NCBI GenBank assembly: GCA_003151115.1
Contig: PLWS01000006.1
Span: 151,755 to 215,754 of the forward strand
Length of the DNA: 64,000 nucleotides
Origin: Vulcanimicrobiota bacterium
Lineage (GTDB): Bacteria; Vulcanimicrobiota; Vulcanimicrobiia; Vulcanimicrobiales; Vulcanimicrobiaceae
Reading direction: 5' to 3'
Under the pieces are notes generated by a model. The model saw nothing but the letters and a program-made list of their open reading frames with translations, was not told the DNA's origin and searched no databases. A program made the position numbers and the translations under genes. Positions 1 through 64,000 of the stretch are shown here, in pieces; within the stretch, counting starts at the first letter, position 1; every line of letters begins with the position of its first letter.

Positions 1-2530
<2,530 letters not shown>

Positions 2531-3013
2531 GTGATGAAACCGTGCGCGGTGTTCTTCGATCGCGACGGAACGCTGATCGAAAACGTCCCTTACAACGGCG
2601 ACCCCGAAGCGGTGCGCCTTTTCCCGGGCGCGCGCGAGGCGCTCGATAAACTCCGCGCACAAAAAATCCCGCTCGGCGTCATTTCAAATCAGAGCGGGAT
2701 CAGCCGCGGCTATTTTACGCGCGAGCAGGCCGAGTCGGTGAACCGCCGCGTGGAAGAGTTGCTCGGGCCCTTCGATGTTTGGCTCTATTGTCCGCATCAG
2801 CCTAACGACGAGTGCGAATGCCGCAAGCCCAAACCGAAATTGATCTTGGATGCGGCGCGCGCGCTCGGCGTCGATGCGGAATGTTGCGTGATGGTGGGAG
2901 ACCTACCGAGCGATTTGGAAGCCGCGCGCAACGCCGGCGCGCGGCCGATTGCGATCGACGAGAACCGCTCGCTCGTTCAGGCTATTGACGAAATTCTTGC
3001 GGAACTACATTAG
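2531..3013 (+). CDS. HAD-IIIA phosphatase, GmhB-like (heptose 1,7-bisphosphate 7-phosphatase type)
   Basis: This is a small HAD phosphatase of about 160 residues. The nucleophile motif is FFDRDGTLIE near the N-terminus, and the zinc-binding loop CPHQPNDECECRKPKP (around residues 92-107) is typical of GmhB and HisB-N enzymes. Motif IV is MVGDLPSDLEAA. GmhB removes the 7-phosphate in ADP-heptose synthesis, while HisB-N acts on histidinol phosphate. The sequence alone does not separate the two, and no other heptose or histidine gene is near. GTG 2531 and ATG 2534 are both possible starts, directly after the transporter stop, so the two are probably co-transcribed. Its stop codon overlaps that of the convergent lytic transglycosylase. 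Confidence 0.85.
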   Translation: MMKPCAVFFDRDGTLIENVPYNGDPEAVRLFPGAREALDKLRAQKIPLGVISNQSGISRGYFTREQAESVNRRVEELLGPFDVWLYCPHQPNDECECRKPKPKLILDAARALGVDAECCVMVGDLPSDLEAARNAGARPIAIDENRSLVQAIDEILAELH

Positions 3014-3663
3014 CGGCGCGGCGCGGACCAGTACTGCACGTCGGGCGATCCGTAGATCACTTGCACTTTTGCAACCGCGGGCGCGACTTGCACGTGAACG
3101 GCGTTTCTGACGCGCTTCCACGCGCTCATCACTTTCACGACGTAGTGCTGCGTCTCGTAATACGGCGGAATGCCACCGAAATCGGAAACGGCCTCCGGAC
3201 CTGCGTTGTATGCGGCGAACGCCAGCGAGTAGCGGTGCGGGCTGTTTTGATATTTTGCGAGCAGACCGCCCAGATAATGCGCTGAGCCTTGCAAGTTCTG
3301 ATACGGGTCGTGCGGATTGACGTGCAGCGTGCGCGCGGTGTCCGGCATCAGTTGGCCAAGCCCGATCGCTCCGGCATACGAGCGTGCGTGCGTGCGCCAC
3401 GCTGACTCGACGCTCACGAGCGCTACAAGAATATTGGCGTCTACGCGCCAACGGATCGAGCTTTGCAGCACCTTTTTGGCGAGTTTCGAACTTTGCCACA
3501 CCGGAAGATGCGGATTGATCTTGCGCAGCACGCGCGCATAGGCGCTGACCGCGGCCGGATTGCCCGGCACGATCACCGGCGCGGCGGAAGCCGTTTGAGT
3601 TCCCATACGGGCCAGGGACAACGCCAAAATAGACCCGGCTATGAACGCGGTGAGTCTGCGCAT
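3010..3663 (-). CDS. secreted lytic transglycosylase (SLT family)
   Basis: Cleaves peptidoglycan glycan strands in the periplasm or cell wall. An N-terminal hydrophobic signal (around residues 4-27, ending ASAAP) is followed by an SLT domain. That domain has the catalytic glutamate in ALVSVESAW (E86), then GAIGLGQLMPDTA, NLQGSAHYLGGLL and AFAAYNAGPEAV. The length of about 217 residues fits a minimal soluble SLT. I chose ATG 3663; a TTG at 3672 precedes it in frame, and a run of six G lies between the two. The gene is convergent with the GmhB-like gene, their stops sharing bases 3010-3013. Confidence 0.9.
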   Translation of the reverse strand: MRRLTAFIAGSILALSLARMGTQTASAAPVIVPGNPAAVSAYARVLRKINPHLPVWQSSKLAKKVLQSSIRWRVDANILVALVSVESAWRTHARSYAGAIGLGQLMPDTARTLHVNPHDPYQNLQGSAHYLGGLLAKYQNSPHRYSLAFAAYNAGPEAVSDFGGIPPYYETQHYVVKVMSAWKRVRNAVHVQVAPAVAKVQVIYGSPDVQYWSAPRR

Positions 3664-3751
3664 ACCCCCCAATACGTATATAGGGTGCCTCTCCCTCTCG
3701 CGCAGGACCCCCCTGCTAGCAAATCCTTACAATAACCGAACACGGCCCCTC

Positions 3752-3892
3752 GTGAGCCGCCGCGGTTGGTTATATGTGATCGCCCTACTTTTCGCAGTGA
3801 TGTGCGGCATGATCGCCTTTAGCGAGTGGTGGGCCTACAATAAGAACGTTCCGTACTACGAGCACGTAGGGAAAACCCACGCAGCACACTAA
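3752..3892 (+). CDS. small single-pass membrane protein, unknown function
   Basis: A predicted 46-residue protein with one strongly hydrophobic segment (WLYVIALLFAVMCGMIAF, around residues 6-23), an arginine-rich N-terminus (SRRG) and a short polar C-terminal tail ending in HAAH. The reading frame stays open to an ATG at 3641, but that extension overlaps the divergent lytic transglycosylase. GTG 3752 leaves a compact membrane protein. It ends 10 bases before the first large propeller gene, so co-transcription is likely. I do not recognise a family. Confidence 0.5.
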   Translation: MSRRGWLYVIALLFAVMCGMIAFSEWWAYNKNVPYYEHVGKTHAAH

Positions 3893-3902
3893 AGCGCGGC
3901 TC

Positions 3903-6900
3903 ATGTTGCGACGCATTCCGACTCTCGCGCTTTTTGCGTTTTTTGCCCTTGCTTTTGTGCCGCAGGTTGCGCGCGCGCAGGCGACACCGACGCCCGCTCC
4001 GCGCCCCGGCGCTACCGGCGAACCGACCAAACCGCAGAGCCCGACTCCCACGCCGAGCCCTACGCCGACGCCGGGACCGCCCTTTTCGAACATGAACTGG
4101 CGCGAGATCGGTCCGGCTCTTCCCGGAGGACGCGTTGCAGCCGTCGCCGGTTCGCAGCACGACGTCAATCTCTACTACCTCGGAGCGGCGGGCGGCGGAG
4201 TCTGGAAATCTACCGACGGCGCCGAGACCTGGCAGCCGGTTTTCGAAAAGCAGAAAGTCTCCGCGATCGGCGCGATCGCTATCGATCCGACGAACGACGA
4301 CGTCGTCTGGGTTGGGACCGGAGAAGCGAATCCGCGCAACGACGTGAGCTACGGCGACGGCGTCTATAAAACGACCGATGGCGGCAAGACCTGGACGAAT
4401 GTCGGCCTTGCGCTGACGCGGCATATCTCGCGCATTCTGATCGATCCGCGCGATCCGAATCACGTGATCGTCGGCGCGCTCGGCGACGTTTTCGGCCCCA
4501 ACGAAAACCGGGGCGTTTACGTCACCGATGATGGCGGCAAGACCTGGAACAAAACGCTCTACGTCAGCGACCAGAGCGGCGTTTCCGATATGGCCATGGA
4601 CGTTCAGCATCCCAACGTCGTCTATGCGGGCATGTGGCATTTCTTGCGCCAGCCCTGGACGTTCACGAGCGGCGGCTCCGACGACGGACTCTATCGTTCC
4701 GCCGACGGCGGCAACACGTGGACGAAACTCACCGGCTCCGCGAAAGGACTGCCGACCGGATTTACGGGCCGCATCGGATTGGCCGTGGCGCCGAGCGACG
4801 GCAATCGCGTCTACGCCATCATCGAATCGGGCGACGGTATCCTGTGGCGCTCGGATGACGCGGGTTCGACGTGGACGATGGTCAGCAACGACACGCTCGT
4901 CGACCAAAGGCCGTTTTATTTCACGCACATCATCGTCGATCCGAAGAATGCGGACAAGGTCTATGCGGTTTCGGAGATGTTGGCCGTTTCAACCAACGGC
5001 GGCAAAAAATTCACCGAAACGGCGCCGCAGGTGCACGTCGACTATCACGCTGCGTGGATCGCGCCCGACAATCCAAACCGGATGATCATCGGCGCGGACG
5101 GCGGTATCGCGCGCACCGTCGACGGCGGCGACAACTGGTTCTTCGATCGCAACATTCCCATCGGTCAGGTCTATCACATCGGCATGTCCAACGAAAATCC
5201 GTACTGGGTGTGCGGGGGATGGCAGGATAACAACGGCTGGTGCGGACCGACGAATTCGCTCGATCCATCCGGGCTTCTCAACAAGTATTGGGTGGCGGCG
5301 GTGGGCGGCGACGGCGAATGGGTCGTGCCGGATCCGGCCGATTCGAACTGGCTCTGGGGTGACTCGGAAAACGGGTTCCTGACGATCTACAATAAGGTTA
5401 CCAAAGATACGATCGTGGCGATGCCCTATATCCAGAACGCGATCGAAAGCTACGATCTTTCGAAAAGTAAGTTCCGTTTCAACTGGGATTCGCCGATCGC
5501 GTTCGCGCCCTGGAATCCGCACATCGGCTGGCTCGGTGGAAACGTTTTATTCCAAACGACCGATCGCGGACGGCACTGGACGATCGTCAGCCCCGATCTC
5601 ACGCTCAACGACAAGGCGCACCAACAGCCTAGCGGCGGTCCGTTGGTTCACGACGTTTCGGGCGCTGAGTACTCCGACAACCTCATTTATATTGAAGGCT
5701 CGACGCTTCACAAGGGAGAGATTTGGGTCGGTACCGACGACGGGCTGGTTCAAATGACGCTCAACGGCGGCAAGAGCTGGCACAACGTCACGCCGCCGGG
5801 CGTGCCGCCGTACGGACGCGTCGAAACGACCGCGCCATCAACGCTGCACGACGGCACGGTCTTCGTGAACATCGATCGTCACAAGTCGGGGGATTTCAAA
5901 CCCTACCTCTTCGTTTCTAACGATTTCGGCAAGACGTGGTCGTCGATCGTCGCCAATCTGCCGGTCGACCAGTACATCCGATCGGTGCGGCAAGATATTC
6001 ACGATGGCAATATTTTGTACGCGGGAACGGAAAACGGCCTCTGGATTTCGTTCGACGCCGGCAAGTCGTGGCAAGATTTCCGCAATAACATTCCGGCGGT
6101 CTCGGTACGCGAAATTCGCTTTCAGCCCCAGTTCGACGATCTTCTGATCGCTACGCACGGCCGTTCAATCTACGTAATGGATGACATGCGCGTGATTCAG
6201 CAACTGCAAAAGGCCATCGCGCAAGGCGCGCTCGTGGTCGGACCGCGCACCGCCTACGAATACACGCAGCACTCCGACGACGAAGGAACCTACACCGATT
6301 ACACGGGCCAGAATCCGCCATACGGCGCCGTGGTGTTCTTCTATCAGAAGACGCCTGGAAAAACTCCGCCGGTCATCCAGATACTTAACTCGTCCGGACA
6401 GGTGATCCGGACGGTTCAAGGTTCGCGCAAGAGCAATACCGGCAAAGAGACGCCGCGCGTCACCAATAAAGCCGGGATCAACCGCTACGTGTGGGATTTC
6501 CAGATCGACGGTCCGGTAAAATGGACGGGCGCTGCGAAGATTTCCTACCAAGGGCCCGACGAGGGCGCGTATGCGCCGCCGGGGCGGTACGCGGTACGCA
6601 TGACCGTTGGCGGCAAGACGTTTACCGAACCGTTCACGGTCAAGCCCGATCCGAAATCGAAATTTACGCAAGCCGAATACAATCAAAGCTATACGTTTGT
6701 AAAAAGATACTATCGCGAGTATTCGACGGTAGACACGATGCTCAACACGCTCGATTCGATCAAGACGCAGCTCGACGCGGCGGGTGCCGATCCGAAGGCC
6801 AAAGCGGATGCTTCGTTGACACAGCAGATCGCCGCGGCCGCGGCCGCGCGCGACACGCTGTTCCATCAACTGACGGCGGACTACCATAACGACGAAGACG

Positions 6901-7136
6901 GCATCCAGCGTCCTGGTGCTTTGCGTGAAGATATCCAGACCATCGGCTTCTTCGGTTTCGGCCTGATTACGCCGGCGATCGCCGATTTCGGCAAACGAAT
7001 CGACGGCGAATACTCGGGCGGCGTCTCCGCTTATAACACGTTTGTTCGCGCGACCATTCCGGCCCTCAACGCCGCGCTTACCAAAGCCGGTTTAAAGGCC
7101 ATCACAGGAGCCACGCTGGTTGCCGCCGGCATTTGA
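3903..7136 (+). CDS. secreted BNR/VPS10-sortilin-like beta-propeller protein, copy 1
   Basis: A 1,077-residue exported protein. A signal peptide (about residues 1-25) is followed by a Pro/Thr-rich linker (about 26-58). Then come repeated BNR or sortilin-type blades with Asp-box-like motifs such as STDGAETW, TTDGGKTW, TDDGGKTW and SADGGNTW, extending to about residue 750. The C-terminal 300 residues hold a beta-rich segment and a helical end. The family is often annotated as glycosyl hydrolase or sialidase by fold, but no catalytic site can be assigned here, so function is unknown. The neighbouring gene is a close paralogue after a 14-base gap. The linker suggests display away from the cell surface. 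Confidence 0.85.
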   Translation: MLRRIPTLALFAFFALAFVPQVARAQATPTPAPRPGATGEPTKPQSPTPTPSPTPTPGPPFSNMNWREIGPALPGGRVAAVAGSQHDVNLYYLGAAGGGVWKSTDGAETWQPVFEKQKVSAIGAIAIDPTNDDVVWVGTGEANPRNDVSYGDGVYKTTDGGKTWTNVGLALTRHISRILIDPRDPNHVIVGALGDVFGPNENRGVYVTDDGGKTWNKTLYVSDQSGVSDMAMDVQHPNVVYAGMWHFLRQPWTFTSGGSDDGLYRSADGGNTWTKLTGSAKGLPTGFTGRIGLAVAPSDGNRVYAIIESGDGILWRSDDAGSTWTMVSNDTLVDQRPFYFTHIIVDPKNADKVYAVSEMLAVSTNGGKKFTETAPQVHVDYHAAWIAPDNPNRMIIGADGGIARTVDGGDNWFFDRNIPIGQVYHIGMSNENPYWVCGGWQDNNGWCGPTNSLDPSGLLNKYWVAAVGGDGEWVVPDPADSNWLWGDSENGFLTIYNKVTKDTIVAMPYIQNAIESYDLSKSKFRFNWDSPIAFAPWNPHIGWLGGNVLFQTTDRGRHWTIVSPDLTLNDKAHQQPSGGPLVHDVSGAEYSDNLIYIEGSTLHKGEIWVGTDDGLVQMTLNGGKSWHNVTPPGVPPYGRVETTAPSTLHDGTVFVNIDRHKSGDFKPYLFVSNDFGKTWSSIVANLPVDQYIRSVRQDIHDGNILYAGTENGLWISFDAGKSWQDFRNNIPAVSVREIRFQPQFDDLLIATHGRSIYVMDDMRVIQQLQKAIAQGALVVGPRTAYEYTQHSDDEGTYTDYTGQNPPYGAVVFFYQKTPGKTPPVIQILNSSGQVIRTVQGSRKSNTGKETPRVTNKAGINRYVWDFQIDGPVKWTGAAKISYQGPDEGAYAPPGRYAVRMTVGGKTFTEPFTVKPDPKSKFTQAEYNQSYTFVKRYYREYSTVDTMLNTLDSIKTQLDAAGADPKAKADASLTQQIAAAAAARDTLFHQLTADYHNDEDGIQRPGALREDIQTIGFFGFGLITPAIADFGKRIDGEYSGGVSAYNTFVRATIPALNAALTKAGLKAITGATLVAAGI

Positions 7137-7150
7137 TCTAGGGAGCTAAC

Positions 7151-10100
7151 ATGGGCATGCCACGTCTTCTTGCAATTCTATTTGCGTTGTCATTCTTACA
7201 ACTCGCCGGCGCGCAAGCGGCGACCGATCCGGCATACTCGCATCTGAAATGGCGCTCGATCGGGCCCGCGGTTGCGGGCGGACGCGTACCGGCGGTTGCC
7301 GGAACCGCTGCAAATCCGAATCTCTATTACATCGGTTCGGCCGGCGGCGGCGTCTGGAAAACCGAGAACGGCGGGGCCACGTGGACGCCGGTCTTCGAAA
7401 AGGAACCGGTCTCTGCGATCGGCGCGGTGACGATCGATCCGACCAACGAAAACACCGTGTGGGTCGGAACCGGGGAATCGAATCCACGCAACGATGTGAG
7501 CTACGGCGACGGCGTCTATAAGTCAACCGACGGCGGCAAGACGTGGACGAATGTCGGGCTGCGCGAAACGCGGCATATTTCGCGCATCGTCGTCGACCCG
7601 AGTAATCCCAATCACGTCATCGTCGGCGCGAGCGGCGATCCATTTCGCGACAGCACTGAGCGCGGCGTTTTCGTAACAAACGACGGCGGCCAAACGTGGT
7701 CCAAGACGCTGTACAACGGTCCTCAAACCGGCGCCTCGGAAGTAGCAATGGATCCCAATCATCCTGCGGTGCTCTACGCCGGCATGTGGCAGTTCCGGCG
7801 CTTGCCGTGGACGTTTCATAGCGGCGGTCCACAAGACGGCCTCTACAAATCGATCGACGGAGGCCTGACCTGGACGCAGCTGACCGGCAACGGACTGCCG
7901 ACGAGCGAGATGGGACGCATCGCGGTGGCGGTTGCGCCGAACAATAGCAATCGCGTTTACGCGATCATCGAAGCCAAGGGCGGCATTCTGTGGCGCAGCG
8001 ACGACGCCGGTGCAACGTGGGAGATGGTCAGCGACGACACGCTGGTCGATCAGCGTCCGTTTTACTTCACGCACATCAACGTCGACCCGAGCAACGCCAA
8101 TCACGTGTACGCCGTATCGGAGCAATTGGCGGAGAGCCGCGACGGCGGACGGCGTTTTCGCTCGATCGCCAATCCGGTCCACGTAGACTTTCACGCCATG
8201 TGGATCGCGCCCGACAACGCCAACCGCATGATCGTCGGCGAGGACGGCGGCTATTCGCTTACCGTCGACGGCGGCCGCAACTGGTCGTTCTCGCGGAACA
8301 TTCCAATCGGGCAAGTCTACCACGTCGGACTTTCCAATGAGAACCCGTATTGGGTGTGCGCTCCGCTTCAAGACAACAACGCGTTCTGCGGACCTTCGAA
8401 CTCACGCAACCGTTCGGGTATTCTCGATGACGACTGGCTCAACGTGGTCGGCGGCGACGGCATGTGGGCAGTTCCGGATCCCGGCAACGGCAATTACATC
8501 ATGTCGGAATCGCAGACCGGGAATATTAGCGCCTACAGCAAGAAGCTCGAATCTGGGCGCGGCGTCATTCCGTATTATGATTTCGACCGCAATTCGTTCA
8601 ATCTGGCCAACCGCAAGTACCGGTTCAACTGGGATTCACCGATCGCGTTTTCGCCGTGGAACAGCCACCTGCTGTGGCTCGGCGGCGACGTCGTCTTCCA
8701 GTCGAGCGATCGGGGCGTGCATTGGACGCCCATCAGTCCGGATTTGACGCGCAATATCAAAGCGCACCAGATTCCCGCGGGTGGACCGCTGGCAATCGAC
8801 GTTTCCAGCGCGGAGTTTTCCGACAACATCTTATACATCGAAGGGTCCCGTTTGCACGCCGGGGAGATCTGGGTGGGAACCGACGACGGTCTCGTGCAGA
8901 TGACGCGCGACGGCGGCAAGCATTGGAAGAACGTGACGCCGCCGGGCCCGCCGGAACTGGCTCGCGTGGAAACCGTCGCGCCATCGCCGATCGTGGCCGG
9001 CACGGCGTATGCAATCTTCGACGATCACCGGTCGGGAAATTACGCACCCTATCTCTACGTCACGCACAACTACGGGAGTACGTGGACCAAGGTCGTCAAC
9101 GGGCTGCCCGCCGATCAATATGTTCGGACGGTGCGTCCCGACGGGCGCAACCGCAACCTCGTTTTCGCGGGAACCGAGAACGGCTTGTGGGTTTCCTATG
9201 ACGCTGGCGGCCATTGGAACGATTTCAAACTGAACGTTCCAACGGTTTCAGTGCGCGACATTCGCGAGCAGTCCAATTTTAACGACTTGGCGATCGCGAC
9301 GCACGGACGCGCGCTGTGGATCTTCGACGATCTGACGTCGCTGCAGCAGCTTCCGCAAGCGCAAAGCCGCGGAGCGATGCTTTTTAAACCGCGCACGGCA
9401 TACCAATACGTGACGCACTCGAACGACGAAGGTCTGTACACGCGCTTCAGCGGCGACAATCCGCCCAACGGCGTAATCATCGACTACTACCAGAACGCGC
9501 CCGGCAAAAATGCGCCGACGATTGAGATCCTCAATGCAAAAGGAACCATCGTTCGGCACATCCGTCCGCCGGTGCGTCGTGCGCCCGCGGCCGGCGGTGA
9601 GGCGCCGGCTGAAAGTCCGATCGCGGCATTTTTCGGCGGCGGCGGAGCGGGCGCTCCAACGAATAACGCCGGCATCAATCGCGTCGTCTGGAATTTCCGC
9701 CAAGACGGCGTGACGCAGTGGACGGGCAATCCGCAGTTGGCTGCCGGCGGGGGTTTCGGGGGGGCTGCGCTTGGCGTCCTGGCTCCGCCGGGGAATTACT
9801 CGGCACGCATAACGCTTGGAGGCCGGACGTTCACGCAGAGCTTCACGGTCAAGAAAGATCCGCTCAGCCCCTATTCGCAATCGGACTTCACCGCGGCTTA
9901 CACCTTCGCGAAAGAATATTTGGGCATGTCGGGCAAGATCAACACCGTGCTCAATAACTTAGACGCGCAGAAGAAGTCGCTGGCCGATGCCGCTGCGGCA
10001 CTGCAGAAGGGCGGGAATACCGCGTTGCTCGAGCGCGTGACCGCGGCGCAGACAACGCGCGACGCGATCTTCAGTACGTTCACCGCGAACTACAAGAACG

Positions 10101-10339
10101 GAGAAGATTCGCTGCAGTGGCCTGGCGCGTTGCGCGAGGATCTGCCGGGAGGCGGCTTCGGCGCTGCGGGAGCTCCGCCGACACCGGCACGGCTCGAGTA
10201 TGCGCGCCGTTTCGATCGCGAATACGCCTCGGCGATGGCTCGCTACAACGCGTTCGTCAGCAGCACGCTCGTGCCGCTCTCCAATGCTCTGAAAGCAGCC
10301 GGCGCCGGGACGATCGCCGGCGCAGCGCAAGTGCACTGA
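7151..10339 (+). CDS. secreted BNR/VPS10-sortilin-like beta-propeller protein, copy 2
   Basis: A 1,062-residue tandem paralogue of the preceding gene with the same order: signal peptide (about residues 1-24), Asp-box propeller blades (TENGGATW, STDGGKTW, TNDGGQTW, SIDGGLTW), a beta segment and a helical C-terminus. It lacks the Pro/Thr linker. It carries a unique Gly/Ala/Pro-rich insert (around residues 805-840, with AAFFGGGGAGAP) where copy 1 has a short turn. The ribosome site AGGGAG precedes ATG 7151. Its stop TGA overlaps the ATG of the HD-domain gene, so the three form one operon. Function unknown. Confidence 0.85.
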   Translation: MGMPRLLAILFALSFLQLAGAQAATDPAYSHLKWRSIGPAVAGGRVPAVAGTAANPNLYYIGSAGGGVWKTENGGATWTPVFEKEPVSAIGAVTIDPTNENTVWVGTGESNPRNDVSYGDGVYKSTDGGKTWTNVGLRETRHISRIVVDPSNPNHVIVGASGDPFRDSTERGVFVTNDGGQTWSKTLYNGPQTGASEVAMDPNHPAVLYAGMWQFRRLPWTFHSGGPQDGLYKSIDGGLTWTQLTGNGLPTSEMGRIAVAVAPNNSNRVYAIIEAKGGILWRSDDAGATWEMVSDDTLVDQRPFYFTHINVDPSNANHVYAVSEQLAESRDGGRRFRSIANPVHVDFHAMWIAPDNANRMIVGEDGGYSLTVDGGRNWSFSRNIPIGQVYHVGLSNENPYWVCAPLQDNNAFCGPSNSRNRSGILDDDWLNVVGGDGMWAVPDPGNGNYIMSESQTGNISAYSKKLESGRGVIPYYDFDRNSFNLANRKYRFNWDSPIAFSPWNSHLLWLGGDVVFQSSDRGVHWTPISPDLTRNIKAHQIPAGGPLAIDVSSAEFSDNILYIEGSRLHAGEIWVGTDDGLVQMTRDGGKHWKNVTPPGPPELARVETVAPSPIVAGTAYAIFDDHRSGNYAPYLYVTHNYGSTWTKVVNGLPADQYVRTVRPDGRNRNLVFAGTENGLWVSYDAGGHWNDFKLNVPTVSVRDIREQSNFNDLAIATHGRALWIFDDLTSLQQLPQAQSRGAMLFKPRTAYQYVTHSNDEGLYTRFSGDNPPNGVIIDYYQNAPGKNAPTIEILNAKGTIVRHIRPPVRRAPAAGGEAPAESPIAAFFGGGGAGAPTNNAGINRVVWNFRQDGVTQWTGNPQLAAGGGFGGAALGVLAPPGNYSARITLGGRTFTQSFTVKKDPLSPYSQSDFTAAYTFAKEYLGMSGKINTVLNNLDAQKKSLADAAAALQKGGNTALLERVTAAQTTRDAIFSTFTANYKNGEDSLQWPGALREDLPGGGFGAAGAPPTPARLEYARRFDREYASAMARYNAFVSSTLVPLSNALKAAGAGTIAGAAQVH

Positions 10340-11457
10340 TGTGTAACGGCGTCTCCCGCGGCTGGTTTCTAGCCGCCGCGGGAGCGGCCGCCCTGCCGCT
10401 CATCGCGGTTCCCGTGTCGGCTGCCGAAATGCCGGCGCTTCCGGACGGGTTGAGCGCGGGAAATGCGCGCGCCGCCCAGATTGCGCGCGGTTCCTCGTTC
10501 ATTCAAAAGCAATATGCCGGCGCAATGCATCTTGCAAGGTCGATCGCGAATTCACGCATCAAGGCAGACGTGCTCAACATTCTCGCGGATCCCGTCCCGA
10601 CGTACGCGCGAAAATATCCGACTGCGGCGACGCGAGCGGCGCTGCGCGATGCACTCGCCCGTCAAGGGTTCGTCAAGCCCGGCGATCCGGTTTCGGGAAT
10701 TTTCCCGCCGGGCACCGAGCGAGCAGAAGTAGTGCAGCCGTTTTGGAGCGCGGCCGGAAGCGCTTACGACTCGCATCATAGCTACCCGGGCGGGTTGCTC
10801 GTCCACGAGCTCTTCAATGCTTCAATGGCGGAGCATTTCGCGAAGACCTACGACGCGATCTATTTCGGCGGCGGACCAACGGTTGATCGCGACATCGTAA
10901 TCGCCGCGGCGTTCTACCACGACATCATGAAAACGGCCGTCTTTCAATTCAACGACGACGGTACGCTGCTGCCGGAGCTCACCATTGCTGGAACGGGCGG
11001 ACATCATTGTTTGTCCGGCGCTGAAGCGATCGTGCGTGGTCACGATGCGCGCTTCGTGACCGTCCTCTTGAGCGCGCATGCCGCGCCTTCGTTGGGGGAC
11101 GAAGCGAAAGTCGCGCAATGGTGCCGCGCGTCAGCCACGATCGCCGGCGTCGACCCGGTCGAATACGGGCTGGTCGATCGAAACGGCGCGCTGGCGGCGC
11201 TGCCGGCGATCGAATGTTTCGTGAATTTTCTGAGCGATCACGACTACGTGCTCAGCGTTGCAGCGGTTCAGCGTGTTAGCCCATTAATTGAGGCACTCGC
11301 GACTCCGCCGGGCGACCCCGAGAAGCGCTGGTGGCGCCACCGCGTTCTTTCGACCGCTTCGGCAATCGCACTATACGAGGCTGCCACGCGTGGCGAAGCC
11401 GTTTTCGAAGACGCGGTTCGCCGCGCCGCGGCATTTGCGAACGGTACAACAATCTAG
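10339..11457 (+). CDS. exported HD-domain phosphohydrolase-like protein
   Basis: A protein of about 372 residues starting at ATG 10339 in a TGATG overlap with the propeller gene. A signal-like N-terminus (WFLAAAGAAALPLIAVPVSA) precedes an HD-type metal site: HHSYPGG, then FYHDIMK (the HD pair), GGHHCLSG and LLSAH supply the expected histidine and aspartate ligands. HD proteins hydrolyse phosphoester bonds of nucleotides or cyclic dinucleotides. An exported one is unusual and its substrate is not evident. The stop shares CTAG with the convergent serine-hydrolase gene. Confidence 0.75.
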   Translation: MCNGVSRGWFLAAAGAAALPLIAVPVSAAEMPALPDGLSAGNARAAQIARGSSFIQKQYAGAMHLARSIANSRIKADVLNILADPVPTYARKYPTAATRAALRDALARQGFVKPGDPVSGIFPPGTERAEVVQPFWSAAGSAYDSHHSYPGGLLVHELFNASMAEHFAKTYDAIYFGGGPTVDRDIVIAAAFYHDIMKTAVFQFNDDGTLLPELTIAGTGGHHCLSGAEAIVRGHDARFVTVLLSAHAAPSLGDEAKVAQWCRASATIAGVDPVEYGLVDRNGALAALPAIECFVNFLSDHDYVLSVAAVQRVSPLIEALATPPGDPEKRWWRHRVLSTASAIALYEAATRGEAVFEDAVRRAAAFANGTTI

Positions 11458-12269
11458 GTCAGCCGCTTCAGGAACGCATCGTGTTTGAAAGAACCGCCGC
11501 CGCCGAATCGTGCGGCCACCAAATCCGCGGACGGCAAAACGTAGAGCGCCTGTCCTCCCGAACCGCTCGCGTAGACCGTATCGGGCGCCGCTCCGGGCGG
11601 CGCTAACCACCAGCATAAGCCGTAGCGCGGATTGGCGGTCGTCCCTTTGAAACATTCCGCGAACTCATCGCGGTGGGCCAAGACATATTGTCCGTAGGCG
11701 AGCCAATTGCGCGCCGTCAAGAACGCGCCGGTTGGAAGCGGCTGCGAACCATCGGCAAGTTTCCGCCACGACGCGATCTCGACGCCGGCCGGTTTCAAAA
11801 TCTTTGACTCTAAGTATTCGTGCGGCGTCAACTGGCGCGCTTTGAGCTTCTCCGAAAGAACCGCGCCAAAGATCTGCAATGGAATGCCGCCGTAGGTAAA
11901 GCGCTCACCCGGCCGGTCTTTGAGTTGCACCGCAAGCGCTTTCTCGTGCGGTGGAACCGCGTTGCCCAAACCGCCGAAGCCGATGCCTGTGGTCAGCGTC
12001 AGCAGATGGCGGATCGTGACTTGGCGCTTGACCGGATCCTCCCGCCAGGCCGCGAACGTAGCGCCTACGGTTTCGTCGAGTTCCAGCAAGCCCTCGCGCT
12101 GTGCGGCGATCGCAAGCGGTCCCCAGAAACTTTTCGTTCCGCTGTAGAGCGCGTGCGGCTTGCCGCCGGAAAAGCCGTCGTCGTACGTTTCGACCTCGAC
12201 TTCGCCGGCGCGCGAGGCAACCAGCGCCTGTGGCTTGTGACGCTCGTGATATGCAACCGCGGCTTGCAT
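11454..12269 (-). CDS. beta-lactamase-like serine hydrolase (class C/PBP4 fold)
   Basis: This 271-residue protein belongs to the serine beta-lactamase/transpeptidase-like superfamily. The SxxK motif is SGTKSFWG (around residues 43-50). The second motif region reads FTYGGIPLQIFG, with glycine where YxN is expected, and a glycine-rich YASGSGGQ near the C-terminus stands at the KTG position. Members include esterases and D-aminopeptidases. True beta-lactamase activity is not implied. No signal peptide is visible from ATG 12269, so it looks cytoplasmic unless the start is misplaced. Confidence 0.75.
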   Translation of the reverse strand: MQAAVAYHERHKPQALVASRAGEVEVETYDDGFSGGKPHALYSGTKSFWGPLAIAAQREGLLELDETVGATFAAWREDPVKRQVTIRHLLTLTTGIGFGGLGNAVPPHEKALAVQLKDRPGERFTYGGIPLQIFGAVLSEKLKARQLTPHEYLESKILKPAGVEIASWRKLADGSQPLPTGAFLTARNWLAYGQYVLAHRDEFAECFKGTTANPRYGLCWWLAPPGAAPDTVYASGSGGQALYVLPSADLVAARFGGGGSFKHDAFLKRLT

Positions 12270-12301
12270 GATGCGACGGTTCTGCGGCGTACTAGGAATG
12301 C

Positions 12302-12871
12302 ATGCCCGAGTTCAATGCCGGTCACGCGTTAGACGAAGCCATGGAACGCCACGAACAGATCTCCCAAGGCGGAATTCTCGTTCCGGTCGCGGCCGCGGTT
12401 ATCGCGGTTTTTGCGGCGCTGGCGACGCTGCTCGCTAATCATAACTCCATCTCCGGACTCGCCGAAAAAAACGAGGCGATTCTCTATCAAATCAAGTCCG
12501 CCGATCAGTACGGGTATTACGAGTCGAGCCGGATTAAAGAGCACGTCTACCAAGCAATTCTGGGTGCCGGCCTCGTGAGCGCCGCTCCCGCGCGAACGCA
12601 GATGCAGAGCACGATTGGGAGCGAGCAGAACAAGGCGGCCAAGATTCTCAAAGTCGCGCAAGACGACGACGTTGCGGCGCAGGAGCATTTCAAAGACTCC
12701 GAGGGCTTCATGAAAGCCTACGAAAAGTTCGAGGTCGCGACCACGCTCTTTGAAGTCTCGATCGTGCTGGTGTCGATTACAGCGCTGATGCGCACGCGCG
12801 CGATGCTCTTCGTTGCGGCGGGCGCAACGCTAGTGGGGATCGTGTTCTTCGGGCTCGGCTTTCTGCACTAA
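12302..12871 (+). CDS. DUF4337-like membrane protein
   Basis: A 189-residue protein with an acidic N-terminus (ALDEAMERHEQ), one membrane segment (about residues 28-46), a helical middle probably outside the membrane, and two close C-terminal segments (about 140-187). This layout matches DUF4337, a family of unknown function. It starts at ATG 12302, 32 bases from the divergent serine hydrolase start, so the two share a promoter region. Its 3' end overlaps the convergent tyrA by about 42 bases. Confidence 0.7.
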   Translation: MPEFNAGHALDEAMERHEQISQGGILVPVAAAVIAVFAALATLLANHNSISGLAEKNEAILYQIKSADQYGYYESSRIKEHVYQAILGAGLVSAAPARTQMQSTIGSEQNKAAKILKVAQDDDVAAQEHFKDSEGFMKAYEKFEVATTLFEVSIVLVSITALMRTRAMLFVAAGATLVGIVFFGLGFLH

Positions 12872-13624
12872 AGCCTGCGCGGCCGCGGTTAATTTTGCCG
12901 CAAGTTCGCGCGCGTGGCGCGCGACGTTTTCCGAGTTGTAAGAAAAAATCTCGCGCCACAGATCGGCGTTGGAGTTTCCCAAGCGCAGGAGTTCGGCGGC
13001 AACGGGTCCGCAGAACGCTTCGGCGTCCGCGATGTTCGCCTGCCGGAACGTTTTGGAAAAAATCGTTGCGAAGAGCTGCGGGAGGTGGGACGTGAGCGCG
13101 AGGACGTCGTCGTGCGCTGCCGCATCGCTCGCGACCGCGAGCGCGCCCATCGCAGCTATAAAGTCGCGAGCCCGCATCTCCAGCGTTTTGTCGCCGGGCG
13201 GCACATAGACCCACGGCTTGCCGAAGAAGAGGGTTCCGCGCGCCGCGGCGGGACCGCTGCGCTCGGATCCGGCGAGCGGATGCGTCGCCACGAAATTGGT
13301 GACGCCGCGTCCGGCTTCGAAGATCGGCAGCTTTACCGAGCCGACGTCAACGATGAGCTGTGCGCGCGCTTTTCGATCGCGCAGCGAAAGGAGTTCGTCC
13401 ACGATCGCGCGCGGCGGCATCGCCAGCACGACTGTGCCGGCCTGATCGTACAGATTGTCGCGCGTGACGATTTCGTCGAGCGCTCCCTTTTCCAGCGCAG
13501 CTCGAGCCTGTGGCTCCGACGCGTCGAATCCGATCACGCGCCACCCGAGTTCGCGCCCGCGCAATCCGATCGAAGCTCCAAGCGCACCGGTGCCGATGAC
13601 GCCGAGTGTGACCGGCGCGTTCAC
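12830..13624 (-). CDS. tyrA: prephenate dehydrogenase
   Basis: Oxidatively decarboxylates prephenate (or arogenate) with NAD(P) in tyrosine synthesis. The N-terminus has the Rossmann motif LGVIGTGALGASIG, followed by VVLAMPP, VDVGSVK and the substrate motif THPLAGSERSGP. The C-terminal helical domain has LTSHLPQL. Length is about 264 residues, typical for a stand-alone TyrA without ACT domain. I chose GTG 13624, which overlaps the aroH stop as GTGA, rather than the longer frame starting within aroH. It forms an operon with chorismate mutase, so together they convert chorismate to 4-hydroxyphenylpyruvate. Confidence 0.92.
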   Translation of the reverse strand: MNAPVTLGVIGTGALGASIGLRGRELGWRVIGFDASEPQARAALEKGALDEIVTRDNLYDQAGTVVLAMPPRAIVDELLSLRDRKARAQLIVDVGSVKLPIFEAGRGVTNFVATHPLAGSERSGPAAARGTLFFGKPWVYVPPGDKTLEMRARDFIAAMGALAVASDAAAHDDVLALTSHLPQLFATIFSKTFRQANIADAEAFCGPVAAELLRLGNSNADLWREIFSYNSENVARHARELAAKLTAAAQALVQKAEPEEHDPH

Positions 13625-13995
13625 GGACGATCTTTGCCGGCGATATCGGGGCGCAGCACCCACGCGCCTTCCAAGTAGGCGTGATCGATTTCAGTCTGTG
13701 CCCGCGCGGTTTCGACGTGCATGAGGACGCGGATGCAGCGCGGCATCGAACCGGGCACCGCGATCTCGGTGAAGTGCAGCATCGGGACGTTCACCCAGCC
13801 CATCTCGCGCGCTCCCAGCGCCGGAAACGCTGCGTGAAGGTCTGCCGTCATGCTGAAAAGCACCGATGCGATATCGTCGAGCTCGACGCCGTTACGCTCG
13901 GTCATCTCGGTCAGCAGACGTTTGGTCGCGTCGAGGATCGCTTGAGGCTCGTCCGCATCGACCGTAATGGCGCCGCGAATACCGCGCATCTTCAT
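13621..13995 (-). CDS. aroH: chorismate mutase, AroH (Bacillus) type
   Basis: A 124-residue AroH-fold chorismate mutase converting chorismate to prephenate. Family motifs are clear: RGIRGAITVDAD at the N-terminus, ATKRLLTEM, FSMTADLHAAFPA, AREMGW, VPGSMPRCIRVLMH with the active-site arginine and cysteine region, and YLEGAWVLRPD at the end. ATG 13995 or 13989 can serve as start. Its stop overlaps the tyrA start, indicating translational coupling. It is divergent from the unknown gene at 14015. Confidence 0.93.
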   Translation of the reverse strand: MKMRGIRGAITVDADEPQAILDATKRLLTEMTERNGVELDDIASVLFSMTADLHAAFPALGAREMGWVNVPMLHFTEIAVPGSMPRCIRVLMHVETARAQTEIDHAYLEGAWVLRPDIAGKDRP

Positions 13996-14014
13996 CGCGG
14001 CGGTTTTCGCCGTG

Positions 14015-14761
14015 ATGAGGCGGGCTTACCGCTTGGACCCGGAGAACCCAGATCGCGTGGCTCTCGAGCACATCATTTTGAACGTCGGCTTATGCAAGGC
14101 CGTGGCGCGGTTATCCCCGCAGACGAATGTGGCGATGCGCGTCGTGGTCACCGATCGCATTAACCGGGCCGAGTTCGACCAAACGGTGCGGTTTGCGCGA
14201 GGAACGGGAAATTCGGCGCGCGTCGAGTTCGATTCGTCCTGGGGTACCTACAAGATCGCGATGAGCATTCCGAAGTACCGTTGCAACGGCATAGATTTCT
14301 TGGAAGTGTTGCCGGACCACGATCGCAGCATGAATACGACCCTGGTTGACGGGCCTGCAAACATCGCGGCGCCGGTGATCATCTTGGGTGCGCTGCCGCA
14401 GTCGTTCGCCTACGCACAGCCCTCGGTGGTAATTTTTCCGGCGAGTTTGCGCTGCAACGGCGCTGTGGGCGACCCGCAGATGGATGGTATCGACAACGAG
14501 CTCGAGCAGGATGCATACTACGCCGCGATTCGAACGCCGGCGCTGTATCACCAGCCGATCGCCGTAACCCTGGCTGTGCGCTTACAAGATTCGAGCGGCG
14601 GTTTCCATTACATACGCATGCCGTGGAAGTTTTCGTCGGGATATTCGTGGCCGTCGATCGGGAAGTTGGATATCGATGACGGCGTACTGGGATGGATTGC
14701 CGGACAGACCGAGGATATCTTATTGTGTCCGAAGTTTTACGGGACGTCGGTCGGACAGTAG
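14015..14761 (+). CDS. uncharacterised protein
   Basis: A protein of about 248 residues that I do not recognise. There is no signal peptide or membrane segment. It appears beta-rich, with conserved-looking stretches VVIFPASLRCNG, MPWKFSSGYSWPS and DILLCPKFYGTS, and four or five cysteines. The frame is open further upstream to 13967, but that part overlaps aroH on the other strand. ATG 14015 (or GTG 14012) gives a plausible short divergent spacer. It ends at a strong bidirectional terminator. Confidence 0.6.
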   Translation: MRRAYRLDPENPDRVALEHIILNVGLCKAVARLSPQTNVAMRVVVTDRINRAEFDQTVRFARGTGNSARVEFDSSWGTYKIAMSIPKYRCNGIDFLEVLPDHDRSMNTTLVDGPANIAAPVIILGALPQSFAYAQPSVVIFPASLRCNGAVGDPQMDGIDNELEQDAYYAAIRTPALYHQPIAVTLAVRLQDSSGGFHYIRMPWKFSSGYSWPSIGKLDIDDGVLGWIAGQTEDILLCPKFYGTSVGQ

Positions 14762-14780
14762 GCACCCCAAGAACAAAAAA

Positions 14781-14805
14781 GGCCCGGAACGCTCCGGGCC
14801 TTTTC
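14781..14805. terminator. bidirectional intrinsic terminator
   Basis: The 8-bp perfect stem GGCCCGGA/TCCGGGCC with loop ACGC is preceded by AAAAAA and followed by TTTT. It can therefore end transcription from both the upstream plus-strand gene and the convergent PuuD-like operon. Confidence 0.9.
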
Positions 14806-14819
14806 ATTTGCTCTGCTGT

Positions 14820-15320
14820 TTAGTGGTAGATGTTTTGGTGCGGTCCGGTTACCATGAAGAAGATCATCGGGATCGAAAGCATCGTGTTGACGCGCGATGC
14901 CAGGAACGCGACGCGCCGGGCTTTGTTTTTCTCTTCGTCGGTTGCCGGCACCATGCCGAGCAGCTTCTTCTGGTTCATCCAGATGAAGGTCCAAACGTTG
15001 ATCAGCATGATCGTGCCCAGCCATGCCCCGATGCCGATCGGTGCGAGTGCGCCTTGCAAGCTAAACGCATCTCCGATGCCCTTGAAACCCGCGAAGCTGT
15101 AGAGCAGCGCCGCGCCGAAAACCCACGTCGCAACCGCGCCCCAGCGGAAATACAGCAAGGCGCGGGGCATGATGTATTTGCTGATCGGGCCGGCCTCGCC
15201 GGCGGCGGTGGCTTCTTTCGTGGCGGCCGCGTTGACGAAGTTAAAGAAGTACAGTAAGCCGATCCACATGATGCCGGCGAGCACATGCAGCCAGCGTAGG
15301 ATGATTTCACTCCATTCCAT
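14820..15320 (-). CDS. PuuD-like (urate hydroxylase-type) membrane protein
   Basis: A 166-residue integral membrane protein with about four hydrophobic segments. The N-terminal RWLHVLAGIMWIGLLYFFNF and the later LINVWTFIWMNQKK resemble the membrane domain of PuuD, a membrane-bound urate oxidase. The cytochrome c domain found in full PuuD is absent, so urate oxidation is not assured; it could be a general redox or structural membrane protein. Its ATG follows directly after the TAA of a 38-residue gene, implying tight coupling. Confidence 0.65.
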   Translation of the reverse strand: MEWSEIILRWLHVLAGIMWIGLLYFFNFVNAAATKEATAAGEAGPISKYIMPRALLYFRWGAVATWVFGAALLYSFAGFKGIGDAFSLQGALAPIGIGAWLGTIMLINVWTFIWMNQKKLLGMVPATDEEKNKARRVAFLASRVNTMLSIPMIFFMVTGPHQNIYH

Positions 15321-15437
15321 TTATGCACCCACTCCCGCAGCGTGTTTAACGATCGTTTCAGCGACGTAGTAAAGAATGACGGTCAGGATCAGCCCGCAGA
15401 TGATCGTGCCCCACAACGAGTCCAACGGATTTTTCAC
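15321..15437 (-). CDS. 38-residue single-pass membrane protein
   Basis: This small reading frame starts at GTG 15437 behind a strong ribosome site (GGAGGAAC, 15443-15450) and ends at TAA 15321, immediately before the ATG of the PuuD-like gene. The product begins KNPLDSLWGT and has one hydrophobic helix (IICGLILTVILYYVAETIV), like a small accessory subunit of a membrane complex. No family was recognised. The ribosome site and zero-gap coupling are the main support. Confidence 0.65.
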   Translation of the reverse strand: MKNPLDSLWGTIICGLILTVILYYVAETIVKHAAGVGA

Positions 15438-15449
15438 TTGAGGTTCCTC

Positions 15450-15727
15450 CTATTTCGGCGGCGGCGGGGCCGTGCGCCCCAGTGCGACGGCGGCGCTGCC
15501 GTCGGTTATTTCCCAAATGGCGATGGCAGCCTCGCTGCGTGTCACGGGTTTCTTCGGTGAAAAGGCTTTGAGTGCTCCCCAGATACGCGCTATGTTCCGA
15601 GTCGTACGCACGGAGTCGTCTTCATGAATGGCGGTTGCGTACTGCGGATTGATCCGCTCCCGCCCGAACATGCCGCCAGCATCGCACCGGCGAACGTGAA
15701 AGCCACGAAGGAAGGGAGTCGATTCAT
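15450..15727 (-). pseudogene. frameshifted lipoprotein with SLH-like C-terminus
   Basis: From ATG 15727 the frame encodes a lipoprotein signal (MNRLPSFVAFTFAGAMLAAC) and then stops near 15590. A second frame, entered near 15665, continues as GRERINPQYATAIHEDD and then an SLH-like block (SPKKPVTRSEAAIAIWEI), ending in APPPPK at 15450. A single-base shift in the G-rich stretch after the lipobox would join them into one protein of about 92 residues. It may be a pseudogene, an assembly error or programmed frameshifting. Its putative ATG overlaps the divergent ATG at 15726 (shared CATG) and has no clear ribosome site, which lowers confidence. Confidence 0.4.
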
Positions 15728-16184
15728 GCTTGTATTGCTTAGGGTAGGTTTTAGGTGGGTCCTTTCGGCGTTTTTGCTGCCCGCGGCGTTCTCTGTGGCC
15801 GGGCCTGCGGCTGCGGCAGCGAGCGTTCCGTGTGCGGGCGCCGATCCGGCGATTGTCTCTGCCGGCGTGCAAGGCACGAGTTCCGACGGCCGCATCAACC
15901 GCTACTCGATTGCCATTCGCGTCGTCAATTTGGGCCGGGCCACGCAGCCGTCCAACGTCTTACAGTCGGTAGAGATTTATCAGAACGGAATAAAACTAGA
16001 CACCAAAGGTTTGCCGCCGCTTCGTCCGGGTCAAGCCTATTCGTTTCCGTATGTCTTTCAGCGATCGATCGACGCGGGCGAAGGCACATCGACACTAGCG
16101 CTCAAGCTCGTCATGCGCCAGCCCTCACCGCCGGGAAAACAAGATTGCAACGCGAGTAACGACGCTTACACCGTGACGTTCTAA
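15726..16184 (+). CDS. secreted CARDB-like protein, unknown function
   Basis: A protein of about 152 residues from ATG 15726 behind a strong ribosome site (AAGGAAGGGAG). A long signal peptide (about residues 1-31, ending AGPAAAAA) precedes one beta-sandwich domain with the pattern VVNLG...VEIYQNGIKLDTKG.LPPLRPGQAYSF. This resembles CARDB/adhesion-type Ig-like domains. The C-terminus has a CNASNDAYTVTF strand. It is convergent with the sirtuin gene, the stops overlapping at 16181-16184. Probably a periplasmic or cell-surface binding module. Confidence 0.65.
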   Translation: MLVLLRVGFRWVLSAFLLPAAFSVAGPAAAAASVPCAGADPAIVSAGVQGTSSDGRINRYSIAIRVVNLGRATQPSNVLQSVEIYQNGIKLDTKGLPPLRPGQAYSFPYVFQRSIDAGEGTSTLALKLVMRQPSPPGKQDCNASNDAYTVTF

Positions 16185-16912
16185 AGCCGCAGTAACTCGA
16201 CAATCGCCGGTAGCGCGACCGCCGCGCCTTCGCGGATGACGCAGTCACAGCGGTCGCTCAAGCCGGTTGCATCCGGATTTATTTCGGCGATAAAGGCGCG
16301 ATCGTTTTGCAACGCGAGCGCGGCTGCTGGATAAACTTGCGCGGACGTTCCGACGACGAGGATGACGTCCGCGCGCGCGGCCGCGCTTTCCGCGCGCGAC
16401 CATACGTCTTGAGGTAGACTTTCACCGAACCACACAACCTGCGGACGGAACCGCTCGCCGCAGGAATGGTCGATGAGCGACTCGTCGAGACCGTTTGCGA
16501 GGGGCAGCGTCACGCCGCAGCCCGTGCATCTCGCCTCACGCAGATGTCCGTGCAGTTCGAGCACGTTCTTCGAGCCGGCACGCGCATGCAGCGAATCGAC
16601 GGTCTGCGTTGCGATGGTCATATCGGGCACGAGCGCTTCGAGCTGCGCGGGCGCATAGTGGCCGGCGTTCGGCTGCGCACCGCTATATGCGCGAATGCGT
16701 TCGTTGTACCAGCGCCAAACCGTGAGCGGATCGCGCGCAAACCCTTGGGGCGACGCGAGATCTTGGACGCGGTGATTCTGCCAATAGCCGTCAACGCCGC
16801 GAAATGTCGGCAATCCGCTCTCCGCGCTCATCCCCGCGCCGGTCAAGACAAAGACGAACCGCGCGGATTTTAGGGAGGCCAAGAATACGGACGAGAAGGA
16901 TTTTTGTGTCAC
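16181..16912 (-). CDS. cobB: SIR2-family NAD-dependent protein deacylase
   Basis: A 243-residue sirtuin removing acyl groups from lysines using NAD. NAD motifs are TGAGMSAESGLPTFRG (residues 24-39), the catalytic histidine in LELHGH (H121), VVWFGESLP and VVGTSAQVYPAA. The YNER tyrosine/arginine pair (Y69, R72) matches class III desuccinylases. Two oddities: the usual TQNxD loop is TQTVD (threonine at 104), and only three cysteines (C129, C132, C151) are present where four bind zinc. The start is GTG 16912, 18 bases from the divergent S66 gene. Confidence 0.88.
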   Translation of the reverse strand: MTQKSFSSVFLASLKSARFVFVLTGAGMSAESGLPTFRGVDGYWQNHRVQDLASPQGFARDPLTVWRWYNERIRAYSGAQPNAGHYAPAQLEALVPDMTIATQTVDSLHARAGSKNVLELHGHLREARCTGCGVTLPLANGLDESLIDHSCGERFRPQVVWFGESLPQDVWSRAESAAARADVILVVGTSAQVYPAAALALQNDRAFIAEINPDATGLSDRCDCVIREGAAVALPAIVELLRL

Positions 16913-16930
16913 GTTGTTCAGTTCTAGGGC

Positions 16931-17935
16931 ATGAAGCGGGCGGCATTCTTGGCAGCATCGTCAGCGCTTGCGAGCGCCGGTGCTGTTGCATTGCCGGCGC
17001 GCGCTGCCGATATCCCGGTCGTCAAACCGCCGCGGCTGCGTGCGGGCGATAAGGTTGGGCTGGTGTCGCCCGCTGGTCCGGTGGACAATGCTGCCGATCT
17101 TAAGAAGGCGATCGATCAACTTCTTGCGGTCGGTCTTGAAGCCGTCGTCGGCAAGCACGTGATGGACCGGGCTGCGTACCTGGCCGGCAGCGATGAGGCG
17201 CGCGCGAGCGATCTGAACGCGTTCGCACGAGACCCGCAGATTCGCGGCATATTCGCCACACGCGGCGGCTACGGAACGATGCGCATCTTGGATGCGATCG
17301 ACTATGACGCGTTTAGCCGCGATCCGAAAGTGGTGCTCGGCTTTTCCGACATCACGGCACTCATCAACGCCATCACGGCTCGCACAGGCTTGGTGACGTT
17401 TCACGGGCCGGTCGCGGCGTATTCAACCTACACGCCGGTCGTCGTGCGCGAGATGCAGACGCTCTTGATGAACGCGCAGGCGCCGGGAACGCTACGCAAC
17501 GCGACGACGACTACGATCGTGCCGGGCGCCGCGCGCGGAAAACTGGTGGGCGGGAACCTGACGCTGATCGATGGCTTGGCCGGAACGCCTTACGCGATCC
17601 CTGTCGCGGGGAATATTCTGCTGATCGAAGATGTCCACGAGAATCCGTATCAGATCGATCAACTGCTGACGACGCTGCTGCTCGGAGGCGTGCTGCAGAG
17701 CGCGGCGGGTATTGCCGCCGGCGTTATCGTCGAACCGGATCGGAAGCAGAGCGAAGGTCCATCGCCGGACCTGATGTTCGCCCTGCGCGATCGACTCGGC
17801 GCGGCGAAACGTCCGGCAGTGCAAGGCATGCAGTTCGGGCACATTCTCAATCAATGGGTGCTGCCGATCGGGCTCGCGGCGACGCTGGACGCGACGGTGG
17901 GGACGTTGACGATCGACGAGGCTGCGGTCGCCTAA
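16931..17935 (+). CDS. S66 family LD-carboxypeptidase-like protein, exported
   Basis: A 334-residue serine peptidase of the LdcA/MccF family, which trims D-alanine from muropeptides or cleaves peptide antibiotics. A signal sequence (residues 1-25, ending LPARAA) indicates export, unlike cytoplasmic E. coli LdcA. Motifs: VGLVSPAGPVD, RGGYGTMRILDAIDY, the nucleophile elbow GFSDITALI, VGGNLTLIDGL and LLIEDVHENPYQID. The final active-site histidine is plausibly in the MQFGHILNQ stretch. Convergence of function with the nearby lytic transglycosylase suggests cell-wall recycling. Confidence 0.88.
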   Translation: MKRAAFLAASSALASAGAVALPARAADIPVVKPPRLRAGDKVGLVSPAGPVDNAADLKKAIDQLLAVGLEAVVGKHVMDRAAYLAGSDEARASDLNAFARDPQIRGIFATRGGYGTMRILDAIDYDAFSRDPKVVLGFSDITALINAITARTGLVTFHGPVAAYSTYTPVVVREMQTLLMNAQAPGTLRNATTTTIVPGAARGKLVGGNLTLIDGLAGTPYAIPVAGNILLIEDVHENPYQIDQLLTTLLLGGVLQSAAGIAAGVIVEPDRKQSEGPSPDLMFALRDRLGAAKRPAVQGMQFGHILNQWVLPIGLAATLDATVGTLTIDEAAVA

Positions 17936-18003
17936 GAAGTGGCCGCAGGGCGACAGGTACGAGAGTTGTTTCATTAACCGCGGTCTTAGGGTAAGTCCGA
18001 ACA

Positions 18004-20583
18004 TTGACGCTTGTTAAGCTTAACGATCTGGGGGGCACCCGGCGGCTTGGGCGTGCCAGGCACGCCCTTATTATTGCGAGCTTTTTGGTAAGCGCATGCT
18101 CAGGGGCACATCACATGCCTCCGATGGCAAACGGCACAGCGACGCTTCAGACGCCGCAATCGATCTCGCCCGGCTCGATTGCAGCACCGCCGATGGCGCA
18201 GACTGCAATTCTTCCTTCCAGCGCGATGCGGTCACCTAGCAGTTCCGGCATCAAACCGATGAGCGCAATTCCAGGAATCAGCTACGCTCAAGTTCCCGGT
18301 ACGGCCATAGCAGCCTCAGCCGCGAGCGATGGCTCGTTATGGGTTCTTTCCGATTCGCCAAGCGGTGCGGACAAATACATCTGGCACTATAGTGATGGCA
18401 GCTGGACGAACATCACTGGACTGGCAAATCATATTAGTGCCGCCCCAGATGGGTCGCTTTACGCAAGCAACTCCCTCGGTGGCGTTTATCACTATGTCGG
18501 CGGAAGTTGGACAGCGTTGGGCGGTGGCGTCAGCGATATTACTGCGGCCTCTGGCAGTACTGTTTACGTGCTTTCAAATGGGCAGTCAATCGGTAGCGAT
18601 CAAGCGATCTGGTATTACAGCGGGAGCTGGTCGCAGATTCGGGGATCGGGCGTCCACATCGCCGCTTCATTAGACGCTGGGACGCATAGCATTCCGGCTG
18701 GCACTGTAGGGCCGAACGGTCTCTACGTCATCAATTCGAGTGGTTCCATTTATTACACGCAAGGCAACGGCAACTACATCCAAATTCCCGGTGCTTCCGC
18801 CGCAATCTCGCCGTCTACAACGGGGGGCGTGTTTGTTTTGGGATATCCTGCCGATGTATCGGGGACAGCGATCTATTATTACGACTTGGACAGCCCCGGC
18901 TGGCAGCAAATTGCCGGCAACGGTGTTGCAATCTCCGCGGCGGCATCGCAGCTTTATGTGATCTCCGCTTCAAACGCAATCTATTCGGCGCAGCTGGGGG
19001 GAATGGCGCATTTCACGCTTTCGGATCCGTATCCGTACTCGTCTACGTCAGTAAAGCCTCAGGACTTCTCACCCGCGACTGTCACGATGTCAATCGTAAT
19101 GAATGCGGTGACGCACACCTTTTCGATTTCGCCTAATTCGCCGAACTGCTCTGTGAGCGGCGGAAACATTGCATGCGCCATCGATGCCCCCGTACAGAAT
19201 GGACCGCTAACGTTCGCTGTTCAAACCTTTGATAGAACCGGCGCTGTCTTGACTCAGGTCAGCGGAAATGCGACCATCAGCGGCTTTACAACGATTCCGC
19301 TGGCGTTACAAGGCGTTTGGCACACCGCAACGGCCCGACTCAGCAATGCCCATCCGACGCTGGGCACATCTACGAATATCACCGTCAACGTTTCGGCATA
19401 TGATGCATCCGGCGCACTCATAGTTGGCCCCGAGCCATATAGCAGTCCGGTTCCACTGTACGATGCCGACGCCAGCGGTGCCACACAACTCTCCGCCACA
19501 TCCGTTACGTCGCCTACCCAAACCGTTACCCTGTCTTATAATGGCGCGCTTATAAATGCTGTCGTTTCGGCGGCAGTGCCGCCGTCGCAGGCATCCGGCC
19601 AGCAAGACACACTTATTCCAACAGCAGTGACGGCGGAGTATCCGATTCCGTCTGGAACGTACGCTGCGGCCAACGACGGCACCGGTACGATCTTTACGAA
19701 CAACGACGGCACGCTTTCTTTTCTTGAGAATGTGGCCGTCGGACACGTAACAACGGGCGGTGTTGTGACCGAAACCAAATTACCGTACTACGAGTACAGC
19801 ATCACCAAAGGCCCTGACGGCAATGTTTGGCTGATTTGTCAGAATGCGACGCGTTCTCTTACCGAGCTTGCACGTTTGAACGCGGACGGTACGCTCACGC
19901 AATTTCCGTTGCCCGACTTCGACAACACGCCTCTAACACTTGGCGCAGACGGCAATTTTTGGATGATATCGTATCCAAGCAGCGGGGTTGCAGCTATCGC
20001 CCGCCGCGTAACGCCAACCGGCGTCGTTTCGGACTTTCCTGTTAGCGGCGCTAACGGTATCAATTATCCGACTACCGGTCCGGATGGAAATGTTTGGTAC
20101 ACTGGGACGATCGGCACTTCATATGGTTTTATCAAGGTTACACTGGCCGGTCAGGCAACCGTCTATCCACTGCCTTCGAATGCGCAGCCCTGCTGCTCCC
20201 CGTCGCTCGCCGCTTTAGCGGCCGGGCCCGACGGGCGCATGTACAGCACTCTCCAACAGCAACGTGTGGGTTCCGTCGACTCGTCGGGCAATTTTTCAGA
20301 GCTCACGCCAAGCTTCTTTACCGTTCTCTGGAATCAAAGCTTCAGCGCCATGACGTTTGGCCCCGACAACGCGCTGTGGATCTCGTTAGGGTCCGCCGTC
20401 CCAGGAATATGTAATCCCGTTCTTGGGCACATGACCACAAGCGGATCGTTTGCGATGCTCGTATTGCCGAACTGCGCGCCAGCCGGTTCCATCCTTCCCC
20501 AACCTAATGCACTGGTAACCGGCCCTGATGGAAACTTATGGTATACTCGCGACCGATTTGTCGGGAAAGTCATTTTGCACTAA
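18004..20583 (+). CDS. large lipoprotein: tectonin-like propeller plus Vgb-like propeller
   Basis: An 859-residue predicted lipoprotein. The lipobox is LVSAC (C32 from TTG 18004). A linker with SPGSIAAPPMAQTAILP follows. Residues about 85-335 form a tectonin-like propeller (GSLWVLSD, IWHYSDGSW, VYVLSNGQ). After an Ig-like middle, the C-terminal 280 residues carry virginiamycin-B-lyase-like blades (GPDGNVWL, GADGNFWM, GPDGNVWYTG, GPDGNLWYTR). Vgb proper linearises streptogramin B, but many such propellers are not lyases. The start is uncertain: no ribosome site precedes TTG 18004, and a 19-bp palindrome sits within the leader codons. The N-terminal half is paralogous to the gene at 23073. Confidence 0.75.
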   Translation: MTLVKLNDLGGTRRLGRARHALIIASFLVSACSGAHHMPPMANGTATLQTPQSISPGSIAAPPMAQTAILPSSAMRSPSSSGIKPMSAIPGISYAQVPGTAIAASAASDGSLWVLSDSPSGADKYIWHYSDGSWTNITGLANHISAAPDGSLYASNSLGGVYHYVGGSWTALGGGVSDITAASGSTVYVLSNGQSIGSDQAIWYYSGSWSQIRGSGVHIAASLDAGTHSIPAGTVGPNGLYVINSSGSIYYTQGNGNYIQIPGASAAISPSTTGGVFVLGYPADVSGTAIYYYDLDSPGWQQIAGNGVAISAAASQLYVISASNAIYSAQLGGMAHFTLSDPYPYSSTSVKPQDFSPATVTMSIVMNAVTHTFSISPNSPNCSVSGGNIACAIDAPVQNGPLTFAVQTFDRTGAVLTQVSGNATISGFTTIPLALQGVWHTATARLSNAHPTLGTSTNITVNVSAYDASGALIVGPEPYSSPVPLYDADASGATQLSATSVTSPTQTVTLSYNGALINAVVSAAVPPSQASGQQDTLIPTAVTAEYPIPSGTYAAANDGTGTIFTNNDGTLSFLENVAVGHVTTGGVVTETKLPYYEYSITKGPDGNVWLICQNATRSLTELARLNADGTLTQFPLPDFDNTPLTLGADGNFWMISYPSSGVAAIARRVTPTGVVSDFPVSGANGINYPTTGPDGNVWYTGTIGTSYGFIKVTLAGQATVYPLPSNAQPCCSPSLAALAAGPDGRMYSTLQQQRVGSVDSSGNFSELTPSFFTVLWNQSFSAMTFGPDNALWISLGSAVPGICNPVLGHMTTSGSFAMLVLPNCAPAGSILPQPNALVTGPDGNLWYTRDRFVGKVILH
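18049..18067. repeat. 19-base palindrome in the signal-peptide region
   Basis: GGGCGTGCC-A-GGCACGCCC is a perfect inverted repeat around one central base, followed by TTATTATT. It looks like a terminator or REP-like hairpin, yet it lies inside the start region of the lipoprotein gene. There it could attenuate expression or hinder translation. Confidence 0.55.
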
Positions 20584-20646
20584 AAACGCGGTTCGGATTT
20601 TCCTCTTATGCCGTCGTCGAACTGAATAAGCCGGCGCTCGTTTATA

Positions 20647-20693
20647 TGGTGGAGATGGGGGACTCGAACCCCCTACCCCTTACATGCGAAGCA
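20647..20693 (-). repeat. displaced tRNA-Ala 3' fragment (putative att site)
   Basis: On the minus strand this repeats the anticodon-loop-to-acceptor half of the complete tRNA-Ala at 25556-25628. It matches exactly over TGCTTCGCATGTAAGGGGT, then again through the T-loop, with one substitution and one single-base deletion. Unlike the complete gene it retains an encoded CCA end (TGG at 20647-20649). The 5' half of a tRNA is absent. The same orientation as the intact gene fits an attL/attR pair left by integration into the tRNA 3' end. Confidence 0.75.
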
Positions 20694-21005
20694 CAAAAGA
20701 CGGATCAAGCCGAACAAAACAGGACAACGAAAGCGGCGAGTGACGAGTGGCCGTGCCTGATCTCGTTCGCGCCCGTTCTGGGCGATTCGGACCAAATTGG
20801 CGGAACAATGGCGGAGTAAACAGCCGAACTCATCGGAGATCGACTAACGGTGCTGGATTACACGCCGAGCGAGATCACGACCGCACGATATCCGAGCGTC
20901 ATGGCAGTTAGATATCGTCACGGGACTTGGCAATCCGATCGCAATCACGGATGAAGGCGTGCCGCGCGTCTATCTCGATAATCCCGCGGGACGCAGGTGC
21001 TTGCG
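20694..21005. other. non-coding or decayed stretch beside the att-like repeat
   Basis: No convincing gene is visible. Short open frames across this stretch have no start signals. One frame ending just inside the next gene reads GLGNPIAITDEGVPRVYLDN, which looks protein-like but is unassignable and could be a relic of an integrated element's gene. Otherwise nothing is recognised. Confidence 0.4.
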
Positions 21006-22634
21006 CTATAAGAAGATGTTTCCGATCTCGACATTCGTCAGCGTTTCATAATAGTATGGCGGCGGCCCCGCAGAGTATCCGGGTGGATTGAGTTTCCCGC
21101 CCGGCGCGCATTCCGAACAGCCATCGCACGTGAGCGTGCGCTGCTCTGTGGGATTGATGAGAATGGGCGTCGCGCAGTTTGTTGTCTTGGGACTGGTCCA
21201 CACCGAGTTTTGGTGATAGAACGTGTCGAAGCCCACTGCGCACGCGTTCGCGGTACAGTTCGTGTACGCCACGCCGATCGCCGGCTGGGCGAAGATCGGT
21301 CGCGGATCGGGCGCCCAGCCGAAGCCCGTACCATTTCCTTTACCGTTGACGACCACGTTCGTCGCGGTGCAGTTGTCAAAGCCGATCGTCAGCCCCCACG
21401 CGCTGAATCCGGTCGCCTGCAAGTCTTGCGGATTGTTCGCGGTGATGTTGCTTGCCGAAGAATCCTTCACTGTGATGCCGACCCCATAGACCTCGACGCC
21501 CGTCGCCTTCGCGCCCGTGTTATACGGCGGTGGGCCGTCAACGATGGTGTCCGCGGTAAATCTCTCGACGCTAACCAGGCCGTCCAGAAACACCGAGAGG
21601 CCATGCACGTCATCACAACTCCCGGTCAAATTTAACGCAGAGCAATCGGAGTAGTTCAGGCTCAAACAGAGGATGGGACAGAATCCGAGTACCGTGTGTC
21701 CCGACCCTTTGATGTTGCCGCCGAATTGCGTTTTCAGATACTGCGCCGTGCAATTGCTCGTGTTCACATTGACCGATTTGATGCAGCTAAAGCCTATCAC
21801 GGCACCATCGAGGTTCTCGAGCAACCTGGTTTGGCAGTTGCTCACGCTGGCGCCTATCGTCGTGAGCAGAAAGATGCCCGCAGACGAATCCGCTTTCACC
21901 GTCATGTTCGTAATGTTGCAGTACGTGATTGCTACGTTGAGCGACTCGCTGACGAAGATGCCCGCCGGCGTTAGCAGGCGGATATTCAAATTCTGGATGC
22001 TCACCCCGGTGACGGTAACGTGCGAAATGTCCAGACCGCAGACGCCATCGGCGAAGATGCCATACTCCGTGGTATTGGCAATGGTCCCGTTAAAAATGTT
22101 GACGTTATCGAGCGCCGTGTTGGCGGAAGTTCCTACAAAAATGCCGGTGGTCTGCCAGGAAATATCCGGCACGGATGCCGTCAGCGTGTAGCCGCCCAAG
22201 TTCAGCGTCACATCGCTGCTGGCAATCGTAACCGCCGACGAGAGCGTGGCAGCAGGCGTCCACGTAAGGTCGCCGGCGAACGTGTATGTTCCGGGCAAGC
22301 GAATGACGATGCCCGAGGGTGGAATGCTCGTAATGATGTGGCTGAACTGCAGCTTTTGAGCGGACTGCTCGAAGTATCCCGCGTCATTACCTTTGAGCTT
22401 GTCGGCCCGATCGAAAAGCGCTGTGAGCGTTGCTTTGTCCAATGTGTTGAAAGCCGGATCGGAAAAAATTTGTTTGAAGTCGGGCAACGTCGCCAAGGTG
22501 GCGGCGCACGCTGAGGGACCGGCCGGTGGGGACGTGCTGCCGCCACAGGCCGCTAGCGCGCCGGTGGCAAGAATTCCGCCAAGGAGTTCGGCCCGCGTGA
22601 GATATTCTGGTCGGGTGCGCATCCATGATGTCAT
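21006..22634 (-). CDS. lipoprotein with right-handed parallel beta-helix
   Basis: A 542-residue predicted lipoprotein. The lipobox ATGALAAC ends at C30, followed by GGSTSPPAG. A helical segment (about residues 45-100) precedes a long repeat region of beta-helix rungs with N and I/V ladders (NVNIFNGTIANTTEYGIFAD, VAITYCNITNMTV, IGFDNCTATNVVV). This fold is shared by pectate lyases and polysaccharide-binding proteins, but no catalytic residues can be assigned. It is cysteine-rich for an exported protein (about 20 Cys). The gene sits inside the tRNA-Ala bracketed segment, divergent from a small ORF. Confidence 0.75.
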   Translation of the reverse strand: MTSWMRTRPEYLTRAELLGGILATGALAACGGSTSPPAGPSACAATLATLPDFKQIFSDPAFNTLDKATLTALFDRADKLKGNDAGYFEQSAQKLQFSHIITSIPPSGIVIRLPGTYTFAGDLTWTPAATLSSAVTIASSDVTLNLGGYTLTASVPDISWQTTGIFVGTSANTALDNVNIFNGTIANTTEYGIFADGVCGLDISHVTVTGVSIQNLNIRLLTPAGIFVSESLNVAITYCNITNMTVKADSSAGIFLLTTIGASVSNCQTRLLENLDGAVIGFSCIKSVNVNTSNCTAQYLKTQFGGNIKGSGHTVLGFCPILCLSLNYSDCSALNLTGSCDDVHGLSVFLDGLVSVERFTADTIVDGPPPYNTGAKATGVEVYGVGITVKDSSASNITANNPQDLQATGFSAWGLTIGFDNCTATNVVVNGKGNGTGFGWAPDPRPIFAQPAIGVAYTNCTANACAVGFDTFYHQNSVWTSPKTTNCATPILINPTEQRTLTCDGCSECAPGGKLNPPGYSAGPPPYYYETLTNVEIGNIFL

Positions 22635-22715
22635 CGGCGTATTTCTCCGGCATGGCCAAGAAACTCATCGGCTAGCGCACCTGTCGGCGTTGAAAAACCT
22701 AAGCTAAGGCCGAAA

Positions 22716-22742
22716 GATGCATCCTTAAATGAGCGATGCATC
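22716..22742. promoter_or_regulatory. paired GATGCATC palindromes in divergent spacer
   Basis: Two copies of the self-complementary octamer GATGCATC (22716-22723 and 22735-22742) lie 19 bases apart, flanking the ATG at 22729. They stand between the beta-helix lipoprotein and the small ORF. The spacing is close to two helical turns, so they could form a dimer-of-dimers operator. No regulator is known. Confidence 0.3.
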
Positions 22743-22965
22743 ACGTTCCTTCGCGTACGTCAATCAACATCAGGATCCCTTCGCCACGCTTTATCGTGTA
22801 GCTCTCCGTATCGGCGCCCGCAAAGGCGAGTTGCTAGCGCTCCGCGTTAACGACAGATCAGTGGCCATTTCGAGGCGCACATCGCAAATATTTACGATGC
22901 TACTAGAAGTGGCGCACCAAGAAAGCATCGCTTCGATAATAGCTTCTAAGCTCAAACGTAACTAA
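22729..22965 (+). CDS. small ORF, recombinase-box or winged-helix fragment
   Basis: A 78-residue frame. Its middle, ALRIGARKGELLALRVNDR, resembles box I of tyrosine recombinases (xLxTGxRxGELLALRWxD), which would fit the flanking att-like repeats. However, the following helix-rich SVAISRRTSQIFTMLLEVA fits the N-terminal part of an OmpR or BTAD-type winged helix at least as well. No catalytic RHRY set is present, so at best it is a remnant. There is no strong ribosome site. It may not be expressed. Confidence 0.35.
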   Translation: MSDASRSFAYVNQHQDPFATLYRVALRIGARKGELLALRVNDRSVAISRRTSQIFTMLLEVAHQESIASIIASKLKRN

Positions 22966-23046
22966 ACCGTGCGGGAAGGGCCTTTTTTAAGCCGAAAAGA
23001 AGGGGCAACAAAAGATCCGCACCTCTAAGAAGGTGGGGAGCTGCGC

Positions 23047-23066
23047 TTTTTTTTTGGGGGGGGGGG
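23047..23066 (+). promoter_or_regulatory. T9-G11 homopolymer tract just upstream of a surface lipoprotein
   Basis: Nine T (23047-23055) run directly into eleven G (23056-23066), ending six bases before ATG 23073. The G tract occupies the ribosome-binding position. Length changes by slipped-strand mispairing would alter spacing or promoter geometry, as in phase-variable surface genes of other bacteria. Confidence 0.6.
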
Positions 23067-23072
23067 ACGACC

Positions 23073-25259
23073 ATGATTGCTTTCGTTAGAAAGTACGCGC
23101 CGCGCGCTTTGGGCTTTGCCGCATTTGTAGCACTTGCGGCTTGCTCTTCGCATGGGATCGCGCCGACGTCGTCGGGACCGAAGGTAATTCCGATGACGCC
23201 GACCTCGGTTTCCCCCGGTAAAATTCAGGCACCGCCGATGGCAAAACCGGCAATCGTACCGATGGACACCAACGTAAAACCGAACGACGCGATTGGGTCT
23301 CCGTTCTGGCAACCGATTCCCGGAACGGGGTCGTTTGCAGCCGCGGGTACCGATGGCTCACTTTGGGTGCTTTCAGATCAGCCGGCCGGTTCCGATAAGT
23401 TCATCTATCACTTTGTGAACGGCGTCTGGACACAAGCCGCGGGCACGGCTACGCGTTTGGCGGTAGGACCGAATAATACACTGTATGCCATCAATTCCGG
23501 CGGCGGCGCCTACCAATATAATTCCGGCACAAATACTTTTACGCCGCTCGGTGGCGGTTGTAGCGATATAACCGTCGCGAGCGACGGATCGGTCTACGTG
23601 CTGTCCAATGGCAACGCTCCGGGAAGCGACCAGGCCATTTGGCACTACATCAATGGCGGCTGGACGCAAGCCGCCGGCTCGGGTGTTCGCATTGCCGGCA
23701 ATTGGGACCCGCAAACCTACACCCTGAACAATGGCGGCGGGACGATCGCTGCCGGCGGCTTGTATATCGTGAACTCTTTGGGCGCGATCTATTACGAGAA
23801 TACATCCCAAGCGTTTGCACTTCTTCCGGGGCAAGCTTCCAGCATCGCTCCGACGAGTAGCAGCGGCCTCTATGTCCTCGGTGCAACCGCCGGCTCGGGC
23901 GGATATCCGATCTTTTATTTCGATCTGGATGCCCAGAGCTACGGAAGCCCGCTCGGATCGGCTGTTAACATCAGCACTGATACGATCAATCTCTATGCGG
24001 TCGGCACTGCGGGTGGCCTTTACTACACGAACCGGAACTCGAAGGACACGCTGACGCTTCGAGTCGTCAACAATTCGGGCATAACCCCGGCGTATGTGAC
24101 GATCATCGGTCTGAACGGCACCGATAATACGGACACGTCCCGCTACCATGTTACCGCTTCAGGACAAGCGGTGAAATTCGCAAGCGGGGATTTCACCTCC
24201 ATTAACGGTGGCGCGCAAGGAACAACGACGAGCTACAACATTCCGCTATCTCCGGGGTTGACGATGCCGCTGCCATATTTGAAGTCTGCACGTATTTTCA
24301 TCAGCCTTGGAGCCCCATTTATTACAGTTGCAAATCTCTCCGACCTGAGTTGGGCAAGCCCGGATGATTGGGGTACGGCAACGGATCCGAACTTTAATAT
24401 TCTGAACGACTTCATAGAATTCAACTATCAGATCAATCCAGATACGCATCGATCGCAGCTTTTCGCGAACCTCACTCAGGTCGACATGTTGAGCATTCCG
24501 ATGCAGCAAATAGTGACCGGCTCGACTCATGGGACCCAAACCACCGGCATTCAGCCGAATTCACGGGCAGCGATCATGAACGCCCTCTTGGCCGATCCGA
24601 ACTTTTCGGTGCTCGTCATTAATAAAACCGCAACCGGCACGAGTGTATCTCCGCTACGCGCGATTTCGGTAAAGCATGCACTCTACAATACCGATCACAG
24701 TTTACCGAATGTCCCGCACTGGGCAAACATGTCGTATTTCGACAACTACATCAGTGCGGTCTGGACTTTTTACAAATCGCACACCTTGACGCTCTACACC
24801 AGTGGGTTTGGGACGTATACCGGTACAGTGAATTCAGCGAACCAATTCGTATTCTCGCAGGCCGGCAAACCGGACGTCGTCTTTCCGGTTCCTACCAGCG
24901 AGGACGCGCTGACTGGAACCGGACAGATGGTTTCGCTACCTTGCGGTGGCTGGTCAGGCGTCCTCTTCGATGCCTGCAAAGAGCTCGTAAGTATGCTGAG
25001 CGCCGGAATCAACCGCTCTTCCCTGTTGTTGGACCAATCGGTTTCACGCAACGCTAGTCATCCCTGCAATCTCGCACCGTTCTACACAACGACGCCGACC
25101 AATCTGTATTCGCAGATTCTGCACAAGTATAGTGCGCCGACTGTGCAGGCACCGGGCGGAGCCGCCTATGGGTTCGATTACGATGACGTTTGCGATCAAA
25201 GTTCAACCTTAGCCGACGATAGCCCAACAGCTTGGTCGATTACGATCGAACCGTTCTAA
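23073..25259 (+). CDS. lipoprotein: tectonin-like propeller fused to GH64-type beta-1,3-glucanase
   Basis: A 728-residue predicted lipoprotein. The signal ends at LAAC (C24), followed by linker SPGKIQAPPMAKPAIVP. Residues about 75-320 form a propeller (GSLWVLSD, VYVLSNGN, IWHYINGGW) paralogous to that of the 18004 gene. From about 325 the sequence matches GH64/thaumatin-like laminaripentaose-producing beta-1,3-glucanases. It has LRVVNNSG, DFIEFNY with candidate acid E449, LTQVDMLSIPM with candidate D471, NLYSQILHKYS and the C-terminal YGFDYDDVCDQSS. It would degrade fungal or algal beta-1,3-glucan at the cell surface. The gene lies between the tRNA-Ala repeats. Confidence 0.8.
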   Translation: MIAFVRKYAPRALGFAAFVALAACSSHGIAPTSSGPKVIPMTPTSVSPGKIQAPPMAKPAIVPMDTNVKPNDAIGSPFWQPIPGTGSFAAAGTDGSLWVLSDQPAGSDKFIYHFVNGVWTQAAGTATRLAVGPNNTLYAINSGGGAYQYNSGTNTFTPLGGGCSDITVASDGSVYVLSNGNAPGSDQAIWHYINGGWTQAAGSGVRIAGNWDPQTYTLNNGGGTIAAGGLYIVNSLGAIYYENTSQAFALLPGQASSIAPTSSSGLYVLGATAGSGGYPIFYFDLDAQSYGSPLGSAVNISTDTINLYAVGTAGGLYYTNRNSKDTLTLRVVNNSGITPAYVTIIGLNGTDNTDTSRYHVTASGQAVKFASGDFTSINGGAQGTTTSYNIPLSPGLTMPLPYLKSARIFISLGAPFITVANLSDLSWASPDDWGTATDPNFNILNDFIEFNYQINPDTHRSQLFANLTQVDMLSIPMQQIVTGSTHGTQTTGIQPNSRAAIMNALLADPNFSVLVINKTATGTSVSPLRAISVKHALYNTDHSLPNVPHWANMSYFDNYISAVWTFYKSHTLTLYTSGFGTYTGTVNSANQFVFSQAGKPDVVFPVPTSEDALTGTGQMVSLPCGGWSGVLFDACKELVSMLSAGINRSSLLLDQSVSRNASHPCNLAPFYTTTPTNLYSQILHKYSAPTVQAPGGAAYGFDYDDVCDQSSTLADDSPTAWSITIEPF

Positions 25260-25555
25260 GGAGCAAACCGGGTGATTGTTGGTAGCGCCAACCGGAATCG
25301 AAACCGCGGGCCAGTTCATAGCATCCATATGGATTGCCATGGGCTCGGTGAGGAGCGCAGGATCACGCCGAGGACTTCTCACCACGCTCTACATCTCGCC
25401 CTCGTCTTAACGGACGCACATCCGCGGTGCATCGGCTCGCATCGCAACATGCTTGAGCATGCCAGGGCACGGCGTGCCGTGCCCCGAGCGGAAGAGGAAC
25501 CGCCGGACCGCAAGTTCGGAGCGCGGTACCGAGCGCAAAACGGGCTCTAGATTTG
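25260..25555. other. intergenic stretch with hairpins, no convincing gene
   Basis: No gene is supported. A 92-codon open frame here is rich in His and Arg and lacks a start signal. The stretch holds a CATGC/GCATG hairpin (25449-25462) followed by a perfect 20-base palindrome (25465-25484). These may close transcription of the glucanase gene. Confidence 0.5.
25465..25484. repeat. 20-base palindrome, REP-like
   Basis: GGGCACGGC-GT-GCCGTGCCC is a perfect inverted repeat without a following U tract. It shares the CGTGCC/GGCACG core with the 18049-18067 palindrome. Confidence 0.5.
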
Positions 25556-25628
25556 TGGAGATGGGGGGACTCGAACCCCCGACCCCTTACATGCGAAGCA
25601 AGTGCTCTACCAGCTGAGCTACATCCCC
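25556..25628 (-). tRNA. tRNA-Ala (anticodon CGC)
   Basis: A complete 73-nt cloverleaf: acceptor GGGGATG/CATCTCC with the alanine identity pair G3:U70, D-arm GCTC/GAGC, anticodon stem CTTGC/GTAAG with loop TTCGCAT, five-base variable loop and T-arm GGGGG-TTCGAGT-CCCCC. The anticodon CGC reads GCG. CCA is not encoded: the genome reads CAA after the discriminator A. The displaced fragment at 20647 does encode CCA. Confidence 0.97.
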
Positions 25629-25655
25629 ACGAATCGTTAAGCGGCAGCGCGGCTG

Positions 25656-25685
25656 ATTATACGGCCGGGCGCAAGGGCCTGTCAA
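25656..25685 (-). promoter_or_regulatory. consensus sigma-70 promoter of tRNA-Ala
   Basis: On the minus strand TTGACA (25685-25680), an 18-base spacer and TATAAT (25661-25656) are both perfect consensus boxes. Transcription would start about 20 bases before the mature tRNA 5' end. Confidence 0.88.
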
Positions 25686-25706
25686 AGGTAAGACCGCAAG
25701 AATGAT

Positions 25707-25725
25707 TTTGCAAACCATTCGCAAA
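25707..25725. promoter_or_regulatory. candidate Fur-family operator
   Basis: TTTGC-9-GCAAA forms a 19-base inverted repeat ending 10 bases before the fur-like start codon, inside the only promoter space of the metal-uptake operon. Its size fits an autoregulatory Fur/Zur-type site, although the bases differ from classic boxes. Confidence 0.45.
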
Positions 25726-25735
25726 TTAGGGCGAT

Positions 25736-26119
25736 ATGCGAGCCGCCTACGCCACCAGACCGCGCGAACAGGTCTCGGCCGTGCTGCGGCGCGAGAAGCG
25801 GTACCTTTCCGCGGCTGAAATTCACGCCATTTTGCGCAAATCGCGCGCGAACGTGTCGCTTTCCACGGTGTACCGGACCCTGGATCTCCTTGCCGGCAAG
25901 GGCGAGGCGAGCGCGCGCGTAGACGAGCGCGGCGAGGCGACGTTCGTCGTCTGCGACCAGTCGCACCACCATCACGCGGTCTGCAACACCTGCGGAAAAG
26001 TCGAGGACGTTTCGTGCGAGGCGATCGAAAGCGTCGCCAACGCGTTGCGTTCCCACCACGGTTTCAAACTCGCCGATCACGAGATGGAGTTTTTCGGAAC
26101 GTGCGGAGCGTGCAGATGA
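25736..26119 (+). CDS. Fur-family metalloregulator (Zur/Fur type)
   Basis: A 127-residue metal-sensing repressor. The winged helix (residues 10-60) has LSAAEIHAIL and the recognition helix VSLSTVYRTLDLL. The dimerisation domain has the histidine cluster SHHHHAVC, and structural zinc ligands C83/C86 and C123/C126 (TCGACR end). It heads an operon with an ABC importer, and its stop overlaps the binding-protein start (ATGA), so it probably represses that importer. The metal (zinc, manganese or iron) cannot be fixed from sequence; zinc is favoured by the transporter family. Confidence 0.9.
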   Translation: MRAAYATRPREQVSAVLRREKRYLSAAEIHAILRKSRANVSLSTVYRTLDLLAGKGEASARVDERGEATFVVCDQSHHHHAVCNTCGKVEDVSCEAIESVANALRSHHGFKLADHEMEFFGTCGACR

Positions 26120-27024
26120 AAGGCGCGTCGTTATTTCTTGTTGCTTTGCTTGGTGCGTGCGGGGCCTCGACAAGCTCGGCCGTGGTTCGACAGGCTCACC
26201 ATGACAATACCGTAACCGGCCAAAACAATACATCGGCAATACGCGTCGTAACGACGTTTTCGACGCTGAATTCTTTTGTCGAAGCCGTCGGCGGTTCATA
26301 TGTGACGGTGCACAACCTCGTGCCGATCGGCGCGTCGCCCGAGACGTATCAACCCACGCCGCAAGATATCACAACCTTGGCCGACGCGCAGCTTCTCGTC
26401 GAGAACGGAACCGGAATCGAAGTTTGGCTTCAGCACACGATTTCGACAGCGAGCAATCCCAATCTACGCATCCTCATCCTCTCTGACGGGCTGAAGCACA
26501 TCGACCATAATCCGCACCTTTGGATGGACCCGGTACTCGCCGGGTTGTACGTCGGTAAAGTTGCGCGCGCGCTCAGCCTGATGGATCCGCCACACACGGC
26601 CGACTATCAACGCAATGCGGCAGCGTACCAGCAGAAGTTGGTCGCTTTGCAAAATGAAATCGCGAAATCGATCGCGACCATTCCGCCGCAACGCCGGACG
26701 ATGATCGTCTTCCATAATGCCTGGCAATACTACAACGACCGGTTCGGCATCCGGACGATAGGCGTCATTGAAGTCTCGCCGGGGCAAGAACCCAACCCCG
26801 CTTACATCGCGAGCCTTGTCGACCTCGCGCGCAAAAACAACGTTCGCGCGGTTTTCTCCGAACCTGAATACAGCCCGAAGATCGCGCAAGCGCTAGCCAA
26901 GAGTGCCGGCATTCGAACCGTCAGCGATCTCTACGACGACTCGATCGCTAACAACGCGCTCGTCCACGATTACATCAGCATGCTGCGATATGACACGGGA
27001 GTGATCGTACGGGCTCTGCGGTGA
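26116..27024 (+). CDS. metal ABC transporter substrate-binding lipoprotein (ZnuA/TroA family)
   Basis: A 302-residue cluster A-I solute-binding protein. The lipobox ends at C15 (VALLGAC). Two lobes are joined by a long helix. Ligand positions read: E76 in GASPETYQPTP, where the family normally has His; H134 in NPHLWMDP; H200 in VFHNAWQYY; D275 in DLYDDS. The swap of the first His for Glu may change metal preference. Residues about 16-32 (including VVRQAHHD) are encoded by copies of a dispersed repeat, expanding the linker after the lipid anchor. ATGA and GTGA overlaps join it to its neighbours. Confidence 0.92.
   Translation: MKGASLFLVALLGACGASTSSAVVRQAHHDNTVTGQNNTSAIRVVTTFSTLNSFVEAVGGSYVTVHNLVPIGASPETYQPTPQDITTLADAQLLVENGTGIEVWLQHTISTASNPNLRILILSDGLKHIDHNPHLWMDPVLAGLYVGKVARALSLMDPPHTADYQRNAAAYQQKLVALQNEIAKSIATIPPQRRTMIVFHNAWQYYNDRFGIRTIGVIEVSPGQEPNPAYIASLVDLARKNNVRAVFSEPEYSPKIAQALAKSAGIRTVSDLYDDSIANNALVHDYISMLRYDTGVIVRALR
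26165..26206. repeat. dispersed TTCGACxxGCTC-type repeat inside the binding-protein gene
   Basis: Two adjacent copies, CCTCGACAAGCTCGG and GGTTCGACAGGCTCACCATGAC, encode part of the post-lipobox linker in frame. Related copies occur at 34749-34775 and 43676-43704. Confidence 0.6.
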
Positions 27025-27764
27025 GCGACGCCATCGTCGTCTCGGACCTCGTGGTTCGATACGAGAACGTGCTGGCGCTCGACGGCGCCAGCCTGACGGC
27101 CGGTTTCGGGCAAGCGCTCGGAATCGTCGGTCCGAACGGTTCGGGGAAATCGACGCTGCTCAAAACAATCGCAGGGCTGCTGCCGCCGGCGGCCGGAAGC
27201 GTCTGCGTGCTCGGGAAGGAACCGCGCGAGCTGCCGCCGGGCACGATCGCCTATGTGCCGCAGATCGAAGCCGTCGACTGGAGTTTTCCGGCGACCGTAT
27301 GGGACGTTGTCGCCATGGGCCGTTTTCCGCGGCTGGGGATGTTCCGCCGTTTCGGAAACGAAGATCGAAAAGCCGTGCGGCGCGCGCTCGCGCAGCTGCG
27401 CATGGAAGAACTCTCGGGGCGCCACATTTCTGCGCTCTCGGGCGGACAGCAGCAGCGCGCATTTGTCGCCCGCGCGATCGCGCAAGAACCGCGCGTACTC
27501 TTGCTCGACGAACCGACGACGGGCGTCGATGAACGAACCGAGGAGTCGTTGCGCGAAGTCGTCCGCGAGTTGGTCGGTGCGGGATTGCCCGTCCTGATGG
27601 CAACGCACGATCTCGAGCGCGCGTCGGACTGGTTCGATCGCCTGGTCGTGATCGACCGGCGCGTCATTGCGATCGGAACGCCCGACGAAGTTGCGCGCAG
27701 CGGCGCCTACGCGGCCATCCGCGAGCACACACACACGCACGGCCACATGCGCACGGACCGATGA
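27021..27764 (+). CDS. metal ABC transporter ATP-binding protein (ZnuC family)
   Basis: A 247-residue ABC ATPase powering metal import. Walker A GPNGSGKST, Q-loop VPQIEAVDW, signature LSGGQQQRAFVARA, Walker B VLLLDEPTTGVD and switch histidine MATHDLERA are intact. The C-terminus ends in a His-rich tail (REHTHTHGHMRTDR), which may bind metal. The start is GTG 27021, overlapping the upstream stop. The next gene overlaps by ATGA. Confidence 0.95.
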   Translation: MSDAIVVSDLVVRYENVLALDGASLTAGFGQALGIVGPNGSGKSTLLKTIAGLLPPAAGSVCVLGKEPRELPPGTIAYVPQIEAVDWSFPATVWDVVAMGRFPRLGMFRRFGNEDRKAVRRALAQLRMEELSGRHISALSGGQQQRAFVARAIAQEPRVLLLDEPTTGVDERTEESLREVVRELVGAGLPVLMATHDLERASDWFDRLVVIDRRVIAIGTPDEVARSGAYAAIREHTHTHGHMRTDR

Positions 27765-28594
27765 TCGAGCAGTTGGTCGCACCGTTCCATTATGCGTTCA
27801 TGCAGCGCGCGTTCTTGACGGCAATTCTGGTCGGCGTTCTGTGCGCGACGATGGGAACGTATGTGATTTTGCGAAAACTGGCGTTTATCGGCGATGGCAT
27901 TGCGCACGCCTCATTCGCGGGAATCGTGATCGCGTATCTGCGCGGTACGAACTTTTATCTCGGGGCGGGACTCGTTGCGGTCATCACGGCGCTCGGAATC
28001 GGCTTCGTGCACCGGCGCGGGAAGATCTCGCTCGACACGGCCATCGGCGTGCTTTTCACCGGGGCTTTCGCGTTCGGCATTTTCCTGATGAGCCGTCAGC
28101 GCACGTACTCGGTGGACTTACAGAGTTTCTTGTTCGGCGATATTCTTTCGGTCGGCCCGCAAGACGTGGTCATGATCGTCGCGCTCGCGCTTGTGGTCGG
28201 CATCGTGACGACGCTGCTTTTCCGCTCGCTTCTGTACACTTCATTCGATCCGGTGGTCGCGCAGGCGAGCGGGATGAACGCCAACGCGGTCGAGTATGTG
28301 CTGCTGGTCTTGATCGCGCTCACCATCATCATCTCACTGCAAGCGGTCGGCATCATTCTCGTGGCGGCGCTCCTGGTAACGCCGGCGGCAGCCGCATATC
28401 AATTGACCGATCGCTTTGCGCCGATGATGGCGCTTTCGGCGCTTTTCGGCGCACTGTGTGCGGTCGGCGGACTCTACCTGTCGTATTATTTGGCCAGCGC
28501 CAGCGGCGCGACGATCGTCTTGGTTGCGACCGTGCTCTTTTTCGCCTCGGTCGGCGGCAAACAAGTGCGCTTGGCTATCGCGCGGCGAACGTGA
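27761..28594 (+). CDS. metal ABC transporter permease (ZnuB family)
   Basis: A 277-residue inner-membrane permease of the ABC-3 family with about eight to nine hydrophobic segments and family stretches GDGIAHASFAGIVIAY, IGVLFTGAFAFGIFLMS and LVAALLVTPAAAAY. It completes the regulator, binding-protein, ATPase and permease operon. Its 3' end overlaps the convergent secreted-protein gene by 20 bases. Confidence 0.94.
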   Translation: MIEQLVAPFHYAFMQRAFLTAILVGVLCATMGTYVILRKLAFIGDGIAHASFAGIVIAYLRGTNFYLGAGLVAVITALGIGFVHRRGKISLDTAIGVLFTGAFAFGIFLMSRQRTYSVDLQSFLFGDILSVGPQDVVMIVALALVVGIVTTLLFRSLLYTSFDPVVAQASGMNANAVEYVLLVLIALTIIISLQAVGIILVAALLVTPAAAAYQLTDRFAPMMALSALFGALCAVGGLYLSYYLASASGATIVLVATVLFFASVGGKQVRLAIARRT

Positions 28595-29363
28595 ACGGCG
28601 CCGTGTAGATTGACGTACCGTCGTTGAACTGCAGCCACATCTTGTAAAGACCTTTCGTTAGCGGCGGCGCTCGCAGCGCATACTCGCAACAGATGCCTTG
28701 GTCGCTCGCGCCATCGATGTGCGTGTAGGTGAGCGATGATGTGTTGACGAGAAAAGCGTGCGCCCACACGACGTGATACGGAGCGACGCCGGACGAACGC
28801 GGATCGCGATTGATGTCGACGGTGAGCGACTGCGAACGCATCGCGGGCACGCGCGACTGATCGAGCGAGACGTCGTATGGACCCGCCCGCGCGCGGACCG
28901 ACGGAGCTTTGACCGTCACCGTCAAGTTGTGCGGAGCTCCGGATTGCAGCACGAAGCGGAAAACCTGTTCGGGCCGGCCGGCCGGCTGCGATGCCACGTA
29001 GGCGTAATAGCGGTGGCCGCGCTCGAGCAGTACGGGAAGCCGGAAGATGCCGCTTTGCGACGGCTGCGGATGCAGATGCCCGAACGATTGAAAGTCGTCG
29101 CGCACGACGACCACGTGCAGCATCTCGCCTTCGGTCAGCGCGTAGCGCGTCAGCGGCGACTGCGAATGCAGCGGATATTGCACCAGCGATAAGGTCTGCG
29201 TGCCGAACGGCCCGTTCGTGAGCGAGAGGCGCGACACGATCTGCGCCTTTCCACCGGCGAGCGCAAACTGTCCGGTCTGTTGCACGATCGCCGCGCGCGC
29301 GACGTAAAACGTCAGCGCGCAGAGTGCGACTGCAACTACTCCCCGGATCGAACGACCTTCCAT
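28575..29363 (-). CDS. secreted beta-sandwich protein with HLHP motif
   Basis: A 262-residue exported protein with an N-terminal signal (about residues 8-25). The core motif MLHVVVVRDDFQSFGHLHPQ is characteristic of a cupredoxin-like family of secreted proteins found near metal and redox genes. Later strands include YRYYAYVAS-like and YKMWLQFNDG elements. The histidines suggest a metal site, probably copper, by inference. A strong ribosome site (AGGAAAGGAAAC) precedes ATG 29363, which lies 28 bases inside the upstream gene. It is convergent with the importer operon. Confidence 0.65.
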   Translation of the reverse strand: MEGRSIRGVVAVALCALTFYVARAAIVQQTGQFALAGGKAQIVSRLSLTNGPFGTQTLSLVQYPLHSQSPLTRYALTEGEMLHVVVVRDDFQSFGHLHPQPSQSGIFRLPVLLERGHRYYAYVASQPAGRPEQVFRFVLQSGAPHNLTVTVKAPSVRARAGPYDVSLDQSRVPAMRSQSLTVDINRDPRSSGVAPYHVVWAHAFLVNTSSLTYTHIDGASDQGICCEYALRAPPLTKGLYKMWLQFNDGTSIYTAPFTFAAR

Positions 29364-29596
29364 GTTTCCTTTCCTGTAGGCTCCAAGAAACCGGCAGCGG
29401 CCAAAGCGTCCAGCGCCTCGGTCAGCGCCGCTCGCTCGTTCTTATTGGGCATACCCGCCCAACGCATCGCCGTCTCACCCAACTGGATCTCGGCGCCTTC
29501 GCGGAGCAGCTCCCGAAGGAAACTCGCCGGCAATTTGACCCGCTCCATGCGGCGCGCCACGGGCTCGAGAGCGGCGTCGAAATCCGATTCAGCCAT
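29336..29596 (-). CDS. small helical protein of unknown function
   Basis: An 86-residue cytoplasmic protein from ATG 29596. The composition is charged and helical (ALEPVARRMERVKLP, LREGAEIQLGETAMRW, ALTEALDALAAAGFLEP), like a small winged-helix or adaptor. It overlaps the upstream glycosidase by 8 bases and the downstream secreted-protein gene by 28 bases, so it is in the middle of a three-gene operon. No family recognised. Confidence 0.6.
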   Translation of the reverse strand: MAESDFDAALEPVARRMERVKLPASFLRELLREGAEIQLGETAMRWAGMPNKNERAALTEALDALAAAGFLEPTGKETWKVVRSGE

Positions 29597-30758
29597 GCGT
29601 GGACGCATACGCTCCGTAGGCGACCTTTACCCCGCCGGGCTGCATCTCGGACCATGAGTTCTCGTCGACGACCGGCGGCGGTGGCGGCAGCGCGTGCCGG
29701 TTTTCCGACGCAAACGATTTAAGGACGCTTGCGACGGGCTTCTCGGTTCCGTCGTCGCGAATGATGCCGAAGGTCAGCTCGTGCGGCGCGCGATCGAAGG
29801 GCGGCGTTGTGCGCAGCGCTTTCGCGTAGTCGGCCCAGCACCACCAAAATGCTCCAAGCGCCCCACACCGGTGCAAACGATCGAGTACCGCATAAGCGTA
29901 GCTCGCCATTTCGTCTTCGCTCAAGCAGACGAACGCGCTGCCTTGAGGAGAGTCGTCCCGGGGGCAACCCGGGTTGCCGAACTCGTTGAAGAGCACGGCC
30001 TTGCCCGAAACCGACTGCATGAGCCGGCACAAGAACGGCACGACGTTCGGGTCGGTGCGGCCGCGCGCGAAATCCGCATAGACCGAATAGCCGTGCATCA
30101 CCGAGCAGACCAGCGGCTTGCAAAAACCGGCGAAGCGAAAGTTGCGATCCTGCGTCAAATCTTCGGAATGATTTCCGGCGGTGACGCCGGCGTCGGAGGT
30201 TTCAATCAAGTCGCTCGTCAGCCGCGCGCACCATTCGTTGGCGATCTTCGGCGATGACGGGATGCGCAGGTTGCTGAACTCATTGCCGAGATCCCACATC
30301 AGAAGCGCGGGGTGGTTGCGGTAACGCGAACCGATCGTTTTGGCCAACAAACGTGACGCTTCCAAAATCGGTCCCGAATAGATATCACCGGCGCCCCACG
30401 GCAGCTCGCGCCCGCCGCTGAACGTTCGGAAGCGGCCCGCCGGCCGCGAGCGATCCAGCGCCCATTGCGGCAGCCAGTTCACGCCGCTCATGTGCCCGGT
30501 GAAAAGGCTCGGCATCGCTTGTAAGCGCGCATCGGCAAGCGCGTTCATCAGGGCATCGAGTCGCTTGAGCATCGAATCATCGACGCGATCGGGCGCTGGC
30601 TGAAACTCGTCCCAGCCGATGAAGAAGCGCACGACCTCGAGGCCCAGGCCCCGAATGCGCGCGAAATCTTCCCGCAGCTCGCCGAGATCGAACCGCCGCC
30701 ACATGTACATCGCGCTGCGGCGAGGCCAATAGTTGATCCCGAGCAAAAACTCTGCCAC
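29589..30758 (-). CDS. GH5-like glycoside hydrolase (TIM barrel)
   Basis: A protein of about 389 residues with the order of a GH5/clan A barrel: [20 protein letters not shown], then the acid/base glutamate in [23 protein letters not shown], and the nucleophile glutamate in [11 protein letters not shown], followed by FWWCWADY. No signal peptide is visible, so it acts in the cytoplasm or the start is misassigned. I chose GTG 30758 behind GGAGAAAG; the open frame upstream runs over the divergent purE. Its substrate (beta-mannan or beta-glucan type) cannot be fixed. Confidence 0.8.
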
Positions 30759-30819
30759 GCTGCGGCTTTCTCCAAAAAGAGCGAGGGCGCTTTTGAAGGC
30801 GGCGCGAAGGCCGCCGCAG

Positions 30820-31305
30820 ATGGCCGCTGCGAACGAACCCTTGGTCGGTATCATTATGGGCAGCACCTCCGATTTGGAGACGATGGCCGACGCCCGCGAC
30901 ACGCTGCAAGAGCTCGAGATTCCATTCGAGTTGAAAGTCGTTTCCGCGCACCGGACCCCGGATGAAATGTACGCGTATGCGGAAGGCGCGGAACGGCGCG
31001 GCGTGCGCGTGATTATCGCCGGCGCGGGCGGCGCCGCGCACTTGCCCGGCATGACGGCCGCCAAGACGCTGCTGCCGGTGATTGGCGTGCCGGTGCAGTC
31101 GCACGCACTTGGCGGAATCGACTCGCTGCTTTCGATCGCGCAGATGCCCAAAGGTGTTCCCGTCGCGGCGATGGCGATTGGAAATGCCACCAATGCGGCA
31201 CTGCTCGCGGCGCGCATCCTCGCACTGAACGACGCCAAGCTCAAGGTGCGCTTGGAAGCGTTCGTGCGGCGCATGCACGATTCGGTCGTTTCCACCGAGT
31301 TGTGA
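30820..31305 (+). CDS. purE: N5-carboxyaminoimidazole ribonucleotide mutase
   Basis: A 161-residue class I PurE that isomerises N5-CAIR to CAIR in purine synthesis. Motifs: [36 protein letters not shown] and PVIGVPV. I chose ATG 30820; an open frame to 30733 lies over the divergent glycosidase. The stop overlaps the purK start (GTGA), giving the usual purEK pair. Confidence 0.96.
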
Positions 31306-32453
31306 TTCGTACTATCGGCGTCATCGGCGGCGGACAGCTCGGCCGCATGTTTGCGCTCGACGCCAAGCGGATGGGGTACGACGTCATCACTCTCGACCCG
31401 CAGCCGCGCTCGCCATGCGGCCAGATCGCCGACGAACAGATCGTCGCCCCGTACGATGACTTCGATGCCATCGAACGCTTGGGCGCGCGTACCGATGTTG
31501 TGACCTACGAATTCGAAAACATTGCGATCGAGTCGGTCCGCCGTTTGGAAACTCGCGGATATGCCGTTGCGCCGAGCAGCCGCGTTCTGCAGATTACGCA
31601 GGACCGGATCGCCGAAAAAACCTTTGCTCGCGATTGCGGCGCGCCTGTTGCCGAGTTCGCGGAGGTTTCATCTCCCGGCGACATACGCAGCGCCGGCGAG
31701 CGAATCGGTTATCCGGCCGTACTGAAGACGGTCAGCGGCGGCTACGACGGCAAGGGTCAATGGCGCGTCACCGGCGAGAGCGAAGCGCTCGCGGCTTTAG
31801 CGGCAGCCGGCGGTTCGCGCCTAATCTTCGAACGCCTCATTCCGTTCGAGCGCGAGATCAGCGTCATCTGCACGCGGAGCGCCCGCGGCGAGATCGTTTC
31901 GTATCCGCCGGCGGAAAACGAGCACGACGCCGGCATTCTTTCACTCTCGCTCGTGCCGGCGCGCGTGTCACCCGCGCTCGCGCACAAAGCCCGCGAGGTT
32001 ACCGAGCGTATCGCCGGCGCGCTGGAAATCGTGGGAACGTTTTGTGTCGAGTTCTTCGTCGCTGAAGGCGACCTACTGGTGAACGAAATCGCGCCGCGCC
32101 CGCACAACAGCGGGCACTACACGATCGATGCGACGCGCTGCTCGCAATACGAACAGCACGTGCGCGCCATCTGCGGCCTGCCGCTTTCGCCGCCCGAGCT
32201 GATCCGAAACGCGATCATGGTCAACATCCTCGGCGCAGGAACCGGCAACCAGCTGCAAGGCGTCGAGCAGCTGCTGAAAGATCCGTCGATCGTGCTGCAC
32301 GTCTACGGCAAGCGGCACGCGCCTAACCGCCGGAAGATGGGGCATTTTACGATGTTGATCGACGGCCCGGTTACCGACCGCGACATCGCACGCGCACGCG
32401 CCGCGCGCGCGCTGCTGCACTGGGAAGAGACGGATCTTTCAGCGACCGCCTAG
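31302..32453 (+). CDS. purK: N5-carboxyaminoimidazole ribonucleotide synthase
   Basis: A 383-residue ATP-grasp enzyme that carboxylates aminoimidazole ribonucleotide with ATP and bicarbonate. Motifs: [41 protein letters not shown] (ATP-grasp), FCVEFFV and [16 protein letters not shown]. The GTG start overlaps the purE stop. The 3' end overlaps the convergent glycosyltransferase gene by 15 bases. Confidence 0.96.
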
Positions 32454-33590
32454 CGTGGGCTGAATCCTCGGTTTGGGCGGAATATCCGTAAAGGCCATCG
32501 GTCGGTCCCACCAATCGTGTTCGCGCCAACGCAACTGTTCCGCAGTCGGCTTTGGCGGGAGTTTTTGTTCCAGCGCGGTCGCATAGGCGTCCGCGTACCG
32601 GTCGATCATTCGCTCGACGGAAAACTGCGCTTCAACGCGTGCTCGGCACGCCTTCCGATCCAGCGCGGCAAGCTTCGGAACTTTTGCGAGCGCATCGTCC
32701 ACGTTTTCGCATAAGAATCCGGTCACGCCGTCCACGACGATTTCGGGAACGGAGCCGAGTCGCGAGCCGAGCACCGGCGTTCCGCACGCCATGGCTTCCA
32801 CCAACGTCAAACCAAAGCGCTCGGGTCGCGTGTTCATATGCACGAGCCCGAGTGCGTTGCTTAAAAGCTCGTTACGCCCCTCGCGTTGCACTTCTCCCAA
32901 GAACTGAATCTGCTCGCCGTCGATGTGCGGTGCGATCTCATCGTGAAAGTATCGCTCGTCCTGGGGAATCGCCGCAATTTTCAGCTGCTTGCCGCTGCGC
33001 TTAGCGATCTCGATTGCTAAGTGCGCGCCTTTTTCGGGGTGAAAGCGCCCGAGAAAGACCAGATACTCGCCGGGCTTTTCGTTGAAGGTAAAACCGGCCG
33101 GATCGATCCCGTTGTAGGTTGTCGCCAAGTAGTGCAAGCCCGGATCGCGATCGGCGTCGCTGATCGAGCAGAAGAAACTGCGCCACGCACATGCGTAGTA
33201 GGCCGCCAGAATCTGCGGAGTCGAAAACCCGTGAATCGTGGTGACGAGCGGCGGAGCTTTCATGCCGAGTGCGTAGGTCATCGGTTTCCAGTCGAGATTG
33301 TTGTGGATGAGGTCGAAGTCGCCCGCACGTTCGAAGAGCCGCGCCATGTGCAGAGTCGAAAAAACTTCGCCGTTCAGATTCGGATCTTCGCCGATGCCGC
33401 AAGGTACGACCGATTCGAGCTTGCCTTCAAAGGCGGAGTTTCCGGTGGCGAACAGCGTGACATCGGCGCCGCGCCGGCGCATTCCGTCGGCGATGTTGAA
33501 AGCCACTTGCTCCCACGGGCCGTAGCCGGGCGGCGGCGTAGGCCACGTGATCGGCGCGAGAACCGCGAGTCGGAGCCCGGAGAGATTCAT
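32439..33590 (-). CDS. GT4 family glycosyltransferase
   Basis: A 383-residue GT-B enzyme. The N-terminal lobe has LAPITWPTPPPGYGPWEQVA, the donor lobe has LVFLGRFHPEKGAHLAIE, and the E-x7-E motif is in ERFGLTLVEAMACGTPVLG. It would transfer a sugar from a nucleotide donor; the acceptor is unknown. The start overlaps the amidohydrolase stop (ATGA), making it the last gene of a four-gene operon with leucine-degradation genes, a functionally mixed grouping. Confidence 0.9.
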   Translation of the reverse strand: MNLSGLRLAVLAPITWPTPPPGYGPWEQVAFNIADGMRRRGADVTLFATGNSAFEGKLESVVPCGIGEDPNLNGEVFSTLHMARLFERAGDFDLIHNNLDWKPMTYALGMKAPPLVTTIHGFSTPQILAAYYACAWRSFFCSISDADRDPGLHYLATTYNGIDPAGFTFNEKPGEYLVFLGRFHPEKGAHLAIEIAKRSGKQLKIAAIPQDERYFHDEIAPHIDGEQIQFLGEVQREGRNELLSNALGLVHMNTRPERFGLTLVEAMACGTPVLGSRLGSVPEIVVDGVTGFLCENVDDALAKVPKLAALDRKACRARVEAQFSVERMIDRYADAYATALEQKLPPKPTAEQLRWREHDWWDRPMAFTDIPPKPRIQPTLGGR

Positions 33591-34741
33591 GCGCCGGCGC
33601 GGATGCCGGCTTTGAATACTTCGCGCGGCGCGCGGAGCGCGGTCAGATCCTTGCCTGCGTCGCGATCGAGCAAAAGCAGATCGGCGGGCTCGCCGGCTTC
33701 CAGCACGCCGCGATGCAGGCCGATGAGTTCGGCAGCGGTCGCCGTCGCCGCATGCAAGGCCTGCTGCGCGCTCATGCCGAGGAGCTTTTGCATGAGGATC
33801 ACTTCTTCGGCGTACTTGTCGTGATAGTTGAAAGGCGTGCCGGCGTCCGAACCGCCCGCGATCTTCACGCCCGCTTCGAATGCGCGGCGGATGTTGCGCA
33901 ACATATGTTCGCTGACTTCGCGCGCCTTGCGAACGACATACTCTGGCTGCCCGCCCTTTTCAGCGTGCTCCATGATACAGGTTGGGGCGGTCAAGGTCGG
34001 CACGAGATAGGCTCCGGTGCTGGCGAAAAGTTCGAGCGCTTCATCGTCGAGCATATGCCCGTGTTCGATCGAATCGACGCCGGCGCGCAGCGCGTCTTTT
34101 ATGCCTTGCGTCCCGATCGCGTGCGCGGCGACGCGCATCTGGTGGCGGTGCGCCTCTTCGCAAGCCGCGCGCATCTCCTCTTCGAGCAGCTGCGCCAAGC
34201 CGGGAACCGCGCCTTTGGTCAGCACGCCACCCGTTGCGATCAATTTGATGCAGTCGGCGCCGGCCTTGCGCTGCTCGCGCACGGCCTTGCGCGCGTCCCA
34301 CGGCCCGTCGACTTCGCGACCGATGAACCAGCCATGGCCGCCGGTCATGCACAAAATGAAGCCGGCCGCCGAAATGCGCGGGCCGGCGATGCGCCCTTCG
34401 TTGACGGCGTCGCGAATGCGAATCGCAATCGCCTCGGAACCTCCCGGCTCGCGAATCGTCGTCACGCCGGCGCGCAAGGATTTCTGCGCGTTTTCGACCG
34501 CGTGCAGCATGCGCTCGAGCGGCGGCATGGCCAGGATCGCCGACATCGGATCGGGTTCGCCGCTCATCTCCAAATGCGCGTGCGCGTTCACCAAACCCGG
34601 CGTAACGCACGCGGCTTCGTAATCGCACTTGCCGCCGGCATCGCGGAACTCGCGCACGACGCCGTCTTCGATTAGAAGGTCGACGTTTTTACGCGGCGCG
34701 TCCAGCGACCCGTCGTAGAGAATGCCGGCGCGTACGATCAC
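33587..34741 (-). CDS. metal-dependent amidohydrolase (imidazolonepropionase/prolidase-like)
   Basis: A 384-residue amidohydrolase-superfamily enzyme. Metal ligands: NAHAHLEM (HxH), the carbamylated-lysine position in GADCIKLIATGGV, the histidines in AAHAIGTQG and SIEHGHML, and the aspartate in AGGSDAGTPF. The family includes Xaa-Pro/Xaa-Arg dipeptidases and imidazolonepropionases; the substrate is open. No signal peptide. ATGA overlaps on both sides couple it to HMG-CoA lyase and the glycosyltransferase. Confidence 0.88.
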   Translation of the reverse strand: MIVRAGILYDGSLDAPRKNVDLLIEDGVVREFRDAGGKCDYEAACVTPGLVNAHAHLEMSGEPDPMSAILAMPPLERMLHAVENAQKSLRAGVTTIREPGGSEAIAIRIRDAVNEGRIAGPRISAAGFILCMTGGHGWFIGREVDGPWDARKAVREQRKAGADCIKLIATGGVLTKGAVPGLAQLLEEEMRAACEEAHRHQMRVAAHAIGTQGIKDALRAGVDSIEHGHMLDDEALELFASTGAYLVPTLTAPTCIMEHAEKGGQPEYVVRKAREVSEHMLRNIRRAFEAGVKIAGGSDAGTPFNYHDKYAEEVILMQKLLGMSAQQALHAATATAAELIGLHRGVLEAGEPADLLLLDRDAGKDLTALRAPREVFKAGIRAGA

Positions 34742-35667
34742 GGTGCAGCCTGTCCTGAGCCTGGTCGAAGGGCCCTTTCCAAGGCTTGAAACGCTTTGCT
34801 GGTGAGTTCGTGTCCGAGCACGCCGCCGATGAATCGCGACGCTGCGCGTATTTTGTCGAGGCTTACGCCCGTTTCAATTCCCATGCCGTGCAACATATAG
34901 AGCAGATCCTCCGTGCCGAGATTTCCAGTGGCGCCGGGCGCGTAGGGACAGCCGCCGAGCCCGCCGCTACTCGAGTCGAAGATGGCGATGCCGTGCTGCA
35001 GCGCCGCGTAAACGTTTGCGAGCGCGGTTCCGCGCGTGTCGTGGAAATGAAACGCAATCTTATCGGTCGCGCACTCGCGCAGCAGCCGCGGTACCAACTC
35101 GTCGACCTGACTCGGGACTCCGACGCCGATCGTATCGCCGATCGAGACTTCGTCGCAGCCGAGATCGAACAACTTGCGTGTCACGTCCACTACGACCGCC
35201 GGCAAGACCGCGTCGCCGAAGGGCGAGCCGAAAGCCGTCGAGACGTAGCCGCGAACCCAGAAGGCATTCTCTTTGGCGTTGCGCACGACGTCGCGAAACG
35301 TTTCGATAGACTCGTCGATCGTCATGTTGATGTTGCGTTTGGTGAACTCTTCTGAGGCTGCCGTAAATACCGCGATCGCGTCGGCGCCGGCTTCCTTCGC
35401 GCGTTCGAGGCCGCGCACGTTGGGCGTGAGCACCGGATAGCGCACGCCCGGTTTCTTGCGTATGCGCTTGTAGACTTCGGCGGCGTCGGCTAGCTTGGGA
35501 ATCGCTTTCGGACTCACAAACGACGTCGCTTCGATCATCGTCAAGCCTGTTTCGCTTAAGAGATCGATGTAGCGCACCTTGTCGTCAGTGGAGACGACCG
35601 CGTGCTCGTTCTGCAGGCCGTCGCGCGCGCCCATTTCGCAGACGCGCACGAATTGAGGAATGCTCAT
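34738..35667 (-). CDS. hydroxymethylglutaryl-CoA lyase
   Basis: A 309-residue TIM-barrel lyase splitting HMG-CoA to acetyl-CoA and acetoacetate, the last step of leucine degradation. Motifs: CEMGARDGLQNE, IEATSFVSPKAIPKLADA, metal-binding FHFHDTRGTALAN, and the catalytic cysteine in SGLGGCPYAPGATGN. The last ten or so residues (LRPGSGQAAP) are encoded by a dispersed genomic repeat. It overlaps the hydratase (ATGA) and the amidohydrolase. Confidence 0.94.
   Translation of the reverse strand: MSIPQFVRVCEMGARDGLQNEHAVVSTDDKVRYIDLLSETGLTMIEATSFVSPKAIPKLADAAEVYKRIRKKPGVRYPVLTPNVRGLERAKEAGADAIAVFTAASEEFTKRNINMTIDESIETFRDVVRNAKENAFWVRGYVSTAFGSPFGDAVLPAVVVDVTRKLFDLGCDEVSIGDTIGVGVPSQVDELVPRLLRECATDKIAFHFHDTRGTALANVYAALQHGIAIFDSSSGGLGGCPYAPGATGNLGTEDLLYMLHGMGIETGVSLDKIRAASRFIGGVLGHELTSKAFQALERALRPGSGQAAP
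34749..34775. repeat. dispersed CCCTTCGACC-type repeat at gene 3' end
   Basis: The minus strand reads GGGCCCTTCGACCAGGCTCA followed by GGACAGG, the same family as the copies at 26165 and 43676. It forms the C-terminal codons of the HMG-CoA lyase. Confidence 0.6.
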
Positions 35668-36446
35668 TTCCAGCTTGGCGGACGCCGCTCGAGAAATGCG
35701 CGCAAGCCTTCTTGTCCCTCGTCCGATACGCGCTGCGCCGCGGTCGCCTCGGCCGTAAGTTCGAGCGTCTCGTCATACGGCGTTTCGCGCACGCGCGGAA
35801 TCAATTTTTTCACCGCCGCAATCGCGCTGGGGCCTGCGCTCAAAATTTCGTTGATCACGCGCTCGATGGCGACGTCGAGCCTGTCGCCGACGACGACTTC
35901 GTGCACGAGCCCGATTGACTGCGCACGTTTTGCATCAAAGCGTTCGCCGGTTAGGAAGAGCGCACGCGCATGCGATGCGCCGATCTTTGCGAGAACGAAC
36001 GGCGAGATGACCGCGGGCGTAATGCCGAGCTTGACTTCGGTAAATCCGAAAACGGTATCGGAAGCCGCAATCGCGATGTCGCAAACGGCCGCCAGCCCTG
36101 CGCCGCCGCCGAGCGCCGCGCCATGGATTTTTGCAACGACCGGTTTCGAGCAGCCGTCAATGGCGCGGAACATTGCGGAAAGCGCGCGCCCACCCGCGAC
36201 GTTGTCTTCGCGCGAGAGCTCCAGTGATTCGCGCATCATCGCCACGTCGGCGCCGCCGCAGAACACCTTGCCTTCCCCCGAGAGCACGACCGCCCGCACG
36301 GCCGGATCTGCGGAAAGACGCTCGAAGGTGGAACGCAGCTGCTCGATCAAATCGCTATCGAGTGCGTTGCGAACATCGGGCCGATTCAGCCGGACCTGCG
36401 CGACGGGGCCGCCGGCGTCACAGCGAAGGACTTCGGGCATGCGCAT
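35664..36446 (-). CDS. enoyl-CoA hydratase, probably methylglutaconyl-CoA hydratase
   Basis: A 260-residue crotonase-fold enzyme. The oxyanion-hole motifs are GKVFCGGADVAMM (around residues 59-71) and HGAALGGGAGLAAVCDIAIA, with the glutamate region GFTEVKLGITPAVISPFV. Coupling to HMG-CoA lyase by an ATGA overlap, plus the carboxylase beta subunit 4 kb away, suggests the LiuC role in leucine degradation. ATG 36446 or 36440 may start translation. Confidence 0.9.
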   Translation of the reverse strand: MRMPEVLRCDAGGPVAQVRLNRPDVRNALDSDLIEQLRSTFERLSADPAVRAVVLSGEGKVFCGGADVAMMRESLELSREDNVAGGRALSAMFRAIDGCSKPVVAKIHGAALGGGAGLAAVCDIAIAASDTVFGFTEVKLGITPAVISPFVLAKIGASHARALFLTGERFDAKRAQSIGLVHEVVVGDRLDVAIERVINEILSAGPSAIAAVKKLIPRVRETPYDETLELTAEATAAQRVSDEGQEGLRAFLERRPPSWK

Positions 36447-36498
36447 CGGCTTCTCGCTCTCATCCGTCGCGGCCTCGCCTGCGTTAATACCGTAAGGA

Positions 36499-37302
36499 AT
36501 GCAAACCGGGAAAGTGGTCTACCGGCACTCCGTCGTCACGCGCTTGACGCATTGGCTTTTTTTTATCGCTTTTTTGGCCTTGGTCAGCAGCGGACTGCAG
36601 ATCTTCAATGCGGCGCCGTACCTGGACGCGTCGGATAAAACCGACCCCGCGCGCCGCGTTCTGCAGATCTATGCGCCCGCGGACAACGTCGGAAGCACCG
36701 TCATTTTCGGCCACGCGTTTAACACCACGGGCTGGCTGGGATGGACCGATGACGGAATGGGCGGGACAACCGGGCGCGCATTTCCCGGCTGGATCACGAT
36801 TCCGTCGTACCAAGACCTTGCAGACGGCCGGACGTGGCATCTCTTTTTCGCTTGGGTCATGGTGTTTTGCGGCATTGCGTATGTGATCTGGGGAATATCC
36901 CGGCACGATCTTCGCGAACTCGTCCTCCGGCCATCGGATGTTCCCAAGCTGTTGCCCATGCAGCTCTATTACTTGCGCTTGCGCAAAGAGCCGCCGCTTC
37001 ACGGAAAGTACAATCCGCTGCAAAAACTCGCCTATACGCTCGTGCTGTTCGTCTTTGCTCCGCTCATCGTCTTGAGCGGATTGGCGCTCTCGCCCAGCTT
37101 CGACGCAACCTTTCCATGGGTCACCGTACTGTTCGGCGGCCGCCAGTTCGCGCGCTTATGGCACTTCGTGCTGATGGTTGCGCTCTGCGGCTTTTTTGCG
37201 ATGCACGTGATCCTCGTGGCGATGACAGGGCTGCGCAATCACATCACGTCGATGATCACCGGGCGCTATAAGCTGGGCGCGCATGACGGGGTCGGCATAT
37301 GA
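36499..37302 (+). CDS. cytochrome b561-type membrane subunit of a molybdoenzyme
   Basis: A 267-residue haem b membrane protein with about four to five helices. Haem-ligand histidines are likely in YRHSVVTRLTHWLFF, RTWHLFFAW, ARLWHFVLM and FFAMHVILV. The pattern resembles formate-dehydrogenase gamma and thiosulfate-reductase cytochromes b. The ATGA overlap with the molybdoenzyme gene suggests it links that enzyme to the quinone pool, replacing the YedZ/MsrQ partner of E. coli. Confidence 0.85.
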   Translation: MQTGKVVYRHSVVTRLTHWLFFIAFLALVSSGLQIFNAAPYLDASDKTDPARRVLQIYAPADNVGSTVIFGHAFNTTGWLGWTDDGMGGTTGRAFPGWITIPSYQDLADGRTWHLFFAWVMVFCGIAYVIWGISRHDLRELVLRPSDVPKLLPMQLYYLRLRKEPPLHGKYNPLQKLAYTLVLFVFAPLIVLSGLALSPSFDATFPWVTVLFGGRQFARLWHFVLMVALCGFFAMHVILVAMTGLRNHITSMITGRYKLGAHDGVGI

Positions 37303-38039
37303 AACGCAAACTGTTCATCGCCACGAGCCTTTCGGCCGCGCTGGCCGGCTGCGGCGCGATCGGCACGAAACTCGCCGAAAACGATCGAATACGCTCCATC
37401 CTGGGTGCGGGCGAAACGCTCGATCTCGCCCTGATCGGGACGCGGGGCTTGGTGCGGGAGTATGCCGCGAGCGACATTTCGGCACAGTTTCCGATTAATT
37501 CGTTCGATACGCCGGTGGACGCCGTGTACACGCATTTGATCCGCAATGCGTTCGCTTCGTTTCGTCTCGTCGTGGACGGCATGGTCGATCGGCCGCTCTC
37601 GCTTTCGCTCGCGCAGTTGAACGCGATGCCGCAAACTACGCAAATTACGCGCCACGACTGCGTCGAAGGCTGGAGCGCGGTCGCACAGTGGAGCGGCGTG
37701 GCGCTGCGCGACATCATTGCAGCGGCGCGGCCGCGCAAGGGAGCTGGTTTCGTCGTCTTTCACACGTTCGACCGCGACGCCAACGGCGTGCCGTACTATG
37801 AGAGCCTCGATTTTTCGCAGGCGCTGCACCCGCAAACGCTCCTGGCGCTGCGTCAGAACGGCGCGCCGATCGCGCCCGACCGCGGTGCGCCCGTCCGCCT
37901 GAAGATCCCGACGCAGCTCGGTTACAAGAGCGCGAAATGGGTGCGTCATATTGCAGTGGTTCCGTCGCTCGCGCACCTATTCGCCGGCAAGGGCGGCTAT
38001 TGGGAGGACCAGGGCTACCAGTGGTTCGCCGGTATCTAA
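37299..38039 (+). CDS. sulfite-oxidase-fold molybdopterin oxidoreductase (MsrP/YedY-like)
   Basis: A 246-residue predicted lipoprotein (lipobox LAGC, C18) with the sulfite-oxidase fold. The molybdenum-ligating cysteine is C121 in TRHDCVEGWS. The C-terminal part has PVRLKIPTQLGYKSAKWVRH, typical of YedY-like enzymes. YedY reduces oxidised methionine in periplasmic proteins; other members have different substrates. The N-terminus looks like a lipoprotein rather than a twin-arginine signal, unusual for a cofactor that is normally inserted before export. Confidence 0.88.
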   Translation: MKRKLFIATSLSAALAGCGAIGTKLAENDRIRSILGAGETLDLALIGTRGLVREYAASDISAQFPINSFDTPVDAVYTHLIRNAFASFRLVVDGMVDRPLSLSLAQLNAMPQTTQITRHDCVEGWSAVAQWSGVALRDIIAAARPRKGAGFVVFHTFDRDANGVPYYESLDFSQALHPQTLLALRQNGAPIAPDRGAPVRLKIPTQLGYKSAKWVRHIAVVPSLAHLFAGKGGYWEDQGYQWFAGI

Positions 38040-38111
38040 TGCTGCCTTAAGGGAGCACCCGAACGGCTGGTTGAACCCCCGCGTTCTACCTCTCGGAAGG
38101 AGTCTTTTTTG

Positions 38112-38804
38112 ATGAAGCTAGTTCTCTCCGGGCTTTCCTTGGTGTTGCTGACGGCATGCGCGAGCGCGAGCGCCGCGATGCAGTCGCCGAAATTTAATAA
38201 TCCGCCGCCGGGCGCGACCGTCCAAGACGTCGTCGTCTATCTTTCGGGCGAAGGCATGAGTTCGCAATGGCACGTCGTCTCGAGCCGCGTAGCCGTTGGC
38301 AAGCAAAATGGTACACAGGCCGCCTATCAGTGGTACGTCTCGATCTACGCGCCGGTCGGAAACGGCTGGAATCTCAAGTATAGGTCGCCGGGCGGCGGCA
38401 CGACGTTGCTTTCGAAAGTGACGAAGGCGCGCGGCGCGCAGCTCTACTTCCCAATGCAGTCGGTAAAGATCGTGGGAGGCGCCGAACTCGAACAGGCGGC
38501 CGTGCAAGACGCCGTCGTCCAAATACACGAATCGGCGGCCGACTGCGGGTCGTCAACGGTCGCGATCATCGGCCTTACAAAGAACTTTCAGCCGACGATT
38601 CGCACGACGGTCGAAAACGGCTGCGACCTGCAAGCTTCGATCGTGAAATACGGTCAGATGCAAGCGGTTCAGCTGATCGGTCCGTACTACGGGCCGAAAG
38701 CCGCAATGTGCTGCCCGACCAAAAACAAGGCTACAGCAAAGCTCACGTACTCCGGCCAAATTCGCGGCTGGAACGTGACCCCGAACTACTTCAAACTGAA
38801 GTAA
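38112..38804 (+). CDS. lipoprotein of unknown function
   Basis: A 230-residue predicted lipoprotein: signal plus lipobox VLLTAC, then a beta-rich domain with VQDVVVYLSGEG, YQWYVSIYAPVGNGWNLKY and a C-terminal cysteine pair AAMCCPTKNK. A good ribosome site (GGAAGGAG) precedes ATG 38112. It follows the molybdoenzyme by 72 bases and may share its transcript. No family recognised. Confidence 0.65.
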   Translation: MKLVLSGLSLVLLTACASASAAMQSPKFNNPPPGATVQDVVVYLSGEGMSSQWHVVSSRVAVGKQNGTQAAYQWYVSIYAPVGNGWNLKYRSPGGGTTLLSKVTKARGAQLYFPMQSVKIVGGAELEQAAVQDAVVQIHESAADCGSSTVAIIGLTKNFQPTIRTTVENGCDLQASIVKYGQMQAVQLIGPYYGPKAAMCCPTKNKATAKLTYSGQIRGWNVTPNYFKLK

Positions 38805-38810
38805 GGCGCA

Positions 38811-39377
38811 CTAGTCCGTCGATCGATCGATGAGATCCATCAACGATCGATCGGCGGGCATCCGCTCAAGGCCGCGCGGATAGTCACCGCCGGCGTGCTC
38901 GGCCGTGAAGCGTTTCGAGATCGCGGCCAGATATTCAAAGTTTTCCCAGAGCTGCGGCGAGGTTTGCTCGCGCACGAACGTCGTCACCGGGGCAAGAGCT
39001 TGCCAGTTACGCAAGACGACGTATGACCAAGCATCGCAGGCGATGTCGCGATCGATGATTCCTCGCTTGACGAATAATCCGAGGCTTTCGAAAAAGTTCG
39101 CAACCGTGCCGATTGCTTGGTACTCGTCGACAAATGGCAACTGGGCGATTTTACGCGCTTCGTTCGCATCCGTCAGCCTTTTTGGCAGTTCGAATGAAAC
39201 GAATGTCTGCGCCTCGCGAAACTCCGGCGACTCCAAGGTCTCGCGGCATTCAGTCAGCGCGACGATTTGGTTGCTGCCACGCATATGGCGCAACTGCAGT
39301 AGAGCTGCTACCGCCGAGGCGGCAATGACGAGAAACGTACCAAGCGTTCCGATCGCGGTCAGCCACTCAGGAGACAT
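38811..39377 (-). CDS. DUF4760-like membrane-anchored protein, copy 3
   Basis: A 188-residue protein. The N-terminal membrane helix (SPEWLTAIGTLGTFLVIAAS) is followed by a cytoplasmic helical domain with LLQLRHMRGSNQIVALTECR, VANFFESLG, NWQALAP and LWENFEYLA. This fits DUF4760-like proteins of unknown role. ATG 39377 overlaps the stop of the middle paralogue (TGATG), so the frame upstream of it is not used. It is the last gene of a four-gene unit behind the carboxylase beta subunit. Confidence 0.8.
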   Translation of the reverse strand: MSPEWLTAIGTLGTFLVIAASAVAALLQLRHMRGSNQIVALTECRETLESPEFREAQTFVSFELPKRLTDANEARKIAQLPFVDEYQAIGTVANFFESLGLFVKRGIIDRDIACDAWSYVVLRNWQALAPVTTFVREQTSPQLWENFEYLAAISKRFTAEHAGGDYPRGLERMPADRSLMDLIDRSTD

Positions 39378-39943
39378 CAGTGGTAATTTCTCTCCGGCAC
39401 TTCGGGCCACCGCTGCGCCGGGGCCATGCGTCTTGTACCCTTCGGAAATGCGCCGTTCGGGTGCAGTTTGCGAAAATCGTCGCACACGACGGCGAGATAT
39501 TCAAAATTCTCCCAGAGCGCCGGCTGATCGGAGATGATGCGCCGGTTTGTGATGATCGGGGAAAGGGCGTTCCAGTTGCCGACAATTACTCCACCCCACA
39601 GATCCGCGGCAATGTGGCGGTTGATGATGCGGTTCTTCACCAGCGTGCCGACATGTTCGAAGAAATTTGCCAGCGTCCTCAGCCTTTGATATTCGGCGGG
39701 GAATTGACTCTGCGCGAGGGCGTGTCGAACCTCAGGATCAGTTAGGCGTTGCGGAAGCTCGCGAACAAACAAGATTGTTTTCTGAAACGAGGGAGATTCG
39801 ATCGTCTCGCGCACCTCGTTCAGCGCCACAATCTGGTTGCCGGCTCGCATGTGCCGGAGCTGAAGCAGTGCGGCCATCGCCGACGCTGCAATGACGACGA
39901 ACGTGCCGAGCGTTCCAATCGCAGTGAGCCACTCAGGTGACGT
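39377..39943 (-). CDS. DUF4760-like membrane-anchored protein, copy 2, non-standard start
   Basis: A paralogue of its neighbours (SPEWLTAIGTLGTFVVIAAS, LLQLRHMRAGNQIVALNEVR, LWENFEYLAVV). At the homologous start position the other copies have ATG; here the codon is ACG (39943-39941), and no ATG, GTG or TTG lies between the upstream gene's coding end and the conserved helix. Translation could use ACG, an upstream ATT, or coupling from copy 1, whose stop overlaps. Otherwise it may be silenced. The body is intact at about 188 residues. Confidence 0.7.
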   Translation of the reverse strand, partial: TSPEWLTAIGTLGTFVVIAASAMAALLQLRHMRAGNQIVALNEVRETIESPSFQKTILFVRELPQRLTDPEVRHALAQSQFPAEYQRLRTLANFFEHVGTLVKNRIINRHIAADLWGGVIVGNWNALSPIITNRRIISDQPALWENFEYLAVVCDDFRKLHPNGAFPKGTRRMAPAQRWPEVPERNYH

Positions 39944-40505
39944 GGCTGTCTCCGATGAAATCCAGCAGCGAATTGTCCTGCGGCATGCGTCTCTTGCCGG
40001 CAGGGAAGCTGCCACCGGGATGCGCTCGCAAATAGTCATCCGACAGCACGGCCATATACTCGAAATTCTCCCAAAGCGCGGGCACGCCGATCTTTTGCCG
40101 TACGTATGTAATGACCGGCGCTAAGGCCGTCCAATTGCGGACGACGCTGTAGCACCAGAAGTCGCACGCGAGCTCCTGGTCGATGATCCCGTTCTTTACG
40201 AACATCCCCATGCTCTCAAAGAAATTGGCGACCGTTCCGATTTGCTTATACTCCCCGGTGAAGGGGATCTGAGAAATTTTCGCGCGCTCGCCCGCATCAT
40301 TCAAGCGCTTGGGCAGCTCGAAAGAGACGAAGTTTTGCGCTTCTCCGAACTCCGGCGATTCGAGCGTTTCGCGGCATTCAGTCAGCGCGACGATTTGGTT
40401 GCTGCCGCGCATGTGGCGCAGTTGAAACAGCGCCGCCGCGGCCGACGCCGCGATGACGACAAATGTTCCAAGCGTTCCGATCGCGGTCAGCCACTCAGGC
40501 GACAT
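39933..40505 (-). CDS. DUF4760-like membrane-anchored protein, copy 1
   Basis: A 190-residue paralogue: membrane helix SPEWLTAIGTLGTFVVIAAS, then LFQLRHMRGSNQIVALTECR, VANFFESMGMFVK and LWENFEYMAVL. It starts at ATG 40505, two bases after the carboxylase beta stop, and its end overlaps the middle paralogue. It is closest to copy 3 (both share TECRETLESPEF), suggesting copy 2 diverged or is older. Confidence 0.82.
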   Translation of the reverse strand: MSPEWLTAIGTLGTFVVIAASAAAALFQLRHMRGSNQIVALTECRETLESPEFGEAQNFVSFELPKRLNDAGERAKISQIPFTGEYKQIGTVANFFESMGMFVKNGIIDQELACDFWCYSVVRNWTALAPVITYVRQKIGVPALWENFEYMAVLSDDYLRAHPGGSFPAGKRRMPQDNSLLDFIGDSHVT

Positions 40506-40507
40506 CG

Positions 40508-42091
40508 CTACATCCTGAAGATGCCGAAATGCGTTTCGGCAAGCGGCGCGTTTGCGGCGGCTTCCAACCCCACTGCCAGAACTTTTCGCGTCTCCAGCGG
40601 ATCGATGATGCCGTCGTCCCACAAACGCGCGGTCGAATAGTACGGGCTGCCTTCATGATCGTACTTGGCAAGGATCGGTTCTTCGATCTTCGCTTTTTCG
40701 GCCGCGGTGATGTCGCCCTTAACGGTCGAGAGCACGCTGGCGGCTTGCTGCCCGCCCATCACGGAAATTCTCGCGTTCGGCCACATCCACAGCTGACGCG
40801 GAGAGTAAGCGCGCCCGCACATGCCGTAATTGCCGGCGCCGAAGCTGCCGCCGATGATGACGGTGAACTTCGGCACCTCGGCGCAAGCGACGGCCATCAC
40901 GAGTTTGGCGCCGTCTTTGGCGATGCCGCGATTCTCGTACTCCCGGCCGACCATGAAGCCCGTAATGTTCTGTAAGAACAGCAGCGGCGTACCGCGCTGC
41001 ACGCACAGTTCGATGAAGTGCGTGCCCTTGAACGAGCTCTCGCTGAACAGGATGCCGTTGTTGGCGAGGATGCCGATGGGATGCCCCTCGATCCGGGCGA
41101 ATCCGGTGACGAGCGTCTTGCCGTAGCGAGCTTTGAACTCGTGAAAGTCCGAGCCGTCAACGAGCCGCGCGATAACTTCGCGAACGTCGTAGCCGACGCG
41201 GTTGTCGGACGGAACCACGCCGTACAACTCTTTCGGATCGTACTTGGGCGGTTCGGGTTTGGACGCATCCCACTGCCGCGGAAGCTCGCGGTGGAGATTT
41301 GAAACTACCGAACGCACGATCGCGAGCGCGTGCGGATCGTCCTCGGCAAAGTGATCGGCGACTCCGGATAATCGCGTATGGACGTCGGCTCCGCCCAGAT
41401 CTTCGGCGGTGACGATCTCACCGGTCGCCGCTTTCACCAGCGGCGGACCGCCGAGAAAGATCGTGCCGTTGTCTTTGACGATTACCGTTTCGTCCGACAT
41501 GGCGGGCACGTAGGCGCCGCCGGCGGTGCAAGAACCCATGACGGCGGCGATTTGGGGAATGCGCTTTCCCGACATGCGCGCTTGATTATAGAAGATGCGC
41601 CCGAAATGATCGCGGTCGGGAAATACTTCGGCCTGCAGCGGCAGAAACGCACCGCCCGAGTCGACGAGGTAGATGCACGGGAGATGGTTTTGTTCGGCGA
41701 TTTCTTGCGCGCGTAGATGTTTCTTTACCGTCATCGGGTAGTATGTGCCGCCCTTGACGGTTGCGTCGTTGGCGACGATCACGCAGTGCTGGCCCTCGAC
41801 GATGCCGATTCCCGTGACGATTCCGGCCGACGGCGCGTCGCCGTCGTACATCTCATGGGCCGCCAGTGCCGAGAGTTCCAAGAAGAACGATCCCGGATCG
41901 ATCAGTGCATCGACGCGTTCGCGCGCGGTCAATTTCTTACGCTTGCGATGCCGCTCGGTCGATTCGGGGCCGCCTCCCGATCGCGCGGCCGCCAGCGCCT
42001 CGCGCAGCTGAGCGGTCAAGCGAGTCATGTTTTCGAAATTGCGCTTATACGTGTCGGTCTGAAGATTCAGCCGAGTCTGGAGGACAGCCAT
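40508..42091 (-). CDS. methylcrotonyl-CoA carboxylase beta (carboxyltransferase) subunit
   Basis: A 527-residue acyl-CoA carboxyltransferase. Motifs: [91 protein letters not shown] and [10 protein letters not shown]. The first and the [15 protein letters not shown] signatures favour methylcrotonyl-CoA over propionyl-CoA. With HMG-CoA lyase and the hydratase it belongs to leucine degradation. The biotin-carrying alpha subunit is not in the window. It heads the unit containing the three DUF4760-like genes. Confidence 0.93.
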
Positions 42092-42117
42092 TCGAGCGCG
42101 TTTTCGTTAAGCGCGGA

Positions 42118-42172
42118 TTAACCCCGTTTCCAAGCAACCTTTAACCCCGTTGCGGCACCCATCCGCTACAAT
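42118..42172 (+). promoter_or_regulatory. promoter region with direct repeats before DUF1800 gene
   Basis: TTAACCCCGTT occurs twice (42118-42128 and 42141-42151), 23 bases apart. A -10 box TACAAT lies at 42167-42172, only nine bases before ATG 42182. The repeats overlap the expected -35 zone and may bind a regulator. Transcription would start almost at the initiation codon. Confidence 0.5.
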
Positions 42173-42181
42173 GTGGGTGAT

Positions 42182-43675
42182 ATGGCCACCGCGTTAACAC
42201 CCCGTACCGACGTCGCCGGCATCTACCGGCCAGCGGGTCACCTCGACGCCGCGATCGCGCTCGCTCCTTATAAAGGAGTGTGGGACGCCCGGTTGGCGGC
42301 GCATCTGCTGCGCCGCGCCGGATTCGGTTCGTCGCCCGATGAGGCTGCGAAATATGGCAGCATGAGCGTTCATGCCGCCGTCGATTCGTTGATCGATTTT
42401 CCGTCCACCGACGCGTTGCCCGCGCCGGACGACCTGTACGATCCGCGCACGACGCTGATGCAGTACCTTCAGAACGGCATGCGTCCCGGTATGGCGGACG
42501 ACATGACCAAACGCAAGATCGGGCAACAAGTGCGCCAGCAGGAACGGCAGTCGATCATCTCGCTGCAGCGCTGGTGGCTGAACCGCATGCTCGTTACGCC
42601 TGCGCCGCTGCAAGAGAAGATGGCCCTCTATTTCCACGGACACTTTACGTCGGCGGCGATTCAAAAGGGCGTTACGCCCGTCATGGTCTACAATCAGAAC
42701 CAACTTTTTCGCAATAATGCGCTGGGAAATCTGCGCGAATTGACATGGCAGGTTTCTATCGATCCTGCGATGATGATCTACCTGGATAACGCGCGCAGCG
42801 ATCCGCAGCATCCCAACGAAAACTACGCTCGCGAGTTGATGGAGCTCTTCACACTGGGCGTTGGAAACTATAGCGAGCAGGACGTTCGCGAATCCGCGCG
42901 CGCCTGGACCGGATGGGTCCTCCGCCCCCGCATCGGCACCGTGCAGTTCGTTCCGTTCCGGCATGACAGCGGAAGCAAGACGTTCCTCGGGCAGACGGGC
43001 AACTGGGCCGGACGCGACATCGTTGATATCATCTTCAAGCAGCCGGCCAGCGCGAGTTTCTTCGCGAACAGCTTGCTGAACTTTTTTGTCTACAACAGCC
43101 CCGAGCCGCAGCTCGTGGAAGCCGTCGCCAACCTGATCCGCAAGAACGACTTCAACCTCAAGCCGGTCATGTCGACGCTGCTTCGCAGCAACGTGTTCTA
43201 CTCGAGCCGCGCGTACCGCGCGCTCGTGAAGAGCCCGGTCGAATTTACGATCGGCACCTACAAAGCGCTCGGCGCAAATCAGGTCGACGATAGCGCGCAG
43301 CGCGCGCTGCTCCAAATGGGACAGGTGCTGTTCTATCCGCCCAATGTCGCGGGCTGGCCGGGCGGCGCCAATTGGCTGACGAGTCAAACCGTCATCGCGC
43401 GCGAGAACTTCCTGGCTTCGATCGTGAACTCGCCGATGATGGACGGCGTGGATTGGATGCAGAAGCTGCCGGTGAAAGCGCCGCAGGCCGCAAAGGAATT
43501 GGTCGCGACCGTTCTGGTCGGGGACGCCTCCGAGCAGGGCGTCGCGCAGTTGACCGATTATCTCAACGGCGCCGGGACGTCCGCTCTCGGTATGCTCTCG
43601 GGCGAAAACTATCCGGAACGCATTCGCGGAGCCGCCTACTTAACGATGGCGATGCCGGCCTACCAGCTGAACTGA
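42182..43675 (+). CDS. DUF1800 family protein
   Basis: A 497-residue protein of the DUF1800 family, known to pair with DUF1501 proteins and often suspected to act in export or degradation of envelope material. Signatures: AAHLLRRAGFGSSPDEAAKY at the N-terminus, HFTSAAIQKG, NENYARELMELFTLGVG and YPPNVAGWPGGANWLT. ATG 42182 is preferred over GTG 42173 given the promoter. No signal peptide. The partner gene follows after a short gap holding a dispersed repeat. Confidence 0.9.
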   Translation: MATALTPRTDVAGIYRPAGHLDAAIALAPYKGVWDARLAAHLLRRAGFGSSPDEAAKYGSMSVHAAVDSLIDFPSTDALPAPDDLYDPRTTLMQYLQNGMRPGMADDMTKRKIGQQVRQQERQSIISLQRWWLNRMLVTPAPLQEKMALYFHGHFTSAAIQKGVTPVMVYNQNQLFRNNALGNLRELTWQVSIDPAMMIYLDNARSDPQHPNENYARELMELFTLGVGNYSEQDVRESARAWTGWVLRPRIGTVQFVPFRHDSGSKTFLGQTGNWAGRDIVDIIFKQPASASFFANSLLNFFVYNSPEPQLVEAVANLIRKNDFNLKPVMSTLLRSNVFYSSRAYRALVKSPVEFTIGTYKALGANQVDDSAQRALLQMGQVLFYPPNVAGWPGGANWLTSQTVIARENFLASIVNSPMMDGVDWMQKLPVKAPQAAKELVATVLVGDASEQGVAQLTDYLNGAGTSALGMLSGENYPERIRGAAYLTMAMPAYQLN

Positions 43676-43704
43676 GGGCCCTTCGACTTACTCAGGATGA
43701 CAGG
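43676..43704. repeat. dispersed GGGCCCTTCGAC-type repeat in gene gap
   Basis: GGGCCCTTCGACTTACTCAG followed by GATGACAGG fills most of the 35-base gap between the DUF1800 and DUF1501 genes. The same family of sequence is at 26165 and 34749. Confidence 0.6.
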
Positions 43705-43710
43705 AGTAAA

Positions 43711-44931
43711 ATGAAACGCAGTAACTTTTTGGCCGGAACGCTCAGCGGACTCGCAGTCGTCGCGAACACGCAGCACGTTTTCGCGCAAGCGCTGGCGCAA
43801 TCGCCGCTTCCGGGACTGCCGGGTGCCGCGAACCGCTGCCTGGTGCTGATCAATCTGCAAGGCGGAAACGACGGCTTGAACTGCGTGGTGCCGCACGGAG
43901 ACGCACAGTACTATCAATTGCGCCCAACGATCGGCGTTTCGCGCAACGACGTGCTTTCCATCAACGACAAAATCGGCTTCAATCCCACCCTGCGTTCGTT
44001 CAAAGCGATGTACGACAAAGGCATGGTTGCGGTGGTGCAGAGCGTCGGATACCCGAATCCGGACCACTCGCACTTCCGCTCGACCGAAATCTGGCAGACG
44101 GCCGCCCCGGACAAGTACGAACACACCGGCTGGCTCGGCCGCTATTTGGACGAGGCCAATCTTCCCAAGGACAACCTGTTCAACGGCGTGGCGCTCGCGC
44201 AAGTGCTTCCGGAAGTCATGGTAGCCGGCAAAACGGACGTGCCGGCCATCGCGCAGATCAACGGCTACGGCTTGATCAGCGACCGCAACAATTCCGCGAG
44301 CATGGCCTACACCAAGCTCGTCAGCGACAATCGTCTTCCGTTTAGTTCGCCGTATCTCGCGCATGTGGCCGAGATCGAGGACCACGCACAGAAGGGTTCG
44401 CAGGAGCTGCCCAAGCTGATCGCCGGTTACAAACCCGCCGGGGCCTATCCGGCCACGCCGCTAGGCCGCAGCCTCGCGCTGGCCGCGCAAATCGTCGGCA
44501 GCAACATAGGAACGCGCGTTCTCTACGTGCAGCATGGTTCGTTCGACACGCACGTTGGACAGAAAGCGACGCAAGATCGCTTACTCGGTGAGTTTTCGGA
44601 CGCGATCAAAGCGTTCTACGATGACTTGGCCGCGCACGGTAACGACAATCGCGTGCTGACGATGACGTTCTCCGAATTCGGCCGGCGCATCGCGGAAAAC
44701 GCGAGCCGCGGCACCGACCACGGCGAAGCTTCACCGCTCTTTCTGATCGGCGGCGGCGTCAAAGGCGGAATCTATGGCGCCTATCCGGACCTTTCCCAAA
44801 CGAACATGGGCAACCTGAAGTTCGACACGGATTTCCGCAGTGTTTATGCGACCGTGCTCGAGCGGTGGCTGGGACGCCCGTCCGCGCCGATTCTGCAAGG
44901 TCAGTTCGCAACGATCTCTGCGCTCGGCTAG
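43711..44931 (+). CDS. DUF1501 family protein, exported
   Basis: A 406-residue member of DUF1501, related to the alkaline-phosphatase/sulfatase fold. A signal-like N-terminus (KRSNFLAGTLSGLAVVANTQ) precedes VLINLQGGNDGLNCVVP, YPNPDHSHFRSTEIWQTA, HGSFDTHVGQ, MTFSEFGRRIAENASRGTDHG. The aspartate and histidine sets are consistent with a metal-dependent hydrolase. ATG 43711 has the ribosome site AGGAG. It forms an operon with DUF1800. Confidence 0.9.
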   Translation: MKRSNFLAGTLSGLAVVANTQHVFAQALAQSPLPGLPGAANRCLVLINLQGGNDGLNCVVPHGDAQYYQLRPTIGVSRNDVLSINDKIGFNPTLRSFKAMYDKGMVAVVQSVGYPNPDHSHFRSTEIWQTAAPDKYEHTGWLGRYLDEANLPKDNLFNGVALAQVLPEVMVAGKTDVPAIAQINGYGLISDRNNSASMAYTKLVSDNRLPFSSPYLAHVAEIEDHAQKGSQELPKLIAGYKPAGAYPATPLGRSLALAAQIVGSNIGTRVLYVQHGSFDTHVGQKATQDRLLGEFSDAIKAFYDDLAAHGNDNRVLTMTFSEFGRRIAENASRGTDHGEASPLFLIGGGVKGGIYGAYPDLSQTNMGNLKFDTDFRSVYATVLERWLGRPSAPILQGQFATISALG

Positions 44932-44978
44932 TTACCGCGGCCGAATGTCATCGTGACCCTGCGGCGAATCCGTCGCTG

Positions 44979-45773
44979 GTGATCGAGATCCTCTTTCTGG
45001 GAACCGGCGGCGCACGCTTCGTGGTTGCGCGGCAGATTCGCGCGTCCGGGGGCATGTGGATGCGTTTCGGAAAGACGGAGATTCACGTCGACCCCGGACC
45101 GGGTGCATTGGTTCGCGCTTTGTCGCACGTGCCGCCTTGTAATCCACGCGAACTGGAAGCGATCGTTCTTTCGCACAAACATCTCGACCATTCCAACGAC
45201 GTCAACGTGATGATCGAGGCGATGACCTCCGGCGGCTTTAACCGTCGCGGCACCGTTCTGGCGCCCCTCGACGCACTCGAAGGCGAGCACGTCGTGCTGC
45301 CTTACGCGCAGAAATTCGTCGAACGGATCGAAGTATTGCGCGAACGTCACGGGCCCTACCGCATCGGCGAGGTCGAACTCTTCACGTCGATCCGGCATAT
45401 GCACGCGGTCGAAACGTACGGATTGCACTTCCGCCACGAAGGCCGCACCGTTTCCTACTTGCCGTGCGGGAAGTTCTTCGAGGCGTTGATCGACGACTAT
45501 CGCGCGCACAAGCCCGACGTGCTGGTCGTCAACGTTCTCCGCTATCGCGACACTATGGACGTCGACCATCTGACGTTCGACCAGGCGCGCGAGGTAATCA
45601 AGGGCGTGCGGCCGCGCGTTGCCGTTATGCAGCACTTTGGAACGAAAATGCTCGAGCAGGATCCGCCGCGGCTGGCGCGTGCCTTGGAACGCGAGCTCGG
45701 CATGCGCGTGATCGCCGCGTACGACGGGATGCTGCTCGACGCCGATACGGAATTGGCCGCGCTTGCCGGTTGA
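44979..45773 (+). CDS. metallo-beta-lactamase-fold hydrolase
   Basis: A 264-residue MBL-fold protein. The metal motif is LSHKHLDHSND (HxHxDH) around residues 61-71, with further ligands probably in SIRHMHAVETYG, the aspartate and histidine of TMDVDHLTF, and MQHFGTKM. It starts with IEILFLGTGG after GTG 44979; the open frame continues upstream into the DUF1501 gene but has no homology there. The substrate is unknown (phosphodiesterase or RNase Z-like types are possible). Confidence 0.85.
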   Translation: MIEILFLGTGGARFVVARQIRASGGMWMRFGKTEIHVDPGPGALVRALSHVPPCNPRELEAIVLSHKHLDHSNDVNVMIEAMTSGGFNRRGTVLAPLDALEGEHVVLPYAQKFVERIEVLRERHGPYRIGEVELFTSIRHMHAVETYGLHFRHEGRTVSYLPCGKFFEALIDDYRAHKPDVLVVNVLRYRDTMDVDHLTFDQAREVIKGVRPRVAVMQHFGTKMLEQDPPRLARALERELGMRVIAAYDGMLLDADTELAALAG

Positions 45774-46188
45774 GATTTCTCGCGTCGAACCTGGCGAGGT
45801 CGAAACGTTCTTGCGCGACAACGAGCGTGAAGCGCTGAAGACGCTCTTCAATTTTAGCGTCGTGTGGCACGAGCAGCGTCACGATTTTGCCGCACTCGAC
45901 GGAGAAGAGGTTGTGGGAATCGCCACGATCCGGATCGCCGCGTCGCTCGCGCACGTCGAGCAAGTTATCGTGCTGCCCGAGCGCAGGCTCGCCGGCGCCG
46001 GCAGATCGCTGCTCGATCGGGCCGCCGAGGTCGCCAACTATTACAACTGCCACAAGATGAGCGCGTTTGTTCCCGCGCGCAGCTCCGCCCAGAAGTTTTT
46101 AGAGCGTTGCGGTTACAAAGAAGAAGCCGTGTTGCCGCAGCATACCTTTAAGCTCGATGTCGCTGCGATGCGAAAATTTTTACTGTAA
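45763..46188 (+). CDS. GNAT family N-acetyltransferase
   Basis: A 141-residue single-domain acetyltransferase. The acetyl-CoA loop region is VEQVIVLPERRLAGAGRSLLDRAAE, followed by a FLERCGYKEEAVLPQH C-terminal strand typical of GNATs. It starts at TTG 45763, overlapping the MBL-fold gene by 11 bases, so it is co-translated. The acceptor is unknown. Confidence 0.85.
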   Translation: MPVEISRVEPGEVETFLRDNEREALKTLFNFSVVWHEQRHDFAALDGEEVVGIATIRIAASLAHVEQVIVLPERRLAGAGRSLLDRAAEVANYYNCHKMSAFVPARSSAQKFLERCGYKEEAVLPQHTFKLDVAAMRKFLL

Positions 46189-46189
46189 G

Positions 46190-47203
46190 TTAGTGAATGC
46201 CGCCGCGCGGAATCTTCGGGGGCGGACGCCGTTGCGCGAATCCGGCCAGCGGGCGCCATTCGGCCGGCAGCCGCTGCTGCGAACGTAGCGTTCCCCTGTA
46301 AAGAAAGATCGCCCCGTGCGACGAGCTCGCGGTCACGACGGCGCGTCCCTTCCCGATCTGAGCGTCCGTCTGACCTGCGCGCACGCCGGAGCCGCCGACG
46401 ATCGAGTAGATTCTTCCGACCGAACTGTGCGCGCCGACCTGCGCGTCCCGGCCGATTCCGATCGCGACGTCGCCGTACACGGTTTCGAAACGCGCGAGCC
46501 CCGGCTGAAAAGCCCCGCCGTCGTAGACGATCGTTCCGCCGACGCTGGAGACTTGGATCTGCCGCGAGTGACAATTTCGAAACACGATGTTCCCGATCGC
46601 TGTGCGGGCGCGGATGCGGTCGAACTGCGAGCCGGAGACCAGTAGCGGTCCGCGCGCGACTTGCGCGAAACCGGTGCCGGCTACGTTGCGCAGGCGCATA
46701 CCGCCGTTATGGAGCAGCAGCGTGAACGTGCCGCGATAATCTTGCACGTCGATACCGCCGCGCTGAACGCTGGCGAGCAGCAGCGCCGTTCCGGCCGGAA
46801 GCGTGACCATCACATCGGCATCGAGCGCTTGAACGAAGATGCCTTGATGCGGCGCGCCCGAGAGCGGCGACAACGTGAACTCTTCTTGCGGAAGCGTAAT
46901 GGGTCCGGCGGGATCGAAGACCGACGTTGCAAAGATCGTAATGCTTCCGGTCAGCGCGCGTGCGACCGCTTCGGGTCTGAAGTCCCGGGCGCTGACGGGC
47001 TGCTGCGAGCTGACCTGCACGTCGGTTCTATTCCACGTGCGAATTGTGAGCGTGCCGCTGCGCATCATCACGCGCACGACCGGCGCATCGCCCGCGGGCA
47101 ACACGATTGGGGTTTGCGCCTGCGCGGCGGACAGGCTTGCGCCCGCAAGGCCGCACATGAAAACGAGGAGCACGGCTCCTCGTCCCCGGAGACGATCCAT
47201 CAC
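46190..47203 (-). CDS. DUF4097-like exported beta-repeat protein
   Basis: A 337-residue exported protein: signal peptide (about residues 8-29, ending SAAQAQ) and a DUF4097-type repeating beta-solenoid (RSGTLTIRTWNRTDVQV, QRGGIDVQDYRGTFTLLLHN, AIGNIVFRNCHS, VYGDVAIGIG). Such proteins are common beside anti-sigma and two-component genes. It is the last gene of the sigma-to-kinase operon, 41 bases after the kinase stop. Probably a cell-envelope output or sensor component. Confidence 0.8.
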   Translation of the reverse strand: MMDRLRGRGAVLLVFMCGLAGASLSAAQAQTPIVLPAGDAPVVRVMMRSGTLTIRTWNRTDVQVSSQQPVSARDFRPEAVARALTGSITIFATSVFDPAGPITLPQEEFTLSPLSGAPHQGIFVQALDADVMVTLPAGTALLLASVQRGGIDVQDYRGTFTLLLHNGGMRLRNVAGTGFAQVARGPLLVSGSQFDRIRARTAIGNIVFRNCHSRQIQVSSVGGTIVYDGGAFQPGLARFETVYGDVAIGIGRDAQVGAHSSVGRIYSIVGGSGVRAGQTDAQIGKGRAVVTASSSHGAIFLYRGTLRSQQRLPAEWRPLAGFAQRRPPPKIPRGGIH

Positions 47204-47244
47204 CTTACCATTGTACGGCGCGCGCCGTTTCTAACATGAGAATA

Positions 47245-48648
47245 CTATGAGATGCGCGGAAATGACGCGCGAAAGAGCGCGCCGCCGGACGCCGCCCGGA
47301 CCGCTTCCACGTTTCCGTCGTGTACTCGCGTGATCGAACGCACGATGGCCAAACCCAATCCGGTCCCGGGAATAGCGCGACTGCGCGACTTGTCCGTGCG
47401 GTAGAAGCGGTCGAAAACCAATGCGAGATCGCGCTGATCGATGCCGGGGCCGGTGTCTTCGACTTCGACAAGGGCCTGACTGCCCTCCGAGCGGACGCGC
47501 ACTTCGATACGGCCCTTTTCCGTAAACTTGATTGCGTTGTCGATCAAGTTGCTGAACAGCTGCCGGATCAGCGAAGCGTCGCCGAGCACGAGCGGATCGC
47601 TCTCCGCGCGAAACGCTAACTCCAGGCCCTTTTCTTCAGCGCGCGGCCGCGCGGCCGCGACCGCTTCCGCGCCCAGCGCACTTATCGACACGGGCTCTTT
47701 GGGAATCGCCTCGCCCGAATCGGCGCGTGCCAGCGTGAGCATGCCGGCGACCATGCCGGCCAGCGAAGCGCTCTCATGCGCTATCGTTTCTAAACTTTCT
47801 CGGCGGATGTTTTCGTCACGGTCGCCCCAGCGCGCCAGCATTTGCGCGTTTGCGTTGATCGAGGTCAGCGGCGTTTTCAACTCGTGCGAAGCGTCGGAGA
47901 TGAACTGGCGCTCCCGTGCGAACGATTCTTCCAAACGCGCGAGCAAATCGTCGAACGTCGCCGCGAGTCTGCCGATTTCGTCGGGGCGATTTTTCCAGCG
48001 CAGCCGCCGGTTGAGGCGATCGGAGCCGATTTCTCGCATCGCCAGCGCGAGCTGATTGATGGGATTGGTGGCCTGCGACGCCAGCACGAGCGAAAGCGCG
48101 ACGACGGCGATTACGGTTGCGATGAGGATGCCGGCGATCGTCTGGCGTGTTTCGCCGAATGCGCGGTTGAGCTGATCGAGCGGTTCGCCCACGCGCACGA
48201 CAAGTGCGGTGCGCCCGCTTGCCAAGAGTTCGTTTTGGATAAGGAAAGGCGTTCCGTGCAGATCCGCGTTCTGCGATGCGGCCGGTTTGGCTCGCGTGAG
48301 TTTCGGAGTGGCCGGAAACTGGCCCGTTCCAAGGTTGAAGCTCTTGGACAGCACGTGCCCGGCCGGGTCGTCGATTTCGATGAACGTGCCGGCCGACGCC
48401 CAGCGCGCGAGATTGTCGGCATTTTCCAACAACAGCAGCGAGTCGCCGCTGGTATCCTGAATGGAGAACTGATCGGGCGGCGGCAGCGCGACGCGCTTGA
48501 TGTCCTGCATTGTGAGTGCCAGATGCGCTTGCGCTTGACCGTAGAGAATTTGCTCGAACCGCAGCGAGATGATCAGCCCAAGGGCGAGGATGGCGGCGAT
48601 CAGGAGCAGGGCGTACCAGGCGGCGATCCGCCACCTTAGCGAGTTCAC
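47245..48648 (-). CDS. sensor histidine kinase
   Basis: A 467-residue class I kinase. TM1 (about residues 9-29), a periplasmic loop of about 140 residues, TM2 (about 170-191), a HAMP linker, DHp box SDASHELKTPL with phosphorylatable H255, then N-box NLIDNAIKF, G1 VEDTGPGI, F-box and G2 GTGLGLAIVRSI. GTG 48648 overlaps the regulator's TAG by one base. It should phosphorylate the adjacent regulator in response to an envelope signal. Confidence 0.95.
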   Translation of the reverse strand: MNSLRWRIAAWYALLLIAAILALGLIISLRFEQILYGQAQAHLALTMQDIKRVALPPPDQFSIQDTSGDSLLLLENADNLARWASAGTFIEIDDPAGHVLSKSFNLGTGQFPATPKLTRAKPAASQNADLHGTPFLIQNELLASGRTALVVRVGEPLDQLNRAFGETRQTIAGILIATVIAVVALSLVLASQATNPINQLALAMREIGSDRLNRRLRWKNRPDEIGRLAATFDDLLARLEESFARERQFISDASHELKTPLTSINANAQMLARWGDRDENIRRESLETIAHESASLAGMVAGMLTLARADSGEAIPKEPVSISALGAEAVAAARPRAEEKGLELAFRAESDPLVLGDASLIRQLFSNLIDNAIKFTEKGRIEVRVRSEGSQALVEVEDTGPGIDQRDLALVFDRFYRTDKSRSRAIPGTGLGLAIVRSITRVHDGNVEAVRAASGGALFRASFPRIS

Positions 48649-49295
48649 TAGTCTTTGATGGTGTAGCCGACTCCGCGCACGGTCGTGATGAGTTTATCGT
48701 CGAATCCGTCGTCAATTTTTCCGCGCAGGTAGCGAATGTACACGTCGATCAGATTCGAGTCGCCCAGGAAATCGCTTCCCCAAACGCCGTTGAAGAGTTC
48801 GTCCCGCGAATGCACTTTGTTGCGGTGGAGCAAGAGGTACTCCAGCAGCGCGTACTCTTTGGCGGTCAGGTTCACCGTCTGTCCGCCGCGCTGCACTTCG
48901 TGCCGGTCGCGATCCATCAACAGATTGCGGTAGACGATCACGTTGCTGGCCGGCTGTTTGTCGCGCAGGCGGGCGCGCACGCGCGCCAGCAGTTCCTCGG
49001 TTGAAAACGGTTTGATCATGTAGTCGTCGGCGCCCATGTCGAGGCCGGCCACACGCTCGGGAACGCGATCTTTGGCGGTCAGCATGATGATCGGCACGCG
49101 GCTCTTCGCGCGCACGCGGCGGCAGACTTCGAGTCCATCCATCTTGGGCAGCATCAGATCGAGCACCACGAGATCCGGTTCCTTGAGCGCGCGTTCCAAA
49201 CCGGAAAGACCGTCCTGCGCGCTCTCGACTTCGTAGCCCTCGTGTTCGAGCTCGAGTTGGAGGACGCGGCTGATCGCTTTGTCGTCCTCGATCAC
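48648..49295 (-). CDS. OmpR-family response regulator
   Basis: A response regulator with receiver and winged-helix output domains, about 215 residues. Phospho-acceptor D46 in VVLDLMLPKMDGLEV, lysine in FSTEELLARVR region after GADDYMIKPF, and wHTH ending VRGVGYTIKD. The start at GTG 49295 cuts the usual first strand (RVLVIEDD); in-frame codons upstream (PFRVL) encode it but offer no ATG, GTG or TTG. The true start may be non-standard. It lies 19 bases after the anti-sigma stop. Confidence 0.93.
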   Translation of the reverse strand: MIEDDKAISRVLQLELEHEGYEVESAQDGLSGLERALKEPDLVVLDLMLPKMDGLEVCRRVRAKSRVPIIMLTAKDRVPERVAGLDMGADDYMIKPFSTEELLARVRARLRDKQPASNVIVYRNLLMDRDRHEVQRGGQTVNLTAKEYALLEYLLLHRNKVHSRDELFNGVWGSDFLGDSNLIDVYIRYLRGKIDDGFDDKLITTVRGVGYTIKD

Positions 49296-49314
49296 TAAGA
49301 CGCGAAACGGCTTA

Positions 49315-49683
49315 TTAACGGCGCACCCCCGACTTTGAGGGAACGATAACCGGACTCAAGTGCGAGAGCCACACTGCCGCCGCGCCGCCGACCGCGATCC
49401 ACAGAACCGTTGAAGGCTGCGACACGACGTAGAGGATGACGTCGCCGATCGAGTTGAGCGTGGAAATTACCGGCGTGAATCCTTCGCGCAGTACGAGCAC
49501 CATGAGCCAGGCGATAGCGGCCAGACATCCGCCGATCAGCCACACTTCCCACGTTTTAATCGCCGGGAGCGCGTGACGGTGATAGACCGTGTGCGCGAGA
49601 ATCGACGCCCGCATTCCGTCCGGAGTTTCCTCCAGCGGAAGATTGAAGAGGGCCCGTTCCAGATCGCTGTCGCTATAGTTCAT
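49315..49683 (-). CDS. putative anti-sigma factor, membrane-bound
   Basis: A 122-residue protein. The N-terminal 35 residues are cytoplasmic and helical (SDSDLERALFNLPLEETPDG), like a small anti-sigma domain without the HxxxCxxC zinc motif. Two membrane segments follow (about residues 44-65 and 82-107). It overlaps the ECF sigma gene by 11 bases, the standard arrangement for a cognate anti-sigma factor. Assignment rests on position and topology. Confidence 0.7.
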   Translation of the reverse strand: MNYSDSDLERALFNLPLEETPDGMRASILAHTVYHRHALPAIKTWEVWLIGGCLAAIAWLMVLVLREGFTPVISTLNSIGDVILYVVSQPSTVLWIAVGGAAAVWLSHLSPVIVPSKSGVRR

Positions 49684-50254
49684 TGTGGTCTCCCGTTGCG
49701 GTTTCGTTCAGCATCCGCCGCAACTGTTCTTTTGCGCGGAACAGGTGGGTCTTCACCGTTCCGATCGGTATTTCCAGGACTTGCGCGATCTCGTCGTACT
49801 GCCTGCTCTGCAGGTGGTAAAGCGTGATCACGGCACGGTATTTTTCCGGCAGCCGCGCGATCGCCGCGCGAAGCCGGCGGGCGTCGTCGCCCGCGATGGC
49901 CTCCTGTTCCGGTCCGGCGCCCGGGTCGGCCCGGTCGGGAAGCTCCTCGCTAGAGTAACGTTTGCGGCGGCTTAACCGGTCGCAGCAAGCGTGGTAGGCG
50001 ATCGAAAATATCCAGGTCGAGAACTTGGCGCCGGGGCGGAAGGTCCTCAGGCTGCGGAAGGCTTTGAAGAAGGCCTCTTGGGCCACGTCACGCGCCTCCT
50101 CGGCGTCGTGCAGCGTACGGTAAGCCAAGTGGTAGACGGCGCGGTCGTAGCGTTCCACCAGCGTGCCGAAGGCTTCGCCGCGGCCGGCGAGGGTTTCGGC
50201 CACGAGGGTCTGGTCGTCGACCGTGGTCGCCGTATCGATTAGGGGGGCCTCCAT
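49673..50254 (-). CDS. ECF-family RNA polymerase sigma factor
   Basis: A sigma factor of about 193 residues. Region 2 has FGTLVERYDRAVYHLAYRTL and DVAQEAFFKAFRSL; region 4 has LPEKYRAVITLYHLQSRQYDEIAQVLEI and GTVKTHLFRAKEQLR. An ATG at 50278 extends it by eight codons, but a sigma-type promoter (-10 CGTA at 50281-50278) overlaps that ATG, so I favour ATG 50254. First gene of the operon anti-sigma, regulator, kinase and DUF4097-like. Confidence 0.93.
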   Translation of the reverse strand: MEAPLIDTATTVDDQTLVAETLAGRGEAFGTLVERYDRAVYHLAYRTLHDAEEARDVAQEAFFKAFRSLRTFRPGAKFSTWIFSIAYHACCDRLSRRKRYSSEELPDRADPGAGPEQEAIAGDDARRLRAAIARLPEKYRAVITLYHLQSRQYDEIAQVLEIPIGTVKTHLFRAKEQLRRMLNETATGDHNEL

Positions 50255-50277
50255 CACGGCTGCAGCCACGCTCGTCA

Positions 50278-50303
50278 TACGCGCGCGCGCGAAGCATTGT
50301 TTC
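50278..50303 (-). promoter_or_regulatory. ECF-type promoter for the sigma operon
   Basis: Minus strand GAAAC (50303-50299), 17 bases, CGTA (50281-50278). Same motif and spacing as the divergent promoter, implying recognition by the adjacent ECF sigma factor and autoregulation. Confidence 0.6.
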
Positions 50304-50310
50304 GGCGCCC

Positions 50311-50338
50311 TGAAACACTCCCCCGGGCCCCTCCGTAC
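50311..50338 (+). promoter_or_regulatory. ECF-type promoter for DUF4097/DUF6249 genes
   Basis: TGAAAC (50311-50316), 17 bases, CGTAC (50334-50338). The start site would fall near 50345, four bases from ATG 50349, giving an almost leaderless mRNA. Confidence 0.6.
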
Positions 50339-50348
50339 GTGGGTCAGA

Positions 50349-51194
50349 ATGCGCTACTCAAGAACCGGCATCATCGCCGTCCTCATCGCAGTCGAACTCT
50401 TCGTCGCCGGCATCATCGCGGTCTCGGCCGGTGGCCTGAAGACTTTCACCGCCATGGGCGACGCCCACGGCTTTAGTAACATGTCGTACACGCTTCCGGC
50501 GATCGACGCCGGAGACCGGCCGCACGTCGTCATTAACGACGCCGGCTCGAGCGTCGTCGTGACGGCGTCGAGCGACGGCAAAGTGCACGTCACCGACACG
50601 CGGCATATTCACGGGTGGGGTTCAGCCCCTGCGCGCGTACAGGTTCAAAAAACCGCTGACGGAGTGCTGATCGAACGCCCGGATACTCCCGGAAGCACGC
50701 TCGTATTCGGACTCGAATTTGGCGGCACGTCGGTCGAAATACCTCCGGGCGCAACGCTCGAGATCCGGAACGCTTCGGGCGCCGACGTCAGCGATCTGAC
50801 GGGCACCATCGCAGTGCGATCGAACGACGGGCACATCAGCGCGACGAACGTCCATAGCGCCGATCTCTCGCTGACGTCCGGCGACGGGCACATCTCACTG
50901 ACCGATATCGACGCCGGCAAACTGAACGCCGTTACCGCCGACGGCGCCATCCGGGTTTCGAATCTGCGCGTCCGTAACGGCGTATTGCACACGTCGGACG
51001 GATCGATACATATCGGCTTCGCCGACGCGGGCGACGTCACGGTGCGCGCGCGAACCGGTGACGGCAGCATTCGCATGAACGGCATTCGCCAAGACGGATC
51101 GCCGGTAGAGTACAAATTTGGAAACGGCTCGGGAACGCTGGACGTCGCGACGCAAGACGGCAGCATCCGGGTTAACACGAACGGAGCAAATTAA
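50349..51194 (+). CDS. DUF4097 family envelope protein
   Basis: A 281-residue protein with an N-terminal membrane anchor or uncleaved signal (GIIAVLIAVELFVAGIIAVSA, residues 7-27) and a DUF4097 beta-solenoid: repeating rungs VRSNDGHISATNV, LTSGDGHISLTDI, VTADGAIRVSNL, HTSDGSIHIGFA and RTGDGSIRMNGI. Divergent from the ECF sigma gene and preceded by a matching ECF-type promoter, so probably a sigma regulon member. ATG 50349 fits both the promoter and the anchor. Followed directly by the DUF6249 gene. Confidence 0.85.
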   Translation: MRYSRTGIIAVLIAVELFVAGIIAVSAGGLKTFTAMGDAHGFSNMSYTLPAIDAGDRPHVVINDAGSSVVVTASSDGKVHVTDTRHIHGWGSAPARVQVQKTADGVLIERPDTPGSTLVFGLEFGGTSVEIPPGATLEIRNASGADVSDLTGTIAVRSNDGHISATNVHSADLSLTSGDGHISLTDIDAGKLNAVTADGAIRVSNLRVRNGVLHTSDGSIHIGFADAGDVTVRARTGDGSIRMNGIRQDGSPVEYKFGNGSGTLDVATQDGSIRVNTNGAN

Positions 51195-51770
51195 ATGACC
51201 CACGCATCGGATAACTTCGTAGCGCTCGTCGCGATTCTGGTCATCTTCGGGATGCCGCTCGCGTACGCGATGATGAACCGCATGGCGGCGCATCAGGAGC
51301 GCATCGAGATGATCAAGCGCGGCATTGTGCCACCGCCTGATCCGCGTGCCGCGCGTCGAGCCCAGCGCGCCGGCTACGATCCGTTCGTCTATTCACAGAT
51401 GCAGCAGCCGTACGCGATGCACGATCAGTCGCCGCAATATCCGGACCGCGTGCTGCGCAAAGGCGTGACGGTCGCGATGATTGGGCTCGCGCTGTTGATC
51501 GGATTGTCGTTCATCGATCCGGGACATCCCGGTCCGTGGCTGCTCGGCGGATTGATTCCGCTCTTCGTCGGGCTAGCGCAGATCATTCTCGCGCTGATGT
51601 CGGGCGCGCACTTAGGCGTCTTCACCCTCCAGGGGCCGCCGCCGGTCCAGCCGCACACCGCGGCGCCTCCGCCTCCGCCGCCGCCCTACCAAGAGGGACC
51701 GTACGGCTGGCGGCCGGGCTCCACGACCGAATTGGAGCCGCCCGTCGGACCACCCGACGTCAGGCCCTAA
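51195..51770 (+). CDS. DUF6249-like membrane protein
   Basis: A 191-residue protein with an N-terminal membrane helix (FVALVAILVIFGMPLAYAMM), a basic cytoplasmic loop (HQERIEMIKRGIVPPPDPRAAR), two further helices (about residues 95-141) and a proline-rich tail (AAPPPPPPPYQEGPYG). The EMIKRG loop is a hallmark of DUF6249, found with DUF4097 and ECF sigma genes. Its ATG follows the upstream TAA with no gap. Ends at a strong terminator. Confidence 0.8.
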   Translation: MTHASDNFVALVAILVIFGMPLAYAMMNRMAAHQERIEMIKRGIVPPPDPRAARRAQRAGYDPFVYSQMQQPYAMHDQSPQYPDRVLRKGVTVAMIGLALLIGLSFIDPGHPGPWLLGGLIPLFVGLAQIILALMSGAHLGVFTLQGPPPVQPHTAAPPPPPPPYQEGPYGWRPGSTTELEPPVGPPDVRP

Positions 51771-51776
51771 AAGAAA

Positions 51777-51804
51777 AACCGCCGGCAAGCCGGCGGTTTT
51801 TTTT
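51777..51804. terminator. intrinsic terminator
   Basis: AACCGCCGGC/GCCGGCGGTT hairpin (51777-51798) with A-rich 5' side and eight T downstream. It ends the DUF6249 transcript and, on the other strand, the small 46-residue gene. Confidence 0.92.
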
Positions 51805-51823
51805 AAGTAAGCGAGCGCGAGCC

Positions 51824-51964
51824 CTACTTACAGGAGACCAGGGCGATAGCCCATCCAGCCGCAGTTCTCGTCCGGACGAGGTAACCGTCAGACGTCCGGT
51901 CGTAAACCTGGTAGCCCGCTCTCAGCGCGTCGGCTAGCGATTTGAAGACCATGAGACCTGCCAT
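51824..51964 (-). CDS. 46-residue small protein with strong expression signals
   Basis: A short frame from ATG 51964 to TAG 51824. The product (MAGLMVFKSLADALRAGYQV, then YDRTSDGYLVRTRT and an AAGWAIALVSCK end) is a compact alpha-beta protein without signal or membrane helix. It has an excellent ribosome site (AAAGGAGGG) and a near-consensus promoter 29 bases upstream. No family recognised with certainty. The expression signals suggest an abundant protein. Confidence 0.75.
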   Translation of the reverse strand: MAGLMVFKSLADALRAGYQVYDRTSDGYLVRTRTAAGWAIALVSCK

Positions 51965-51992
51965 TTCCTGGACCCTCCTTTCTTTTTTTGTT

Positions 51993-52021
51993 TCTATACC
52001 CTATAACGGCTTTTGTCGCAA
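51993..52021 (-). promoter_or_regulatory. promoter of the 46-residue gene
   Basis: Minus strand TTGCGA (52021-52016), exact 17-base spacer, TATAGA (51998-51993), followed by a short A-rich leader and the ribosome site. Same -35 sequence type (TTGCGx) as the nrdR promoter. Confidence 0.75.
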
Positions 52022-52103
52022 GTAGGTTCAGTCAAACGTCGCAGCTTTCATTAAATATTTTGTGACGGGAGTATGTCCGGATGGTTGCGAGAATGGAGAT
52101 CGC

Positions 52104-52913
52104 GTGCTCCCGGGGCCGTCGGTTCATGACGTTGTGGTGCTCGATCGCACCGAACTCGCTCGCGGTGTTATCTTACTAGGTTTTTACGCTCCGGAACTGG
52201 CCGCCGTGACTTCTCCGGGCCAATTCGTGATGGCGATTCCACCGGGCGGAGAGCGCGCCGCGACGGCGCTTGCCATCTATGAAGCTCAAGGAGAGCGCGC
52301 GAGTTTGCTGTTTTTCGTCTGCGGCGCGCGCACTCGGGAATTAGCTGAATTAAGGCCGGGCGATAAGCTTTCGCTGACGGGTCCTCTTGGCAATGGCTTT
52401 ACACTTGAGTCGGCGCGAGACGTCGCAATCGTTGCCGGCGGCGTGGGCATCGCGTCTGTGCTCCTTCCCGCGCAACGGCTCGCCGAGCGAGGCGCGCGCG
52501 TCCGTCTTTTCTACGGTGCCCGGAACTCCGAATTGCTGGTCGATCGCGATCGTTTTGCGAGCGCGGGCTGCGAGCTCTGCTGCGCGACCGACGACGGCTC
52601 GTTCGGGCACCACGGATTCATCACCGAACTTTTGGCACAGACAGACGATAAGCCCGATCTGATCCTGGCGTGCGGACCGTCGCCGATGCTGCGCGCGACC
52701 GCGCTCGTCGCGGCCGAGCTCGGGGTTCGGGCGCAGCTCGCGCTCGAAGAAACGTTTGCGTGCGGCGTCGGCGGATGCTGGGGATGCGTCGTGCCGCTCG
52801 ATCGCGCAAGCGTGCAAGCTCCGAAGTTTCCAAAAACCGGAAGCGGCGACTACGTGCACGCCCGCGTATGCAAAGAGGGGCCTGTGTTTTGGGCTCACGA
52901 GCTCCGGTGGTGA
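52104..52913 (+). CDS. pyrK: dihydroorotate dehydrogenase B electron-transfer subunit
   Basis: PyrK passes electrons from PyrD to NAD through FAD and a 2Fe-2S cluster. FAD/NAD motifs: PGQFVMAIPP, LSLTGPLGNGF, AIVAGGVGIASVLLPA, ILACGPSPML. The cluster cysteines are in ETFACGVGGCWGC plus the later ARVCKEGPVF. About 270 residues. I prefer GTG 52104 with GGAG five bases upstream; GTG 52062 in the same frame adds 14 unrelated residues. Its stop overlaps the pyrD start. Confidence 0.92.
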   Translation: MLPGPSVHDVVVLDRTELARGVILLGFYAPELAAVTSPGQFVMAIPPGGERAATALAIYEAQGERASLLFFVCGARTRELAELRPGDKLSLTGPLGNGFTLESARDVAIVAGGVGIASVLLPAQRLAERGARVRLFYGARNSELLVDRDRFASAGCELCCATDDGSFGHHGFITELLAQTDDKPDLILACGPSPMLRATALVAAELGVRAQLALEETFACGVGGCWGCVVPLDRASVQAPKFPKTGSGDYVHARVCKEGPVFWAHELRW

Positions 52914-53866
52914 GCAAGGTCGATCTCTCCGTAAGGATCGGGAAACTTGAGCTGCCGTACCCGACATTGATGGCGAGCGGATGTTACGGCTCGGGCGAAG
53001 AGTTCGAAGCCTTTGCCGATCTTTCGAAGATCGGAGCGGTCGTGCTTAAGAGCGTGACGCGCGAGCCGCGATTGGGCAACCCGATGCCGCGGCTGGTCTC
53101 GACTCCGGCCGGAATGCTCAACGCTATCGGGCTGCAAAATCCGGGCATCGACTGGTATCTCGAGCACGAAGTTGCAAAGTTCGCGAAGCGTCCGTGCGCC
53201 GTGGTCGGCAGCGTCGCGGCGTTTTCCGTCGACGATTACGCATACGTGACCGAACGGCTTGCGGCGCGCGCCGAGATTGCGGCGATCGAGCTGAACATTT
53301 CGTGTCCGAACGTGGGGTCGGAAGGCGAGACTTTCGCGTGCGATCCGGATTTAACGGGAAAGGTGGTCCGCGCGGTTCGGGCGGTGACCGATAAGACCCT
53401 GATCGTCAAGCTTTCGCCCAACGTCACCGACATCGCAGCGATTGCCGCCGAAGCCGAACGCGCCGGCGCCGATGCCTTGGCGGTCATCAACACGCTGCGT
53501 GGAATGTCCATCGACGTGCACGCTTGGAAGCCGCGCTTGGGCAACCTCACCGGCGGTTTATCGGGACCCGCAATCCGGCCCGTAGCCGTTCTGGCCGTCT
53601 ACGAAGCGGCGCGCGCCGTCTCTATTCCGATTGTCGGACAAGGCGGAATTGAGAACGCAACCGATGCGCTCGAGTTTTTTCTGGCCGGGGCGAGCGCGAT
53701 CGCAATCGGCACGGCAAACTTCACGGATCCGCGCATTCCCGAAAGGATCGTGGATGAGTTGGGCGCTTACCTGGCCGCGCGCGGGCTGCAGTCGCTGCGC
53801 GATATCGTCGGCAAAGCCAATGCCGGTTTCGGCACGCCTTTTCAGTATGAAGGCGACGCCGGATAG
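52910..53866 (+). CDS. pyrD: dihydroorotate dehydrogenase, class 1B catalytic subunit
   Basis: A 318-residue FMN enzyme oxidising dihydroorotate to orotate. Motifs: LMASGCYGSGEEF, KSVTREPRLGNPMPR, NAIGLQNPG, ELNISCPNV (active-site cysteine), VKLSPNVTDI, INTLRGMSIDV and GQGGIENATDALEF. The presence of pyrK marks it as the NAD-linked 1B type. The GTGA overlap sets the start at GTG 52910. The stop overlaps pyrF by one base. Confidence 0.95.
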   Translation: MSKVDLSVRIGKLELPYPTLMASGCYGSGEEFEAFADLSKIGAVVLKSVTREPRLGNPMPRLVSTPAGMLNAIGLQNPGIDWYLEHEVAKFAKRPCAVVGSVAAFSVDDYAYVTERLAARAEIAAIELNISCPNVGSEGETFACDPDLTGKVVRAVRAVTDKTLIVKLSPNVTDIAAIAAEAERAGADALAVINTLRGMSIDVHAWKPRLGNLTGGLSGPAIRPVAVLAVYEAARAVSIPIVGQGGIENATDALEFFLAGASAIAIGTANFTDPRIPERIVDELGAYLAARGLQSLRDIVGKANAGFGTPFQYEGDAG

Positions 53867-54567
53867 TGGCGCAACTCGTGGTCGCGCTGGATCTGCCTAC
53901 CGCCGATGCCGCCGAGCGCCTCGTCGACGCGCTCTACGAGCTCGACGTGATCTTTAAAGTCGGCCTCGAGTCACTCTTCGGGTACGGCGACCGCATCTTC
54001 GCGCACATGGAAGCGCGTGACGTGCGCCATTTCATCGACGCGAAGCTGCACGACATTCCGCGCACCGCCGCCGCCGCCGCGCGACAACTCGTACGGCAAG
54101 GCACGCACATTATCAACGTGCACGCGATCGGCGGCAACGACATGATGCGGGCGGTGACCGACGGCGTCGCCGAACGCGCGGCGGAGCTCGGCATGACCGC
54201 GCCGCACGTCTTTGCGGTAACGATGCTCACCAGCATCGGCGCGGAGGATCTCAACGAGCTGGGCTTTCGCGGCGGTTTGGGAGAGAATGCGATGCGGCTG
54301 GCTGCGCTTTCACGTGATGCCGGCTGCAGCGGCGTCATCTGCAGCGCGCACGAAGTTCGCGATCTCAAACGGTATTTCGGGGAAGATTTTTTGACGCTGA
54401 CGCCCGGCATTCGTCCCACCGGAGCGGCGCATGCGGATCAGAAGCGCGTGACGACCCCGCGCGAAGCCGTGGAGGCGGGCGCCGACTACTTGGTCGTGGG
54501 ACGCCCGATTACCGAGGCGCCCGACGCCCTCGAGGCGGCCAAAGCCATTCTCGCCGAGATGCGTTGA
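53866..54567 (+). CDS. pyrF: orotidine 5'-phosphate decarboxylase
   Basis: A 233-residue TIM barrel making UMP from OMP. N-terminal LVVALDLPTADAAERLVDAL, catalytic DAKLHDIPRT (Asp-Lys-His-Asp pattern), VFAVTMLTSI, LTPGIRP and YLVVGRPITEAPD are diagnostic. GTG 53866 overlaps pyrD's TAG; the stop overlaps the pyrE TTG start. Confidence 0.96.
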   Translation: MAQLVVALDLPTADAAERLVDALYELDVIFKVGLESLFGYGDRIFAHMEARDVRHFIDAKLHDIPRTAAAAARQLVRQGTHIINVHAIGGNDMMRAVTDGVAERAAELGMTAPHVFAVTMLTSIGAEDLNELGFRGGLGENAMRLAALSRDAGCSGVICSAHEVRDLKRYFGEDFLTLTPGIRPTGAAHADQKRVTTPREAVEAGADYLVVGRPITEAPDALEAAKAILAEMR

Positions 54568-55127
54568 GTCTCGATCTCGAACGCGAACTGCGCGATCGCG
54601 GCGCGCTGCTGAGCGGCCACTTCCGGCTCAGTTCGGGACGCCACAGCGATCGTTTCATCCAAAAGTTTCGCATTCTCGAAGATCCCAAGCTGGTCGAGCC
54701 CGTCGCGCGCGCAATCGCCGGTGCGTTCGCGGACGTGCGTCCCACCGTCGTATTGAGCGCGGCCGTCGGCGGAATCATTCTGGGTTACGAAGTTGCGCGC
54801 GCGCTGAACGTCAAGGGATTCTTTGCCGAAAAAGAAGCCGGCGCTCCGGTTTTGCGGCGCGGATTCCAGCTGAGCCCGGACGATCGTGTGCTGGTGGTCG
54901 AAGACGTCATCACGACAGGCGGATCGGTCAAAGAGGTCATAAACATCGCGCGCGCCGCGGGAGCGACGGTGGTCGGAGTCGGGGCGATCGTCCGGCGGGG
55001 CGAAGCGGATTTCGGCGTTCCAACGGTCGCGCTGTTGGAGATGCCGATCGTCTCGTACGCGCAGGACGAGTGTCCGCAATGCGAGCGCGGGGCGCCAATC
55101 GACGACCCCGGATCCCGCCGGCGCTAG
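54564..55127 (+). CDS. pyrE: orotate phosphoribosyltransferase
   Basis: A 187-residue transferase making OMP from orotate and PRPP. PRPP loop VLVVEDVITTGGSV, the FRLSSGRHSDRFIQ N-terminal segment, and a C-terminal CPQCERGAPIDDPGSR common in bacterial PyrE. It starts at TTG 54564 within a TTGA overlap, completing pyrKDFE in one transcript (dihydroorotate to UMP). Confidence 0.95.
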   Translation: MSLDLERELRDRGALLSGHFRLSSGRHSDRFIQKFRILEDPKLVEPVARAIAGAFADVRPTVVLSAAVGGIILGYEVARALNVKGFFAEKEAGAPVLRRGFQLSPDDRVLVVEDVITTGGSVKEVINIARAAGATVVGVGAIVRRGEADFGVPTVALLEMPIVSYAQDECPQCERGAPIDDPGSRRR

Positions 55128-55169
55128 GCATGGAACGCCTGCCGCGCGGGCGTAGTAGGTAAGGAAGCC

Positions 55170-56315
55170 ATGCAAAACGCTGTCAGCGGTACGAACTGGC
55201 GCCGCATCGCTATTGTTGCCGGGATCATCGTGCTCTTTGGGCTCGCGCTCTGGTTTGCAGCGCGGATTCCCAAGACGATGACGATCTTCGTGATCGCGCT
55301 CTTCCTCGCGTCGGCGGTTCATCCGATCTCCAGGCGACTAGAGAGGCGGCGCGTTCCGCGGCCGCTCGCCATCGCAATCGTCTTCACCGTGCTGATCGTG
55401 ATCGTCAGCGGCTTCATCGTGATCGTCATGCCGATGCTGTTCGTGCAGTCGCAGGCGCTGCTCGCAAACGTGCCGGAATACATCAAGAACACAGAGACCT
55501 GGATGCTCGACATGCGTGCCGGCATTCAACAACGCTTCCCAAGTCTCAATATTCCGTCACAGTTTTTCAACGTTCAGCAGTTTAGCGTGGAGCACGTTAC
55601 GGCGATCTTCACCGCCGGAATCGCTTCGGTCGGCGCTCTGGCGCTGAACGTCGCGACGGCGCTCTTCATCGCCATCTCGGCGCTCATACTTTCGGTCTTC
55701 ATGCTGCTGAACCAAAACCAAATGGCGGGGGGATTTGCCGCCCTCTTTCCCACTCGCAGGCGGCAAACGGCGCTCATGCTGGCCAGTCAAGCCACTCACA
55801 TGTTCGGCAGCTACATCTCGGGACAGATCATCGTCTGCACCATCACCGGCGTGCTCATTGGAGGGATCACGGCGATCCTAGGATTCAAATTCGCGCTGCT
55901 GTTTGGACTGGTGAGCGCCGTTTCGTATGCCATTCCGATCGTCGGCATGATCGTCGCGCATCTCCTGGGCTTCGTACTCGCTGCGCCGCAAGGCGCTCCG
56001 ATGGTTATCGGAGTCGAAACGGTTACGTTCATCATCGCACGCATCAGTGACAACATCTTGGTTCCGCGGATCATGGGTGAGAGCATCGGCGTCTCGCCGA
56101 TCGGCGTGATGTTTGCGGTCTTCGCCGGCGGAGAACTCTTCGGTCTGCCCGGCTTGATCTTGGGCATTCCGGCCGCGGCCCTCATCAAACTCATTTGGGG
56201 ATATTTCATCGGACCGTGGCTGCACGCGCAGATCGAATTTGCCGACCTCGCAACGCCGCCTCCGCCGCCGCCCGCAGCCTTGCGCGAAATCGACATCGTC
56301 GTCGCCGAAAGTTGA
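55170..56315 (+). CDS. AI-2E family transporter (UPF0118)
   Basis: A 381-residue polytopic membrane protein with about seven to eight helices. Family features: IVLFGLALWFAARI, LASAVHPISRRLERRRVPR, a periplasmic helical hairpin, QATHMFGSYISGQIIV, and the conserved DNILVPRIMGESIGVSPIGVM with GLPGLILGIPAAALIK. Members export autoinducers or drive Na+/H+ exchange; substrate unknown. A poly-proline stretch ends the chain. The stop overlaps the DUF6504 TTG start. Confidence 0.9.
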   Translation: MQNAVSGTNWRRIAIVAGIIVLFGLALWFAARIPKTMTIFVIALFLASAVHPISRRLERRRVPRPLAIAIVFTVLIVIVSGFIVIVMPMLFVQSQALLANVPEYIKNTETWMLDMRAGIQQRFPSLNIPSQFFNVQQFSVEHVTAIFTAGIASVGALALNVATALFIAISALILSVFMLLNQNQMAGGFAALFPTRRRQTALMLASQATHMFGSYISGQIIVCTITGVLIGGITAILGFKFALLFGLVSAVSYAIPIVGMIVAHLLGFVLAAPQGAPMVIGVETVTFIIARISDNILVPRIMGESIGVSPIGVMFAVFAGGELFGLPGLILGIPAAALIKLIWGYFIGPWLHAQIEFADLATPPPPPPAALREIDIVVAES

Positions 56316-56608
56316 CCAAGCGGTTCATTTCAGAAGCGCTGACGCCGGTCGTCGAATCGTTCGATTCCGCGGCGATGGAACACGGCGAGCCGGGTTTGCC
56401 CAGCGCGTTCAGTTGGCGGAACGAAACGCTCGCGATAAAAAACGTCCTCAAGGTGTGGCGCAGCACCAAAGAAGATCGAGGCGATCACTATCTGGCGCGT
56501 CACTGGTATGAAATAGAAGACCAAGAAGGCCGCCGGTTTACCATCTATTTCGACCGGCACGCGAAGGTGGGAAAACCGCGCTGGTGGCTCTACACGCTCG
56601 AGGAGTAG
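56312..56608 (+). CDS. DUF6504-like small protein
   Basis: A 98-residue protein of unknown function. SEALTPVVESFDSAAME at the N-terminus, PSAFSWRNETLAIKNVLKVW and a C-terminal KVGKPRWWLYTLEE match the small DUF6504 family. It starts at TTG 56312 (TTGA overlap with the transporter). It ends one base before the convergent argS stop. Confidence 0.75.
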   Translation: MTKRFISEALTPVVESFDSAAMEHGEPGLPSAFSWRNETLAIKNVLKVWRSTKEDRGDHYLARHWYEIEDQEGRRFTIYFDRHAKVGKPRWWLYTLEE

Positions 56609-58279
56609 TTACATCGCCTCCGGCGCGCTGACGCCGGCCATGTTCAACACCGTTGCCAGCACCGTTTGCGTTGCGATGCAGAGACTCAAACGCGCGACCC
56701 GCTCGTCCTTCTCGGGCGTGAGGATCTTGCACTCCGTGTAAAACTGATGGAAGTCCGAAGCGACGTCGCGCGCGTACCGCGTCAAGCGGTGCGGGGCCAG
56801 CCGTTCGACGACGTTGGCGACAAGGCTCGGCAGCTCGGCGATGCGGCGAATCAACGCGAGCTCGGCGGGATGGCTCAGCGATTCCAGCGGCGCGCCGGCG
56901 CGCGCGGCTTCGACGTCGGCTGCATCGGCGTTTTTGAAAACCGAGGCGATGCGCGCGTGGCCGTACTGCACGTAGTAGACGGGGTTTTCGTTGCTCTCTT
57001 CCTTGGCGAGCTGCAGATCGAAGGTCAGCGGCGATTCGGGCGCGGGCAAGACGAAGAAGAACCGCGCGGCGTCGACGCCGACTTCGTCTATGATGTCGTC
57101 GAGCGTCACGATGTGGCCGGCGCGTTTGCTCATGCTGACTTGTTCCCGGCCGCGCATCAGCGTGATTTGCTGGGCGATGAGCGCATCGAGGCGGTCGCGC
57201 TGGTAGCCAAGTGCTTCGGCCAAACCTTTGAGCCGTCCGATATAACCGTGATGGTCGGGCCCGAGAATGTCGATGACGCGATCGGAGCGCTGCAGCTTTG
57301 CATAGTGATAAGCGACGTCGGTGCAAAAATACGTCGGTCTGCCGTCGCGGCGGACGAGCACGCGGTCTTTGTCGTCGCCGAACTGCGTCGCGCGAAAATA
57401 GATCGCACCGTCGTCTTCGTAGGTGACGCCGTCGTCGATGAGACGCTGCAGCCCGGCTTGCACGGCTCCGGCTTCTTGCAATTCCTTTTCGCTCTGCCAC
57501 AGATCGAAGTGCACGCCGAAACGCTCGACGGTGCGGCGTTGCTGATCGACCAGCGTATCGCGGCCGACCTGCGAGAAGAGGGGAAGCCACGCGCTTTCTT
57601 CTTCGCGCGTCCACCGCTCGCCGTCGGCGTTTGCGATTGACTGCGCGATCGGCTTGAGGTAGTCGCCCGGATAGCCCTCTTCGGGAAACGGAAATGCCGG
57701 ATCGTAAATCTGCCGGTAACGCGCGTAGAGCGATCGGCCGAGCGTGTCGAGCTGACCGCCGGCGTCGTTGATGATCCATTCGGTGAAGACGTCGTAGCCG
57801 CAGAATTTCATGGCGTTGGCGAGCGTCGCGCCGATGCTGCACGTGCGGCCTTGCACCACGACCAGCGGCCCGGTCGGATTCGCGCTGCCGAATTCGAGCG
57901 AAATGCGGACGCCGTTCGGTGCGCTTTGTCCGAACGCCGCGCCATCGCGAACGATCCGTGCCAGCGTGGCCTGCCAGATCGCCGGTTGAAAACGCAGATT
58001 GATGAAGCCGGCCGTCGCGGAGATGTCCGCAAAGAGCTCGCCGAGCTTCGGTGCGCTCGACTGCAGATCGGCAACGAGCGCTGCCGCAACCTGCTGCGGT
58101 GCGCTGCCCGCGATTTTTGCGAGCGAAAACGCGGCGTTGGTCGCGACGTCGCCGAACTCGGGGCGGCGCGGAGCTTCGAAGGCGATATCCGTTTCGGGCG
58201 TATCGGGATATCGCGCGGCGATCGCGTCGCGCAGGGCGCCGGCGAAAATGGAAAGAGCGTCAGTGATGATACGGCTCAC
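56609..58279 (-). CDS. argS: arginyl-tRNA synthetase with degenerate HIGH motif
   Basis: A 556-residue class I synthetase charging tRNA-Arg. N-terminal additional domain (RRPEFGDVATNAAFSLAK), catalytic core with EFGSANPTGPL, GPDHHGYIGRL and SMSKRAG (383-388), and a C-terminal DALR-type anticodon domain (YVQYGHARIASVFKN). The signature HVGH after NPTGPL is replaced by VVVQ (140-143), so both catalytic histidines of the HIGH motif are missing; flanking sequence is otherwise normal. Only one copy is visible in the window. Confidence 0.92.
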   Translation of the reverse strand: MSRIITDALSIFAGALRDAIAARYPDTPETDIAFEAPRRPEFGDVATNAAFSLAKIAGSAPQQVAAALVADLQSSAPKLGELFADISATAGFINLRFQPAIWQATLARIVRDGAAFGQSAPNGVRISLEFGSANPTGPLVVVQGRTCSIGATLANAMKFCGYDVFTEWIINDAGGQLDTLGRSLYARYRQIYDPAFPFPEEGYPGDYLKPIAQSIANADGERWTREEESAWLPLFSQVGRDTLVDQQRRTVERFGVHFDLWQSEKELQEAGAVQAGLQRLIDDGVTYEDDGAIYFRATQFGDDKDRVLVRRDGRPTYFCTDVAYHYAKLQRSDRVIDILGPDHHGYIGRLKGLAEALGYQRDRLDALIAQQITLMRGREQVSMSKRAGHIVTLDDIIDEVGVDAARFFFVLPAPESPLTFDLQLAKEESNENPVYYVQYGHARIASVFKNADAADVEAARAGAPLESLSHPAELALIRRIAELPSLVANVVERLAPHRLTRYARDVASDFHQFYTECKILTPEKDERVARLSLCIATQTVLATVLNMAGVSAPEAM

Positions 58280-58715
58280 TACGCGCGATCTTCGCCGCCC
58301 TGTAGAGTTGTTCCAGCACGATCATGCGCGCCCACTCGTGCAAGAACGTGAGTTTCGAAAGCGACCAGACGAAATCTGCGCGCGCCAGCACGTCTTGCGC
58401 TAACCCGAACGTGCCGCCGATTGCGAGCGTCAGTGGGCGTCCGCGTGATTCGAGCGCGGTAATTTTCTCGCTCAATTCCTCGCTCGACAACTCGGTGCCG
58501 GCCACGTCGAGCGCCCAGAGCATACCGTCGCCGGCGGCCTTCAAGAGGCGCTCGCCTTCTTCGCGGACCGCCTTGGCCGGATCCGAGCCGCTCGACGCGC
58601 GCACTTCGGCGACCTCGACGCGATGGTAGGCGCGCAGGCGCTTCCGAAACTCGGCGCAGACCGCCGCGGCCGCGGGATCGCGCAGTTTTCCAACGGCGGC
58701 AATGCGCAGCTGCAT
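58260..58715 (-). CDS. rlmH: 23S rRNA (pseudouridine-1915-N3) methyltransferase
   Basis: A 151-residue SPOUT methyltransferase. It has the N-terminal MQLRIAAVGKLRDP, the SAM-binding knot LTLAIGGTFGL, and the terminal LSKLTFLHEWARMIVLEQLY with a HH end. It modifies the decoding-centre-facing helix 69 of the ribosome. It overlaps argS by 20 bases, so the pair is co-transcribed. Confidence 0.93.
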   Translation of the reverse strand: MQLRIAAVGKLRDPAAAAVCAEFRKRLRAYHRVEVAEVRASSGSDPAKAVREEGERLLKAAGDGMLWALDVAGTELSSEELSEKITALESRGRPLTLAIGGTFGLAQDVLARADFVWSLSKLTFLHEWARMIVLEQLYRAAKIARSEPYHH

Positions 58716-58748
58716 GCGCGGGGGTTCGCAACGGCGTCCGCAGCCTCC

Positions 58749-59336
58749 GTGTTAGAAGAGGGCGTGCAGCAGCTGGCGCTCTTCGGGTCGGGAAACCGCG
58801 AGTTCGTCGACGACGAAAGCGGCAAGATCGCGTATTACCCGGCTGTTTTTACTGCTGCCGAAAGTAAGCGGCTCTTCGAGCATTTCTCGCAGAAACTAGC
58901 GTGGACGCAAGAGTCGATGTGGATGTACGACCACACCGTCGCCGTTCCGCGTCTCATCGCGCGCTTTTCCGGCGAAGACCCAATGCCCGGCGAGGTCACG
59001 GCCGTGTGGAAGCGCGTCGAAGAGTTTTTGAAGGCGCCTTTTAATTCGGTTTCGTTCCAATATTATCGCGACGCCAACGACAGCGTGGCCTGGCACAGCG
59101 ATCACACCGAGGACCTGGTCGAGAATGGGATTGTGGCGGTCGTGAGTCTTGGCGCCGTCCGCGAGATGCAGGTGCGCAGCAAGAAACGGCCGCGGCGCAC
59201 CTTCTCGTGTGCGCTCGACCCGGGGAGCGTCTTTTATATGGGCGGCCGTGCACAGGATTTTTGGGAGCACCACATTCCGAAGCTGCGGCAGGCGGTCGCG
59301 CCGCGGATCAGCATCGCTTTCCGCCAGAAACGATAG
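58749..59336 (+). CDS. AlkB-family 2-oxoglutarate/Fe(II) dioxygenase
   Basis: A DNA or RNA dealkylase of about 195 residues. Iron ligands: WHSDHTE (His-x-Asp) and the histidine in FWEHHIPK; the 2-oxoglutarate arginine is in RISIAFRQKR. VSLGAVREMQVRSKK lies between. The open frame extends to 58623 but overlaps divergent rlmH; GTG 58749 or GTG 58764 is a likely start. Repairs alkylated bases by oxidative demethylation. Convergent with dprA, tails overlapping by 29 bases. Confidence 0.9.
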   Translation: MLEEGVQQLALFGSGNREFVDDESGKIAYYPAVFTAAESKRLFEHFSQKLAWTQESMWMYDHTVAVPRLIARFSGEDPMPGEVTAVWKRVEEFLKAPFNSVSFQYYRDANDSVAWHSDHTEDLVENGIVAVVSLGAVREMQVRSKKRPRRTFSCALDPGSVFYMGGRAQDFWEHHIPKLRQAVAPRISIAFRQKR

Positions 59337-60189
59337 CGAAGCGCTGACCGGCGCGCGTTTCGATTGCGCGCTGCAGTTCGAGCACCGAGAGCGCCGCGAG
59401 GACCTGTGATGTGGTCGCACCGGAAGCCGCGCAGAGCTCGTCGAGCGTAATCTCGCCCGCGTCGAGGATCGCGAGAATCTTCGCCTGCAGCGGATCGTCC
59501 GGCGCCGGGCGTGCCGTCTGCGCGCCGATCGGCAGCTTCATCACATGCAGCTCGTCGAGTACGTCCTGCGCGTTGCGCGCGAGTGTGACTCCGTCACGAA
59601 TCAGCGCGTGACATCCGGCGACGTGCGGCCGGTCGACGTCGCCCGGTACCGCAAAGACCGGGATGCGGCCCGCTGCCCAGCCCGCGGTGTTGAGCGCGCC
59701 GCTGCGCGCGGGCGCTTCGATCACGACGACTGCGTCGGCGAGCGCGGCGACGACGCCGTTGCGCTGCAAGAACTGATGCGGAACCGCTGGATGCTCGGGC
59801 GCAAACGGTGAAAGCACCGCGCCGCCGCCGGCGAGCATGCGTTCCGCCAGCGCGCGGTTGCGCCGTGGAAAGAACTTGTTATGCCCGCCGCCGAGAACGC
59901 CGATCGTCGGCGCACTCGCATCGAGCGCGCCTTCGTGCGCGGCCGAATCGATGCCTAAAGCCAAGCCCGAGATAATGCAGCAGCCGGCGGCGCCCAGTTC
60001 GCTTGCGAAACGTTGCGCCGTCGCGCGTCCGTAACCGGACGCAGCGCGCGTGCCGACGATTGCGACGCTCGGTCTTTTCAAACCGTCGAGGTTTCCGGTT
60101 GCCCAGAGCCCTTCGAAGACCGCCGGAAGCGGCCGCGGATCGCGCAACGCTTCGAAAATGCTGCGCGCGTACCAAGTTGGATTCTCCAT
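59308..60189 (-). CDS. dprA: DNA processing protein DprA
   Basis: A 293-residue DprA that loads RecA on incoming single-stranded DNA in transformation. Rossmann-like motifs: SVAIVGTRAASGYGRATAQR, ISGLALGIDSAAHEGAL, GVLGGGHNKFFPRRN, and VVVIEAPARSGALNTA. A C-terminal winged helix (ILDAGEITLDELCAASGAT) is present. The N-terminal SAM-like domain of longer homologues is reduced. Confidence 0.95.
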   Translation of the reverse strand: MENPTWYARSIFEALRDPRPLPAVFEGLWATGNLDGLKRPSVAIVGTRAASGYGRATAQRFASELGAAGCCIISGLALGIDSAAHEGALDASAPTIGVLGGGHNKFFPRRNRALAERMLAGGGAVLSPFAPEHPAVPHQFLQRNGVVAALADAVVVIEAPARSGALNTAGWAAGRIPVFAVPGDVDRPHVAGCHALIRDGVTLARNAQDVLDELHVMKLPIGAQTARPAPDDPLQAKILAILDAGEITLDELCAASGATTSQVLAALSVLELQRAIETRAGQRFAIVSGGKRC

Positions 60190-60246
60190 ACCGGCCCTTC
60201 ACGCGAGGAGCGCCCGCCTGAAAGGGTCTCCCTGCCGCCGGAGGGC

Positions 60247-60274
60247 CTTTCCCTCGTGGCCACGAGGGGGAAAG
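60247..60274. repeat. imperfect inverted repeat between dprA and the DUF5679 gene
   Basis: CTTTCCCTCGTGG and CCACGAGGGGGAAAG pair over 13 bases with a two-base bulge, centred on TGGCCA. It lies in the spacer upstream of dprA and may be regulatory or a short RNA hairpin; no known RNA family was recognised. Confidence 0.4.
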
Positions 60275-60352
60275 TCGGGCACGCCTGGGAATAGGGGCCC
60301 CAACCCGGCAGGGCCTATCCATCGCCGGCACCGGTCTTGAGAGGAATCGAAC

Positions 60353-60502
60353 GTGGCAGCTGAAGCGTACTGTGTGAAATGCAAGACCAAGCGTGAAATC
60401 AAAGACGCCGTTCAAATCACGATGAAGAACGGCCGTCCGGCTACCGAGGGCAAGTGCCCCGTCTGCGGGACGAAGATGTTCAAAATTGGGGCTTCGAGCT
60501 AG
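60353..60502 (+). CDS. DUF5679 zinc-ribbon protein
   Basis: A 49-residue protein with two CxxC knuckles (YCVKCKTKREIKD and KCPVCGTKMFKIG), the signature of DUF5679, an uncharacterised zinc-ribbon family. GTG 60353 is preceded by AGAGGA. It is too short to carry more than one zinc site, and could bind RNA or protein. A strong terminator follows. Confidence 0.88.
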   Translation: MAAEAYCVKCKTKREIKDAVQITMKNGRPATEGKCPVCGTKMFKIGASS

Positions 60503-60525
60503 AGCGCTCGAGCCTAAAGACTCTG

Positions 60526-60556
60526 GCCGGCGGGATAACCCGCCGGCTTTTCTTTT
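60526..60556 (+). terminator. intrinsic terminator after the DUF5679 gene
   Basis: GCCGGCGGG-ATAA-CCCGCCGGC is a perfect 9-bp stem followed by TTTTCTTTT. Confidence 0.93.
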
Positions 60557-60600
60557 AGCCGGCGTTTCCTCGCCAGCCACTACGCGCAACGAGCTCGTCT

Positions 60601-60629
60601 TTGCGCCGCAACGGATAGTGGTCTATAAT
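60601..60629 (+). promoter_or_regulatory. nrdR operon promoter
   Basis: TTGCGC (60601-60606), 17-base spacer, TATAAT (60624-60629). Start site near 60636, about nine bases before ATG 60645. Confidence 0.82.
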
Positions 60630-60636
60630 GGGAGCA

Positions 60637-60651
60637 CCCACAATATGTGGG
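60637..60651. promoter_or_regulatory. CCCACA-ATA-TGTGGG palindrome over the nrdR start
   Basis: A perfect 6+6 inverted repeat with a three-base centre. It lies at the predicted transcription start and covers the start codon. Its ACA-ATAT-TGT-like core resembles an NrdR box, so autoregulation is plausible. Confidence 0.45.
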
Positions 60652-61124
60652 CGTCCGATGAGGGCCCGCCGCTGATCTGTCCCACTTGCCGCAAGAACGA
60701 AACCCGCGTCGTCGACTCGCGCGACGACGAGAGCGTCGTGCGCCGCCGGCGTGAGTGCCTCGATCCGCGCTGCAAGCATCGCTTCACGACCTACGAGCGC
60801 ATGGAAGCGCCGCGGCTCTTCGTTGTAAAGAAAGACGCGCGCCGCGAGCAGTTCAGCCGCGAGAAGATCCTGGCCGGCCTGCGTCGCGCCTGCGAAAAAC
60901 GGCCGGTCTCCGAAGCGCAGATGGAAGCCGTGGCCGCGGCGGTCGAGCGCGATCTCTTTGCGCGCGGCGAGAGCGAAGTGCCCGCGACGCTGATCGGCGA
61001 GAAACTGATGGAAGCGCTGCGCAACCTCGACAAGGTTGCGTACATCCGCTTTGCAAGCGTCTACCGCCAGTTTCGCGACGTCGAAAGCTTTCAGGAAGAG
61101 TTGGCATCGCTGCTTGCCAAGTGA
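60645..61124 (+). CDS. nrdR: transcriptional repressor NrdR
   Basis: A 159-residue ATP-cone repressor of ribonucleotide reductase genes. The zinc ribbon has CPTC (C12, C15), then RRRRECLDPRC (C38, C43) and HRFTTYERM. The second pair is spaced Cx4C instead of the usual Cx2C. The ATP-cone follows (FVVKKDARREQFSREKILAG). I chose ATG 60645, set by the promoter, over the longer open frame. First gene of a five-gene operon with dut. Confidence 0.93.
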   Translation: MWASDEGPPLICPTCRKNETRVVDSRDDESVVRRRRECLDPRCKHRFTTYERMEAPRLFVVKKDARREQFSREKILAGLRRACEKRPVSEAQMEAVAAAVERDLFARGESEVPATLIGEKLMEALRNLDKVAYIRFASVYRQFRDVESFQEELASLLAK

Positions 61125-61130
61125 GCGGCA

Positions 61131-61577
61131 ATGGCTCCAGTCACGGTCGCGGTCAAGAGGCTGCCTGAAGGCGAAGGACTTCCGCTTCCAAGATACATGA
61201 GCGAAGATGCCGCCGGCGCGGATCTTTGCGCCGCGGTCTTTGAAGATCTGACGCTGCTGCCCGGCGCGCGCGCGCTGGTGCCGACGGGATTTGCGATCGC
61301 GCTGCCGCCGGGTTACGAAGCGCAAGTCCGGCCGCGCAGCGGCCTGGCTATGCGTCATGGCGTGACGTGTTTGAATTCACCCGGAACGATCGACGCGGAT
61401 TATCGTGGCCCCGTTTGCGTCGTACTTGCGAATCTCGGCACAGAACCGTTCGTGGTGCGGCGCGGCGAACGGATCGCGCAAATGGTCGTTGCGCCCGTCT
61501 CACGCGCGCACTTCGATCTGATTGAAGAACTTCCCGAAACCGTGCGCGCCACGGCCGGATTCGGCAGCACCGGGTGA
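61131..61577 (+). CDS. dut: dUTP diphosphatase
   Basis: A 148-residue trimeric dUTPase. Motifs in order: [42 protein letters not shown] and the C-terminal ATAGFGSTG arm. It keeps uracil out of DNA and supplies dUMP, fitting an operon with NrdR. It begins seven bases after the nrdR stop; its stop overlaps the next start (GTGA). Confidence 0.96.
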
Positions 61578-62551
61578 AGGTGTACATCGTCGGTGCCGGC
61601 GCGGTCGGCACGTACTTGGGTGACTTGCTGCAGAGCGTCAACGTCGATGTAACGTATGCGCCCCGCAATCTCTCCGATGTAATGCCCGTGGACGCCGACG
61701 TCGCGATCGTCGCCGTGAAATCGTACGACACGCCCGGCGCAATCGAAACGTTGCGCAAAGCGATTCGCTTCCCGCAGAAATGCGTTTTCGTCAGCCCGCA
61801 AAACGGGATCGGAAACGAAGAGAAATTGGCCGAAGCGTTCGGTGCCGACAACGTCGTCGCGGCGGCGCTGACGGTTCCGGTCGATCGCGATCGCAGCAAC
61901 GGCCACGGCCGTGCGACCAAGGAAGGCGGCCTGGCTTTTTCGCCGCTCGGGAAGAATGCGTACAACTGGCTGACGGACGCGTTTGCGAGCACGGGGCTCA
62001 AGGTGCAAGTCGTCGACGACTGGCGCGCGCTAAAATGGTCGAAGCTCGCGCTCAACATCGTGGCCAATGCGAGCTGCGCGATTCTCAATGTGCTGCCCAA
62101 CCGCTTGGTGCATTACGACGACATCTTCACGCTGGAAATCCGCGCGATTCGCGAAGTGCGCGCTGTTATGCATGCGATGGGCATCTCGCCCATCGATCTG
62201 CCGCGCTATCCGGTCCGCGCGATGCAAGGCATCGCCAATCTTCCTAGTCCCGTTTCGCGGAAGCTGCTCGCGGGCCGGGTGGCGGGCGCGCGCGGAACCA
62301 AGCCGCCTTCACTGTTACAGGACCTGCGCGCAGGCCGCGCTCAGACAGAAGTGGATTATCTTAACGGCGCGGTCGCCTGCGCGGGGCGCGACCATCACGT
62401 GCGCACGCCGGTGAACGCCGTTTACGCGCGCGTACTCGAGGACATCGCGCACATGCCGCAGTTGTGGGCGAAGTACCGCGAGCATCCCGACACGCTTGCC
62501 GGTGAGGTCGCCGCCGAAGTGAAACGCGTGCGCGCGCTGGCAAAAGCCTAA
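61574..62551 (+). CDS. 2-dehydropantoate 2-reductase family protein
   Basis: A 325-residue ketopantoate-reductase-like enzyme. Rossmann motif [17 protein letters not shown], then [23 protein letters not shown] and catalytic region [18 protein letters not shown] with the usual lysine and asparagine, and EVDYLNGAV near the end. PanE makes pantoate for coenzyme A with NADPH. Other members of the family reduce related oxo acids. TAATG overlap with hemQ. Confidence 0.88.
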
Positions 62552-63399
62552 TGCGGCATCCCGACGTTCCCGAATCGCTCGAAGGCTGGTGGATACTCCA
62601 CCGGATGTTCGGTTTCGATCGCCGCCGCTGGGCGCTCATTCCCGACGACGAACAGCAGCGCATCGCGCAAGAGGCCGGCGATGCGTTCACGCTACTCAAA
62701 AACGGTGAAGGCGATCTTGGTTTAGCGCAGCTCGTCGGACACAAAGCCGATCTCATGCTCACGCATTACGCAAAGACCTACGACGGGCTCGCGCAAGCGC
62801 AGACTGAGATCGACCATTTGGAATTGCTCGACTATTTGCAGCCGCGCGATTCGTACGTTTCGGTGCTCGAACTTGGGTTGTATGACGCCACCGGAAAAAT
62901 TCACACCGCCTTGCAAGCGCGCGATCTCAAGCCGCATTCACCTGAGTGGAATGCGGCATTCGACGAGCTGCTGGCGGAGCAGGAGAAGAATCCGCGCAAT
63001 GCCGAGCGGCTGTGGGCGAAGGTCCCTCAACGGCGTTACGTTTGTTTCTATCCGATGGACAAGAAACGCGCCGAAGGCGAGAACTGGTACACGCTGCCGT
63101 ATGCCGACCGCGCGCGACTCATGCTCGATCACGGTAAGATCGGCCGCTCGTTTCACGGCTTGGTGACGCAAGTCATCTCGGGTTCGGTCGGCTTCGACGA
63201 TTACGAGTGGGGCGTGGATCTCTATGCCGACGATCCCCTCGTCTTCAAGAAACTGATCTACGAGATGCGCTTTGACGAAGTCAGCGCGAAATATGCGGTC
63301 TTCGGACCGTTTTGGAACGGCCTGCAGTTCTCGGTAGAAGAGTTTCCCCGTTTCCTTTCCGGCGAAGTCCCGGCGCTCAAAGAAAAGGTCAGCGTATAA
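62551..63399 (+). CDS. coproheme decarboxylase HemQ/ChdC
   Basis: A 282-residue chlorite-dismutase-family protein. The middle YVCFYPMDKKRAEGENWY, then DHGKIGRSFHGLVTQVISGS and the C-terminal FDDYEWGVDLYADDPLVFKK and MRFDEVSAKYAVFGPFW match HemQ, which makes haem b from coproheme with peroxide. The proximal histidine is probably in DHGKIGR. An N-terminal 55-residue extension (WWILHRMFGFDRRRW) also occurs in part of the family. Overlaps its neighbours by one base on each side. Confidence 0.9.
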   Translation: MRHPDVPESLEGWWILHRMFGFDRRRWALIPDDEQQRIAQEAGDAFTLLKNGEGDLGLAQLVGHKADLMLTHYAKTYDGLAQAQTEIDHLELLDYLQPRDSYVSVLELGLYDATGKIHTALQARDLKPHSPEWNAAFDELLAEQEKNPRNAERLWAKVPQRRYVCFYPMDKKRAEGENWYTLPYADRARLMLDHGKIGRSFHGLVTQVISGSVGFDDYEWGVDLYADDPLVFKKLIYEMRFDEVSAKYAVFGPFWNGLQFSVEEFPRFLSGEVPALKEKVSV

Positions 63400-64000
63400 T
63401 GGCGGTCGTCGATCTCACGGCATACATCGACGTGCTCTCATCCTGGTGCTACGTCGGCGATCTGGCGCTGCAGAAGATCGAGAAGAAGTACGGCGACCGT
63501 TTGCGCGTGGAATGGAAGATTGCCCAGCTCTTCGATTTCGGCCCGCTGCCTTACACGCGCGATCAATTGGCGTGGTATTACGCTCGGACCGCGAAGATCT
63601 CGGGCGTGCAGATGAACGCGGCGTGGGTCGACACGCCGGATGCGACGACGATGCACGCAAATCAGGCCGCGGAAGCGGCCCGCACGCTCGGAGTTACCGA
63701 TATGAGTTTGGTTCGCGCGCTCAATCGCGCGAACGTCATCGATGGCAAACCGCTCGGCCGGCGCGAACCGGCGCTGGACGAAGCGGCCCGCCTATCAGGT
63801 TTGGATCGAGCCGAACTCGATCGCGTCATGCACGATCCGGCCACCGCCGAACGCATTAAACAAACGACGGCCGAATTCGAAGCGCTCAACTTGCCGCAGC
63901 GTCCTTCGTATATCTTACGCAACCCAACGGGCGATCTAGCGCTGCTTTCGGGCATCTACACGTTCGAGTCGCTCGACGCGGTGATCGGCGAAATGCTGCA
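63399..64000 (+). CDS. DsbA/FrnE-like thioredoxin-fold oxidoreductase (3' end cut off)
   Basis: The frame opens at ATG 63399 (TAATG overlap with hemQ) and stays open to the window end, giving 200 visible residues. VLSSWCYVGDLALQK matches the N-terminal strand and active-site turn of FrnE/2-hydroxychromene-2-carboxylate isomerase-like DsbA proteins, which usually have CxxC or SxxC there; here a single cysteine follows SSW. The helical insert (RDQLAWYYARTAKISG) and QRPSYILRNPTG cis-proline strand fit. No signal peptide, so cytoplasmic. Confidence 0.85.
   Translation, partial: MAVVDLTAYIDVLSSWCYVGDLALQKIEKKYGDRLRVEWKIAQLFDFGPLPYTRDQLAWYYARTAKISGVQMNAAWVDTPDATTMHANQAAEAARTLGVTDMSLVRALNRANVIDGKPLGRREPALDEAARLSGLDRAELDRVMHDPATAERIKQTTAEFEALNLPQRPSYILRNPTGDLALLSGIYTFESLDAVIGEML

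Follow-up and report, generated by a model that had tools for sequence, protein, structure and literature searches.

The window analysed here, a stretch of 64 kb taken as a whole, contains a single tRNA gene according to ARAGORN: tRNA-Ala(CGC) on the minus strand at 25555–25628. A second copy of the 3' half of this tRNA lies about 5 kb away, and two large lipoprotein genes are enclosed between the two. How did the half come to be displaced, and did the enclosed genes arrive with it? We propose that the segment is a decayed, integrase-less remnant of a site-specific integrative element resembling a CIME, with a probability of roughly 0.87.

The features of the locus are the following (window coordinates, strand, description, basis).

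18004–20583, plus strand: second tectonin/Vgb-propeller lipoprotein, just outside the half (domain scan, sister comparison)
20647–20693, minus strand: displaced tRNA-Ala 3' half (attR); CCA is encoded, one base is substituted and one deleted (sequence alignment)
20694–20822, minus strand: conserved element arm (attP left arm) with TTCCGCCAATTT (sister-genome alignment, arm search)
21006–22634, minus strand: beta-helix lipoprotein, cargo, 542 amino acids, LAAC lipobox (ORF, domain scan, sister comparison)
22729–22962, plus strand: tyrosine-recombinase remnant oriented toward the tRNA, with box I LYRVALRIGARKGELLALRVND (custom HMM, E = 1.4e-5)
23073–25259, plus strand: lipoprotein with a tectonin propeller and a GH64 beta-1,3-glucanase domain, cargo (Pfam, solved GH64 structures)
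25529–25554, minus strand: right-arm stub, about 24 bp common to sister genome G006, then unrelated sequence (alignment)
25555–25628, minus strand: intact tRNA-Ala(CGC), the integration target (ARAGORN, sister-genome alignment)
25736–26119, plus strand: Fur-family regulator, a conserved neighbour on the chromosome that served as anchor and as dS reference (domain scan, sister comparison)

The displaced tRNA half and the enclosed genes

The half aligns over 20649–20693 with positions 29–74 of the tRNA at 95.7% identity (E = 6e-15); its lower coordinate is 20647 when the encoded CCA is counted. The ungapped core matches tRNA-Ala at 36 of 37 bases, while the T/acceptor arm carries one substitution and has lost one C, the displaced half reading CTCCACCA versus CTCCACAAA in the intact gene. 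An earlier note on this DNA had described a duplicated 3' half in the same orientation, with 19 exact bases and an encoded CCA, and all of this is correct, the 19 bases lying within the ungapped core. A tRNA-integrated genomic island is expected to repeat the tRNA 3' end directly, in the same orientation, at its far side, as is the case here. Elsewhere in the same genome only weak matches to the half are found outside 20649–20693 and the tRNA-Ala itself.

The sizeable genes between the half and the tRNA encode the beta-helix and the tectonin/GH64 lipoproteins. The former has a pectate-lyase-like domain match that stays below threshold. The GH64 domain of the latter is recognized by Pfam with E = 1.9e-58, and alignment with solved GH64 enzymes places the E and D of the FIE...TxVD region in the window protein. 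These residues, which we take to be the catalytic acid pair, together with the domain itself are what is expected of a GH64 member. From this domain it is plausible that the cargo serves extracellular glucan use. The enclosed genes agree with the earlier inventory of a beta-helix lipoprotein, a propeller-GH64 lipoprotein and a recombinase remnant near 22.8 kb, with no intact integrase.

The GC content is 56.2% in the segment versus 61.0% in the window. The low-GC stretch reaches left to about 18 kb, across the second tectonin/Vgb lipoprotein (18004–20583), and the variable region therefore exceeds the segment between half and tRNA. A homologue of this second lipoprotein, 89% identical, is found on the same side of a half in sister genome G004, and the gene is probably older island content.

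A conserved arm and tandem arrays in sister genomes

Six other members of the genus were compared, and in all of them tRNA-Ala(CGC) adjoins fur and znuA. One of these (G001) has neither half nor arm while the neighbouring genes are in place, and provides the insertion-free relative expected of an island locus; there, the neighbouring w15624 stops about 1.1 kb short of the tRNA, and the gap holds an unrelated gene of 368 amino acids. Where halves are present, the same arm of about 127 bp (20694–20822 in the window) lies upstream of each of them, directly at the anticodon-stem breakpoint. The sister copies of the arm are 85–92% identical to that of the window, and the sequence further inside varies by element. 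Half and arm occur together once in the window, three times in G002 (two downstream of the tRNA and one on contig L074) and twice each in G004 and G006.

A search of 118 genomes with the arm alone returned exactly eight copies, all of them half-associated and confined to four genomes of the genus. No other full copy was found in these 118 genomes, the remaining matches being about 24–54 bases long with E above 6e-4. Seven sister tRNA-Ala halves with the same flank, and no further full copy in the 118 genomes, rule out chance. The half-linked arm is the signature of an element family with a common attP, unlike the outcome of random duplication. Duplication can generate tRNA fragments, and it is on this general ground that the half could be seen as a by-product of ordinary segmental duplication, or as a chance tRNA-like fragment, with no integration at all. 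However, all copies break at the anticodon stem and are joined to a conserved flank; moreover, the fragments are found downstream of the tRNA, oriented as it is, and the segments that they delimit contain recombinase remnants. We give this explanation practically no credence.

Two of the sister genomes carry tandem arrays at the tRNA. In G002, the order from the tRNA is an element E2 (1.6 kb, with one 485-amino-acid gene), arm and half, an element E1 (GH64-type lipoprotein and beta-helix genes), arm and half, and then chromosomal genes. In G006, E1 with its arm and half comes first, then the 1.07-kb element E3, which has a DUF4760 gene and is again followed by arm and half, and then an S66 peptidase; this array is spread over two contigs with the break inside the beta-helix gene. 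In G004, E2 adjoins the tRNA and an E1 end is found on a separate contig. The beta-helix gene adjoins the arm in the window, in both strains of G002, in G004 and in G006. The G002 assembly holds two versions of the locus on different contigs (L059 and L074); it is listed as 7% contaminated, and two strains are likely.

This comparison backs the earlier proposal of integration into the tRNA 3' end with the old half pushed to the far end, and the 3' half of the intact tRNA-Ala (25555–25600) would be the one donated by the element. The idea of one integrated 5-kb segment holds in so far as a decayed integrated element is concerned, but this element is not isolated: it is one of an arm-sharing family that forms tandems, and the variable region is larger.

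The motif TTCCGCCAATTT in the left arm and its counterparts GTCCGCCATTTT/GTCCGCCAATTT in the G005 and G002 right arms are read here as candidate integrase arm sites. A pattern search for a partner integrase with the tandem arm motifs returned only G005 itself. No complete parent element with the 127-bp arm was found among the 118 genomes searched with it, and neither the exact arm–half pattern nor relatives of the beta-helix protein were found in viral contigs.

Elements with other arms use the same tRNA in other genera of the family. Intact integrases are located next to the tRNA or next to a half in G018, G020 and G023; in G023 the 3' end of the integrase gene adjoins tRNA-Ala. In G016 (L069 2431–6720), a broken integrase and two more halves, whose arm is a different one, lie beyond an intact tRNA-Ala; we interpret this as an array built up by independent accretion on this tRNA in another genus. 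In G018 (C6:1476290–1546431), the intact tRNA-Ala is followed some 70 kb further downstream by a tRNA-Ala half of the same orientation with an intact 391-amino-acid integrase, possibly a large complete element at the same site.

Remnants of a tyrosine recombinase

To the extent that an integrase is still recognizable at the locus, it is in pieces. A custom HMM built from 23 integrases of the lineage was run on six-frame translations. Its best match in the window (E = 1.4e-5) is the frame at 22729–22962, which covers the box-I arginine region, in line with the earlier suggestion of a recombinase remnant in a segment devoid of an intact integrase. In G002, the frame RFGHSSIKVTADTYAHL matches the box-II region (E = 0.0012) at most about 220 bp from the att site. 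A C-terminal integrase piece that is 83% identical occupies the same place in G005, and a short matching C-terminal piece is present in G006. The recombinase expected near the att site of a tRNA-integrated island is thus found as a remnant only, box I in the window and box II in G002. In the window and in G006, a GH64-type gene sits between the box-I piece and the att site. The positions of the remnants in the window, G002, G005 and G006 indicate that the integrase read toward the tRNA, like the intact integrase of G023, and the element once encoded a tyrosine recombinase. Against this identification stands that Pfam PF00589 gives no match at the locus and that hmmscan of the remnants is also negative; the Pfam integrase model misses the remnants, and it took the custom HMM to detect them.

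The encoded CCA

The presence of CCA in the fragment and its absence from the intact gene had been taken as a sign of integration. This is not diagnostic, since the element-free G001 also has no encoded CCA: its tRNA-Ala(CGC) ends in CACAAA, as do most tRNA-Ala(CGC) genes of the genus. The empty tRNA-Ala site with encoded CCA that had been predicted finds no support. Encoded CCA is mixed among the tRNAs of the window's own genome. Among the displaced halves, CACAAA is found in the outermost ones of G002 and G006 and in that of L074, and CACCA in those of the window, G004 and the inner one of G002. Because the halves vary in this way, the CCA of a half records the allele that was resident before that insertion, and the mixture supports independent insertions.

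Synonymous divergence and movement between species

The beta-helix gene of the window differs from its counterparts in G006, G002, G004 and the second G002 version (L074) by a dS of 0.04–0.12. For the fur, znuA and ABC genes of the flanks, dS between the window and G002, G006 and G004 is 0.62–1.2, and higher in some other pairs; likewise, the E2 cargo has a dS of 0.31 versus 2.1 for fur. Two ORFs (w12914 and w10117) were excluded as references, since one has a dN above its dS and the other an erratic dS, which suggests a wrong frame. Constraint is an unlikely cause of the low values, since the beta-helix homologue of G003 has a dS of 1.4 and synonymous sites in this gene therefore do diverge. 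With a beta-helix dS of 0.04–0.12 compared with 0.6 to above 1 for fur and znuA, the sequences indicate that the elements spread later than the species split. Identity is high over the entire beta-helix gene and falls at both of its edges, and homologous exchange may therefore contribute.

The GH64-type partner is more variable and mosaic. The G006 gene has a tectonin N-terminus like the propeller proteins of the window and a GH64 part that is 71% identical to that of G002, while the GH64 gene of the window is a distant homologue.

These values bear on a further explanation, in which the element inserted a single time, long ago, in the ancestor of the genus and has since been passed on vertically, decaying where it stood without moving again. 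It would account for several species having the same tRNA, arm and beta-helix gene, and the integrase debris in each examined E1 copy suggests old decay. Yet cargo dS lies about 5–25 times below chromosomal dS, the displaced halves carry different alleles (CACAAA or CACCA), the genes beyond the half differ among genomes, and the arm is common to tandem units with different cargo. We consider strictly vertical descent improbable. Transfer between species would rather have occurred through movement of the elements, possibly with homologous exchange.

A more serious contender, although still an unlikely one, is that the small elements form an active non-autonomous class with minimal att ends and one or two lipoprotein genes, which an integrase from elsewhere in the genome or from a passing element would mobilize in trans. 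The 1.07-kb and 1.6-kb elements share one arm, differ in cargo and have no recognizable integrase gene, the between-species cargo dS is low, and phage-type integrases are encoded elsewhere in the window's own genome (C6:622161, C1:57685 and C1:1642). On the other hand, the pattern search turned up no integrase whose arm motifs match, most of the right arm is missing from the window copy, and the integrase debris in the E1 copies fits decayed autonomous parents. It is doubtful that a genus-wide pool of tiny integrase-less elements with one att arm is still at work at tRNA-Ala, moving and exchanging genes for surface lipoproteins and glucanases among Eremiobacterota species through an integrase acting in trans.

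Proposed course of events and relation to known elements

In the reading that we prefer, a decayed integrative element, an element with a tRNA-Ala 3' half beside its attachment arm would have recombined with tRNA-Ala(CGC) at the anticodon-loop end. The half that it brought would have completed the tRNA, and the resident half would have been shifted to 20647–20693, joined to the arm at 20694–20822. A tyrosine recombinase presumably made each insertion. The original integrase gene, directed toward the tRNA, would later have been broken into pieces, leaving the two surface lipoproteins as cargo, with the GH64-lipoprotein gene between the box-I fragment and the att site. With an integrase fragment, a right arm reduced to about 24 bp beside a complete left arm, and an indel in the half, the window copy is probably immobile now.

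The location of the beta-helix gene in G003 stands somewhat against a strict link between gene and element. There, a beta-helix gene that is 55% identical starts 28 bp from tRNA-Ala (L065 16818–18416) without arm or half. The gene family may sit at this locus also without the element, and its link to the locus may predate or outlive the latter.

A remnant of this kind with tandem accretion is a known kind of thing, and its mechanism is textbook. CIMEs have lost integration and transfer genes, have kept their att sites, accumulate in tandem at one target and are formed by decay and accretion (PMC5704250). Here too att sites and cargo are kept, the recombinase is lost and several units are stacked at one target: attL and attR are retained as half and tRNA, no intact integrase is present, and the right arm is truncated in the window. 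The tandem arrays at tRNA-Ala would fit a CIME that is mobilized in cis once it has accreted to an element with an integrase. In contrast to CIMEs, the units here measure only 1.1–5 kb and carry surface-lipoprotein cargo. The scanned ORFs include no conjugation gene, and neither a conjugation nor a relaxase gene was found in the small units. As the parent could be an ICE, an IME, a phage or a satellite, we call the locus CIME-like and do not file it as a CIME.

The duplicated tRNA 3' end, the lower GC content and the recombinase remnant are shared with tRNA-integrated genomic islands, but the elements here are very small and no copy of the arm family has an intact integrase. Tycheposons, described for Prochlorococcus with sizes of 4–200 kb, are islands that are likewise anchored at a tRNA and carry a tyrosine recombinase along with adaptive cargo (PMC10872708). 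Compared by description, the present elements differ in having no intact recombinase and in that some units are only 1.1–1.6 kb; the complete tyrosine recombinase expected beside the tRNA is absent from the window. No relevant account of such elements in Eremiobacterota came up in a literature search. The matched ends, tandem copies and cross-species dS show how this uncultured phylum gains and swaps large extracellular lipoproteins, and the att site, defined by tRNA-Ala CGC together with the arm (20694–20822), offers a handle for tracking its mobile elements in metagenomes.

Other features of the locus

In G004 (L096 6493–10891), tectonin-type propeller lipoproteins like that at 18004–20583 of the window are encoded in tandem, with similar N-terminal parts and different C-terminal domains, which suggests that the surface lipoproteins undergo domain shuffling. 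Upstream of the GH64 lipoprotein, a T9–G11 homopolymer tract (23047–23066) ends 6 bp before the start codon. It is the only such run in the 64-kb window, is absent at the homologous G006 site, and is a candidate slippage site for phase variation of the surface protein. Finally, a dispersed repeat with the core GTTCGACAGGCTCACCATGACAAT lies at 26162–26206, within the znuA frame, after the signal/lipobox region and ahead of the ZnuA domain. The repeat has 21 copies in its own genome at up to three mismatches, and 16–32 in five sister genomes.
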